Shown here one piece after another: positions 1 through 64,000 of a stretch of DNA of 64,000 nt (positions within the stretch are counted from its first letter, which is position 1; every line of letters begins with the position of its first letter). Source of the DNA: Mesodorylaimus sp. YZB2_4 (taxonomy: Eukaryota > Nematoda > Enoplea > Dorylaimida > Dorylaimidae); contig JASANH010000304.1 in assembly GCA_030248295.1 (NCBI GenBank), positions 62,001-126,000 of the forward strand, written 5' to 3'. Both the position numbers and the translations under genes were made by a program. The notes below the pieces were generated by a model, which made no database searches, was not told the origin of the DNA, and was given only the letters and a program-made list of their open reading frames with translations.

Positions 1-2624
1 TTGGCTGGATGCCAAAGATAATTGTCAATCATTCTTTCTGTGAATTTTTGTAAGTCAGTTCCAGGTGCAATTACTGATCCAAGATACCACAACTTTGAAA
101 GATAATATGTATTTGCTACATGAATCCTGCCAAACAGGGAAACTTCTGAATGTGCTATCCTAGTGCCTAATGAGGCGATGTGCTCCCGTACCCCAGTCCA
201 ATTATCCGCAACTTCCATTCCCTCTTTTCCAATGAAAAATCCGTAGACTTTTACCTTGTCTACAACAAAGGGCCTCAGCTCGGGTCCTACGCTGTCAGGC
301 TCTTTCTTTCCTAGACACAGAATCTTTGTCTTGGTTGTTTTCAATGTTGCCCCGCTGGCTCTTTTATAGTGCTCATAGATGTGCATGATACGACCTACTG
401 AATGTTCATCAGACACCAAGAAATTCGTATCATCCGCATAGTTACTTATCTTTTGCTCTTGTCCTAAGATGTCCAGTCCTTTGACCAGTTTGTCCCTCCT
501 GATATAATTGGTCACTGTTTCCGACACCAGTACATATAGCAGTGCGGACAGTGGGCAACCTTGCCTGACCCCTCTACTAGGATGGAAGCTGGTGGATATG
601 TAACCGTTCACCTGAACCGAAGAAGCAACTAGGCCATCCTTGTAAATTATTCCTATCCATTTCTGGAACCCCTCGCCCAATCTGAACCATTCTAGCACAC
701 GTTGCATATACTCCCACTCGATGATGTCGAAGGCCGACATGTGATCGACAGACAACAGCATGGCCCCCATTTCCTTCTCATTGACATACTCAACTGCGTT
801 GTACAAAGTAAGCACTCCGTCCCTTATGTCCCTTCCTGGCACTGAGCACGTTTGGTCGGGGTGCACAAGCTTGCACATTATGTTCCTAAGCCTTATCACT
901 AAAACCTTAGCCAGGATTTTGTAGTCCACATTGAGCATGGTCAGTGGCCTCCAATTGGACCTAAGCTTTTTATCACCTTCTCCTTTGTACAACTGGGATA
1001 TTATTCCAAAGTACAAGCTCCCTGGCAACTCCCCTAGACGCAAGCTAGCTGCAAAAACTTTGGTCAAAATGACACTTAGCTCAGCCAAGAACGTCAAATA
1101 GAATTCTATTGGCAGCCCGTCACTGCCTGGCGATTTCTTTTTGCTGAAGGAGAGTACCGCTTTTTTTACCTCGTCTTCACTTATCTCTCCCTCCAGTGCA
1201 GCCCTGTCTACCTCGTCGGCTGTACCGAAGGGAGGTTGGTCTAAAAACATTCTTGCCGCATTTTCCTTGATCGTCCCTGCACTTGTGAACAACGATGCGT
1301 ACTGTCTTCTCACTTCTGCTATCACCTCCAGTTGATTATCATGCACGATCCCCTTATCATCTTTAATCGCGTACACTGTTCTTAATTCAGCCGAATTCTT
1401 TTGCATTAGTTTGGCTGTTACCAGCGTGAACTGGTCTGTTGCCAAATCTTTATAGTGCGTTTTTGCCAATCTCTTCCTGATTTCCTCGCGGTCAAAACTC
1501 CTTAGTTTTTCCCTTACTTCCTCGTATTCAGCTTTCATCACGTCACTCCTGGGATACTGTGCCAGCAGTGCCTTAGCCCTCTCCAGGTCCTTTGCTATAC
1601 CCGCTCTTCTTTTCCTTCCGTAGGACTCGAACTGAGTTTTAGATGCTCTGCACAACCGTCCTATTTCAGACTTGCACTGATCCCACGCACTCAGCACATC
1701 CCTATCGCATGCGCCTTGGAGGTAGGCCTCCAAAAACAAAAGCTTATTTTTGACTTGTTCCTTCAAAGCATCGTCACGTTGTAAAAACTCTACGTCTAGT
1801 TTCCAGTAAGAAGGTCCTCTTTTAATCTGCGCAAAGCTAAATATAAAAGAAATTTGAAAAATCTTATGATCAGACAGTCCTGTTTCTATGAATTCATGCT
1901 TGCTGTACGACTCAACCGCGTTTTCAGTGCCATAAATTCTGTCAAGTCGCCCTTGAGTTTTGGAACTGTGAGCAAGATGAGAGAATTCTTTTGTCTTCGG
2001 ATTATGATATCGGAAGATATCGTGCAATTTAAATTTAGATGAAAATTTAGAAAACTCTTTCAGCCCGCCCTCTGGATAGACCGTGAGGTCACTTCGGTCG
2101 AGCTCCTTGGACTCGACAAAGTTGAAATCTCCCATGCAAAAGGCAGCATCGTGGTACCGGAACTTTTCTAAAGCCTTGTCGAGTAACTGGTCAAAGAAAG
2201 CTTTCCTAGGGGACTCTTGAGCAGGCGCATATACTCCAAAAAGAAGAAAAATCCTAGACTCATATCGAACCTTCAATGCTATTGCTCTACCTTCAATACT
2301 GGTTATGCGAGTTATTTCCGAGAACAAACAAGCCCTACTGACCAACATACATATCCCTGAACAATACTCTTGTGAAAAACTATGGAAAATCATAAATCTG
2401 CTTTCAAAAACACTGTCAAAGTAGGCCGCTTCAGAGTGGTTTCGAAAATGCGTCTCCTGCATACAAACTACATCATACACTTTCAAAAATTCAAAAACTG
2501 AGAGAATTTTTGGCACCTTATTTCTCAGCCCAGCAGTATTGTAAGTTGCAAAAAATATTTTTGGACCTATGATGAGATCAAGAAATATTGACCAACAAGA
2601 CCTAGCACCGCCCGAAACCCAATC
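1..2624 (-). CDS. LINE ORF2: APE endonuclease + reverse transcriptase (C-terminus beyond window)
   Basis: The frame is open for about 874 codons from 2624 down to the window edge; I checked codon triplets through it and found no stop. Counting from 2624, an APE-type endonuclease comes first: TYN near residue 27, QETH at 56-59, GDFN at 165-168, RLDR around 226-229 and SDH at 251-253. These are the usual catalytic and metal-binding positions of LINE endonucleases. The reverse transcriptase follows, with SPGSDGLPIEFY, RGVRQGCPLS and the catalytic YADD at 729-732. The style resembles the L1/Tx1 group, but that assignment is by eye. By family knowledge the protein nicks target DNA and primes reverse transcription there. 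The first ATG in frame (2462) lies inside the endonuclease, so the real start is unclear. ORF1 lies just upstream on the same strand. Confidence 0.9.
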
Positions 2625-2632
2625 TTACAGTT

Positions 2633-4144
2633 TCAAAAAGCCAAGCTCTCATCCAGGACATTGTTACAGCTCTGCTTACGTTTTGGATGCGTGTCCGATT
2701 GCTCCTCTCCACTCGATTCCCCGTCGCTGCTACGCTGTCGTTTCCTCATTTCGGCTTGCTTTCTTTTCTCCATCACTTCATGCACTTCCTTTTCAAACTG
2801 CGGCAATTTCATCATCTTGTCTCGCAGTTCCGTCAGCAGCTTGCCAAATTCGTTTTTCCCTTTCCATTTGGATTGATCAAAAATTTCCAGATCGTCACAG
2901 CTCAGGCCAACACCCCATCGGCTATCGTTCGGATTGCCCTCCACCAGTAGTTTAGGCGATGTTTCAAACAGAAATTTTCTTAATTCCGGATTGCATTCGA
3001 ATTTTTTGAAGTTTGCCAAATACAATTTTTTCTTCGCGAAATCAATCCACTTGCCCATATCCTTTTCGTTCCACTTGATCTTTTTGCCAATCGCTTTCGT
3101 CTCAGCCGCTGATTCCGCGTTCATGATCCTCATTTCGTCTTCCTTGTCACCCACTGCTTTCGCCCTTTCCTTATACAGATATTGCTCAGTTGAAGTGAAG
3201 CTTTGGCCATCTATCGTAAAGGCGCATGGATGGTGATTCGAAAGAGGCGATTCTTTCGAAAAAAAAGGAAGAATTTCTTGAACACTTGCCACTGCTGTGG
3301 CAGCTGTTTCTCGGTTCGGTCGAGTGATGACTGGTGCATTGGCGGTCAAGGTTGTCAGTGGGGGGTACTCTTCATTGCTGATCTCATTAGGCTTGTTCGA
3401 TATATTCGTTGTCGGAGTCGGTCCTATCGATCCTGATTCAGCAGCTTGTCGAAATCCTCCACCACCGCTGGCCATCGCTGCATATGAGCCTGGTTCTGGT
3501 CGGTAGTCGGCAAGATAGCAATTCCTTGCCATGTGGCCTTTGCTCTTACATCGCCAGCACCAAATGGGCATTCCGTGATACCATACTTGGACCGAGAATG
3601 CTTTTCTTTGATCACGAGGCTTGAAGTCGATGTATCCAGGTATTTCCTTCTCAGGGGGCAACGACACAATGACTGATCTTGCACCAGATCTAATTTCCGT
3701 TCCACGATAGGTGATCCATCTCATTTCTGACCTGCTTGGAAATCCGTGATCTTTGAGCCACTTTTCTACTTCCGTGTGTCCAATGTCGATCGGTATTCCA
3801 AACAAATGAATGGTTTTTCTCCCCTCGGGAGTGAACACTTTTGGCATTTCAATATCGACACGAATATTGAAAATTGACAATTTTTCCTTGACGACCAGGT
3901 CACGTGATTCTTTTGTTGGATAGGCCAGCTTAATTGCACGAGCGAAGCGCCAAGCAAATAATGGATGTCTTTCTTTTGGATTTTCTTCCGAGATGGCTTT
4001 CATAATCACCTCTACACTCTTGTCGAGCAGATCATTCGACCGCAATGAGATGTAGGCAAACTCGAACCCGCTCTTGACAGACGTGGTGTTTTCCAAAATG
4101 AACTCATTTTCGATTTCCATCGTATTGGAAGCTTGATTCTCCAT
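2633..4144 (-). CDS. LINE ORF1: RRM-like + CCHC zinc knuckle + NADAR domain protein (503 aa)
   Basis: The start is ATG at 4144 (MENQASN); the frame continues upstream but without a better ATG. In order: an N-terminal region; an RRM-like segment at about residues 111-173 (IHLFGIPI and ARSVIVSL resemble RNP strands); a single CX2CX4HX4C zinc knuckle at 196-209; a Gly/Ser/Thr-rich linker; a NADAR domain at about 293-445; and a Lys/Arg-rich tail with nuclear-localisation-like basic clusters. The NADAR call rests on SPLSNHHPCAF, the Glu-Gln pair in STEQYLY, LVEGNPNDSRWGVGL and GKNEFGKLLTELRDK, in the family order and spacing. NADAR proteins act on ADP-ribose-type substrates, including removal of ADP-ribose from guanine bases in bacterial DarT1 systems. 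LINE ORF1 proteins normally bind element RNA. A NADAR fusion is not a standard ORF1 part that I know. Confidence 0.88.
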   Translation of the reverse strand: MENQASNTMEIENEFILENTTSVKSGFEFAYISLRSNDLLDKSVEVIMKAISEENPKERHPLFAWRFARAIKLAYPTKESRDLVVKEKLSIFNIRVDIEMPKVFTPEGRKTIHLFGIPIDIGHTEVEKWLKDHGFPSRSEMRWITYRGTEIRSGARSVIVSLPPEKEIPGYIDFKPRDQRKAFSVQVWYHGMPIWCWRCKSKGHMARNCYLADYRPEPGSYAAMASGGGGFRQAAESGSIGPTPTTNISNKPNEISNEEYPPLTTLTANAPVITRPNRETAATAVASVQEILPFFSKESPLSNHHPCAFTIDGQSFTSTEQYLYKERAKAVGDKEDEMRIMNAESAAETKAIGKKIKWNEKDMGKWIDFAKKKLYLANFKKFECNPELRKFLFETSPKLLVEGNPNDSRWGVGLSCDDLEIFDQSKWKGKNEFGKLLTELRDKMMKLPQFEKEVHEVMEKRKQAEMRKRQRSSDGESSGEEQSDTHPKRKQSCNNVLDESLAF

Positions 4145-4260
4145 TATTCTCCTTCCCGTGAAATACCTTGAACCACGATACTTCCTCCTCCAGAGGATTC
4201 CGTAAAGTGAAATCAGGTAATCAATTCGATATAATCTTATTAATATCAAGATCTCTATCC

Positions 4261-5497
4261 GTTGTCCTTTCGCTCTATTACGTAAAAAAAACTAGTTTCT
4301 GCACACGCAGGAGAGAGTAACATGGCCATCAAGACTGGAACGAGATCCGAAATGGAGCATGCTAAGACTTTCCGGGTACTTCATGGCGATAGTTCATATA
4401 TGCACTAGTTTCACGTTCACCTCACTTTATTTCAATAAAATCGCGCAGACATGGCAACTAGCTGCGGCCCAAAGCGCATATAACGCTTGCGAATAGGAAT
4501 AAGGCGGGAGTAGCAGACACGTGGTTGACACAAAAGGGCATGGCATACATGAACTACTTTCCTGGGCATCCATATGCATGTCCGCATCGGCATCCCTGTC
4601 CATATGGATGTCCACCCTAGCCAAGGAGGGGGGTGGGTTAAGCGGGAAGTGGACATTCACTTTTGGAATAGGCGGGAGCTACAGTTTCTGCTAATTATAT
4701 CCACATCATTGAAACACCATGGAAGATGCATCTCCTGATCTGATCCGACCCGAGGTCTGGATCCCCCCGTTTTGTGTGCATGGAAAAAAGGACCACAAGA
4801 TTGACACAAATACGAGTAGAATTCATGTCAGGCAACAGATCACGCCCGCTGCGTCTTATTGATTTTGGACGCAGGTGTGGGCTAGACAGTAGGGTTTAGC
4901 CGTGAAAACAATGGGCAGGTCACTAACTTATCAACATTTGGCGGGCCCAAAACTCGTTCAACGAGGCGCACCCAGTTCCTTTAATTAATAACTTTCTTGC
5001 ATTTTCAGCGTACATTGTCAAATGACACAAGGCACACGGGTTGGCCCTGTTTTGGCCCTGGTTCGGCCGATTTAGTCAGATTCTGCTCCAAAACGCTGGA
5101 GCTGGTTCAGTTCGGCCTGTTGGGTGGTTTGGTCCAAGCTAAAGGAGGCTGGAAAAAAAGGTTTCCCGCGAAGAACTGGCATATTTCAGTGATCAGTGAC
5201 GGGCCGTAAGTATTTTTACGCAAAGCGGAATTACATGCTGGCGAGGCCCTGTCTTACCGCTTGGCCCCGCCCATGTAGCGCCATTGTGTTTAGCTTTTGT
5301 GCTGATATATGTAATCAATAATCATGTCCGCAGCTCCTCCCGTTTTCGTTACTCACAAAAGATGGATTGTGTTGGTACTTGCGCTGCATATCGTCCATTT
5401 TTTAGGAACCGCGCCCCACACACAAGGGGCATACCACGCAGCGAGCAGATAAGTCTTTCATCCATGGCCCTTAGAAAACGAACATGCCTGGCCACGT
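4261..5497. other. Intergenic, no gene recognised
   Basis: Short open frames on both strands around 4430-4660 and 5000-5560 have no recognisable domain, no splice pattern and no signal sequence. Nothing else is supported here. Confidence 0.6.
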
Positions 5498-6252
5498 GCT
5501 TTTCTCGAATTCCGGCTTCGCGGGCTCTAGCAGACATGTGGCGATGCGAAATAAATCGCGATTAGCTGGCCAGTTTGGCGTGTGCGCACTCGATAGCATG
5601 GCTATACTTAAGGAGTCCCAGTCTCCGAACCACGCGCAAACCGCTTTTCTGACACGGAAAGAACTGGCCCATAGGCTCGCGTGCATGGAGCAGTAGGGTT
5701 CAAATTTGAAATTTTCATGCTATCGCGGAGCCTGCATGCCGCCAAATTCAAATTTTTTAAAAAAGCAATTAAAAAATCAGTTTGTAAGACAGTCAAGTCT
5801 GATGCGTGGAATTTAATGAAACTATTATTTCCGCGATATCATAAAAATTCCAAATTTGAACCCTACTGTTCCATGCACGCGAGCCTGTGGGCCAGTTCCT
5901 TCCGTGTCAGAGCTGGTTTGAGCGTGGTTCGGAGAGCCTGGAATTCCTTAAGTATAGCCATGCCGGATAGTGACTTCATTTAGGGCTGGTGTCAAAATAA
6001 AACATCGAATAAGATAGAAAATGGATGCTGTATCAACTACGAAATTGGAATGCATTAAATTGATTTGTTATCCATGTCTAAATTGTGATATTCATTTTAT
6101 TTTTATTCGATTTGATGTTTTATTTTGACACCGGCCTCGGATTGCTTTCATATCATATCGGGTGCGCACACGCCAAATTGGCCTGTTAATCGTGATCCAT
6201 TCTGCACCGCCACATGCCTGCTAGACCCAGCGAAGCCGAAATTCAAGAAAAG
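5498..6252. mobile_element. Foldback / long-TIR element, copy 1 (with nested MITE)
   Basis: Two inverted arm pairs are visible. The outer arms are 5498-5590 and 6162-6252, sharing in opposite orientation the stretch with gtgcgcacacgcca and tctgctagagcccg. The inner arms are 5596-5729 and 5829-5963, sharing ccatgcacgcgagcctg and caaatttgaaccctac. In the right arm the two parts are separated by about 200 bp that contain a smaller inverted-repeat element, which explains the asymmetry. No coding capacity is visible. A second member of the family is at 18737-19109. Confidence 0.8.
5984..6136. mobile_element. 153-bp MITE nested in the foldback element
   Basis: Its ends are inverted copies: GGCTGGTGTCAAAATAAAAC at the left, and the complement of a near match (GGCCGGTGTCAAAATAAAAC) at the right. 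The interior is AT-rich and non-coding. It interrupts the right arm of the foldback element, so it inserted later. I could not define a target-site duplication. Confidence 0.7.
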
Positions 6253-6273
6253 CCCATGCTTTACACACTGTCA

Positions 6274-7513
6274 CCTGGGGCCTGTTTCACCACGACTCCC
6301 TGACTCCGGACGCGAAACCTGTGGAGTCTGGAGTCCAAAGACCGGAGTCCGGAAAAAGGCGTTTCACCACGTACTCCGAATAGGAGTCTAATTGCTGGAG
6401 CGGAAAATCGACACCAAGGAGCAAGATGTGCAGGTTTAGTCCCACTCTACTCGCCTTTGTATGCTGGAGAGAGGCACCATGTGAAAGATGCCATTTATGT
6501 CTTTGGTAATTTTGTTTTTGATCGTGCTTACTAATTTCGATTTGAAGGAAATGACAGTAATTTAGCAATGCACACATAATATAATTATTACAAATTTTTT
6601 TAATTTTTTTAAATTATTTCAAAATAGCGTGATAACATTACAATACTACTGCATGACCCTGCTGAATGTGGACGTCGGCCACGACAGCAGTTGCAGCGCG
6701 GCGGGATGGTTGATGACAAGGAAGATATAAGAAAACGACTATGATTCATACTTCGTGGTTGGACATGCTGTAGTTTTATGATAGTGCGTACCCTGCTAAA
6801 TGGAAACTAACGATAAGACTAGTAGAACAAAGGCTAGGGTGCCCCAAAAAAAGAGAATGAACATATGAGAAACGTACTCAAGCACGTGTCTACATAGATT
6901 GTGGCATTGGCAGTTTGATCTTTAAGACGGCAGGGTGAAAATGATTACTATCACTATATCACCTTCACAATCAAAAAAATATAATCTGGTTCTTCCTCGT
7001 AAAACCTTATCCCGTTTCTCAAAATTCTTTTTAAAATCGCCCTCAGTTCACGTCGAAACTGATCCTTGACGCACACTGCAGGTAGATACGTAGACACTGG
7101 TCGTAGTTGCAGCATGCTATCAGGCTCCTTGTCATCCTCTTCTGAATTCAAGTTATCGTAAAATCCAAAGCTCAGAGTTCGCCCAATCGTCAGATGATAA
7201 ATTAATAATCAATGAACTTCATTTCCATCGCTTAACCTTATGCAGAAAAGGGGTTTAAAATGTGTTTTAGAGTCACGCGAGACTCCAAGGTTTTTGCTCC
7301 GAATTGGAGCTATTTTCTGGAGGCCGCACACCATGGAGTGTCTTACTGTAACTTTTAGTGGAACGCAACGAAGCTCCATTGCCACCGAAAGGACTCCGGG
7401 CGCCGGAGTCCAGAATTCTGTCTGACTTCAAAATGGTCAAACACTTTTAGCACTCCAGTGCGGAGTTGGAGTCTCCAGATCGGAGCCTGGAGTCGTGGTG
7501 AAACAGTCCCCAG
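6274..7513. mobile_element. 1.24-kb TIR element, probably non-autonomous
   Basis: The left end (6274-6300) and the inverted right end (7489-7513) share CTGGGG(C/A)CTGTTTCACC followed by ACGACTCC. Inside both ends, many GGAGTCC/GGACTCC words form subterminal repeats, as seen in several cut-and-paste transposon families. A 65-aa minus-strand frame at 6954-7151 is the only noticeable open frame, and it is not recognised. No transposase domain is visible. Confidence 0.7.
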
Positions 7514-8120
7514 AGCTGACGGTGACAAAAACCCTCCCTATGGCGAAAACACAGTACCTACTGTTGAAACTAGGTTAAAATTTTTGTTATCGCCGACAGA
7601 CTCACACTGAAAGGCAATGGTACTCAAATAGTTTGACGGCTCCCCTTGCTCGCAGATAATTGTCACTATCTGTATTCGGAAACTAATCGTAGAAGTCGAG
7701 GTTTTGCGAGTATTTCCTACAAATGTTGAGTCGCCTTCTTCCCCCCCACCCCCAAATTTTGAAATCTCCAAATAAGTTTTATTAAAACTCATTTTGGTTT
7801 TGTAATTATTGACCTTTTTTGATTAAGCGCTGGTTGGAGAATCGGTATTTTATCTGTTTAGCGACACAAATATAGGCGGAGCTATAATTACGATGCTCAA
7901 AATTGGTAGGTACAAGTTGGGACAAATAATTTCTGCTATGGTGCGTGTATCCCGGATCTTCAGCTGAACCATAACCATACCACGAATCGTTTTTTGGAGC
8001 TCCATTATTTTTTGAGTATGAATGCAAAATGCAGAAAATTGTCACCTCTTTCATCAATAGCTGCACGCCTAGCCTGTAATAACCCGCCATGAACCTGCCA
8101 CAAGCCCTTTATTACACCCC
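7514..8120. other. Intergenic, no gene recognised
   Basis: Minus-strand frames of 84 and 94 codons at 7538-7792 and 7806-8090 show no recognisable motif. There is a short C-run at 7740-7752. I see nothing else. Confidence 0.5.
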
Positions 8121-8153
8121 GAAATGAGCGAGTGGCAGTCGCACCCTGCCGCC

Positions 8154-8161
8154 TATAAAAA
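8154..8161 (+). promoter_or_regulatory. TATA box of the His/Gly-rich secreted protein gene
   Basis: TATAAAAA lies 75 bases before the ATG at 8229. Transcription would be expected to start around 8184-8190, giving a 5' leader of about 40 bases. Confidence 0.75.
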
Positions 8162-8228
8162 TCGTCCTAGCATACCCAGCCATATCCTTTGTTCTCTCTA
8201 TCGGTCCAAGTCAACGACTCGAACGGAA

Positions 8229-8675
8229 ATGAAATTATCAGTTTTTGTTGTGGCGATCACGTTGGTTGTGATGGCGGCCTCACACAAGTCGCACCCTCGA
8301 CCCAGTGACCAAGGCAAAGATCATGGCGGGAGTGGACTAGATGTGGCCGAGAGTGCAACGAACCGACAACGTCGTCATCAACACGGAAACAGTGACGATC
8401 ATGGAAGTGGGGGTGGCCGTCAAAGAAAACATGGAGGTGGCGACGGTGGCCACCACAATCATGGAGGAAGTGGTGATGGAAATCATAGAAGACAAGGAGG
8501 CGATCAGAGGCCCGCTCACAGTCACGGATCGAAACATGGCAGCGGCGTCGGAGGTGGCCACGGCGAGCATAATGCAGAGAATCACAGCCCCCCTCAACGA
8601 ACTGCTGACGTGGCATCAGCACATTTTTTGAAGCCGGGAGTAGAAGCGCAGATCCAGGCCAACGTAGAGCAATAA
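8229..8675 (+). CDS. Secreted His/Gly-rich protein, 148 aa, intronless
   Basis: I chose the ATG at 8229 because the TATA box at 8154 lies downstream of the longer in-frame start at 8124. The protein opens with a clear signal peptide (MKLSVFVVAITLVVMAAS). The rest, from about residue 19, is low-complexity and rich in His, Gly, Asp and Arg, with repeated (H/N)HGGSGDG-type words. It has no cysteine and no membrane segment. His/Gly-rich secreted proteins elsewhere can bind metal ions or form extracellular matrix, but no function is shown here. The next gene at 9402 has the same plan (TATA, no intron, MKL signal peptide, charged low-complexity body), so the two may serve the same secretion. No family is recognised. 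Confidence 0.75.
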   Translation: MKLSVFVVAITLVVMAASHKSHPRPSDQGKDHGGSGLDVAESATNRQRRHQHGNSDDHGSGGGRQRKHGGGDGGHHNHGGSGDGNHRRQGGDQRPAHSHGSKHGSGVGGGHGEHNAENHSPPQRTADVASAHFLKPGVEAQIQANVEQ

Positions 8676-9300
8676 TGAGGTCGGCCTTGAAGATCGAAGA
8701 TTTCTGAGCATAGATTTCGTCCTCAAAAACTTCTGTCTGTATCAACTGGTCAAAAAAGAAATCTTAGCTGTGCACTTTTCTCGGCACAGTTTATGGATAA
8801 GACACAAACCACATGTCCAGCAGTCAGTTCCATCCTGTACTTTTCGCATGCATGCTTGAATTGCTTTTGCAATGGGGAACAGTTTGACTAAAAAGCACTG
8901 TTAGCATCTTTGAAACTTTTTCGTGCAAACCAGATTTCGGCCATAGCAAGCAGATATTCCTGGACTCAAGAGATTATGGAGAATTCATGACTAACCTAGA
9001 CATGATGTATTTTTGTGTTTGTGCCCATGATCAATGCATGGCGACGAGGTCGTTGGCAAGTACACAATTTGACTTTTGGGATTAGGCGCAGAAATATTTG
9101 ATTCATGTTTGCGACCAAGGAGCAGCTGGCCAGACAATCCTTCCATGAATTGCTGCTGTGTGAAGAGCTGATTAGTGCACTTCGATTGCGCTCGAATCCG
9201 TCATGTCTCTTCTAAAATGCATAAAACCATTCGCATGGTTGCCCATTTTTCAAACGGAACTAATTACAATAAATCATGCGAAAGAGAAGCCTATGTTGCG
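8676..9300. other. Intergenic spacer between two secreted-protein genes
   Basis: It holds the 3' flank of the gene ending at 8675 and the upstream region of the gene starting at 9402. No coding frame or repeat is recognised. Confidence 0.5.
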
Positions 9301-9321
9301 TGCCGATGGGTCGAAACAGTG

Positions 9322-9329
9322 TATAAAAG
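9322..9329 (+). promoter_or_regulatory. TATA box of the Arg/Gly/Pro-rich secreted protein gene
   Basis: TATAAAAG lies 80 bases upstream of the ATG at 9402, the same spacing as in the neighbouring gene at 8229. Confidence 0.75.
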
Positions 9330-9401
9330 TAGGTGCATTCTGTGGTCATGGCATTAGTCGCATTTATGCTTAGCTGACGACACTCCTTGATCTCGTGCGA
9401 A

Positions 9402-10148
9402 ATGAAACTGGCCACTTTGCTTTTGCTCGGAGTGGCTGTCCTTATTATCGAGGCTCAGGAAGAGGGCCAAGTTGACATAACTGCTGGACCTGAGGACGTG
9501 GATGGTCAGGACGGATCCAACAGTGGATCGCAAGAAGCGGGAGTAACGCGTGGTGGACGCTGGCGCAAGGGTGGTCGAAAAGGCAGACACGGGCGCCGCG
9601 GCTTTGGTGGGCCAAGACACAATGATAGTTTCGCCTTCCACTACCCAGGGCCAGACAGCAACGGTAGTTATCCGTTCCAACGGCAACGGCCAGGAAAAAG
9701 TGGACGCCCGTTCAATCGCGAATGGCCTGAAAACAATGGTAGTTACCCCATCAACCACCAATGGCCAGGAAAAGGTGGACGCCCGTTCAATCGCGAATGG
9801 CCGGACAACAATGGCAGCCACCCTTTCAATCACCGAAAACAGAAAGAACCAGCAGCCGGAGATGGTGCGGCTGGCTCAAAAAGCGGAAAACCGCAAGGCG
9901 CTGGTCATCGAGGGCAAGAAGGAGCTGGTCGAGGTCGTCCCCAACCGTTCATTCAGCCACAAAACAGCAATGTCAATGACGAGGAGGCTGGTCAACCAGC
10001 AAAGGACGTCCAAGCATTAGCTAGCGATGCCCGCGGCGACAGGCAAAAGCCACAAGTGCAGGAACCAGCTGCAAGGAATGGCGCCAAAGGTGGCGCAAAC
10101 AAAGGCGCTGGACGTGGCAATGCAGCTGCTGATGAAGTCGTCGAGTAG
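9402..10148 (+). CDS. Secreted Gly/Arg/Pro-rich repeat protein, 248 aa, intronless
   Basis: The start at 9402 (MKLATLLLLG) gives a typical signal peptide of about 18 residues; an upstream in-frame ATG at 9387 would add five residues and is less likely. An acidic segment follows, then a strongly basic Gly/Arg block (RGGRWRKGGRKGRHGRRG). Next come three imperfect repeats of about 20 residues built on NGSYPF, PGK.GRPFNREWP and NNGSHPF, each with an Asn-Gly-Ser N-glycosylation sequon. The C-terminal part is Gly/Ala/Gln/Lys-rich. It has no cysteines and no transmembrane segment after the signal. The composition suggests an extracellular structural or slime-type protein; that is inference. No family is recognised. 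Confidence 0.78.
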   Translation: MKLATLLLLGVAVLIIEAQEEGQVDITAGPEDVDGQDGSNSGSQEAGVTRGGRWRKGGRKGRHGRRGFGGPRHNDSFAFHYPGPDSNGSYPFQRQRPGKSGRPFNREWPENNGSYPINHQWPGKGGRPFNREWPDNNGSHPFNHRKQKEPAAGDGAAGSKSGKPQGAGHRGQEGAGRGRPQPFIQPQNSNVNDEEAGQPAKDVQALASDARGDRQKPQVQEPAARNGAKGGANKGAGRGNAAADEVVE

Positions 10149-11631
10149 GCAGGGAAAAGAGAATGCGAGAAGTAGGTTGTTTGGTCTGGCATCCTAGCTC
10201 GTGATACTGTTTACGGGTCATGTTAGAAGGCACTTATCCTATGACCTGCCAAAACTATGTTGCCCTATAATGTTTCGCCACAGCAGAAACAGTCAACACG
10301 TGTATCTTTTTCATCTTTCCCTCACATCTTTACAACCTTGATCCTTATTTTATATTTCAATTTTTTCAGGGGATGTGACTTTATAAAATTCGAATCATGT
10401 GACATCTCGACCACGATAGCACCCATGATAAAGCGCTGAGTTAGCGGTCTGGCCTGTCATGACTACAGAATTACAGCGAGCAAAGCGAAAGGCACATGTC
10501 CTTGCCATTTCCGAGAAAATAGACTCTCTCTTACCCCCCTTCACCCATTAGTCTTGAAACTTGGATTTTGATCTCTTATCGTCACGCATAAGTTGGCGCT
10601 AAGCTGATCGGAGTGCAGCAAAGTACACCTTCTTCATTATTCGCGCTATGCAGTGCCTTCTTTGCGAAGCTCCCCAATGCATTGCACAAAAGACAGTCTG
10701 TACGCCACAATACACCATTTTACAAGCCTCGTACGACACAAACTTTGAATTTCCCACCATCCGCTTATGACAGTTTTACAATAGTGATAAGTCGCGTACT
10801 TTGCTAGTGTGAACGACGGCCAGAGCCAGCCTTACTTTTTGTTTCGGAAAAGAAGGCGTTGAATAAAAGTCACGAATAGAAAAAGTCAAATAACATGAAG
10901 CGATTTCTCACAGTTTGACCCGCGCACAGGTTTGGGCTTTTCAATGTAAAAATGTCACAAGCGACTTATAGCGGGAAATTCAAAATTTCGCGTAGTACGA
11001 GGCTTGTGAAATGGTTCATAAGAGAACTGCATTATAAACCAATTTAGAGTATTTTGCGAGCTCAAGTTTTTAAAGTTCCCGCCAGCGTCGCTACAGCACT
11101 TTATTACACATCAACCCTTCTCCTCGATGTCCTGTGCGAAAATGGCGAGAGGAAATCAAGAGACATCAAGAACATTTTTTTAGGTCTGCCTCGACAGTCA
11201 AAAAGATTCGTATTGCGGCGTACATTGTTCAAATTTTTTTGAAGCTGTGAAATGTGTTTAGAGCAGGCTGGCACTGAAACTGATTGCGAGCGTCAAATTA
11301 CGTCACACAGGATACGTGCAAAAGCACTGCGGAAATTTTTTACTGGTTGATTTGCTTGAAGATTTCGGTGAGGGAAACGTTTTTTTAAAAAGAGTACAAT
11401 GGTAGATCAAAGCCACCAACATTGTCTATGATCAGTTTCAGATCCAAGCTAAGGTCGCACAGAGACAGAACCTGAACCTAAAATTTTCGTTATTACTGCA
11501 CTCACTCACTCGTCAACCACACATCATCATATCACCTCATATCATCAACATGACTATTTTGATTCACATTTGAACAGAGTCATAACTTGTCGATGAACAT
11601 AAACTGATTGGCACCAAATCACTCAAACATT
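10149..11631. other. Intergenic, no gene recognised
   Basis: Only short open frames occur (60-66 codons) and none has a motif. The sequence is moderately AT-rich with no clear tandem or inverted repeat. Confidence 0.5.
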
Positions 11632-12306
11632 TTAGCTGCTTTCTCGCATTTTGTTCTCATTTCCCTCCACTTTCACTTTCGTCCATACATTATTGATCGC
11701 CCGAAGCATGGAAATTAGTGCCATTCGAAATGTTGCATCTTTCCAGGCGAATAAGTACAGCGGCAGCATCCCATTGACTAGCGATACAGCGATAACGATG
11801 CTCAACCACAGATTCATGCCGAACCCTTGATTTGTGAACATTGTAGCCACTGAAGTCGAAATATAACTGAGTAATGTCACAAATAAAACTACTCTCACTC
11901 GATTCAGAATCAATCTCTGATGTTCTTGCATACCACTCCGGAACACTGTCACGCGAGGCGACTCCTCCGCAACCCTTTTACAAAACCCATTGGCCATTAA
12001 AGGAATGACTCTATAGGACAAAATGGTCAGGAAACACGTCAGAGCGTCGAGAAATCTGGTCACTCCGTAAAGCCAGTTAAACAGGCTCTGGGAGATGGTC
12101 GATGTGCGACGGAAGCATTGCAGCTCAGTGGCGAAATAGCACGCTTGATTAAATGATATTAGGACGTGCGAAGCGTGGGAACAATAGTCAGCGGGATGAG
12201 GTATATATGAGGGAGTTAAACGAGCGTTTAACGTAAACTCCACACTCGCAGTAACGAACCAACTGCTTTCTTTAATTATGGCCCAAATCCAAGCACTGGC
12301 AATCAT
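11632..12306 (-). CDS. Seven-transmembrane receptor, C-terminal half (224 codons, last exon)
   Basis: The frame encodes several hydrophobic stretches. After a polar segment comes a long membrane segment (LFNWLYGVTRFLDALTCFLTILSY). It is followed by a basic loop, a TM6-like segment (RVVLFVTLLSYISTSVATMF) and a TM7-like segment ending in NGMLPLYLFAWKDATFRMAL, which resembles the NPxxY...FR pattern after TM7 of rhodopsin-like GPCRs. The frame therefore looks like about TM4-TM7 plus a short basic tail. The first helices are missing. On the minus strand an acceptor-like AG stands just upstream of the ATG at 12306, so this is probably a terminal exon whose earlier exons I could not locate. The Pro-to-Leu change in the NPxxY-like motif suggests a divergent receptor or a decaying copy. 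Confidence 0.5.
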   Translation of the reverse strand: MIASAWIWAIIKESSWFVTASVEFTLNARLTPSYIPHPADYCSHASHVLISFNQACYFATELQCFRRTSTISQSLFNWLYGVTRFLDALTCFLTILSYRVIPLMANGFCKRVAEESPRVTVFRSGMQEHQRLILNRVRVVLFVTLLSYISTSVATMFTNQGFGMNLWLSIVIAVSLVNGMLPLYLFAWKDATFRMALISMLRAINNVWTKVKVEGNENKMRESS

Positions 12307-12960
12307 AATATATCTGTACCATTCTTTCGTTTATGTTGGTTAGAAAATTTTTGCTAGAGCAGGAGCTTCCAGGCAGAAAGAGGCAGTGAATTCTGGCGGA
12401 AATGTGTTTCCTTCTTAAAACTACAACACGAAGCCTAAAAAAGCGCTCTGCCCGATGGCCAAACGTTGATAAGACTAATCTGGAAATGTGAATAAAAACC
12501 TTTTAATTCTAGTCCAAAGAGTGCAACATTTTTTAGGCGCCGATGATGTTTTCAATGCTGAATGAAGTGAGCGAAACCTTGTCAAAACATGATCATATGA
12601 TTGATAATAAATTTTGGGTTCACTGCACAGTCGATAGCAGCGAAAACGCTAGATAATTTTCGTCCTTGTAATAAATACTGTTTATAATATCGTTTTTCTG
12701 ACGATTCCTAGGCAATAATTTTTTAGTAATTTTTTTCCGCCCAGATAAATGTGTCAGGCCCAGGACAGCTATGTAAGCATGTGAGCCAAGCTTCACAAAC
12801 ATTAGCTTCTATTTCAACTTTCTTAGGAAAGTCCAAGGTTTTCGTTCGCTGTTTTTCTCATTTACAGCAAAGTTTCGTAATTGCATCAGCTCCTCTCGTC
12901 CCCTGCTCTAAGTGAGATCTTTTGATAATAAGGCTGATGGTGCCTTAATGTTGATAATTT
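12307..12960. other. Upstream flank of peptide gene A
   Basis: No gene is recognised. From about 12846 the sequence is related to the upstream flanks of the peptide copies at 15408-15640 and 24110-24350, sharing GTTTTTCTC, CTGCT(C/T)...AAG and a TTTATT(T/C)T...CGAGATAT block. The duplicated unit therefore includes promoter or leader sequence. Confidence 0.5.
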
Positions 12961-13001
12961 ATTTTTCTTTCGAGATATGAGGAGGCTGGTGCTGTGTTTG
13001 A

Positions 13002-13384
13002 ATGCAGCTCCACGTCTCTCCTCCGCGTGTTCAGTCGTGCATCCTTACTGTAACCTTGAAAGCCCAGGCCAATGTCCAGCTTGTGCTGATTCTCTGCCTT
13101 TGTCTGATCTGGACTGTCAACGTGGGCGATGCGAGTTGGACGAAGACAATCAGGATCTGTCCATCGCCTCAGCTGTCGAGCAGATGCAAGCTGATCACCC
13201 CACAACTGCTGGAACGCCAAGCCGACGGGTAGTATAGGTGGCAAACATTCTTTTCAGCGCATAATCTGCATTTGCATCAGTCTCTCACAAATTTTTGAAA
13301 CGACGCTAGTGCAGTACGGTACATTTTTTCAGGCAAGTGTACAAGGCTTTCATGATCCAACGACCTCTGGTGGGGAAACGGTGA
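13002..13384 (+). CDS. Secreted peptide precursor, family copy A (two exons, 92 aa)
   Basis: Exons are 13002-13228 and 13333-13384, joined in phase 2 across a 104-bp GT-AG intron; the total is 279 bases with a terminal TGA. Residues 23-45 are a hydrophobic secretion signal (VQLVLILCLCLIWTVNVGDA). Then comes a peptide with two cysteines eight residues apart (ICPSPQLSSRC), an amphipathic segment (LITPQLLERQADG), and exon 2, VYKAFMIQRPLVGKR, followed at once by the stop. Gly-Lys-Arg is the classic signal for prohormone cleavage and C-terminal amidation. In copy B the equivalent start is an ATG nearer the signal; here that ATG is TTG, so translation must use the ATG at 13002 or the copy is damaged. 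I could not place it in a known neuropeptide family. Confidence 0.6.
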
Positions 13385-13558
13385 ATGTTCAATTGAGCAC
13401 GACTGAGGAGGTAAGGTTTATGTTTGTTTTCTATACCTAGACCAGTTGCTGTTGAATTCACCCAGTTCGATGAAGGGGTTTTTAGTTGATGGGGTTGGTC
13501 AGTGAATGATTGATGTGGAAATCATGGACCAGCAGTACTCATTGTTGGACACATCGTT

Positions 13559-13936
13559 ACCCAGGGTCATGCCTGTGAAACAGTCAAATTCTCGTGCTAG
13601 CACACTGAACCAACTATTCTGTGGTGATGAGTTTCGAATCAAGCCACGCAGCCAAGGTATCGATGCAGTTTATTACTAGCGTCCACTACGCGAAACCAGG
13701 GGGACTCACGCAGGAGCAAGAGAGCCAGCTACAAACGTCGGGTCGTCGAGAAATCGTCTAATCGAACTGATCTGGGCTGAACTGACTGATCTCGCCAGGC
13801 AGGGAGCAGGGCCTTTATATAGGCGATGCGCGCGCGCGGTAATGTTCTATGCTAATAGAGTACACTGAGGCACCTATTACACCTGCCTCTCACGCTTGGC
13901 GCGCGCTTAGAGGGGGGGTTCGACTCCCACCTGGGT
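13559..13936 (+). tRNA. tRNA-like sequence split by a solo LTR (pseudo)
   Basis: The ends ACCCAGG (13559-13565) and CCTGGGT (13930-13936) can pair as a 7-bp acceptor stem. The right part contains CTGCCTCTCACGC, like the anticodon region of the second tRNA-like sequence at 20325, and GGGTTCGACTCCC, a good T-loop/B-box. A 306-bp LTR interrupts the left side, and the D-arm is short or missing. It is a tRNA-derived relic rather than a working tRNA gene. Confidence 0.45.
13576..13881 (-). mobile_element. Solo LTR of a retrotransposon (306 bp)
   Basis: On the minus strand it starts TGTAATAGG and ends GACTGTTTCA, the TG...CA ends expected of an LTR. It is flanked by a perfect 4-bp duplication CCTG (13572-13575 and 13882-13885). 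Inside it, on the minus strand, CCTATATAAAGG serves as a TATA box, and about 130 bases later AATAAA is a polyadenylation signal, the normal U3-R-U5 order. No internal retroelement genes are present, so it arose by LTR-LTR recombination. Confidence 0.8.
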
Positions 13937-15407
13937 GAAGAACTGATTGTCAAATACGTGAAGCCTGAAGTGCGCTGTACAGTGCTTGGCTATTGAAAAA
14001 GTATGACATGACAGATTGCGAACGCACAGTAGTCATACAGACTCTCTGCCAGAGACCGCTTGAGGGTCCAGTAAGTCTGATTGATCGTTCGCGCCTTTCC
14101 GCATCACCAAGGGTTATGAGGGGACTCTAGGAAGTGATTTCCTCAATGATTGAATTCTTGGATGGTAACTGAAGCAAGACTTCCCTAGTCCAAGCGCGGG
14201 AAATTCAGCGTCATGTTTTCTCCAGCCATGAGCGCAATTAACGCCACATCTTAGGTTATAATCGATGAGTAACTGTTGTTTCAGAACCTGGCTGGATTCA
14301 ATCGATTCGATGAATTCGGAAACCTCGTTTCATACAATGAAACTGCGTCTCAATTATTTATCATGTTGTGTAGTAGTAGTCATGAGCGAAGTAGTATTTG
14401 TCAAAAACCTGTTGATGTACTGTGAACGTTCTAGGGGTGGGGGGGGGGGCAGTGCGATTGATGCCACCATCATTTTTATTTGCTGTTGCATTGCAATAAC
14501 ACTCAAGCATTTAATGGGTTCACGATTCGTGTCAATGTCGATCAGCAGGAGTGCACAATAAACTTAAACCACCCACATCTCAAACGCACAAACCCAGTTA
14601 CAATTGAGTTCAATGAGCCTTCAGCCATGTCTGAAGCCACAGACGAGGAAAGAAGCTTGTTGTTGCTATCAAAAGGTTTACCTGGCGTGCATCACCAAAA
14701 AAGCGCAGGAACCACAAGATTGTAGACAGCTTGCACCAGAACGTGAATCAACCGACACCTGGGCCAGTCATGCTTGAGTGGGTACACCATCGAGTACATC
14801 TACGGTGATAACCAAGCTGTGTTTTTAGATCTGCACTATACACAATCCGCGGTGTGAGAACAGGCATGTCCATAGTGGACCGCAGTGCGGACATGAATCC
14901 CCCTAAAAAGCGTGTGTTCAGACTATCCTACTTAGCACTATTACAAAAAATTAGATTTCTATACCGGCTTCGAGCTATGATTGCAGTGCATTTGAACTAA
15001 AATAACGAAATTCAAACTGAAGCAGAAGATAAAGTTCTGTCATAAATAGCGGTCTATATAGGTTCAGGCTCTGTCGCTCTTCACCCATCTTGCACTCAGA
15101 AAGGACAAAACAAGTGACTGCCAGAGTTGATCGGGTCCAAAGTCCAAAATGCGCAACATATTTTAGGCTGTTGTTGCTGAATACTTGATTTTAGGGCCGC
15201 GGGCACAGCCAATAGCAGCACATATTCAAATGAGGATATTAGCCATTTACGTATCTCTTCTTCTCGAGTTGAAAATATTTTTCTAATACTCATCTTGGCC
15301 CGGATAACAATTTTGTCAGGACCCTAGGAGAGCTAACAATATTAACCCGCTATTTTGCCTCTGATATTGGCCCAATCCTGTGAGAAAGGTTCAAGTGTCT
15401 TTATCAC
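13937..15407. other. Intergenic between peptide copies A and B
   Basis: Open frames at 14265-14725 and 15096-15293 have no recognised motif. A run of 11 G lies at 14439-14449, next to another GGGG. I see nothing else I can support. Confidence 0.5.
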
Positions 15408-15642
15408 TTGCTGTTTTTCTCTTACAGCAGGAGTTTCATACCTTCGTCACCTTATCGCGACCTGCTTATCCTAAGTAGAGCTTTCGCTAATAAAGCTCTC
15501 AAGTGCCTCATTTTCCATATCGGTAATAATTTATTCTCCCCTCGAGATATTAGGAGCCTGGCTTCTATCAGGGCGCAGTTTGACCCCATCCATCTCCGTG
15601 TTCAGTCGCTTAAATATCACGCCTCTCACAAGTACGGTAACA

Positions 15643-17665
15643 ATGAAGACCACGGCTGTGCTGATCCTGTGCATCTGTCTGATCAGTACGACCAACCTGG
15701 CCGATGCGGCTCGGATGAAGACAATCAGAATATGTCCAACGCCCCAGATCTCCGACAGGTGCAAAGTGGTCACTAAAGAACAGCTGCAACGACAAGCTGA
15801 CGGGTGCGGTAAGACTAAAAATACAAAATATTAATAGGGCAGGGCAATCGACTGTAGAAATTTAAAATCATATACAGTATACCCTAAGGAAAGGCTTAGT
15901 ACAAAAAGTGCTTAAGTCTTTTTTTACTGCTTTTGAGTAGCAGAGCGAGAAAGATTTCTTTAAGCCACTGAAATCGGGCCCGCAGGTGAGGACTGTTCAT
16001 ATTGGTGTCAAACCATACCTGGCCTGGACTCTCCCTAATGCCAGTGTTATATAACGTTATCACTTATCAGTGAGCATATAAGGGGGGCTTTTCTTCCCAG
16101 TTAGGCACTTCTTGTCCTAAAACTGTAGTTTTTTGCAACTGCACACAAAATATCAGCAGGAATAACCTGAACTTAGACAATTTGATGATGGCCGAACTTC
16201 CATCACTCTGATAGCTTATCATTAGCGCATGTATTAACAAAACAGAGGAGTTTTTTTAGCCCGGATTTCTGATCCTTGATGAAGCCGCTGTGATGAGGTC
16301 AAAACATTACTGATACCTTATCACTGAATGAAACTATTCATACGACAATTTTTACAACATGTCAAGTTTCTTTGATTTACTAACTGAGACCGGTAATCTG
16401 GCAAGAAAATCAAGCTCCTAGAATGTCTCAAAATCAAAGCTGCGGGCATGGCATAAAATCAAAGCACTTCGAAGGAACCGCTCAAAATTAAAGCTCCTGA
16501 CATGGCATAAAATGCGAAACTCCGTTTCTTTCAAATTAGATTCATTGCCATCATCAACGCTGCCGTCTCCAATAATGTTCTTGTAAAACTTAACTGTTGG
16601 TGGCAACGGCACATGGTTGAGCAAAGCCATGATGTCATTCACTTTCGCTTGCTTGATTGGCAAAAATGATGTACAGTATACGCAGGCACCAATGCTTGCA
16701 TAACTTTTCTTACTGACGAAATGTTGACGCCTCGTTTATTTTTGATGTGCAAATCGATTGTGAGCTCATCAAGAAGATCTTGACGTCCTTTGGCTCCACA
16801 TCTTTCGAAAATAGACACCCACGAATTAGCATCATTTTTGTTGGATTAGCTGCCATCACCTTCGACAAGGCAGTTCGATAATCCATCACTTTTGCACTTG
16901 CATAATTTCCATATGGAAATCATGATGATACGGGTAGAATTCACGGTTGATCACTATGTACTAGCAGTGCAGAGATCATGCCTCCGCCTACCAGTTCTAC
17001 CTGAGCCTGCAGTTTCCCAAGTTTTTCACAACACTGTTTCGCCGGCCTAGTGGGCAACCAAATGGAGAGCGAGCTTTGCAAATTCTAGAGAATCGTCATG
17101 AGGCATCCCCTGATTTTGAATCGTTTTAGAAAAAATTTTTCTAGCAAGGTTTAACTATGAGGTAAAGTGCATTCTAGAATCGATGTCGGAATATTGAAAA
17201 AAGAGTGTGATATTCGGATTCAGCACCCACATTTTAGTGGGGATAGCCAAAATTCTTGACCTCCAACACCGATGTAATCGAAATTCACGATTTTAAAGAG
17301 GGGACCATCGAGAAATAAAAATGTCTTCTTTCCAAGTAAGTTTTGAAAGCGAGCCAAAAATTCGGGCACTACATGAACCGTGGTACAAATCTAAATTTTC
17401 CAGAATCCGATATCGATTCTAGAGCGCACCCTCTTTAAAAGTAACCATGCTCTGCAACTACCATGGTGAGGGAGCGTACATCACTTTGTTGCTTTCTAGG
17501 CAATTATACAAAGCCTTCATGATCCAAAGAGCAATTGTGGGGAAAAGGTCGATGGCAGACAACAAAGAACAAAAGGTAGGGTTTCGCATTTTTCCTAAAT
17601 CCAACAGAATTCGTGGATCTATATCTTTTACCAATTGTGTCTCGGCACCCGCGGCAGAAAACTGA
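15643..17665 (+). CDS. Secreted peptide precursor, family copy B (two exons seen)
   Basis: Exon 1 is 15643-15803 and exon 2 starts at 17500, joined in phase 2. The protein begins with a strong signal peptide (MKTTAVLILCICLISTTNLADA). It continues with a Cys-X8-Cys segment (ICPTPQISDRC), a Lys/Gln-rich helix-like segment, and exon 2 with QLYKAFMIQRAIVGKR, then SMADNKEQK. The GKR site predicts a mature amidated peptide of roughly 40 residues ending in Ala-Ile-Val-amide. Without further splicing the frame ends at 17665 (108 aa); a GTAGGG donor-like site after 17575 could instead lead to a third exon. The exon-1 donor GTGCGG is weak, but every copy breaks at the same place. This is the best-preserved member of the family. 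Confidence 0.6.
15804..17499 (+). other. Intron of peptide gene B
   Basis: About 1.7 kb against 104 bp in copy A and about 0.9 kb in copy C, so it has grown by insertion. It contains the inverted-repeat element at 17158-17436. Confidence 0.5.
17158..17436. mobile_element. 280-bp MITE-like inverted repeat
   Basis: The left arm (17158-17192) and the inverted right arm (17402-17436) share TTCTAGAATCGAT(G/A)TCGGA with flanking AGG and GTGC. The interior is non-coding. It sits in the intron of peptide gene B. Confidence 0.65.
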
Positions 17666-17726
17666 CATTTGAGCCTCAGATTTGCGGGGTGATCGAGATT
17701 TTGCTGCTCTGTGTGCGGGGAAGGGA

Positions 17727-17740
17727 GGGGGGGGGGGGGG
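17727..17740 (+). repeat. Poly-G run (14 G)
   Basis: Fourteen G in a row, preceded by GGGG and GGG blocks, form a G-quadruplex-capable tract. Its length may be assembly-sensitive. Confidence 0.8.
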
Positions 17741-18736
17741 TAAAAGTGCTCAATTTGCTCACCTGGCGGTAGAGCATCCATTTCTCCCATCATTTTGAGG
17801 CTACAAGCCTCATTAGCCTCGCAATGCAGGGATGCTCAGGTGTCAGTTGGCTGATCTGTGCTGCTGAGCGACCCGCAAATAATGGATTTTGAGTCATTTA
17901 CAAAGGAGTAACTACTGCTTGGCACGGTTTTCTTCTCTGCACCTATCAGGTACTAGTCAGAAAGGTGGCCTGTGTACTCGACCTAACCCGATCCGACCCA
18001 CCTGAACCCGACTTTTTGAGTCAGGTTTTCAGGTTCGGGCAACAGTCTGGTAACTGATGTTGGAGCCGGCCGCCGGGCATATCGCATGGCTACTGGTTTC
18101 CTCAGATCATAATATCTCAAGGAATCTAGCCCTGCTTCGAATGCTAAATATTGTACTGTCAAGGGAGCTACAGTAAGGATTTCCCTTCCCTCTACGGTTT
18201 ACTGAGCAGAGAATTAAAAGTCATGCCCTTTTTCGATATTTGGCCATCGTCAGTGCACCCCTTATGATTCTTAGGCAATCAATCATTTTCGATTTCAGAG
18301 TCACGACTCGCCTAATTTGAAAAATTCGCAGGGGGCATTAATGATTTGAAAGTATACTGCTCGCTATTCCGTGTACTTATCTGCGGGAATAAACACAATT
18401 ATGGTCAAAGGCTGGTTGATGTATCGTTCTCATGGGAGACGATGGCAGCTAAGGATATCCATTTGAGAATTTGACCTTCTTCTTTCAAATAAAACTTTTG
18501 CGTTTGTTTAGCCGTAGTCTGCGTTGGACGTTGCGACTAAACTTCCTGCTGCGCAAGTCATAGCAATATCGTACTGTACTGATAATTGAACATCTTTAAA
18601 TTGATGACCAGCTCGACATTGAGGCAATCCACATTTTCTCACGCCTATTAGCGAACATACAGGTTTATTATCACTTTTTACCGCATCACCAAAGTCGGGT
18701 ATAGTCGACGATTGAGGGCCACGCTACAACCCGAGT
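17741..18736. other. Downstream flank of peptide gene B, part of the duplicated block
   Basis: No coding feature is seen. The stretch around 18290-18410 (ACTGCTCGCTATT, GGGAATAAACACAATTA) is related to 26010-26120, downstream of copy C, which supports duplication of the whole block. Confidence 0.5.
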
Positions 18737-19109
18737 GAATTTCAGCTTCGCGGGCTCTAGCAGACATATGGTGGTGCGAAATAGATCGCGATTGACCAAC
18801 CAGTTTGACGTGTGCGCACAAGGCATTCTTCACTTCGGCAAATTTTGATGAGAACCCAGGAATTCGGCATCAAAAGGCTATTAAAACAACATAATATTTG
18901 AAGTGGCGCACTCAAACACGCACTTTCACAGCCTTTCGATGCTAACTTCTCGGCTTTTCGTCCAAAGTAGCCGGAATTGAAAATGCCATACAGGGTGGTT
19001 AATCGCGGCGGCGAATCTATTGCGAGGTGCGCACACGCCAGACTGGCAAGTAAATCGTGATCCATTTCGAACTGCCACATGTCTGCTAGAGCCCGTGAAG
19101 CCGAATTTC
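18737..19109. mobile_element. Foldback / long-TIR element, copy 2
   Basis: The arms at 18737-18819 and 19028-19109 are inverted copies of each other and are related to the outer arms of the element at 5498-6252, sharing gtgcgcacacgcca and tctgctagagcccg. The centre is about 200 bp and unrelated to copy 1. No coding frame is evident. Confidence 0.75.
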
Positions 19110-19218
19110 AAGAAAAGTGTGCCCTGCACACATTCTACGCGCTGCGTCTTATGGCGCGGGTACTCATTCGCCCCATGCGCTTCGGCTTGCCGGTTTCTGC
19201 TTTAGAAAACAGATCCCC

Positions 19219-19335
19219 ACTAAAAAAAAAAAAAATATAATAAACATATAAAAATATACAAAAAAAATATTTTTTTTTAGAAAAAATAAAAAAAATAATT
19301 AAAAAAAAAAATAAAAAAAAAAAAAAAAATTATAC
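19219..19335. repeat. A/T-only low-complexity tract
   Basis: More than 100 bp made almost only of A and T, mainly A-runs on the plus strand, right after the foldback element. Confidence 0.85.
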
Positions 19336-20324
19336 ATAAATTGATTTAGCTGACTTCTCCTATTTTCTTCCGAGTTGAACAACGTTCCCACTTATTGCTC
19401 CCCTCTTTCTTCTATTATACATTTTTTGTCTGTGCACCTGAAGTGAGTCAGACGCCAAAACCACCAGACCTCGACGTCAGGCGCCTATTGCCTATTGCCT
19501 AACCTATTGCGTAGCGACCTAGGTCAAGGCTTGAAGTGACCGTAGATTCATGTGGAATCAACCAACATGTACAACGTTGGTATCGCCCCTCCGAGATCTA
19601 CATTAACGCGCCATGCCGTCTCAGGGAACGCATACACGACTGAAACCACTGCAAAGAATCATTCATTGACAAGCCCAAAAAAACCGGTTTGTAATCTCGG
19701 AAACTCTTTCCGCGCCTGTCACGATAATCCACCTCACAAAGTTTTGCTAGTGAACATTTCTTTCAGCAGTGCCTTTCGCATTTTCCAGCTGGACTGGACT
19801 GTTTTTTACCTACCTTGCATCTAATTATATATATCCGCATGGAGTGACTGCCAACTAGCGCCCCCTCAAATCTTTGAATACAATACTTATCGCGCACGGA
19901 AAATGTAATATACATTCATATTATGTATTCGAACTTTATTTTCGTTTTGCATGAAACACATTGAAAAGCTGCATGATTACGTTTAGACTAGCTCGAACCA
20001 GTTTTTGATCCGTTGAGCAACAAGCCGGGCTTTCCACGCTTCATTACCCATGTGCCCTCGTCTTTTCTGAAATAATTATTACAAATGCAATCAACGGATG
20101 TTAAGTCGAGAATTTTTTTATCCCAGGGGCATGATGGGGGCATTACTAGGTTTCAGGCGATGAAAGTTGGCGTTCCACTGAAAAACGCTTTGCAGACAAT
20201 AATCTTGACATCAAGTGCCATACGGTATGTTTCCCCCCTCATTTTTCATGTTCATGTTTTACCACATCACCAAACGCTTATGCGCACTCGAAGGTGAAGA
20301 GACACATTTTACACGAAATGATTT
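19336..20324. other. Intergenic, no gene recognised
   Basis: A 90-codon frame at 19552-19824 has no motif. Nothing else is supported. Confidence 0.45.
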
Positions 20325-20409
20325 ACCGGCCCACGAGTCGAACACTCGCCCGTAACTGCGCACCTGGCGTGAGAGGCAGAAGCCTAACCCAGCAGACCAC
20401 GAGGCCGGT
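20325..20409 (-). tRNA. tRNA-like sequence (tRNA pseudogene or SINE head)
   Basis: On the minus strand ACCGGCC and GGCCGGT form a perfect 7-bp acceptor stem around 85 nt. A D-arm/A-box-like TGGTCTGCTGGGTTAGGC, an anticodon region with CTCTCAC (as in Glu-type tRNAs) and a B-box-like GTGTTCGACTCG are in order. The anticodon stem and the T-loop register are imperfect, so it is probably not a working tRNA. Confidence 0.5.
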
Positions 20410-21531
20410 CCTCTTGCGTAAAGAAGGATGAAGGATCATGGAAATAACATTGATTTAGAATTTTCCAAGCAATACCTTTCGAAAAGGGTTAAAAATTTTG
20501 AGAAACACACCAATTTGTATGTTATTGCTAAGCAGGCAGGCTTCTCTTAGTCAGAAATGCAATACGGTAAAAGAGCTCAATTTGAAAAGATGGCGGAAAT
20601 TGAAAAACTGGATTCAAAAAAAAAGATTTTTTCCTTTCGAAGATGGGATTGCCGAATTCGACTTGGTTTGTGCCAGTTGCGCTCCCATAGTTATCTTCCC
20701 CTCTGGTCAGATCCGCCTTTATCGCGTTGTCGATCAATATCGAGCTGATGCATCTGGAGGCAGAGGTAAACAAAAATTGTGAAGCACTACAAAAAACCGC
20801 CATCTGTGTCATTCGATGGCTAATCGATTGAATCGATAATTGCAAGATTATACACAGTGATTAGTAGGTGTTCTGATTGACGAGGATGGGTATCAGTCCA
20901 AAATAGAAATTGAGGGCTCAAAGTGAATTCCCAGTCCTAAGTTACTTTCGGTCTGGAGTGTGCTGCACTGAATGGACAGGCATAGTCTTCTTCCCAGATG
21001 CATGGGCTGTGCGCATGACGTCAAGTATGAACAACATGAAGTAACGCGCCAAGTGCCCTTCCAGAAACATCTCTGTCAGCCTAGTAGGTACACGAATTCA
21101 GGGCACCTGCTTCAGCCAGGTATGCGAATTCGTGCAATCTATTCCTGATCAGAATTTTTCCGACGCTGTGTTTGCTATCCTCGTACTTTACGAATACAAA
21201 CAGTACAGTACACGCTATTTCACCCATTCTGGGTATAACTAGTTTTCTGTAGTTGATTGAGGGTTAATCAAGCCTTCGCAACTGAAACTTAAAAAAGAAG
21301 CGGATAAAGTGAGAGAAACATTCAAGTTTTACAAAGAACTGTAGATTTAGAATTGACTTCGGAGTGAGAAGGTCGGGCAAAAAAGATTGATGACCCGAAC
21401 CAGAGCAGGCTTCTGGGTTTGTGAATTGCGAACTGAGCGGGCGAATCGTGGAAGCTCGTGTACACACAGTAGTAGCGAAAAAAACTAAATTCAATACCTA
21501 CACTACAATTTAGCGTACAAACAGCACATGA
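20410..21531. other. Intergenic, no gene recognised
   Basis: Frames of 60-105 codons on both strands near 20500-20850 lack motifs. This is upstream flank of the mucin-like pseudogene. Confidence 0.45.
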
Positions 21532-21621
21532 TTGCCAGTAATTCAGGAGATCATTATTGTGAAACCAGTATTTAATAACAGACTGTCAGCAGCTCCTGCC
21601 TTCTCCTTGTTCACCCAAAAC

Positions 21622-21629
21622 TATAAAAA
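21622..21629 (+). promoter_or_regulatory. TATA box of mucin-like gene copy 1
   Basis: TATAAAAA lies 60 bases before the ATG at 21682. It is identical in position and context to that of copy 2 at 27753, within about 150 bp of almost identical promoter sequence. Confidence 0.7.
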
Positions 21630-21681
21630 TGTGAGAGAAGATTGGGGATCATCGCAAGTTGATGCTCCACCAGGATCGAGA

Positions 21682-22449
21682 ATGCGAGCCATCATTGTCA
21701 TTATTTTGGTTAGTTTGGCTGTGCTTGCCGTGGCCACCTACGTGCCAGCCAAGGCGGGGAGTGAGAGCCACGACGAAGGGGATGGACAAGATGGTGGTGA
21801 CTTGGTCAGGTACCGTCGACGAGCAAAAGCGGACAAAGCCGCCCTACAGAAGGCCAAGGAAAACAAGGACGCGGCCAAGAAAACTCGAGATGAAGCTCGA
21901 AAAGTGAGAAACAATGCGAAAAACGATTTAAAGAGGGCCCAAAAGAAAGGCACGGCCTCAGATATTGCTGAGCTACAAAGGCCTACGACAAAGCCGTCAC
22001 TGATTTAGCAGCTGCAGAGGCTGCTTATAAACAAGCAAAACAAGAATTCAACGACGTCGAGGCTGGAAAAAGTGCTCCTGTCGATGGACTCCTCAGGAGG
22101 CTCGCAAGCCACCAATGAGCCGTCGAAGACCCCCACGACTCAACCACCAGGCCGCAGCCGGCCACCCAGCTCCGTTCATTCTAAACCTGCTGATGGCACA
22201 TCGGCAGCGCATACTGCGCCGGCTGCGCTAGTAGCGCTGCAGACTACCGAGGCCGCGTCCACGTCCACGACAGCGCTCACCATCACAGCCCCGCCTACTG
22301 TACTGCTTTCACGACTGCCGAGGCTGCTACCACGACTGCCCCCAGCGCAAGAAGCTTTCGCCTTCACCACCGACGAATCGCTTTTAAATACCTACGATAC
22401 GCCTTTTCCCATCGGAACGTTAGGATCAGGAGGAATGAATCTCATATAA
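21682..22449 (+). pseudogene. Secreted coiled-coil/mucin-like protein, copy 1, frameshifted
   Basis: It matches the intact gene at 27813 closely through the signal peptide ([20 protein letters not shown]) and the Lys/Ala-rich coiled-coil region. After Glu-Leu-Gln one A is missing relative to copy 2 (an ACAAAGG run instead of ACAAAAGG), shifting the frame to a stop at 22008. A second length change near 22090 puts the downstream part in another frame, which continues with SGGSQAT, Ser/Thr/Pro-rich sequence and a C-terminus like that of copy 2 (FPIGTLGSGGMNLI). The [10 protein letters not shown] repeats are absent. As written it would give a truncated 108-residue product, so it is probably a pseudogene unless sequencing errors explain both shifts. 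Confidence 0.75.
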
Positions 22450-23347
22450 GTTCGTTTAGTGTCATTACGGGCGCAGATCGCATGAAAGTGCTAGTAGTTT
22501 TAAAGGCAGCGATTTTAAACGAGCTGTCATACAATCAGTAAGAAAATCTGATGTCACTTGCTGAGGCTAACAAGCGAAATCCTGCATATTTACAGCTCAG
22601 GTGACTTTTCTCTAAAAGTAACTTCACCCAATCCAGCGGTAACACTTAAATCGCCGCGCAGCTTTTATTCAGAACCCTTATAACAGGGTTAATACGATAC
22701 TGGAAAACCAGAAAAAGGCAAGGAATTCGAGAAGAGACTGAAAACCTGGGGAAAATCCGAGGTCCCAGGCCAGGGCCAAATTAGGGAAAAACTGGGCACG
22801 CTGCATTTTAAGCTTCCAATTTTCGAATCGCCCGTCTTTTCTGTAACGTTAGACAGGCTCCGCTTCTTTAGACAACTGTACAGTAGACGCATGCGTACTG
22901 CGATAGGAAGACTCTGTGGAATGAGAAAACTCGCGATCAGGTGTGAGTGAGCAAAGCTGTCCTTTGTGTAAAACAAGAGACCCTGTTTGGTCATAAGGAA
23001 CCAGTTTTTTTAAATTAACTTTTCATATCTTTTATGACACCGGCCATTTTGGATCCAGTAACTCGGACTGGAATCCAGTAAGCCGGTTTCAATTAACTTA
23101 TTAGTTGTGGGACAGAGTGAAAATGTTAGAGAAAAAAATTTGCGTTCGGAAAATCTGGAAAACTCAGGGAAAGTCATTTTTTGCCCCTTGTATGCACTCT
23201 GCATAACAAAAACCGCCCTTTTTGAAAAGTGCGATTTGCGTTTCGAAAAAATGGTAAATGCTGGAACTAATCAGCTATATAAAGTGGTCTTTATTCTCCT
23301 CTGTACATATCATACAACGACACAGGCGCCAGCTTGCTTACAGTGTT
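22450..23347. other. Intergenic, no gene recognised
   Basis: Between the mucin-like pseudogene and the tandem arrays. Frames near 22689-22994 and 23107-23469 have no motif. Confidence 0.45.
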
Positions 23348-23384
23348 GGCATATCGGCATATTGGCATATTGGCATATTGGCAG
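23348..23384 (+). repeat. 8-bp short tandem repeat
   Basis: Four copies of GGCATATT (the first with a terminal C) plus a partial copy. Confidence 0.85.
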
Positions 23385-23418
23385 TATGAAAATAAAGGGT
23401 AATGTAGAGAGTTGTTTT

Positions 23419-23911
23419 GACGATCAACGTAGACCATCAACGTTCTTGACGATCAACGTAGACCATTAACGTTCTTGACGATCAAGGTAGACCATCAACG
23501 TTCTTGACGATCAACGTAGACCATCAACGTTCTTGACGATCAACGTAGACCATTAACGTTCTTGACGATCAACGTAGACCATTAACGTTCTTGACGATCA
23601 ACGTAGACCATCAACGTTCTTGACGATCAACGTAGATTATCAACGTTCTTGACGATCAACGTAGACCATTAACGTTCTTGACGATCAACGTAGACCATCA
23701 ACGTTCTTGACGATCAACGTAGACCGTTAACGTTCTTGACGATCAACGTAGAGCATCAACGTTCTTGACGATCAACGTAGACCGTTAACGTTCTTGACGA
23801 TCAACGTAGACCATTAACGTTCTTGACGATCAACGTAGACCATCAACGTTCGTGACGATCAACGTAGACCATCAACGTTCTTGACGATCAACTTAGACCA
23901 TCAACGCTTCT
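23419..23911 (+). repeat. 29-bp tandem array, 17 copies
   Basis: Seventeen consecutive units of 29 bp start GACGATCAACGTAGACCAT and end AACGTTCTT. They differ at a few positions, mainly C/T in CATCAAC versus CATTAAC. Each unit contains the inverted words AACGT and ACGTT. There is no unique spacer, so it is not CRISPR. Confidence 0.95.
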
Positions 23912-24350
23912 ACAGCCTGTAGAAGCAGATATTTAACTGGGAATAATCGCCATTCTAATAACATATGTTTTTATAACTGTCTCCTTGGCGGGTCAAAAAT
24001 ATTTTTCTAGTATACCTTTTTGTATAGATAATAATTGTGAGTAGACCCTGAGGACGCTAGCGTATAAATTGTCTGACTCTCATTGCGAGGAAGCCCCAAT
24101 AGTCTTTCCTCTTGCTTTTCTCTTTTGCTGCTTTTTTTATTTTAGTGGGAGTTTGAAAACTGCATGACCTGCTTATCCTTAGTAGAGGTTTCGCTAACAA
24201 AGCTCTTAAGTGCCCCTTTTTCCATGTCGGTTATAATTTATTCTCTCCTCGAGATTTTAGGAGCCTGGCTGCTATCAGGGCGCAGTTTGACCCTCGTCCA
24301 TCTCCAAGAGCAGTCGCTTGCGCATCACTCCTCCCAACAATACTGTAACG

Positions 24351-25490
24351 ATGACGGCAATGCTAATATCCAGCTTGGGATGATCCTGTGCCTCTGCCCG
24401 ATCAGTGCGACCAACGTGATCGATGCGGCTCGGATGAAGACAGAATATGTCCTACGCCCCAGAACTCCGACCGGTTCAAGGCGGCCACTAAAGAACAGCT
24501 GCAACGCCAGGCTGACGGGTACCGTACTACGTTAAGGCTACGTAGTTCAGCTATTCGGCTAGGACTCTTGACTAAGAATGGTGAGGGTCATAGTCGTGGG
24601 AAAATTATGATAATACGGTAGAATTCACTTTATAAGCGGGTACCAGCGATGCAGCAGGCGCTAGATTAAGCCAGCCCCTCTCACTATCTAAAGCTGTAAG
24701 TATAGTTCGTTTGCGATGCAACGTTTTAGTCACTTTTTACATAGTCTGTGCACCTAAAAGTGTCTCATCGCACGCTTATTGACGCATTTGGATTGTTTTC
24801 TGCTAAACTACAGAGTGGTCGAAAAAGTCGCCAAAGGCTCTGATCTCAACCTTTTGCATTACTGCACGTGAAGTTTATTGGGGGCAAGAGTCAACACTGC
24901 AGTTTGAACTATATGGAGCGAGCTTTGGCCTGTGAATGGAACCAAATGACTGAAAATACCGTTCTTGGTATGATAGGTTCATGAAAGCGAGATAAGAGCT
25001 GATTATTGATTATCGCAGTGACTAGTTCAAATGATGCTTCTTGCATTCGATTTCCAATGGATCGCAGTATTTTTTATTTCGCTCCAATATCTAGCACACA
25101 TTAGTTTTGTACTGTATTGCGCTGCGAGTGCGCTGTACTGCTTGGCTATGGACGCAGTTTTGCATGACATGACTGACAAGCCCGAGGATAAGGGGCCAAA
25201 AATCAACCCACCCCTGGACCGACCAGGATGGGTCAAAAAAAGAAACTCGAACAAAACTCCCCACTGTTGGGCAAATTTTGCAATATTGCAACACTGGCAG
25301 AAGTCTACCTGGACTATGCGGGCGTACACGGGCGTTGCACGAAACAATTAGCTTCGACCTTTCACAGTCGTGAAAATGACATTCCATAATCGTGATCTAT
25401 TGTAAATTGTTTTAGGCAATGGTAGAAATCCTTTTTGATCCAACGTGCAATCGTGGGAACACGGTCGATGGTCAACTGAGAGCAGGAGGC
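24351..25490 (+). pseudogene. Secreted peptide precursor, family copy C, broken
   Basis: Exon 1 homology runs from 24351 to 24518 and exon 2 from 25416. The ATG at 24351 leads into a stop after nine codons because of an indel. The signal-like stretch (MILCLCPISATNVIDAARMKT) is in another frame, and a second shift separates it from the Cys-containing part (RICPTPQNSDR). Exon 2 has a TAG near its start, and the GKR site is changed to GTR. The upstream flank from about 24110 matches that of copy B. Not functional. Confidence 0.75.
24519..25415 (+). other. Intron of peptide copy C
   Basis: About 0.9 kb. A 106-codon frame at 25031-25351 shows no recognisable domain. Confidence 0.4.
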
Positions 25491-27662
25491 ACAATTAACT
25501 TTCCTTTTCTTCAATACCAGTCGGTAGAATCCATAAGTCCATCCCTCGCTAGTCGCCTCTTGGTACCCGCAGCAGACAACTGGCTGATCCTGCCTACCAT
25601 GGATACTGCTCTGGCCTAGTGAGCAAATCCATAATGCTAGCATTGCTAGTGATCGATCAGGCTCGCAAAAGAGTCTCGTTACCCCGCAATGCAGACTGCT
25701 GCTACCACTTGTCTGCTTTGTGTACCAAGGAGCAGATTCTGACATTCTGTAAATCTACTCGACAACAGTGCCCCTTAAAACAGCCTTGTGCAAGGTCTCT
25801 GCTCCTGATGCCATCAACAGCAATCCAGCCATTCATTCCCACTTCGAATGCCTACTGACAGGGCAGCTAAACTAACAGGTTTTCTTTCCAGTATGCTTTG
25901 TTAGAGGAAAATTCGAGTCATGCTCATCATCAGTCCTGGTATAGACTACCGACACCTGACTGAGTGTACCCTGCCCTGACTTCCAGTTATCAGTTGCTGT
26001 ATTTTTCGTTTTAGAGCCAGGATTCATTTGACTTGAAAACTTCGCGAAGGATGTTTGCTGACTGCTCGCTATTTAATGTACAGTGCTGCTTCGAGGGAAT
26101 AAACGCAATTAGTAGATATATCGTGCTCATTAGAGATATAGCGTGCTTATCATTCATTTTAAGATTGCCTTGAAGACTCGGCCCTCTTTTAAACTTTGTG
26201 CTCATTGATTATGGGCGAAATTTTACAGCATTTGTCGGACGTTCATCAGACGCTGCGACTCAATCAGCAAAAAGTGATGAATCAAGTGCAGAAAACAACG
26301 TTTAATAAAGAGCTTCAGCTGAACCAAGATTTAGATTTCTGCGGCGCGTTAAGACAGTCAGTCAAATCCAGTCAGTTGAGTCCATGAAGCAATTGTTTGC
26401 AAGTCGGGTCAGTACCGGAGACAGACACTTGGCCTGATCGTCATTCAATAGACCAAATACTCACCTGCCAGCGATTCGATCAGACTCGCAACACAGTCTA
26501 GTAGTTACCTCGCAATTCTGACTGCTAGCTACCACGTGTCTGCTTTGTTTACCAGGCCAATATTTAACACACACCTATATTTGGTTCCTTCTGATTTGCG
26601 CCAAGGCTGCTTGCAGTCGTGGAATTTACAGAAATTTCATGGAATCTGCTTCAGACTAATAAAGAGGCAAATAAAAGACTACTGCAAAGTTCTTCAGCAG
26701 GAGGAACCGACACATCCTAGGTTTGACAAGCCTGCAGGTACAGTACCTGCATTGCGAGGTCTGTTGTAAGTCAACTTATGCAAGCAATCGAGCGTCAAAT
26801 TACGGTTAAGAAAATTTCCTACTTGCTGTATAAGGACCCTATTTGCTAACAAAGACTTACAAGAATTCTTATCAGCAGCAGTCTTGGCAGTTTATGGCAA
26901 GAATCAAGGAAGCGGGAATTTTTGTCAAGACCTGTCAGATTTCTAATGAGAGCCATATTGTTCTTCCCATTCATAGGTAAGGTCGTAAGAAAAATGGGCT
27001 CTCATGAGGTTTCTTATCAGTCCTCATAAGTGTAGCCAAGAATCGCCAACGTGGATGCCTTGTCTGTAACCTCCAAAGATCGTCCTTGCCTGATCCGAAA
27101 CGAAAACTCACTGCACCAGTGTCACTTGCTCAGTATCTGTCCATGAAGCACAGCAAACTTCCTATCGAACTAAACTACCTAAAAATTATCATAAGTCACC
27201 ACATTATCAGTTATTCCCGAAGTCATCTTCCAACGTTACAAAAGACCCGCATTGCGAAAAAATTATGATCATCAGCCAATCTGAATATTGCGTCATAACT
27301 AGAGCAAACTTCTGGTTTTGGAAAATCATTATGTGCAAAACGCAACTACACAACCGGCCATTCTATCACAAAAGACACTGAGGCTTGTCTGATAATTGTG
27401 GACTTCTGCAAGTTGTGATTTCAAGCCTAACTGAGACCAAATCAGTCAACTGGAGCTGGAAACGTCCTAATCAGTGAGTAGTGTCATAAGCTGTGGCATT
27501 TAGTAAAATATTGTCATGACAGTTTATTACCTATGTTGTGATTTAGCGCTGAAATCAAAATCCACTACGTCAGCCAAATAAGCGGGCTTATCGTGAGAGC
27601 GTGAAGTAGCCAAAAAGTGAATCCTATTATTACATAGCAGCTAGTGCAGAGACCGGATATAA
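25491..27662. other. Flank between peptide copy C and mucin-like copy 2
   Basis: Includes a direct repeat of about 80 bp (25651-25728 and 26473-26553; shared TGTCTGCTTTGT) and the stretch at 26010-26120 that matches the flank of copy B. A 59-codon ATG frame at 26211 is unrecognised. Confidence 0.45.
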
Positions 27663-28892
<1,230 letters not shown>

Positions 28893-28975
28893 TGTTAGGG
28901 CCGCCCAGATCACGTTTACATGTGGGCAGCTTTAGAAACCACGATTTTTGTAGAACTGTCATGGAAACAGTAAAA

Positions 28976-28981
28976 AATAAA
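28976..28981 (+). terminator. Polyadenylation signal of the mucin-like gene
   Basis: AATAAA lies 84 bases after the stop codon of the gene ending at 28892. Confidence 0.6.
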
Positions 28982-29260
28982 TTTGATTGTCCTGAATTAC
29001 TTGCTGACAAAACGTTAACGAAGAGAAAAACACAACCTCGCAGATACTGGCAACATGTGATCATGAGCCTGGAGTGTGCCCATCGATTAGCACGGGTGTA
29101 ACACGCGTCCACCAGCTATACGTTCTGCCTGTGTCGCTTCCTGACTCAAGGCACCGGACTCCTAACAGATGAATTATTGGGCGCGCAGGTGGAGTTGCAG
29201 GGAGATAACGCACCCAGAATAAAATTTATAATCAGGCAGCAGTCTCACGATCTCTCCTTC

Positions 29261-29405
29261 AGTAGTCTAAGACTGGTGAAACATCGACTGGAGTGGTTGA
29301 TTCGCAACTCGTGCAATACATGCTCAAAGCCAGCAGTGTACCCATCAATTGGCACAAGTGGCATATCATCCAGTGCAGTTGATGTTTCACCAGTCTTAGA
29401 CTACT
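29261..29405. repeat. Small palindrome with perfect 25-bp arms
   Basis: The arms 29261-29285 and 29381-29405 are perfect inverted copies (AGTAGTCTAAGACTGGTGAA plus ACATC). The spacer is 95 bp. The same arm words occur in the larger palindrome to the right. Confidence 0.9.
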
Positions 29406-29545
29406 AAAGAAGCAATCGTGAGGCTGCTGCCTGATGCTGAGATAAAAAAGGGGTCAAAAATTTACACTTTGCAACCTCTGGGTCAGCCCTTCCAGAAAGC
29501 CCGTCTTAATATCGACAGTAATGAAAAATCCACACATGAATTGTG

Positions 29546-30530
29546 AAAATCAGTTCGAGATAAAGTGGAACAAGTGGCAATTTAACAGGTCCAGTTGACG
29601 TTTCACCAGGCTTAGACTACAGGGATCTGAGGCTGCTGCTCTGATTGTGAGATTTATGCAGAGTGCGTTAGCTACCCATGAAACAGTAAGACGCTTTGGC
29701 TCGGCATGCGAAAACCCGGCAGGATGGAGACGGTGGGTTCGAGTTACATACTGCTACCTTTATATGGAACTGATTTTCACAATTTATGAGTGGATTTGTC
29801 GATCTCTATCAGTATTAACTGTTTTAAGCATCAAACAGAACGAATCTCCATGAGTTTTCTCTTTTGCTTCTAATTCCAGATGCTTTTAGGACAACTCTCA
29901 ACGCTGTCTTCCCATCATTCATTTATCGCACAGAAGCAATCTCACAATCAGACCTTCAGTAGTCTGAATCGTAAGACTGGTGAAACATCAACTGGACTGA
30001 TTGATGCACCACTCGTGCACTATGTGCTCAGAGCCAGCGGTGTACCCATCGATTGGCACAAGCGGCACATCATCCAGTACAGTTTATGTTTCACCAGTCT
30101 TACGATTCAGACTACTGAAGGTCTGATTGTGAGATTGCTTCTGTGCGATAAATGCATGATGGGAAGACAACGTTGAGAGTTGTCCTAGAGGCATCTGGAA
30201 TCAGAAGCAAAAGAGAAAACTCATGGAGATTCGTTCTGTTTGATGCTTAAAACAATTAATACTGATAGAGATCGACAAATCCACTCATAAATTGTGAAAA
30301 CCAGTTCCATATAAAGGTAGCAGTATGTAACTCGAATCCACCGCCTCCATCCTGCCGGGTTTTCGCATGCCGAGCCAAAGCGTCTGACTGTGTCATGGGT
30401 AGCTAACGCACTCTGCATAAATCTCACAATCAGAGCAGCAGCCTCAGATCCCTGTAGTCTAAGACTAGTGCAACGTCAACTGGACCTGTTAAAGTGCAAG
30501 TTGTTCCACCTTTATCTCGAACTGATTTTT
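29546..30530. mobile_element. Large palindrome / foldback element (~985 bp)
   Basis: Arms of about 430-460 bp (roughly 29546-30005 and 30075-30530) are highly similar inverted copies around a short centre. Each arm holds the same 68-codon open frame (plus strand 29647-29853, minus strand 30221-30427), differing at only a few residues. No transposase is visible. A direct, more diverged third copy of one arm follows at 30541-30910. Confidence 0.85.
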
Positions 30531-30540
30531 ACAACCCAGT

Positions 30541-30910
30541 TGACGTTCAGTCCAGTTGACGTTTCACCAGTCTTAGACTGCAGGGATCTGGGGCTGCTGC
30601 TCTGATTGCGAGATTCATGCAGAGTGCGTTAGCTACCCATGACACAGTCAGACGCTGTGACTCAGCAGGCAATTACCTGACAGGATGTAGGCGGTAGGTT
30701 CAAGTAACATACTGCTACCTTTATCTGAAACTGATTTCCACAATTTGTAAGTGGACTTGTCGATTTCTATCAGTATCCACTGTTTTGAGCATCAAACAGG
30801 ATGAATCTCCATGAGTTATCTTTTTTCCCTCTAATTTTAGATGCTATAACATTGGGACTGTTTTCCATGTTGTCTCCCAATCATGCATTCCTCACACAGC
30901 AGCAACCTCG
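30541..30910 (+). repeat. Diverged direct copy of the palindrome arm
   Basis: It shares long stretches with 29590-29960 in the same orientation (for example GCAGAGTGCGTTAGCTACCC), with substitutions and short indels that break the 68-codon frame. It ends against the LINE fragment. Confidence 0.8.
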
Positions 30911-31800
30911 CGGGCAGCTTTGCCTATTCCCCCTGCTGGGCAAGAAAGGCGATGAGATGTACCCATTTACCTGCACAGCTGATTTCACCATACCTTGACA
31001 GTAGATAATGTTAATCCAGTTTTGAAAACCAGTCCCAAGTCTAAAATGCTCTAGGACTTCGTACAAGTACTCCCATTCCACATTGTCAAAAGCAGTCATG
31101 TGGTCAACCGACATGAGCACAGCCGCTTTGCCAGATTCATTTATGTACTCGACCGCGTTATAAAGAGTGAGCACCCCATCCCTGATATCTCTGCCTGGCA
31201 CCGCACAGGTTTGGTCAGGATGTACTATCTTGCCCATAACCTTCCTTAGTCTCATTACTAGAACCTTAGTTAAGATCTTATAATCAACATTTTGGGAGAA
31301 TTAAAGGCCTCCAGCTCGATCTTTGTGCTTTGTCCCCTTCTCCCTTGTACAGCTGTTAGATTACCGAGAAGTAGCAAGAGGATGGAAGAAAGCCTAACAT
31401 CGATGTACACCCTGCTAAAATCTTGCCCATTTCAGCGATGAGAAAGATGTAAAATTCAATCGGTAGTCCATCCAGTCCAGGAGACTTCTCACGCTAAAAA
31501 GAGCATATCGCTTCGCGTACTTCATCTTCTCCGATGCTGTCTCCTAGCATCTCCTTATCCACTGCATCTGCGATCCCATACGGTGGTTGGCTCAAAAACT
31601 CAGCTGCCGCCCCAGCACTTATTTACCCCGCCGTTGTGAACAAACTAGCACACTGCCTCCTGACTTCTCCAATGACTTCCAGATGCTCCTCATACAAGGT
31701 GCCATCAGCCCCTCGAATCGAATATACTGCTCTGGCTATATCCTACATATATCCTTTCTCGGTTTTCGATTGTTCTATGAAGCCTTTGTAGCAGACCACA
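30890..31800 (-). pseudogene. Decayed LINE reverse-transcriptase fragment
   Basis: On the minus strand, 30881-31255 reads HPDQTCAVPGRDIRDGVLTL, VDHMTAFDNVEWEYLYEVLE and VQVNGYISS, which aligns with ORF2 of the element at the left end (about 560-900). Further upstream, SPGLDGLPIEFY also matches. Several stops and frameshifts interrupt it, and the RQGCPLS motif is damaged. Endonuclease and ORF1 are not seen. It is a truncated, older relative of the left-end element. Confidence 0.85.
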
Positions 31801-32880
31801 TGACTAGCTCCACTAATAACGACGAAAAAGGGTAGCACAACGTTTACGCCAATCCATTGCAGAACATCGTCCAAATTCAAGAACTGAACAGAGATGTCGC
31901 AAACGGAGGGGACTTCACTTTGATTCATGGCTAAACCGATCGACATAACCTACTTTGTTATTCTATAACGAACAGGAGCGATGGGTTTTATATTTTATGT
32001 CCAAAAAGATAGACTCAAAGATCTGCACTCATGAGATTGATAGAGTAATAATAACTACTCATTTCTGGATTTCGCTTTGACGCACCAAAGTAACGAGAGG
32101 GCATCCACGGGAGAAAGGAAATTACATGTGAAGGGCGGCTGTTCGAGATGCACTCATGGAAAGTACCTATCGAATGGAATCCTGTTCTGGTCAAGCAGCT
32201 GACCTACACGGTTGCTCAGGTGATCATGGCGCGAGATATTGTAGAACAGGAAACTATCTTCTTCGATTACGCCTAGTCCTCTTCCGATCACGGTCCACGA
32301 CAAGAAGTGTGAGCAATAAGATGTATAATGTTTTGGAACACCTTTCCTTTAAAGAGCCACTTTTTAGTTTCCATTCGCACATCCCGCGTTTCCCATCGCA
32401 GCTAATTTCTCCAAAGTCTTGCCATGATCTTGCCCACAGTAAGACTTCCTGGCCTTGTCTTGGCAAGAAAATTTGCATGCTCATTCCTTCTTCTTTCTTG
32501 CCCTCGAGGTTTTCGCATGATTAAAGTTTGCCAGAAGCTATAGCATGAAGTTGCTTTTAGCAACATCTGATCATGAAAATTTTCTTGTCAAGTTAGCTCA
32601 CTGTGCCGCCAAATTCTTAACAATGTCTGTTCTAACAGGATGTGGCATCTGATATAGTGCATATATTGCTGGTTATGAGTAATTTTTTTATCCCAAGTCC
32701 GTAAGAGATGTAACTTTTTAATTAGCTGTGTTCAGATTTCATATACTCCTTAGTCAAATAGCATTGATCAGATGTTGTCACAAGCATGGCTGTACTTGAG
32801 TAACGTTATTCAGAAAGTGTCGTTCTTTGACCCCACTCTTGAGCTAAGAGTAAATATGGATGCAACATCATGCACTCCCA
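31801..32880. other. Intergenic, no gene recognised
   Basis: Frames at 32156-32524 (plus) and 32254-32484 (minus) overlap each other and show no motif. Confidence 0.4.
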
Positions 32881-32896
32881 TAAAGTGAAAGCTTGA

Positions 32897-33649
32897 TTAC
32901 TCTTCCAGAGAAAAGTCATATCTAATGGGTGATGCGTGTCGAAGAAATATCAGGAGCCTGTTTGCTATCAAGGAGTAGCTCGACGCCCATCTGTCTCCCA
33001 TACTGTAAGAATGAAGACATAGGCCAATATCCTGCTTGATCTTTTGCGTTTGCCTGATCGCTACGACCAGCGTGATCGATACGAAATAAAGACAGTCAAA
33101 ATATACCCAACACCCCAAATCTTCGATAGGTGCAAAGTGGTTACTTGAGAGCAGCTGCAACGCCAAGCTGACGGGTATGTTGCGATCAGGGCGGAGCAAA
33201 TTACTGAATTTAAAGAGACTCTTAGCTGGGGAGGGTGGGGAAATTTTCAAAGCCCAAAAAAACATATCACTGAAAGAATTCACTTCATCAGTATATGCCA
33301 GAAATGCAGAAGGCTCCAGCCTCTCCCAGCACATTCGCGCGAGGGCATCCTCGACTGGATACCGACTTTCTCGGACATTAGTGGGTGGGCTGGGAACCAT
33401 GTCGGTATCAGTCAACTGAGACTGTCCCCTCGTCTGGCTTTCGTCTCTACACTCGGAGCACCTCAGCAGTAATGGGCTAGTCACCCACGGCCTGGCGTGC
33501 AAGGTCAGCGAGGGTTTACTGTTAGCAAACCGACCTCCATCAACGGAACGAGTGTGACCAGCACGCCTGGCGGTCGGGAGTAATCGATACGCTCCCCTGG
33601 CTGGGACGTCAACCTCTTCGGTTGATGTTTCTAGAGCAGGTATAGTCGC
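32897..33649 (-). CDS. Long minus-strand open frame, unrecognised
   Basis: The frame is open for about 250 codons. Its GC-rich 5' part contains HARPWVTSPLLLRCSECRDE and RYPVEDALARMCWERLEPSA, which reads like real protein. The 3' part runs antisense across peptide copy D and is probably not coding. I see no clear ATG for the full frame; an AG acceptor-like site is near 33650. It may be a transposon remnant or an exon of an unknown gene. No domain is recognised. Confidence 0.25.
   Translation of the reverse strand, partial: ATIPALETSTEEVDVPARGAYRLLPTARRAGHTRSVDGGRFANSKPSLTLHARPWVTSPLLLRCSECRDESQTRGQSQLTDTDMVPSPPTNVRESRYPVEDALARMCWERLEPSAFLAYTDEVNSFSDMFFWALKISPPSPAKSLFKFSNLLRPDRNIPVSLALQLLSSNHFAPIEDLGCWVYFDCLYFVSITLVVAIRQTQKIKQDIGLCLHSYSMGDRWASSYSLIANRLLIFLRHASPIRYDFSLEE
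33011..33174 (+). pseudogene. Secreted peptide precursor, family copy D, exon 1 remnant
   Basis: ATGAAGACATAG: the ATG is followed by a stop two codons later. The rest keeps clear similarity to exon 1 of copy B (TGATCGATACGA, CAACACCCCAAATCTTCGAT, GCTGACGGGTATGT) with more in-frame stops. The donor GTATGT at 33175 is kept. I did not find an exon 2. Confidence 0.7.
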
Positions 33650-33885
33650 GAGACTTGCCTACCTGCACTCGGAGTTTTTTGCTTAGAGACTTCGGTCTCG
33701 ACTACCTCCCGCCGCCTGGGTGCGCTGGTTACACGAGTACAGCCACGCTCTGAAGCAATACGGATAGACGAATGCGGAACTGCTGCAACACTGCGGCCGC
33801 AACAAGTAAGGATTATCCCTGACAGAAGATAAGTTCAATTATCAATCACACCAAAGCCCCTTACTCCAGTGAATACCCAACTCCA

Positions 33886-34513
33886 GTGATAAAATCAATG
33901 TCACTTAATATGGAAGCGATCCATAGCCTCCCAACTGCATTTGCCAACGCTATATAACACCACAACCACGACCCTAACAACCCCTGCCTACGTGCCCCTG
34001 CCTAGCAGCCCAGCCTACCTAAACTCACACTCAACTTCGTCTTCCGCCTCGCTATTCAAAAACATCACGAATGTTAATTTGCCATGCCAGGCCTTGGCAT
34101 AGCTCTGAAACCAGAAATCCAGTCTGATTTCGTCCTACCTACTGTATCCCCTCATAGTCAAGCTGAAGCGTTAGATACCTGGCCTCCAATTTTGTCTGGC
34201 AAGGAAACAAGAATCTTAAAACAAGGGATCTTAAGAACAAGAATAACTGCTTCTTTGCTTACAGGTTTTGCAAGCATTAGTGTTTCCTGCACAATAACAT
34301 TTCAGATGTAATTATTGCGTGCAGTCAGCTTGGCACTGGCGCACTGGAACCGATTTCCAGCCATCGGCTCGTTCAATTTGGAGGCACAGAGAATTGGTAT
34401 CATTTCCTGGCTGGATGTTGTTAGTGTCGTGGTTGCGACGTTATATAACGTCGGCCAATGCCGTTGGGAGGCTACGGATCGCTTCCATATAAAGTGACAT
34501 TGATTTTATAACA
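33886..34513. mobile_element. 630-bp inverted-repeat (MITE-like) element
   Basis: The arms of about 90 bp, 33886-33977 and 34425-34513, are inverted copies (shared ATAAAATCAATGTCACTT, TATGGAAGCGATCC and AGCCTCCCAAC). The interior has no recognised coding sequence. Confidence 0.8.
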
Positions 34514-36249
34514 CTAGCAACTAGGAAACAAGCCGCGTGGCCGGGCCGTCCAGGGAGGAGCCGAGCGCATGGCCTAAAGATGAACAAGAGAAGATGCGCG
34601 CGTGGCTAGGATGCAACAGGACGTCCGTCCACCCTCGTTGCCTCGGCCTGTCGGTCAACCGCGAAGAAAAGGCAGCATAGGCCTTGTGGTAGTAGTGCAT
34701 ACTAGTAGCTGGTACTAGCTGCTCTGCTATACAAACCCATCTTGGCTCGCCTTCGTCGTCGTATTAACTCCTTTTCAAACGCGTCTTGTCGGTGAGCGTT
34801 CAAGTAGAATGGAAGCCTTTCTTGGAACTTAGTCGAGCAAAGATTAGCTTAGCGCGCTTAGTTTGTTCGACTTGGTGCCATTGCTAGCTACCTACTTTTG
34901 GGGATCGTCGAGTTAGAGTCCAGTTGAGCTTGTTCGTGCTCTTGCCCACTTCGCACTCTTGTGCTGTTCTAGTAAGCTCATTTGTCATAAAGCTGGGCTA
35001 ATAATGACCTGTTTCGTATGGGGTTCCAGCCTCAACTTTCTGCCTGCGAGGGGATAGAAACATGCTGTTTAGTCGACGGTTCCTTCGTGTCTGTCGAATC
35101 CCTCCGACCCCTTGCACCCTTCCCACGCGTCCTTTTGTTCTCAAGCAGCTTACATTATCCCCTCTGACCCCCTCTGTCGCATATGCACCAGTTGTTTGGT
35201 GATCATGAAAAGGCAGGCTCACACGTCATTAGCATTCATGAGAGGCCGCTTTTCACTATGACTCATTGCCTAAGCCGATGAAAACTTGTTTTTTCCCAAC
35301 CACCCCGCGAGGACTGAGTAACATTTTTCCAGTATCTATTTAATATGCTGATTCATTATTCCCTTCGGCTTGCTTGGGAAACACCTGTCGCATAAAATAG
35401 CTTTGCTGGCCATTATATATTTGCCCAGCCGTCCACAGCCTAGCTTTTTTGTCTTGTGCATTGTGTGTGTGTGTGCGATGGCCTGCCATCCGTCGGCATG
35501 GTGTGTAAATAGCTGCTCGCATCCAAACCAGGCTCATGCATTTTTGTAATAGCTAAGCCGAGCATTGACTATAAAATAGAGTAGGATCAGGAAAGCGGGT
35601 CCTATTCTGCGAATATCTGCGTTTTATGGCCGCACAGCCATTACATATTCTGAGTTTCGTTTTTCCTGGGTTTCTTGAACGAGAAACCGTGAAAAATTTT
35701 CGTCATCGAAAGCGAAAAGGATGAAAAGCTAAGGAAATTGGATATTTTCTTTTATCTACTCAAATTTTACGACTTTAGTGCCTGGTCGAGCGTGGTCAAC
35801 CAGTTTTTTTCTGGAAACTAGCCTGGACAAGAGTTATGAAAAGAGTCTTATTCGTTTTCAGCAATTTCTGGATGAAAATATTTAAAAAAGAAATCAAACT
35901 TTTGACAAATGATTTCTATTAAATATCTAATTCGAACTCGGTATTTGTGGATTTAGTCGAGCGTAGAAAGATCGAGTCACGATTTCCACAATGCGCTGAT
36001 GGCGGACAGGTGAAGAAGAGTAAGCTTATTTATAATCATTGTTTACACTTTCTCCCCTCGTCTGGCCATTATTATACCTGGCGATTGGGGGAATCTTATA
36101 TTTATTTACTCGACACCGCGTGCCCCGACCAGCCGTGTTAATTGAGTGCCAAGGTGATTCAAAGAATTGTTTACGCGTTTCGTCATAAATACGCTTAGTG
36201 GGTGGTCGATTCGGGATTTATACGCGCCGCAGCCACTCGACCGTGACCA
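34514..36249. other. Intergenic, no gene recognised
   Basis: Moderately GC-rich at 34540-34760, then ordinary. A short GTGTGTGTGTG tract lies at 35464-35474. The short frames have no motif. Confidence 0.4.
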
Positions 36250-37080
36250 AAGCGACTAATGGAAAGAAGATGACCAGTGGATGACCACTGGCTAGTGACA
36301 TATACGTCACTATTCCCTTCTGGTCACTGCTGACCACTACTGGCGAGTGACCAGAAGCGACCGAGTGCTTCAAACTTGCAGCGATTCCCTTCTAGTCATT
36401 GCTGACCACTAGTGACCAGCAGACCAGCCAGGGTACTCTGCGCTGAAGGCTACTGACTGACTGCCTCTCATTATCTCAGGTTTCCAACGGATTCCCTTCT
36501 CAGAACCACTGGTCACTACTGGCCACTAGTGACCAGTAGGCAAGCTGGGGCTCCAGGCACACTTCTGGTCACTCCTAGTCACCCTACCGGCCAGCTAGGC
36601 TCACTAACTGACCTTCCTGGCCCACTATCACGTCTCCCTTCTTAGTACCACTGGTCACGTCTGACAGCTAGTGCTGAATAGTTCAGCTGGGCCATTGCGC
36701 AGACCGTCTCTGAGTGTCACAAACCTCCAACACTACCAGTGGTCATTGCTGACCACTAAAGTAGTGACCAGCGGGTCAGTCGTGGCTATTTTGCGCTACG
36801 GGCACATTTCTAGTCACCTCTGGTTACCCTACTGGCTGGCTAAGCCCAGCTGACTGACCGCCTCACATCACTTTTCCCTCCTCAGTACCACTGGTCACTG
36901 CTGACCACTAGGTCAGCCGGGGCTACTGTGCACTCATCTGACCGCCTCTCATCCAAGTGTGGTTATTACTGGCCATCCCTGACCAGTCACTGGTGGCCAT
37001 TCGAAACTGCTACTCCTGGCTTTTCAGCCACTCGGAAATTTTCCGCCGCTATCGGCCATTGACCAGACTGACCACTGGCC
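36250..37080. repeat. Degenerate repeats rich in TGGTCA/TGACCA words
   Basis: The segment is filled with words such as CCACTGGTCACTGCTGACCA and CTAGTGACCAG, many arranged as short inverted pairs (GGTCA...TGACC). Blocks starting CCCTTCT recur at roughly 36315, 36385, 36490 and 36637. The copies are diverged and the period is irregular. Confidence 0.75.
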
Positions 37081-37657
37081 GAGGGCCGAGGAAGGACGAT
37101 GAGGAAATGAGTTTACTCGAAAATGAAAGCATCAAGGGTATTTGTTGAAGAGGGCTGGGCGCGTCCACACCCAATTTGTCCTTCTCACGGACGCGGGCGC
37201 GGGCAATGGTGTTGACTTTGGACCATTATTCTCAAAATACCATTCTCGAACATTTTGTTGACATTGGCCACAACCATCGCCCGCTGACCTTTTATGGGTC
37301 GACAAGTGTAAACGACCGCTCTGTCAACTTTTCTCGCCTGTTACTCCTTGCTTAGGGTGGGAATGAGATTATGCTACCGCGGGGGGCTCCTGGCCACAAA
37401 AACTTTTCATGACTAATTCATGATCTTGTTGTCGTTTTTTGTGCGATTGCAGCGAGTCGAGACAAGTTCGTTTTATCCGGCGAAAGGCGAAGAAGCCTGC
37501 TCTAAAGTGTTTTTACGATTCGAAGAAAGACTCCTTATTGGCCAATGCTCTGCCAATGTGCTCGGCTTGGGAATTGAGTGGAGGAAAAAGAAAATAAGAT
37601 ATCGATCGACTTGATTACAAGTGTGCCACGAGCCAAAGGATATTACCCGCAACAAAT

Positions 37658-37789
37658 ATGGACACAGAGACTACGCTTTTTTCCGCCGCTGCCTCCTGCA
37701 ATAATATGCTATTGGTGCCGAAAGGAGAAAAAGTCACTGCTGCAACAGGCGATATTTTTCAACCAAAAACTAACCAAGATCTGATTCCA
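37658..37789 (+). CDS. Candidate first coding exon (44 codons, phase 0)
   Basis: ATG at 37658 opens MDTETTLFSAAASCNNMLLV and stays open to a consensus donor (CCA|GTAAGT) at 37790, ending in phase 0. It lies about 12 kb before the phase-0 NAV exon at 49998 on the same strand. No domain is recognised; an alternative NAV first exon or a chance frame are both possible. Confidence 0.3.
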
Positions 37790-38657
37790 GTAAGTGCATT
37801 TTTTTTAAAGGGGAGTCGGATCTGGCGAAAATGAAAGGCTAAAATGATTGAAGAGGCACTTAACAAAGAATCGACCATTGGCATCCAGAGTATGTAGTTT
37901 TCATGTTTTTCTGTTAGCCGTGCGTTGAATGACTAGTTTTCCGCGCCAAGCAACCAAAACGCCGGAAGTCGTTGTTTTGGTGTCTGGTATCTAAGAAATG
38001 CCCTTTTGCCTACTACACTATGCGATCATCCCATCCTCAATACATGGAACTGTTCGATTGCACGGCTAACAGAAGACCATTATTAACGCAATTGGTGTTA
38101 ACGCCAAATGGGCTGGTAGGAAAGGCTTCGCGAAATATTGCAGTGTCTCTGATCTGATGACGACATAAGATTTTTGTCGCAGCCAGATTAGATTCAGATT
38201 TGTGACTTGTTAGTGTGACCTACTGTAATGCAAGATTTAGAAATGCACTGGATTAAAGTGAACACTTTGGTCTAGTGCGATTGGAGACTTGTAACTGTCT
38301 TTTTTCCGACTGAATTCCGCCAGACTTGAGTACAATCGATATAAAATATTCCTTATTTGCTGCATGGATATGGTTTGTACAGGAATGGCTGCTTCATTTT
38401 CTGACAGCAAGGCAGAACCTGGCCGGGCTGCCTCATGCGTGTTTCCTTGGCCTCCTAAGAGTGTTTGCTGTCCAATATCAGTCGCTTTTGGCTGACAATA
38501 GGCTCCAGCTGTGCTTTACCATCAGAAGTAGTAAGCCGATTTCTCAATGACAGTTGGTGAACAGACCTCGAGAACTTCGATTTGCCCTGAACAGTGGGTG
38601 CCTTTTTATTGCACATGGCGCCGCAATCCCTGTCAGCCCCAACCTAGCCCCCTGTCA

Positions 38658-38885
38658 GCCGTATCTTCTATGCTGAAGCGCGTTCTTGGTTAGAGCAGTC
38701 AGCGAAATGTTCTCCATGGAGCTTGTAGTCCCGCTGTATGGCCTTTTTTTCAGAAAACTTGGACTGGAAGTGTCAGCAAATGCATTGTACAGCAGGTCTT
38801 TTTTGTCCTGATCACACATGTGTCCCATAAGTTCATCGCGTCCGAACATTTTCATGTAAAGTCGAGTCATTGAGAGTAGCGCCAT
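38658..38885 (-). CDS. Small open frame, 76 aa, unrecognised
   Basis: ATG at 38885 opens MALLSMTRLYMKMFGRDELM. The rest is hydrophilic, with no signal peptide. It could be a small gene, an exon or a transposon remnant next to the foldback element at 38990. No family is recognised. Confidence 0.2.
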
Positions 38886-38989
38886 TGTTAAAACTTTTGC
38901 ACTAATAAACCAATATACACTCTCTAATAATAATTTTAAATATTTTCCCGCCAGTGTAGCTGAAGCCCTGATAGCATCTTGATCCTTCT

Positions 38990-39785
38990 CTTCATTGTCC
39001 TGTGCGCGTTTTCGCGCACTTTTACGTTATGGACTATGCCACGGGACGGGACCCGCGACCACGCGTCCCTCTTCGGCTGTTTGGACACCGCAACCAAAGC
39101 AGGTGCGCAGTCGCTGGTGTCTGCGTCGGCGTGGCGCTTCGTGCTTGCTTTAGTTGTAATCACCGCCATCATTGACCACGTCGCGTTATTTTTCGCTGCG
39201 CTCAATTTTTTACCAAAATTAGCGAATCAGTGATGAAAATGCTATCAAAATCGATTAGGAACAAAACACTCAAATTCTTTATTTTTATTGCACTCAAACA
39301 AAATACTCAAATTTACTTTAATAGGGAAAGGCCTGGAGAATGTCTTTCCGACTATTTTAGTCTTCGGCTTACCGGAAACTTGGTGTCGAAAACTCTTAGG
39401 CTTAGGCTTAGGGAATTTTTTGGGGCGGCGGCAGCTGTCCGAAAAAATTTGTGCCGAGCCTAAGCCCAAGCCAATGTCGAGCTTGGAATTCACCGAAGCC
39501 CAGGCATCAAAATCAGTCGCAAAGACTCTTCTCGCGTAACCAAGTTCGAAAGAATCTGCAACCACCACCTTTTTCGCGTAATTCCACAGATTGACTAAGC
39601 CTAAGGTAAAGATTTTGAGTGCGAGTAAAACTAGAGAAAAAACAGCCGAAACAACTGGCTTAGATGCAAGCGGCTGCGCACCTCGTTTAATTGCGGTCGC
39701 AAAAAAAGTCGCGTAGTCTCGAGTCCCCTGGCATAGTCCACAACGTAAAAGTGCCGTTTTCGCGCAGTGCAACGGAGATATTCGT
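38990..39785. mobile_element. ~800-bp foldback element with coding-like arms
   Basis: The outer arms around 39000-39055 and 39720-39775 are inverted copies (shared GCACTTTTACGTT and TGGACTATGCCA). Similarity weakens but continues inwards. Each arm, read outside to inside, holds an open frame: 38979-39233 (plus) and 39245-39772 (minus, 175 codons). The two encode related peptides (GTRD...TA.K.GAQ.L.S followed by a hydrophobic segment). No known domain. Confidence 0.65.
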
Positions 39786-41129
39786 ATTTTCTATACTATA
39801 AGCGGTGCGAGTGAAGATTACTGCGGCGCACTTTTTTTAAAGAGTTTTGGGGAACTAGTGCTTAGCAAACCCGTTTTTTTGTGGTCTCTGATGTATTTTC
39901 ACAGTTATTCTATCCAGCAGAGCGCAGACTTAAAAATCACCCACTGAAAAAGTGCACCTAGATTGTTACATTCAAAACAAACAGTGAGATTCTTGCTGTC
40001 AGTTGTTTCCGAAACATCTGCTTTGACTCATCGAGCAGACGGATATCAATTTTCCTGTTCTGCCAACTGGTGTTTTGAAAGAATACACTTACGAAACTTT
40101 AGCATTGTTTCAGTGTGAGTTAGTGAATTATTCTTTTTCTCACTTCTCCAAGGAAATGAGTGACTCGAATGTTGTTTGGTCGAGGAAGCAATCGAAATGA
40201 AGATTGACTAGGCGATCTTTGGAAATAAACGAGCACCAGCCGAGATTTACTTTCATCCATAAACTTGTGCAGGCTAGCCATGAAAAAGTTTAACAGACAA
40301 CTGACGCATCGAGTTGCGTAGATTTCGGACAATAGTCAGAGTGAGTACTAGCCTCCTATCTAGTCGACCCCAACAGCAGGCCACTCCCTTACCTCATCCT
40401 CGACTATCCCCAGGAGCTAGTAAAAATTTTCGTAATCCTATACATCATGGACCTATATTTTCTTACTCATCTAAATTCCTTCTAGTTTTTATTTTCTATA
40501 TCAACTTTCACCAAACGACCTTTTGACTATTTTCCATTTGGAAATTTCTCTACTCTTTTCTACTTCATCCTCGAAGCACAGGCGTTGTAGCGACTTTAAC
40601 TCAACTGATGATATTTTTAAAATTGAAATTAAAACTCTTACTTTCGTGAGGGAAAGTTTTTAAATTTTTCCAAATGGCCCCTGTCCATCGCCTGTGGTCG
40701 AATCGACTATTGCGATTATATTCAAACGTAATAGACTGACACGTTTTCTTGCCCTTCGCGCACGAAAAGTCAACGATTTTCGACCATTAGCATTTGGCGG
40801 CCAGCAAAAGTCCAGTGCACTTTTTTAAAAACACTCCTATTTCTGTCTGATGGCCAGCGATCGAAAGTATGTTTGCGGGAATTTTATTCAACCGACCTGC
40901 GTCTCAGAACTTTGACATTTTGTACAAGCTCAAGCTCAGCACTCAAGTGTGAAGACTTTGTTTAAAAAACACCAGACGGCAAATAAATTGTTTATTCTTG
41001 CGGGGTTTATAAAATTCTGTAGCTTGCGGACTTGACGAGTAGTTTTTCGACGGGTTTTTGAGAAGTTGACTTTGGAAAGAAACGATTAGAAAAGTTTTTG
41101 GTTGCGAAGAGAGTGAAAGCGACGAAAAT
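39786..41129. other. Intergenic, no gene recognised
   Basis: No coding feature or clear repeat is seen. Confidence 0.4.
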
Positions 41130-41195
41130 ATGGCCACTTTGCTGCGATCTGGCAACAGGACGCTCAACAAGGGCAAGGATTTGGCCGATACCATG
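41130..41195 (+). CDS. Candidate first coding exon (22 codons, phase 0)
   Basis: ATG at 41130 opens MATLLRSGNRTLNKGKDLAD and reaches a donor ATG|GTATGT at 41196 in phase 0, compatible with the NAV exon at 49998. It is short, so the chance of coincidence is considerable. Confidence 0.25.
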
Positions 41196-44100
41196 GTATG
41201 TAGTGCTTAAAATTTTGAGAGGCTTTAGGATATTTTGTCCAAAAATACAATGGCGATTGCTTTGTTTCAATCCGTTAATATATCACAACTTCACATTTCA
41301 TGCAGCTTGCACGCGAACTGCAGTTCACAAGCGGTTCTCTTGCGAACAGTCAGTTCGAGCTTACTTGTCTGCCACACAGGCAGTTTCTTTCGAAGTGGAG
41401 TCAATATGATGCCTCTGTATGTTTAAAATATTAAAAAGTGAAGTCCAACAAATATTTTCATTTGATTGGTGTCACGCTCTGCGCTGATTGGCTACTTTCC
41501 AACTAAGCCACGCCTACTGTGGATGTCCTCACTTATTTCTCACCCATTGAAACAATTTCTGCAGCATTTGTCTCACGGTAACCTCATCGCAATGTTAAGC
41601 TTTGCATTGGAAAAGATTTGAGTGGAGACTGTGAGCTTTTTAATGGGAATTATGATAAATATTGACTGCTTAGGTGGTGTTGGCTTGTCAGGAAAATGTC
41701 TTTTCATGACTTTCATCGGATCGTCGAGTAGCTGGTGTCCATCCGCATTTCTCGCCCGCTAACAACTATGAGCACCACTCCTTCTCTCACCAAAAAGTTC
41801 TGATATGGCATGTTCTGCTGATTATTCATTAAAGGCATTCTTGAGCGTATTTCTCACTTGTTGAATTTCTGTTGACATCTTGGATGCTCAGTTTATGGTT
41901 CCGACGTAGCGAAAGTAAGCTTATCGATACATTGTTGCGCATGCGCATCGTAATAATTGTCCACAGGGTATTTCTCACTCGTTGAAATACTTTTCTTTGT
42001 GTCGTTTTTCCGCCCACGCCGCCCTCGTTCTACTTTTGCACTTTCCTAGTTGAGTGATGATTGTTCGCACGCGACAAACTGAACGATTGTCTACAAGAGG
42101 AATTCCTACGGGGAAATAAAAAAAATGATGAATGGGTCAAGTGAATGCGCCTTCTTGTTTCGACCGCACAATATAATTTCGAACTGACAAGATCTTGCCG
42201 TGATCCTTGACTCTTTCGTAAAAAAGCAACGTTTTAGCGCGAAAAACAACCCTTCTTTCAACAACAGACTTTTTATTCTTCCCTTGTGAGAAGTCGTTCC
42301 ACTGCCAAAATGACCAATGGCCCAATTCCATGAGTGTCTTCGTCTCCCATCAATCTCGGCTTGTTTTTGCCTCGCCTCGCCTTCCCACCACCCCACATTG
42401 CCATCAATTTTTACACTTGGCTCTGAAAAGGGGCTGGTGATGTCATCAAAGGACAAACGACGAAATAATTATCCTTATTGGCCCCCTTCCTAGTGTCCAT
42501 TGGCAGATGACCTAATAACTGTGCGTGGTTGATTAGGCGAAAATGCGAGGCTGAGAAATGATTCAGTGTGTTTTCCGACAAGATTAGGGCCTCGTGTCTA
42601 CTCGAAACCAGACGAAGGACTAATCAGTCTTTCTTAATTGAAAAAGAATATATCTATGATCTAGGCACTAATTGCAGGGTGGACAAGGAAAGGAAAGCGT
42701 AAATTTCTATTACCATCCGCCCAGACCCTGGAATAGGCATCTAGCGTGCGTGCTTGCGGGCTAATCATATGGATTTGGCGGGTTTGGTTGGACAAGACGC
42801 GATGACTAATCGAAAATCTGCAATGTTTTAAAACCATAAGCTCCGAGAATTCTGACTTGATACTTAAGGATTTAGTAGAAAGTGGGTGTGTGAGCGATGG
42901 TTGCATTTTGTGGATTGAAATCTTCTCGAAAGAAACCTATTGCTAATGGTTGGATGTGGGGGTGGATGGACGTGTCAGCCCAGGGTGCTTACTTTTCCGG
43001 TCGCTTGTCGTGCACGAATCATCGTGTTTTCATCGACGCTATCCAAACGTTTATTCAAGGTGTGTCATCAAGTGAAAATTACTGGCCTACCTTTGGATGA
43101 GCTGGCACTAGGGTAACAGTGTGTTTGTCAGAGGTCCTAGAGTGTCCTCGAAAACGTATTATACTCGTCGAATTCTCGAGTAGCTAACGTTTTTATTAAT
43201 GCCAATGCTGTGGCTTACAAAACTTTGCTAATTCATCATTTGTCGTTACTTTCGCACGAATTTTGCGAGGACGTCTTTTTCCACGCCTTTCATTGTCAAC
43301 CGAGCCACGTTTCAATGATTTATGCGTTTTGATGAGAAGATGGGAATAAATGGGCGAACAATGATGAGCCAGGGCGGAAATGAGCAGGAGACGAATGAGA
43401 CGCCTCTTTTCGCTTGACCTTCACCTCGATTGACCTCTAACTATTTACTCGCGTTGACCTAGGCCCTTGCTCGAACCAATATTTCATCCATTGATTTGTG
43501 GTGGTGCAGAAAAACTTATTTTCGACCTTTCTCGCAAACGCGATGTTGCGAAATTTGAATTTTGAGCGCGAAAATTGATATCGCAGACTCAAAGCGTTGA
43601 AAGTTAAAAAAATGCTACATTAAATTGCGTCGTTTGCAACAAAAATCGTCTTTTTCGCTGTCTTTCATGGCATATAATCGCACCATCTGCAATTCTACGG
43701 CATCGTCATCGATTATGACACTGCTCCTGTTCGCTTCGGTCCATTAATATTGGAGGCAGCGAGACCAGAAAAAAGTAAATTTTGCTACGACTGGTAGTTT
43801 CTACAATAGATAGGCCCAACGAATAATACGACGATGGCGAAACTGGTTCGGTCGTCGTCCTCGCGTTTGTGAAAATTGGCCGCGACGTTTCGGCATATTC
43901 TAGTATTTGCCACTGCCATGCGTGGACTGGATGCTGTCAATTTTGTCTAACAAATGTGCTCGTCATTTTTCGACGTATTTTTGTCATCTCTTTGAGAAGC
44001 GTATCTTCGTGTTGTGACTTTTGTCCGCCATAGATACTGTAGACTGCATTTTTCCACCCGTGCATGCGCTAATCGTCGATTGAGAACGTATAATTTTATC

Positions 44101-44984
44101 GATCGCTCGCCAACCAACGATAATTTTTGTGTCACATTGGAAGACTATATTTTACGGGTTCCTACATGGTGGACCTATTATGATCGGGTTTTGACGCCTG
44201 GCGAACTAATCGCTTTCGAGAGCCGACGTCGGCGCGTCCTTTTTCTTCAACAAGTCGCCATTTTCTTACGATTAGATTGGACGAGGAGCGTTTGTAGCTT
44301 GTCGACAGCCGCCACCCTCGAGCAACACCCGTTCATCGCCACCCACGCGCCGACGCCCAGTCGTCAGAATCGTTTACAAGCTGTGTCCAGGCCGCGCTTC
44401 CCCTCCGTGCATGTTGTGTTTAGGTGGGGACAGCCTTTTGTGGACGAGGCTCGTGTTTTCATAGTCGGCTAAAGGTTTAGTAAAGAGGCGCGAATCTTCT
44501 CTTCTTTCGTCCAATTGACACCGCCGCCGGTTCGATGCCTATATCGGAATTGAATAATTGATTTCAATTTATCTCCAACCACTCTTGGCCCGAGGACGAC
44601 TCGGTTGACATTAGTCACTGGCGTGTTGGCTGTCGACGTGGTGGGCTTTGTTTACTCGCCCCACCGCGCCGACACGTTTCTCGAACCAAGGTCAGAAAAA
44701 GAAACATTTTCTAACTTTGATTTCCTTACTTTTCACTATTTTTATTACAACATGGTCTAAAATATATTCGTGACGGAAAGGCGGAAAATCAAAGACATTT
44801 TTCCAATTCCCGCCTTTTCATTAGTTCGTTACCAGTGTTTTTATTGTTGGAAGAGCTCCTGGTCGTCGATTGGCTCACTCTGCCTTCGGCTGTTAGTCAG
44901 TGTTTGATGCTGGGCTGGCAAGGAGCAGACGCTTACTAGCATAAAATCCATTAGAAACGAGTGTTTGTCGGAGAAGTTACAAAA
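41196..44984. other. Upstream region of the NAV gene
   Basis: Open frames at 42897-43100 and 44014-44472 (152 codons) have no recognised domain. GC content rises around 44000-44700, which could include promoter or untranslated exon sequence. No TATA box is obvious. Confidence 0.4.
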
Positions 44985-45239
44985 ATGTTGAAATATTCAC
45001 GAACTCGAATGACTTCGTCGCCTATGAAAGAAAAACGTGTCGAAATGACACCGAATCAGGTCAATAACGGGGCAGTCATATTGGCCATTGGCGAAATGTC
45101 CCCCAATAACCATTGTCTAACCGCTCATCAACCCCCGCCATTCGACAATGGTCCCAATTCCTATTACCAGCAGAGACATCGACAACCTGCGCTCAAAATG
45201 GATGCCAATGGCGCGTTGTCGTTAGGAGAAATTATAAAG
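44985..45239 (+). CDS. NAV: NAV exon, N-terminal (first exon candidate)
   Basis: ATG at 44985 (MLKYSRTRM). It ends GEIIK before GTACGT, in phase 0. The terminal Lys directly before IYTDW fits NAV proteins of other animals, so this is my preferred first exon. Confidence 0.7.
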
Positions 45240-48200
45240 GTACGTGGTTTCGGTATCAGATTCAGAAAAAAGCTGGATCTTTTGGCTTGTCATCAGTGAA
45301 TTGACTCTGATCTGCGGACTTTGATGTTTTTGGTGTTAGATTCAGGAGAGAGTCGGTTTTTCGGCTTTTCTTGGATAATCTGGCTTTGGACAGTGGACTT
45401 TTAGGATAAAAACCATTTATGAATTAAAAACTGTTCTGCTGAGCTCGCTTTCCCGGACACCCTCGAAAAAAACAGGAATTTTGCGGCGCAGGAAAGGGGT
45501 GCCGCAGAAGACGCTTGGGAGCCTCAAACCCCGCTGATTTTAGTAAGTTTTGCTGGAAAGCGAGATCAAGCAGGAAAAGCTCCGCACCTGAAAATTTTCC
45601 GATCCGATTTGCCTATCTGCCTAGACCTCTTCATCAGTTTTTTTTCTGAACAATGGAGAAGCTGATTGGAGTTTGATAAGATTTGCTGATGAGGTTTGGT
45701 AAGGATCGAAATTTGAGGAGACGTTTGAGGATCGAAGAAGCGAAAATCGTGCTTTCAGAATTTTTTTGATAACTCGCTCGCCTTTTTTGATCTTTAGCAA
45801 ATCCTACTTTGACCAGCGAAGAATCGTAATCGCAAGACTTATGAAAAAAACACAAACTAAAAGTCTGCTGTAGAGTTCTCATGAAGTAGGTCGATGAGTT
45901 TTTCGGGCTTATTTGCTCAATTTCCAAATATAGCAGAGCGCATTCCAAAAACGGATCTTTCCAATTTTTCATAACCAGTATTCAAAAGACGCACTTCTTG
46001 TGTTGTCTTTTTCAACCTTATTGGCACAGTTCGCTTTTGAAACCCGTCTGATCGTGAGTTCTATCAGATTTGCATAGTTTGCTTCTCAAACTCTCCTGCG
46101 TTCCATCAGTTTCGTGCGAGTTTTTCTTGTTGACAAAAGAGTCGGAAATTCTAATCGTACATTGAAAAACTCATTGACGAGAATTCCGCTATTTATACGA
46201 AAAGAAAACGTTTCCATTTTTTTCACTGGTCTACCCATCGTCGTGGCTGGGGATGGAAATGTGGGTGTACAGTAGATATTTTTGAGGGTGGATGGTGTTT
46301 ACTCGTGTTCGTGATTGACAAGGAATGAGGTTGGGGTTGGCGGTGGTTCCTTTCTTGTCTGCTCACCCTCCTCCATAGACTCCTATTCTATTTGTAAGGA
46401 GCAATGGGCGCATCTGACGCCTGTTTACGCATCGTTAATAATGCATTAGACACGCGGCTCGGCGCGGCTGCCTCTCGTCTCAGCCGCCGGGCCAGGGTGG
46501 TCGAGGCCAGGGCATCCGAAGGCCGGCAGGTACAAGCTACTCTACATTCTTGAACAAACACGAAAAGTTGTCAGTAGCGAGTGTTGTTTTATGTTACGCG
46601 CCAAGTGTAAATAGAAATTGGGAAGTGAAAGTGTACTTTTCGACATCTTCCACCTTGAGCCTAGTTCGAATGAGGGGGCGTGCGGCTAAAGCATTTTGCT
46701 GAGGATTCCCCCCCCCCCCCCCCCAAAGTTTAGCCGAATCTACCTGCCAGTTGTGTAGTCTGCCCCAAGATTACATATTTTCATAGTGCGCGCGCCTGCT
46801 GACGCAAAGAAGACGATTAAGTTTTCGAAACTGCAGACACGCCGTCTGGCTAGGCGGGCTTGGCTTGGCTTGGATGCAGTCGAAGAATCAGCTGACAGGT
46901 TAATCGTGCCAACTACACATCGGGCCAAGAGGTGTGGCAAAAATAGAATTCAATCTGATGGTAACTAACAATTGCTTGGCAACTGATAAGTGCCTGGACG
47001 AGATTGGATTGAAAATTGGCATTTGGAACTTGTTTGCGACTGTTACGAAATTGATTTTCAAATTGGATTGTAAAATCATTTATTCAGTTTGACTTTGTGC
47101 AGGGGCAAAAAAGGGGTAGAAAAATGGAATCGACATGTGGCAGTGTTAAAAAGCAAGGTGCAAGCAGGTGTAAGTTTAGGCTTGGAAAAGAGTCTTTCCC
47201 AATTCGTCTGCTCTGTTCATCTTATTGTGCAATTTGCACTCATCTCGAACAACGAGCGCATTGGTCCTGGTCGTGTTTGCTTGTCTACATAATGTTTGCA
47301 TAATGACTGGACAGTGGTCGATCGATGCGGTCATCGTGGGAAGCTGATACGACTCAGATTTTCTTGTCGCCTGTCTGGACGGAAGCGGTCATTGATCAAA
47401 TATAGTCGTGTCGTAAGGCCATAGGGGTCAGTTAGTGAGTGTTCCGTCTTGATTGGTCATTGGTCAGCGGTTAGTCAAAGTGGACTGGTCATTGGGGTTT
47501 GCATTGGTGATTACACTTTTGGCTGATACTTGATCATTTCTGCTGCTCAATTAGAGTGGACAGTGGTCAACTACTTAATATCGGAGAGTGCTAGAAGCAG
47601 AGAAATCAGCTTTAGTTGGACGATAACTGGTTAATTCTTTGTGTGGTCACTCTAAAGGACAAAAAATCTCCAGGTCTGCTGTTGACTGGTCAGTGATGCA
47701 TTTGGTGCGCATCGAGTGAAAATAGTGGTCAGAAAGTGCCGTTGCCTTCACTCTATTTCTATCACTTTGGAAATTCTTTCTCAGCCTGTCATTGTTCTTC
47801 AATCACCAACTTAAATCTCCGTGTTATCGGCCCTAGCCAGTCACTGCAGGTAATCCCATCTCCCATTGACCGAATTAGTCGAGTGTGGTATCGATCGATT
47901 GGTATCTACCTAATCGTCTGGCAGCGGGCAGGTCGCCTTTTAGTCAAGATTAGCCACTTAATTAATCTTAATCCAGTCCCCATTCCATTTCGACTGCTCT
48001 TTTGATCGACAGCAACATTTCTTCGTCCTCTTCGCTCGCCTGGTCGCACGCAAAAAATCTTGCCACCTTGATGGACGGGCGAGGAAGGTGGTTTGACGTG
48101 TGAAACACTGGATGGTTTAGTGAACACGGGCTGCTCTAGTCGAGAGAAGACTCTGGGAATAGTGGTTTGGAAATGATTCAAGTACTATTTTCGTCAAAAC

Positions 48201-51200
48201 TGTTTCTCTTTCTTAGTGACAGTGCTAAGATGAAGGTGAGGACTTGTTTTAATGTTGGACTTTAAGGGCTCTGAACAAGTGGGTCTTAGGGGTTTGTGAA
48301 GGTGATATACATTTTCAGGGAGCCTTACGAGGGCCTGTCTTGGTGTTCTCTTGAATCAGTAATGTTTCTGCAACAAATCTAACCTCAGTTGAGAAAATAC
48401 TCAGGTCCCTCAGACATCCTAGACTTTGCCTGAAAACACCTGTCCAGAGCCCAGCACAATCTTACCTGAAAAAAGTACACTAATCCTTGATTCACATAGC
48501 CATCCATATTTCCTATCGTTGCAGCATCCGCTAACGAGGGAACCTATCTGAGTGTTCTCTCAAATTTGAGGCTGGATTTAGCGCAGAAACATCTCAAGTT
48601 CAAGACAACTGTCAGATATGTTTCCTCGTTAGTGGATGCTGCATCGATAGGAAATGTGGACGAGTTATGTGAGTTAAGGATTGGTGCACTTTTTTCAGAT
48701 GAGATGGTTCCAGCTAGGCTGTTGGCTGGTGTTTTGCGGGCAGAGATTTGAATGTTCCTGTCAACCACGCTGGCTTGTTCCATCCAGTAATGAAATTGCA
48801 TTTATGTCCATGTCTTACCAAATCACCAAATGTTTTTGTGCCTGCATTGTGGCTTTTTTGAAACCACCTTATCATTTCCGTGATGAAATAATTTTAATAC
48901 TTACATCTTGGCAGTTTGTGTTGGTTGTCAGGTGACGAGTGATTAGTGCACTTGGCGCTCCGACAACACCAAACGAGCCTTCTAACCATTAGCGTGGAGT
49001 AATTCGATACCGTCTTGCACAAATGGACTTGCATTGCTGGCCCACCTACTTGCTCCAGAAGCTGGTGGCTGCGTATGATGATGGGATCGTGACAGTTTTG
49101 AGTGCTCTTTGAGATTTATATCTCCAAACCCCCTGATCTCTTGTCACTTCGCTGATCTTTTGTCACCAAGATGCGATCTGGTCTTATCAGAACTTATACT
49201 CAAGACCATGTCAGTATTCAAGCCGTCAGGTCTGACCTGACCGATCTTCGATAACTCTAATGCGCGGGGTCGAATCCCACTCAGGGCTCTTTCTTTGACT
49301 GCATTTCGTGGTCTTTTGTCACCGAGATCTGATCTTATTAGAGCTGAGTACTCGTATCAAAGGCTCCATATTATACTAGCTCATATCAGTTTTCATGTCT
49401 TCATGTATGAGCGGTTCAACCTAAAGTAAATCTGGATTCGAATCCACTGAAGGCTCTTCTTTTTGTGCATTTTGCCACAAATCTTATCTTCTCTCTCTAT
49501 CGACAACCATGCTTGATCTTATCGCCTGATCACCTGCAGTATCGTGTTTCTGGTCCTTCCTGATCTGGCATCATTGCTAACGATGTAGCATCAGGTCAAA
49601 CAGGGCCATTTTTTAAATTTTTTCACCAAAATACAATATTCTTTAGATTATATCACGGCGTACCAAGGACAGAGACGCATTAACGGCAGTGATCCCCTGC
49701 ACACACATCTTGTCAACAGATTGCAAACACCCACTATAGTCCAGTCCAGTCCTTTTTGGCCTCTGCGAAACAGTCATTTGGCAAATATGTGAAATATGAG
49801 AAAATAGGCCATAAAAGACCATATGACTGCGTTTTATGCGGTCGGTCATAAAAAGAGCAATCTAGATGCTCAAATATTGGCTGCCTGAAAAACAAGTGTT
49901 GGCCTTGTGCGGGTTTCGAGTGATTTCGATTTTATGCAGATGACATTAGTGGTTTTGTAGAATTAGACCAGCTCATTAACAGAGTGTCCTGTTGCAGATC
50001 TATACCGACTGGGCCAACCATTATTTGGAGAAGGGTCAGAAGAAGCGAGTTATTGTAGATTTGCAAAAGGATATGCAAGATTCAGTGTTGCTCATCGACG
50101 TGGTGGAAGCAGTTAGTAAGTGTGGACTTGGGATATTGGGTTGTACCTCCTTCTGGGTGCGATTCACGCTTTGGTAGCTTGTGAGTCTGATAAGCTGAGT
50201 GCAAGTGGTGGCTTACCTGGTCAGAATGATAAGTGATAAAGGTCCCTGTAGCACAAGGTTACTGAATCTGTTGAACTCATACTTGACGGGTTTCAATGAG
50301 GGTGGTCCGAAATAAGCCTTTGAAGCACTGAACCTGAAAGCGTTAGCTGCGCTGCATTGTGCTGGTTTTTGCAAAGGCGATAGTGCGAATGCACGTTCTT
50401 CCAAATGGTGCTCAGTTACTCTGGCACATGCCAAAGGCCATGCTAACCTCTAGAATTTTTTTAAATTTCGATCAAAACACCCTTCTGAATATGATTTCAT
50501 TGCCTGATTATCATTTTCTCTCAAAGTATGTACTCTCAGACGCTCAATGACAGGTTCCGAAACCTAGCCTCTGGCCGAGAGAGGGAGCCACTACACAAAA
50601 GAGCAAGCTTTTTGTGTCTATTGAGTGCTAAGCTTTCTACCTGAATAGGGTTTACACAAGGTCCGAAAAACGATTTTTTTTTTATATGATATTAAAACCT
50701 GCGGTTGCACTGCTTTGTTACTCCCATACTGAAATGTTAGTTTTCACAGCATGCACCTGCAGGGGTCGTGAGAATCTCTAATTGCTCCACACCTGAAAGT
50801 ATGAAATGTCAGTTTCGACTCGGTTACTTTCAGGTGGTCGCTACTAACTCTTTAGTCGAAGTTGTCCCGACAGTGGTATGTTGTGGAGACATTTATGCTC
50901 AAGGAAGTGAGCCAAGCTAAGCCCTGGGAATGTATCTCCAAGTTCATTGTATTTATATTTATGTAATCGTATATACTGTATATGAATGCTATATATATAT
51001 ATAAATAGTATAATACATATATATATAGTATTATATATATATATAAATACAAGAAATAGTTTATATAATTTATGTATTATTGTTTTAATGAGAAACCTAC
51101 TCTTCTTTTGGGCACCAAAAAGATGAACTCCGTGGTGTGTCTGGATAAACTGTCGCCATAAAGCTTTAGCCAGATGTAAACATAATGTAAATTTGAAAAT

Positions 51201-54200
51201 ATTCTCCTTCCTTGTGCATAAGTGTCTCCCGAAAGATCGAGGTGTCTCCACAACACACTGATACCCGCGACACCCCTCCCAGTTCCGGATGCTACTTCAT
51301 GCCTCAATAATCCATTTTACTTGAGACTTTGTAACTATCTATTCACCTTGCCAAAGCCTGCCTATGCTTCGTCATTTCGTCCATTCGCCTGCTACTTGCG
51401 ACCAGCCTGAGTACAGGTAACGACTCATGATCAGATCCGAATTTTCAATAGGTTACAAATAACTCGGATGGCCTGGGTGTCGAACCACGACCTCCTCCGC
51501 TGCTTGTGCGCTACTGGCCGCTTCTGCTGTTGACTGACACTTTCTTTCAATTCCACTTTTTCCACACGCCAATCACTTTGTAGTCATTTTTCTGAAACAA
51601 TTTTGGTTTTTAAGACCCCTGACTTTTCTGCATCATTTTCAATACTTTAACGACCAGCTTTTGAAACCAGTCGTTTGAGTAAGAAATCGAATTTTTTCTT
51701 CAGACAGGATTCTCCTTTCTTGTCAATCGCAGTCATTTGCTTGAGCGAATTCTAAAATCAAGCAGTCAGGCAGAACATTGTGACTTATCTGATTTGATAG
51801 GAGCGACTCGAGGCGAATAGACTTGTCAGTCTCGATTGACAAGTTCAAAGTTTGAGTATTACACTTTTATTCACTCGACTAAGGCCTTATTTCAAAAAAT
51901 GTGAACAATTTCCGTTATGAGCTAGTTGAATAGGGTCGAGTGCGTTGGGGGCGGCTGTGAAATTGAGACTAGTCGGCCCAGTAGAAGGCGAGGGAGTGGT
52001 CGAATAAGAATTGGTGAACCTCTGGAGGCAACAATTTGAGGTTCTAGTTGTCTTACGCCTCATTTGCCTTTGTTCACTTTCCGGACTTGCGTCTTTGCTC
52101 GATTGTTTGTAAGCATTGGAGGCCGAGGCAGGGCCATTCGTTTCCTATCGCCGCCTCCTACTCCACCTTCTTCGTCTTCGTCGTCCGCTCCAGCGCGCGT
52201 CCATTTTTGGCTGAAAGACGTCTTTAAATCGAGTAGAGCAAAGCTAAATTGTCGAATCGATATTGCAGGCCGGACACGTGTGCCAAGGGTGTTTTTGGTG
52301 TAGTTTGGTGCTCGATCGAAATGTCAGAAGGCTGAGCTCAGCTTGGACGAGGCTGGGGGAGGTTATCAAAGACCTGTTCATGAAGCAACTGGTGTCTGCC
52401 ACTTGTCGCCTTGTCACAGCACAGCATTCTTGCGTCAGTCTTTTGAAAGAGTGTCGAAGTGACAATTCAAAACCGATCATCGTTTCGAGTGCATTGTAAC
52501 CTGTTTTTACTCATTCTGTCTTTATGCATCGTCGATTCTCGAGCCAGTGGGGTGGTTTTTTGTTGATTTTTCTTGCATTCTTGAATTTGATGGAATATGA
52601 TTCCATTCGTGATCAGTGTACCGCAATCGGTCCATACTAGACCCAGTTGTAAAGGTGCAGTGTTGCGAGATGGTTGGAATCCGGTAAGGTAGCTGTGGGA
52701 ATGAGGACAAGGTAACCCTGTTTATCATCATCATCCATGTTTTTAGTTTGTTTTGTCAGGACTGAAGCATTACAGTTTGGAGCTCTGTTCCAGTGTACCG
52801 ACCCCTAATGGGGCGGTTGCGTGTTCTGATGCTCATACATTTGTGTGAAAGTCGGCATGTGCAGCAGTGCAGTGCACAGTGGCGATGGAATATCGCTTCG
52901 TTGACCCATGAGGCGTATAATCGAATAACCGTGGTAACTTTGGATAGACTGTCCAGTTTGGATAGACTGTCCAGTTTGGATAGACTGTCCAGTTTGGATA
53001 GACTGTCCAGTTTGGATAGACTGTCCAGTTTGGATAGACTGTCCAGTTTGGATAGACTGTCCAGTTTGGATAGACTGTCCAGTTTGGATAGACTGTCCAG
53101 TTTGGATAGACTGTCCAGTTTGGATAGACTGTCCAGTTTGGATAGACTGTCCAGTTTGGATAGACTGTCCAGTTTGGATAGACTGTCCAGTTTGGATAGA
53201 CTGTCCAGTTTGGATAGACTGTCCAGTTTGGATAGACTGTCCAGTTTGGATAGACTGTCCAGTTTGGATAGACTGTCCAGTTTGGATAGACTGTCCAGTT
53301 TGGATAGACTGTCCAGTTTGGATAGACTGTCCAGTTTGGATAGACTGTCCAGTTTGGATAGACTGTCCAGTTTGGATAGACTGTCCAGTTTGGATAGACT
53401 GTCCAGTTTGGATAGACTGTCCAGTTTGGATAGACTGTCCAGTTTGCCACTTGTTGCCGTGTTACAGCACAACATTCTTGCGCACACCATCCAAACTGGG
53501 GAAAGTGTCCACGCAGTTTGAACAGACTATCAAGCTGTCCAAACTGCGTACTACGCCGAATGGTGCAAATTAGAGCAAACCTTTAGCTAAGCAAGGTCTC
53601 ACTCTTGCAATGGATGTGTGAAATTTTTTTAAAGCCTGATTCACATTCCAGGTCATCTGTGCCGTGCTGGTAATCATAAACGCAGTGGGGCTTATCCAAC
53701 TTTTCAAGCTTTTCTGCCTTGGTGCAACAGGGCGCAGGTCGGTTTCGGACAATCCATCATTTTCTCCGGCTATGTGACATTGCATCGAGTTGAGTCCAGT
53801 CTGCCATCCTCGACGACTTTGTTTTGCATCCTGGAGAACAGGACTGCCACTGGATGACTTCCTGTAGTGGCCAGTGAGAATGACCCACGTCAGCAGGCGT
53901 CATTTTATGAATGAGCTTGAAGGCTATTTGGAAAATGTAAGCACATGTTTGCCAAAATTCTTTTCAAATGGCTGAAACTGGCTTTCGAATTTTCGAAATT
54001 TTAATGTCTCTCGGATGGGTAATAAAAACTGTTTCTTTATCGTCTGCTGGCGCCAGTCTCTACGCGTCAGCTGGTCGCAAATCCGAATGGACAACTGACA
54101 CTGGGGGGACGTATTTCGTGCCTTGAATCGAGTCGACTGCAGAGGAGAGTGTTAGACAATGAATACGCCTTGGCTCGGCTGTCAACAAGCTGGTGGTTTG

Positions 54201-56952
54201 TCTTGAACGACTGACTGACTTGTTTGTTAGATGGAGGCCAGTAAGAGTGATCCAGCTGCCAGGAAGGAACTCTTGCACTGGAATTAGGGGAAGGGTGTAG
54301 CCGCGATTTGAGGATTATGAGATGCTTTTGTACTGAATTTTCCAAGAGACGGTGATTTTTGATATTGCCATAGCCAGCCCTTTTTGGTGTCCTCCTAACA
54401 GGATGGACTCAAAATATGGTTTCCTCCAGGCGTCTAATCCGATGTTCTTAAAGCTACTTCGGAGTGAATCTATATTTAGTTCATTTTTTAAAAAAACGTT
54501 TGGCCTGAGCAGGATTTGTACCAGGGGCCGCGAATTGTGCATTGCGGGAGCATAATTAATTTTTGCCTTGTTATGTTCTCTCCTCTGAATGATAATAAAA
54601 AGTGGCTCAGAACAGTTTTTGCGGCAAGCTCGAGCTGCGGTCTCTCATCACTTCCTATCTAATTTGATCGATTTGAGAGATGTTTACTTGAAACTCTATT
54701 CTACGGACCTAGTGCAGCCATCTTGCGCTTCTGATTTTCTGTTTCTCATTTTGACTGTTGTCCCGCCGTGTGAGCATGGCTGTATCAGATCCACATGCAC
54801 ATCGATTCTAGGAGATTGCTAACATTCCTTGAACGACATGTGTAAAATATAGTTTCAGGTGGAAAATAGGTAAAATCAGGATTTAGTTAGATCGGGTATG
54901 CCATGGGTCCTAAGGAACATCTAGTTTTTTGGTCACTAATCCTGCCGTTCTTTTTTGCAATTTTAGCTGGAGACAAAGTGCCTGATATCAAAAGGAAACC
55001 GAAAAACGCTGCGCAAGTGGTAAGTCAATGTTCAGATGTGATATTTTTGCTGGACGGTATGATGTGTGCCTCTTGGTTTTGTTCACCTTCCGCCCAGACT
55101 TCATCTGTTTCTGACCAGCTCTTATGATTCATGGCCCTAATCCTAAAATTCCACCACGCCAGAACCATTTGCCTGCCTTTAATTTTAAGTCGCTTACGTG
55201 GACATGTAATCCTTGGTCAACTACTAGCCAAAACCCGAACAAACTCCTGCCTAAACTGTTGCTTATTGAACAAGCTAGTTTTGTTTCAGCCAAAGATAAG
55301 CATGGTATTAGCACTTTTAGCTGACTTTAGGCTATGACGTTCTTGACTCAAAAATGTTGCTGGGTGTGTATCTTATCTCGAAAGGAGGGCGTTATCTGTG
55401 CAACTAAGAAGCGTCAGTGTAGTTTTTACTCCTCGCTAACACCCTAGCAGTGCCAGCCGAAGAAAATGTTTTGGTGATTTTATAGTCTCGGTCGCATTCT
55501 TAATCTGTGCCTGTTGGAAAATGGTTTTCTTCTGTTTCAGGTAGAGAATATCGGTTCTTGCCTACAATATTTATCCAATTTGGGTGTAAATGTGGATGGT
55601 TTGACTGCAAAAGGTAAAGTATTGTGAAATCTTGGATAACTTCAAGATTAAAATTTCGCGCCATGCTATGCCTGAGAATCCGCAGTGTTTCGGCGCGAAA
55701 TTCAAACATTAATGAACTTGTCATTAGTTGATTGCGCCACAGTTTTTTTGGTTGGTTTATGGAGAGTATATGATGGTTGAACGTGCGTATCGGCCGTGTT
55801 CAAACATGAGTGAAAGGCTGAGATCGTGAAACTGGTTTAACTTCGTTTTTTCCACTGCAGATATTCGAGAAGGTCAATTAAAATCGATATTGGGATTATT
55901 CTTCAGTTTATCTCGATATAAACAGCAGCAAAAATCTGCAACTCAGCAGCAGCAGCAGGGCGGATCGATCGTTCATAGTAACCAGACTCATCGTCATAAT
56001 TCGCCTCATTCATATCAGAACGGGGGTTCGGGGCTGGTCCAACCGAAGAGTCACAATACAGCGGCAACGGCGGCCTCCAACGATATGCTGAGCAGGTGTG
56101 TGTGCTGAGCAGGGCGTGACTATGATGTGTGTGTTCGGTAGTGGGGTGTAGGTACCATCTGTCTGGTGGCGTCCTGAAAGGAATGCACTGCCAACTGTTT
56201 TTATTCCAACTGACAGTGGGGGCCAGCTGACACAGTGGGCGGCAAGAGAAGAGCTTAGGCACTAAACAGCAGCAAGTTGTGCAAGCAGAGTCGTGCTTTC
56301 ATAGAGCACATGAAACAGAGCAGGAGACTGACAGGCGGACGCCCCAGTGGAAAGCATAGATAATGCGTGCTGCTGCAATGCATTTCTGCATGATGGTTTT
56401 TGACAGCTTCGACACCTGAACCAGAACCTTAAGCCAGGTCGTGGCCTCTCGATATGGCGTCTGCCTGCGGTGTGCATTGACAGGGAAGGGTTTGACTCCA
56501 GCCCCAGTTAAAAATGATTGCCAATTATGTGTGGTCCTTAGCCCTCCACTGCGCTATATGGTTCTTGTCTGTGAACTTGGACATGTAATGGCATTGGAGA
56601 CAAGGCAATGTTTTTTGTACTCTGCGCAGCAAACAAAACGCTAGTTCGCACATTGCACAGAGCAGATGCATGCCATCAGAAACGTACAGCGCTATAATCA
56701 CTGTTCTCTGCAGTGCACCACACACGAGGGCCCACACCAACGCACCCTCGTCCTTGGCACCATATGGCCAGTCCGTGTGCACACCTTGCCATTCATATTC
56801 TAGACTCCCATCGCCATTCAAAAGCGTCAATTTGGCTGCGAGTGGCGGCGCCACCTCGACTGCCTTAAGTGGCATTAGCCACCCACCTTCATCGGGTATT
56901 CCATCACTGTCATCAAATAACGCCAAGTCGCACATGAACACCGACAAGAAAG
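44985..56952 (+). CDS. NAV: Neuron navigator (NAV/sickie-type), 5' exons, incomplete at 3' side
   Basis: Six exons join in consistent phase: 44985-45239, 49998-50115, 54967-55019, 55541-55613, 55861-56095 and 56714-56952 (973 bases, ending in phase 1). The first supplies an 85-residue N-terminus. Exons 2-5 make a single calponin-homology domain recognisable as NAV: IYTDWANHYLEKGQKKRVIV, DLQKDMQDSVLLIDVVEAV, VENIGSCLQYLSNLGVNVDG and the hallmark LKSILGLFFSLSRYKQQQ. Exons 5-6 start the low-complexity Ser/Pro/Gln region. In other animals NAV proteins are large cytoskeleton-linked proteins acting in axon guidance and cell migration, with an AAA+ ATPase domain at the C-terminus. That half is not in view. 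The last donor (GTAAGC at 56953) points to further exons; I found none convincing before 64000. Confidence 0.9.
46404..46529 (+). CDS. Candidate alternative NAV first exon (42 codons)
   Basis: ATG at 46404 opens MGASDACLRIVNNALDTRLG in a GC-rich patch and runs to a donor CAG|GTACAA at 46530 in phase 0, compatible with the exon at 49998. The local GC-rich context suits an internal promoter. There is no independent proof. Confidence 0.35.
46708..46724 (+). repeat. Poly-C run (17 C)
   Basis: Seventeen C in a row, in the intron before the NAV CH-domain exon. Confidence 0.85.
46725..48502 (+). other. NAV intron 1 sequence
   Basis: No coding feature. 47310-47720 is rich in GGTCA/GGTCAT words, echoing 36250-37080. 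Confidence 0.45.
48503..48660. repeat. Inverted repeat with ~49-bp arms
   Basis: The arms 48503-48551 and 48612-48660 share GCAGCATCC(G/A)CTAACGAGG, with near-identical flanks in opposite orientation. It is MITE-like or a hairpin-forming sequence in the NAV intron. Confidence 0.8.
49140..49470 (+). repeat. Two diverged ~170-bp units with tRNA-like 3' parts
   Basis: Both units contain TTTTGTCACC(A/G)AGAT and GATCT(G/T)(G/A)TCTTAT. They end in B-box-like words (GGGGTCGAATCCCAC near 49264; GGATTCGAATCCAC near 49433) followed by GGCTCT. They look like a tandem tRNA-derived SINE relic. Confidence 0.45.
49998..50115 (+). CDS. NAV: NAV exon, start of CH domain
   Basis: Acceptor TTGCAG, donor GTAAGT. 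Encodes IYTDWANHYLEKGQKKRVIV through DVVEAV, phase 0 to 1. Confidence 0.92.
50116..52938 (+). other. NAV intron 2, left part
   Basis: It holds the AT repeat at 50940-51060 and a reverse B-box-like word near 51478. No coding exon is recognised. Confidence 0.5.
50940..51060. repeat. AT microsatellite
   Basis: Imperfect (TA)n and TATATATAAATA tracts over about 120 bp. Confidence 0.85.
52939..53442 (+). repeat. 18-bp satellite, 28 perfect copies
   Basis: The unit TTTGGATAGACTGTCCAG is repeated exactly 28 times (504 bp) with no visible variation. Because 18 is a multiple of 3, several frames on both strands stay open through it; these are not genes. Within the unit TGGA and TCCA form a small dyad. 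Confidence 0.97.
53443..54966 (+). other. NAV intron 2, right part
   Basis: No exon is recognised. 53445-53482 duplicates 52397-52434, on the other side of the 18-bp array. Confidence 0.5.
54967..55019 (+). CDS. NAV: NAV exon, CH domain
   Basis: 53 bp after TTTTAG and before GTAAGT. Completes Thr and encodes GDKVPDIKRKPKNAAQV, phase 1 to 0. Confidence 0.85.
55541..55613 (+). CDS. NAV: NAV exon, CH domain
   Basis: 73 bp after TTTCAG and before GTAAAG. Encodes VENIGSCLQYLSNLGVNVDG and LTAK, phase 0 to 1. Confidence 0.9.
55861..56095 (+). CDS. NAV: NAV exon, end of CH domain and Gln-rich start of linker
   Basis: After CTGCAG and before GTGTGT. Encodes DIREGQLKSILGLFFSLSRY, then Gln/Ser/His/Asn-rich sequence, ending in phase 2. 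If the intron is retained, the protein stops five codons later. Confidence 0.92.
56714..56952 (+). CDS. NAV: NAV exon, Ser/Pro-rich linker
   Basis: After CTGCAG and before GTAAGC, phase 2 to 1. Encodes a Ser/Pro/Thr-rich stretch with SRLPSPFKSVN and SGIPSLSSNN, in keeping with the disordered NAV linker. Weaker conservation makes this less certain than the CH exons. Confidence 0.7.
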
Positions 56953-57965
56953 GTAAGCCCCCTGGGAACTTTTATTCCATTTCTCCTCCGCCGCGGAGCT
57001 GCCTGCAATGTGGACGTGGGCGCACTAAACTGGAAAAAATGAAGTCTTTATCCTTATTCCAGCATTTTAACCAATCAACGCCGAAAAAACCAGTCTACTT
57101 GAACTTTTGATTATCCCCTGCCTTCTATTACAGTTATCGGGAGAGCATTGTATCATCGATCACAATTAGGTTCCTTGGTTTCTCGACAGATGCGCTCGTA
57201 ATTGACGCGTGTACACAGTCGACCGAGGCCAAAAGGACGCGCAATAATCGTATCGTGCTCGCCGGGGCACACGCACTGCGCTCGTTGTCTCATACTCCGT
57301 ATAAGGAGCCATCGTCTTGTCTCCCCAGTCTCGTCCATTTTTGGCGAAAAGAATAAGACGCGTGCCTGGTCTCGTTTCCGGTCTCTACTAATTCAAATTA
57401 ACGGTCAGTTTGGGCCTCGTTTTTGTCCGCCTGGACATTTGCTGCCTTTTGTTCCGGCCTAGGATTTATTATCGACGCGAGGATGGAGGAGAAGAGGCTG
57501 TGCTTTGAGTAGGAGGGGTGGGGTGGACGTGGTTTTGCTATTGTGGCGTCTGAGGTAACGATGGACTGTGGAAAGCTTGAATTTCCCGCCATTCGTAGCT
57601 TTGTTTCAGCTTTACATAGATTTTCAACCTTCCGGTATTGAAGTTTTGAATTCCGCGCTTCTGGTTTTCTTAAATTATAGTTTCCACCTTTGCCTTCTGC
57701 TTGTGCTACATTTGAATTTCCAATCTGTTCTATCCGGGACTTAAATTTCCCGCATCCTTGCGATAAGTAACCTTGGCATTCCCGCTGAGCTTTGAACAAC
57801 TTCCCGCCACTTTTTTATTTGTAGACAGAGAGCAGGACCATCGAGTTCGAAATCTGTAAAAGTATGCAAGCTGACTCCAGTCTGCCCGGACTTCTGAAGC
57901 TACAGTACATGGCACTGACTGGTTGCGCACGCTTGATTCCCCGCTCAAATTTCAAGTTTTCAATG
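56953..57965 (+). other. Downstream NAV intron, no exon recognised
   Basis: 57134 onward has an acceptor-like TTACAG, but the frame soon meets a stop. Minus-strand frames at 57153-57799 have no motif. Confidence 0.45.
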
Positions 57966-58900
57966 TGTTGTGGTGCAATAAGCGCAAAAAACCGCGAAAT
58001 TTAAAATTTGCGTCGCTAAATTGAAAATATTATGGCTCAAGGTATTTGATCTCTCGGCTTCGTGGACTTTAAACTATTTCAATGTATTTTTTTTATTCTT
58101 CTGCTGATTGGGAAAATGGCTATCTAATCTTAAATCCGTAAAAGTATGTGCAAGCTCACTCCATTCTGCCTGCAGTCCTGAGGTTACTTCGCACTGCCTG
58201 TTTGGTTTCCCGCTCAAAATTCAAGTTTTTAGTTTGCTGTGGTGTAAGTAGTCTAAAACGCGCGAAATTCAAAAGTACGTACCCATGATTGTTTCGCACG
58301 GCTAACCTCAAGATCACCGCCGCGGAAGGTATTTGTGGACTTTTGCTTATTGGCGCGGGCAAATATGTGGGATGCAATCGTCTTTTTCCGTCCCATTCGT
58401 CTCCTTCCACTCTTTTAGCAAAGTGACATTGACGTACCGTGTCGACTTGCAACAAACGGTGGTGTAAGCAGCCTAAAACGCGCGAAATTCAAATACATGT
58501 CCGCGAATTTTTTTGCACGGCTAACCTTAAAATTAGTGCAGCACAAGGTTTTTGCGAACTTTAATTTATTGGTGGATGTGATATTCAGGATACAATCGCC
58601 TCGTTCCATCAGCCAGTAACCATCCAACAAACCAACATTGCCTTCGCTAGTCAATTTGTGTGTGTTGTGGCGTAAGCAGCCTAAACGCGCGGAATTCAAA
58701 AGTATGTGCGCAATCTTTTGGACGGCTAACTGGATAATCGTTGTAGCCCAAGGTATTTCATAAGTCCATCTCTCCTTCGTTGACTTCTTATTGGTGTTTG
58801 CACAGTCGCCGCGTTTCGTTTATTTTATCTCCTATCAGTCCTCGAACAAACCAACATTGCCTTAGCAAGTCAATTTGCACGGTTTGGGAAATAAGTTGAG
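57966..58900 (+). repeat. Diverged ~215-bp tandem repeat, about four units
   Basis: The key word GTAAGCAGCCTAAAACGCGC(GAAATTC) or close variants recurs near 57970, 58235, 58464 and 58672. Each is followed by CACGGCTAAC, then AAGGTATTT, then TTATTGG. Units are 208-265 bp apart and clearly diverged. Confidence 0.8.
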
Positions 58901-60879
58901 ATGATGTATGGTTGTTTTCGCGTTGGTCGAACACTTTTCTGCTAACTACCACTTTGCATATCTCGCTAGCACCATCCCTATGCAATCTGTCAAAGTGCGG
59001 GCATGGCGGTCTAAACAAAGGATGAGATGGGCACTACATCATAGACCAGTAGGTAGGGCGGAAAATATAACATTTGTATACACGGTGTAGTCGGTTTCTA
59101 AACATAGCCTGATCGATTATGGACGCTGGGCCAGGGCTCGTTTTCCGTTATGCCGCCCGGCTAATATGTCGAACGGGCTGGCGCCTATCCATTTCAATTC
59201 CTCGCCGCTCGGCCAATGGTGGACAGGGAGACGAGGGCGATCGAACCCAACCTCGCCCTCCTCATATGCTTATGTATATTCGCGTGAAAAAGGGGCGTTG
59301 TGGAACGAGACACAAAAGTGGAACCTTTTTCGTCCCCCCCCTCCAGTGTTAGCTAGCCTGGCTGGTTGGCTAGGATTTTCGCTAGCTGGCGAGACTGGTG
59401 GTCGCCAAGGCTTGAATTTCTAGCCGTCGGATCATTAAGTAGTGAGGCTATGCTCAATGACGGGTGATTCATTCGAGGAGAAAGAGCTAGATGTCGAGAA
59501 TTTTTCATTCCTTTTTTAGAAACCAGAAAAAATTAAGGATTTGGTAGTTATGAATTCGATATTTTCCTCGCATCTGTCCTTTTAGTCATTGACTTTGTGC
59601 CTGTACCTTTGTCCACTATTCAAATTAGCTAATCTCGCATCGGCCTGACAAACACGCATCTGCCTATTTGATTGATTGATACACCTGCCGCTCAGATTTG
59701 ACTCACCCGCCAGTAATACTATTTTTCCACCGACTCCGAGGCCAGTTTTATTTGCCAGTCTGGATTTTTCTCCTTTTTTCGCTCCCATGACTTTTTAGGC
59801 GTAGAAATTTAGTCGACATCGAGCGAGTGGGTGTTTTATTTGAAAATGGGTTATGCATTGCTTTTAGTCATCTCTCCTCTTTTTGACAAGGTTTCAACTT
59901 TTTTTAATGCAATTCAATATTTCCTCTTTCGGGCAATAATGGCGAAATAGAGTAGTTTTTGTTGAGTCTATGGTTCGTGAGGTGATTGACCTTCGCGATG
60001 GTGGCTGCACTGAGTGAGTACATGTGTTCCCTAGTTTTCGGGGAAAACGCATAAATTTCAATCGTTCGACTCGTTTATTATCGACCCATCATCATCCCAC
60101 GACCAGCATCGACTAATGGTGTGCGTGGGGGCGGGTGAGTCGACCTATTCTGGTTGGCAGGACGAGGAGAAAAGTTTTGAATAATTTACTAATTCTAGGA
60201 TTCTTTAAATAGGCCAAGTCGGTTTTTATAATAATTCTTGTCTTTAAAGTTTTCCACATGAAAAAACTTTGACAATTGTACAATGGGTTTGTTCAGTTGG
60301 ATATGGTTGAATAAGTCAATGAAAAACAGAAGTTAGAATTTCCATTTTTGGAAATCTTAATCCCTGGGCAATGGATGGATGATTGTGTGTCGGTTCCTGT
60401 TCCCCACTCCATCCATCATCCTATCCACCTTGAGATTGGACTGTTTTTCGGGGACCTGTTCGGCCGGGTCTGGTGCCCCCAATTTGTCCGACTTGGTTTC
60501 GGTGGTCAATGGTGTGCGGACGGTATTGACTCGGTTTGTTGTGCGTAATCGTCGTTTCGCTCGAACTAGTGAATAACAAGCCCTGTTTTTGTGCTGCCAC
60601 TGGATTTGTCCTTGTGACGGTATGGGCTTTGCGAAAATTTGTGGCCTGCCGAATTCACTTTGATTAGGTGAGAGGGTGGATGTGAAAAACATGAAATTGT
60701 AGGGAGAATGAGGGAGATATTTCAGGATGAGAAATTTTGTGATGTGCAGAGAACTTTCTTTTAATTTAAGGAAAAATTAAAAAATTCAGAGCGGGCATTA
60801 AAAAAAGTCATTTTAATTCAGTAAATTTTTTAGAATTTGATTTTTTTAGAATGATTAAAAACTTTGTAAGCGAAGGTTT
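58901..60879. other. Intron or intergenic, no gene recognised
   Basis: Short frames only; a moderately GC-rich patch at 59110-59420. No exon with a supported motif. Confidence 0.4.
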
Positions 60880-61520
60880 AAAAGCTGAAAAACTTCATGC
60901 GAAATTTTAAAAAATGCAAGAAACTAAAAATTTTCTGCAAAATTTAAAATGCTATAAATCAAACAAAATTATGCGAAATTTTTTAAGTCGCCATGAAATC
61001 AAGAGTTTATGCGAAACTTTAAAAAAATTGATATGATATCAGAATATACTCTGCGAAACCTAAAAAATGTAAAATCGTAATGAAATTATGCGGCATTTTA
61101 AAAATTCATAAAATATCAAAAGGTTTTTTGCAAAATTTAAAACGTGTTGTCCCTCGAAAAACATAGACGCAAAATCTTTCAAAATTCCTTGAAAATCGGA
61201 ATATTTTTTCGAAATTAAAAAAGTTTGTGAAATTTCAAGAATGCTGAAAAATCAGAAAGTATTCTGCAAAGTTTAAATTTGCTAGAAAGTCAGAATGTAT
61301 TCCACAGAATTCAAAACATGCCACAAAATCAGAAAAGATCAGGAACTATTGTGGAATGTTTAAAATAAATATATAAGGAGAAAATTTTCCGGAAAGTTGA
61401 AAAAATTGATATAAAATCAGAATGTTTCCTGCATAATTTAAAATTGGGATAAAAAATGCTAAATTTTAAAAATGGAAGAAACTGAAAATGTTTTGCAAAA
61501 TCGTGAAACTGCCAGAAAAC
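60880..61520 (+). repeat. Diverged ~39-bp AT-rich tandem repeat
   Basis: The word TGC(G/A)AAATTTTAAAA, or a close variant, recurs at about 60898, 60937, 60972, 61012, 61052, 61091 and 61129 and more loosely to 61495, a spacing of 35-40 bp. Confidence 0.75.
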
Positions 61521-62461
61521 CTGTTCTAACAAATGCTCAGAGTGTCGACAAAACTAAAGAAATTAACTGGATTAGGTAAATCAAAATAAATTAGATTGGA
61601 AACTAGTATGTGTGAAGATGTGGTTTGCCGAATTGAGATTTTTGTGAGCTACATTTTTGCGTTGCTCAATCGATGATGGCTTTTATTTTGAATTTTTGAG
61701 TTAGGGAATTTAGCTGTTTCGCGTTTTGCTAGAGTATACCGTAGAAACAGAGAAGGCGGCCAAATTTTGATTTTTTCTATCCACCATGCTCTTCAATCTG
61801 CAAGTCACGTGACTCTCGTTTTTTCCGATAATTGCTAATTTTTACTAATCGCTTTAATTATCGCCCAACTCGAATCTATCTCGCTGACTAATCGCATTTC
61901 ATCAATCACACTATTATTTGACCTTAATCGCAGAAAACCTCGACTGCCCACCCAAAATCTATCTTTGCTCATTGTCGGTTATTTTTGACCTTTTTTCCTC
62001 GCTTTTGCATCTTTTTTCATCATTCACAAATCCAATAACCACGGCATTTCCATTTTCCATATTATCCGAAACTCGATTACGTTCGGACACGGGATCCGCT
62101 TATGGAAGGGGGGAGTGATTGACAGGTTAACGCGATAAAGGCCGAACAAGGCGCTGGGGACTGCGATTGTGACCAAGGCGAAAAATTGGTCTGCTCCGTG
62201 CTCAATGCCAATCTATCGTCTGCTCTCCGGCTGGTGTGTATTGCCAGTCGTATGGCTGATAGTATAGGTTCTGGAAGAGACAGTGCGCTTAGAAGCCTGG
62301 TTTTCCACCTAGTCCACAAAGGTAGTCCAGGAATGCCCATTTGCATCCGTGTCTGGTCTGCAACTGAAGTTTTTGGTGCTTTTTAAGAGCTAACTTCTGA
62401 AAAATCAGTTGGCACTTTAATTCTTGCACTTCGCTCCCTCGAGTTCGGGAAGATGAAAAGC
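61521..62461. other. Intron or intergenic, no gene recognised
   Basis: A 66-codon ATG-less frame at 62186 has no motif. Nothing else is supported. Confidence 0.4.
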
Positions 62462-62995
62462 TTGTGAAATTTGAACTCGCGCCAAACGCCTCTTCGCACT
62501 CAGGTTCGTGCTGAAATGGACATGTGTGCGCGTAAACGCAACACGGCTGCCTGGGATAGAGAAAGAAAAGCTAATCGCTGGAATTCTTTCTTGTTATGCG
62601 CTTCTTACGATTAGATCCTGTAAAAAAATAAAAATTTATTAGCTAAAATAAGAAGCTGGAAAGAAATTTTGCGGCATTCCAAACTCGGAGAAGCGTCTCT
62701 TGCAACGGAAAGTCTAAGCTCGCAGGCATAACTCGTCACCAGATTCCATGCTTGTTCTTCTTCGCCACTTTATTTTATATGCGATTCGAAATGAATGCTT
62801 TCTATATTTTCCGGGCAGCCATGTGGCATTTCTATGTTCCTTATCGTCCGAAAGACGAGCACGTTTGGACACGGAGTCCGAACACTCGTCCTGTCCACAC
62901 TCAGGTTCGTGTTGGAATAGACGCGCACACTTGTCTTCCAACACGAACCTGAGTGTGGATAGGCTGTTTGGCGCGAATTCAAATTTCACAGCATT
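62462..62995. mobile_element. ~535-bp inverted-repeat element with internal perfect hairpin
   Basis: The ends 62462-62537 and 62921-62995 are inverted copies (GTGAAATTTGAACTCGCGCC against the complement of GGCGCGAATTCAAATTTCAC). Inside the right half, CCACACTCAGGTTCGTGTTG (plus GA) at 62895-62916 pairs perfectly with 62937-62958, a 22-bp stem and 20-nt loop. No coding sequence. Confidence 0.8.
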
Positions 62996-64000
62996 TTCAG
63001 CTTTTTGAGCGCTAAGGAGAGAACGGGCTAAGAAGCCTCTTTTTTTCCCTCAGAAACTTGTTTCTTCTCATTCGCAATCTCAAAATTCAGTTTTCTAGTT
63101 TAGAATTATATTTTACAAAGCCTTCTCTCAATGAAACCCGAGAAATTTTCACGGTTACTTTTTCTAAATGGTTAGCTCACTCGACAAAATCAACGAGGCG
63201 AAGAAATTTGATCTTTCGGATGGTTTGGTAGTTAACGATTCGTAAAAATGGATCAAAGCGGCCGCCTTTACTGCCTCGATTCTACAACTTTGATACATGT
63301 TTGAAAGGGGAGCCGGGTTTGTCGAAAACTCATTAGCTCAGTCATCAATCGAATATAAGAAACGAGGTTGTCTGTTAGCTAGCAGCCTAGGACGATGATT
63401 CGATGAAAGAGTTAGTCTCGCGTTGAGTGACCAACAAGAGCAAGCCATAAAAGTTTACGAAGGGGAAGCAAGGAGAAAAGGCGGAAATGGAATTTTGTGG
63501 TTTGACGAGTGGAAAAGAGGCTTATTTTTCATATCGAGCAAAAGTGAAGATGTTTACGACGCTTGCTAGGCTAAAAGTTTTATTGTACTAATGCTATTTT
63601 TGGATGCTTTTCCTCGGCAGTCTATTTCTTGCAATGATTTTCCCATCTCTTGGGGGTCGGCCTGTTTTGGTCAATAGGAAATGAATGCCGGATTGAGTTA
63701 CCGATAGGTAGGCAGTGGGGGGGGGGGCTTCAGTTTGGAGAGTGTCTACTGGCTAGTGGCCGAGTAGGTTCCGTAGGGTGGTCGGATGGAGGGCAGTTTG
63801 ACTGCGGGGGCTGTGGTTTTCGGTTGGACTCAGGAAGAGTGTGAATTGCTGCGCTCAGTTTGTGATCATGTAACAGGTGCCCCAGGGCACCTATTTGCAT
63901 AGAACATCTAGTGTGTACCGAGATGCGCAGACAGTCTTCCTCCCTGGTCAGGGCGGGGACACCGAGATGACTGGTTTCCTATCATGCGAAGGATTTGATA
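62996..64000. other. Right end of window, no gene recognised
   Basis: A G-run of 11 lies at 63717-63727. The short frames have no motif. Confidence 0.4.

Follow-up and report, generated by a model that had tools for sequence, protein, structure and literature searches.

Proteins with a NADAR domain hydrolyse guanine-linked ADP-ribose, a reaction also reported for the P. nicotianae NADAR, while bacterial and plant members of the YbiA type are N-glycosidases acting on riboflavin intermediates (PMC11543638). That DNA and RNA can be ADP-ribosylated was established recently, and little is known of what NADARs do in animals (PMC11125620). The protein SNA-3, reported as specific to nematodes, is essential and nuclear; its NADARs are required for SL1 trans-splicing, and among its partners is the cap-binding CBC-ARS2 complex (PMC9303266). 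NADARs have also been reported from mobile elements, namely in ORF1 of several Tx1 LINE families of the oyster Crassostrea gigas, where a part in processing RNA intermediates was suggested, and in Pol of Gypsy elements of Ectocarpus (PMC12477816). Among the papers listed in searches of open-access literature, this is the only one noted as linking NADARs with retrotransposons, and by its account the fusion of a NADAR to LINE ORF1 is already known as a kind. Here, we describe such a LINE from a probable nematode and propose, with confidence about evenly divided, that it is an L1-group element whose ORF1 captured a YbiA-subfamily NADAR ancestrally and retains it as a functional enzyme acting on element-associated conjugates.

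The element lies on the minus strand of the window (the whole stretch of 64,000 nucleotides analysed), where the LINE copy occupies 1..4317, with its 5' end at 4317 and its 3' part continuing beyond the window to C171:60837. ORF1 (2633..4144, minus strand) is a single stop-free frame of 503 amino acids, in agreement with an earlier note on this DNA, which had claimed an uninterrupted frame holding an RRM-like segment, a CCHC knuckle and a full NADAR-like domain. The last of these was borne out by profile search: the domain spans residues 293-446 (2807..3268, minus strand), and PF08719 matches residues 297-444 with E 5.9e-30 and a score of 105.1 bits (cut-off 35.1), which places it in the NADAR superfamily. 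The zinc knuckle at residues 196-209 (3518..3559, minus strand) also stands, its pattern C-x2-C-x4-H-x4-C (C196, C199, H204, C209) being invariant in all seven aligned relatives and the zf-CCHC Pfam model matching six of the seven ORF1 family members (best E 1.3e-6), with a sub-threshold E of 0.011 in the window copy. The RRM-like segment is not confirmed, since no RRM model matched any of the seven members at E<=1; among solved structures, the one nearest to the N-terminal part is that of the La protein, at profile positions 117-157 with E 0.11, a resemblance that is suggestive only. The NADAR begins at a run of eight Ts (3259..3266, minus strand), found in the window copy (C171) and in C110, whose ORF1 proteins are identical; C6 and C250 have seven Ts, which shifts the frame, and it is lost there. 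The variation in this run may reflect a slippery site, a genuine indel or an effect of the assembly. Two contigs, C946 and C313, stop at the T run or immediately ahead of it, and the C110 contig ends at ORF1 residue 294. Elsewhere in the window, tandem repeats at 52756-53490 and 27663-28892 are open in several frames, with LDSLSK units in one set.

ORF2 (1..2624, minus strand) is a frame of 1196 amino acids that continues past the window start, and when its full length was taken from the genome it matched Exo_endo_phos (8.9e-11) and RVT_1 (9.8e-27), so that the open endonuclease and reverse transcriptase frame that the earlier note placed next to ORF1 is indeed there, just downstream on the same strand. 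Its best PDB match is human LINE-1 ORF2p (8.3e-69), R2 being distant (1.7e-8), and the pairing of an APE-type endonuclease with an L1-like reverse transcriptase in one frame is that of L1-group LINEs. The endonuclease has no ATG ahead of it, the first methionine of the frame, residue 55, already lying inside the Pfam match (residues 26-253), an arrangement suggesting that the putative start uses non-AUG or coupled translation. The ORF2 frame begins a few bases past the ORF1 stop, in a different frame (window 2516-2635). One ORF2 match, at C196:125996-128914, falls inside an open frame of 22320 amino acids that is perhaps a masked or gap stretch. A genome search with RVT_1, with 150 of 1649 candidates scored, did not separate LINEs from other elements.

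Copies of the element are found across the host genome searched (145 Mb in 1067 contigs). Three of them, on C171 (the window copy), C110 and C6, are 99.5% identical across the approximately 5.48 kb of the LINE and have flanks that are not alike, the 5' end of the window copy being about 35 bp shorter than in the other two. The 3' ends are A-rich. The C110 copy has a 14-nt direct repeat whose end lies 7 nt short of the aligned 5' edge, and the C6 copy an A-rich flanking repeat of 9 nt; a flanking repeat of at least 9 nt was looked for at the window copy and not found. The identity of the three copies, together with the repeats at two of them, points to recent movement, and the A-rich ends and the C110 and C6 repeats fit target-primed insertion; with these two repeats taken as target-site duplications, the 3' ends too are those of an L1-group LINE. 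Of 103 candidates in the ORF1 search 85 were scored, which gave 87 matches; six of these are stop-free over at least 450 residues (C110, C171, C37, C352, C154 and C51), the remainder being partial, interrupted or more divergent, with many copies decayed. The seemingly very decayed ORF1 on C31 proved to be a frame effect, this copy being 98.6% identical to that on C37. Outside the genome, searches of protein databases with the whole ORF1, each scoring 7994 candidates, gave three related proteins, all with a NADAR. P0002, P0003 and P0006 are relatives from other sources, P0002 stopping inside the domain. With 87 matches in one genome and three NADAR-bearing relatives elsewhere, the joining of ORF1 and NADAR goes beyond chance.

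A search with ORF2 gave 42 rows (39 of 1288 candidates scored), of which 13 retain the N-terminal start, defined as a match beginning at query position 22 or lower, and for these, the only ones in which ORF1 was judged, a NADAR lies on the same strand 189-298 bp upstream in 13 of 13, although the 13 represent about six lineages and are not independent cases. Five families of the element, with ORF1s 44-51% identical to one another, all have the domain. Between them the NADAR has a mean pairwise identity of 0.608 and zero gapped columns, compared with 0.470 for the N-terminal region (residues 29-190) and, in the linker and the tail, 0.294 and 0.296, which makes it the best-conserved part of ORF1 and level with ORF2 (0.620, four families). 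Its dN (NG86) is 0.24-0.35 in all ten family pairs, with dS undefined through saturation, and fourfold sites over ORF1 differ at 0.63-0.80 in the three pairs measured. With silent sites so near saturation, this level of conservation indicates that the NADAR is under purifying selection about as strong as that on ORF2. Mobile elements do acquire host sequences accidentally, and decayed copies are common here, so that the NADAR could be a passenger, captured by chance and without function for the element; the conservation of the domain and its presence beside every ORF2 with an intact start largely refute this, and we regard it as extremely improbable. A swap of ORF1 and ORF2 between families 2 and 3 was also considered and rejected, since identity climbs along the element and does not change abruptly where the two ORFs meet. 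In 200-base windows these two families are about 46-67% identical in ORF1, about 72-80% in earlier ORF2 and 84-96% in the last coding kb; exchange at the 3' end between them is possible.

The selected domain mostly retains its catalytic residues. The best PDB match to the NADAR is 8bau (1.2e-10), with E. coli YbiA (2b3w) in the same fold family, and we take 8bau to be the P. nicotianae NADAR of PMC11543638 because ten residues named in that source fit at a constant offset of two; residue roles are from that source and positions follow P. nicotianae numbering. In the window copy E320, W366, E402, D407 and W410 correspond to E43, W89, E125, D130 and W133, with R327 at the K50 position and K354 at the R79 position, so that the active-site set reads E, R, W, E, D, W with K50 to R as the sole change. 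Among the LINE rows E43 is conserved in 17 of 17, E125 in 16 of 17 (G in C681), W89 in 16 of 17 (Q in C173), D130 in 16 of 16 and W133 in 15 of 16 (Y in C90), and K50 is K in 16 of 17, the exception being the R of the window's own family. The bacterial and viral NADARs used for comparison were found by a motif holding E125, D130 and W133, and conservation at these three is therefore built in, while E43, K50, R79 and W89 are unaffected. The glutamate at the E125 position (E402; E in 16 of the 17 rows) is that of the YbiA subfamily; the DarT1-linked BC4488 subfamily has Asp and a DarT partner, neither of which applies here. A DarT partner for the LINE NADAR was looked for in the host genome and set aside, the DarT search giving no match. 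The profile match being significant and the related ORF1 copies keeping both the domain and its catalytic glutamates, the fusion described in the earlier note holds.

The other side of the pocket tells a different story. R79, which contacts the pyrophosphate in the P. nicotianae NADAR (PMC11543638), is replaced by E in nine, G in four and D in one member of the 16-member LINE clade and by K in two, making the position non-basic in 14 of 16, whereas all 52 of the other NADARs compared (15 bacterial, 28 from viral contigs, 2 host, 2 from the PDB and 5 others) are basic there, with R in 48 and K in 4; the window copy, having K, is one of the basic minority of its clade. The R93 position is A in all 16 clade members and varies elsewhere, and, relative to 8bau, the loop from R79 to W89 has two extra residues in 14 of 16, one in P0002 and none in P0003. 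On these comparisons the catalytic side is kept and the phosphate side is remodelled in the LINE clade, and the replacement of the phosphate-site arginine in 14 of 16 suggests that the substrate may not be the same as for NADARs of the DarT1-linked kind or of P. nicotianae. A simple eraser of guanine-ADP-ribose is accordingly counted against, both by the loss of R79 and by the R at the K50 position in the window's family; the equivalent change in the E. coli C7 NADAR, K95R, left activity in vitro but gave no rescue in cells (PMC11543638). The changed phosphate-side residue would also suit an active N-glycosidase working on a small soluble molecule derived from NAD or ribose and not on the nucleic acid or RNP of the element, as YbiA-type NADARs do with riboflavin intermediates (PMC11543638) and as viral NADARs, proposed to prefer soluble ADP-ribose derivatives, may do (PMC11543638, PMC9503650). 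However, fusion to a zinc-knuckle ORF1 protein would put the LINE NADAR on nucleic acid, and bacterial NADARs are mostly stand-alone (PMC11125620), unlike this one, and we judge a small-molecule substrate to be distinctly unlikely.

In a 67-row tree, the 16 LINE NADARs are united in one clade (support 100/100, stem 0.95), in an analysis whose bootstrap had not settled. The clade comprises 13 rows chosen from the host genome, near-duplicates such as C51, C120m and C120p among them, and three from other sources; the bacterial and viral input was the listed 80 of 585 and 80 of 264 relatives, giving 158 usable domains from which 43 non-redundant ones were kept, and the tree left out the host NADARs on C38, C22, C230, C4 and C20, the Helitron copies discussed below and LINE copies beyond the chosen 13. 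A single well-supported clade on a long stem suggests one capture of the NADAR followed by long co-inheritance. The free tree, with the same unsettled bootstrap, gave no supported sister to the clade, and a scan of viral contigs with a LINE-only profile found no relatives among 125 pattern matches. In AU tests, placing the LINE NADARs with the host genes C18a/b was not rejected (p-AU 0.616, the constrained tree being 6.94 log units above the free search), and neither was a single clade of LINE NADARs including P0004, a further ORF1-like protein (p-AU 0.374).

In the main rival to an enzymatic role, the NADAR would be an RNA-processing or docking module imitating SNA-3 and aiding the capping, trans-splicing, export or protection of element RNA. 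The 75 matches of the NADAR profile in the host genome include several cellular genes (C230, C4, C22, C38, C18 and C20), some of them holding numerous domains in tandem or in degenerate form. The TTR-52 family is typical of nematodes, and its 27 matches in the host genome, together with the several tandem NADARs of the C230 gene, which recall SNA-3, fit a nematode host in which such a role would be at home. The grouping of LINE NADARs with two host genes, which the AU test did not reject, also speaks for this reading; SNA-3 itself, essential and nuclear, has three NADARs (PMC9303266). Set against this, the LINE NADARs keep the catalytic set whereas the C230 multi-NADAR gene looks degenerate by eye, and neither the exact SL1 leader nor SL1 RNA was found in the host genome, the RNA search being one that also gave no match in the control. 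A module of the SNA-3 kind seems to us unlikely, if less so than a small-molecule enzyme.

The LINE is not alone in carrying a NADAR in this genome. On C289 a Helitron frame with Helitron_like_N (2315-2893), PIF1 (4223-4846) and a ubiquitin-hydrolase domain in the same open frame is followed downstream of the Rep-helicase frame, on the same strand, by a NADAR at 8245-8508, and then by a frame with a GDS/GTND motif and no Pfam match, which we read as SGNH-hydrolase-like. The spacing from PIF1 to NADAR on C929 is nearly the same (4002 against 4022 bases on C289), and the two stretches share 99.8% identity for 7.58 kb, a span that takes in the NADAR, before diverging at C289:12281. The regions compared were C289:3500-14500 and C929:700-8700, and their 3' flanks differ. 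Parts of the block recur on C765 and C936 (about 79-83%) and on C491 (95%). This Helitron-type element is a second, unrelated mobile carrier of a NADAR in the host genome.

For a working enzyme on element-associated conjugates, then, the evidence includes the NADAR match (E 5.9e-30), its conservation in five families, its place upstream of 13 of 13 ORF2s with intact starts, the single LINE clade, the largely kept catalytic set, the NADAR of the Helitron and a host with PARP matches on six contigs and one KptA/TRPT1 match; on the other side stand the replacement of R79 in 14 of 16, R at the K50 position, a genome without a DarT match and the active-site changes in C681, C173 and C90. ORF1 proteins of LINEs bind element RNA, as is established for L1. 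In the mechanism we propose, the ORF1 protein would use its N-terminal region and CCHC knuckle to bind element RNA, thereby bringing the NADAR to the RNA, cDNA or RNP of the element, where it would hydrolyse an N-ribosidic, ADP-ribosyl-type bond made by NAD-using enzymes of the host. More weakly, such hydrolysis might relieve restriction based on host ADP-ribosylation; counter-defence of this kind, as the earlier note proposed, is plausible and would be one possible reason for maintaining an active enzyme. A broader and rather doubtful possibility is that unrelated mobile classes (the LINE and Helitron here, the oyster LINEs and algal Gypsy elements of PMC12477816) have repeatedly captured NADARs against NAD-dependent modification of nucleic acid by the host, with the LINE clade having refitted its phosphate site to an element-specific, perhaps RNA-linked, substrate. 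A strongly selected LINE NADAR and a Helitron NADAR in the same genome suggest that there may be something worth removing from, or processing on, the nucleic acid of mobile elements in animal cells.

Among the known systems near to this locus, the oyster Tx1 LINEs are animal elements whose ORF1 likewise holds a NADAR, but they come from an oyster where our host is a probable nematode; as they are reported from Repbase in a few sentences, the comparison is one of description only (PMC12477816). The Ectocarpus Gypsy elements are also retrotransposons with a captured YbiA-family NADAR, but are LTR elements (PMC12477816). The database protein P0004, which we read as L1-like ORF1 and in which Pfam gave weak coiled-coil matches only, resembles the window ORF1 in its C-terminal NADAR; it has a coiled coil and no zinc knuckle, and its NADAR lies outside the 16-member clade with R at R79. 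The P. nicotianae NADAR (8bau) and E. coli YbiA (2b3w) share the YbiA fold, the Glu at E125 and the catalytic residues with the LINE domain, but they are stand-alone, retain R79 and are enzymes that have been tested. SNA-3 is an RNA-processing protein with NADARs from the same probable phylum, but belongs to a cellular gene and not to a mobile element, one of its three NADARs being without key residues (PMC9303266). Relative to the account in PMC12477816, what is added here is the probable nematode host, an ORF1 with a zinc knuckle, the selection on the NADAR, the remodelled pocket and the Helitron as a further carrier.
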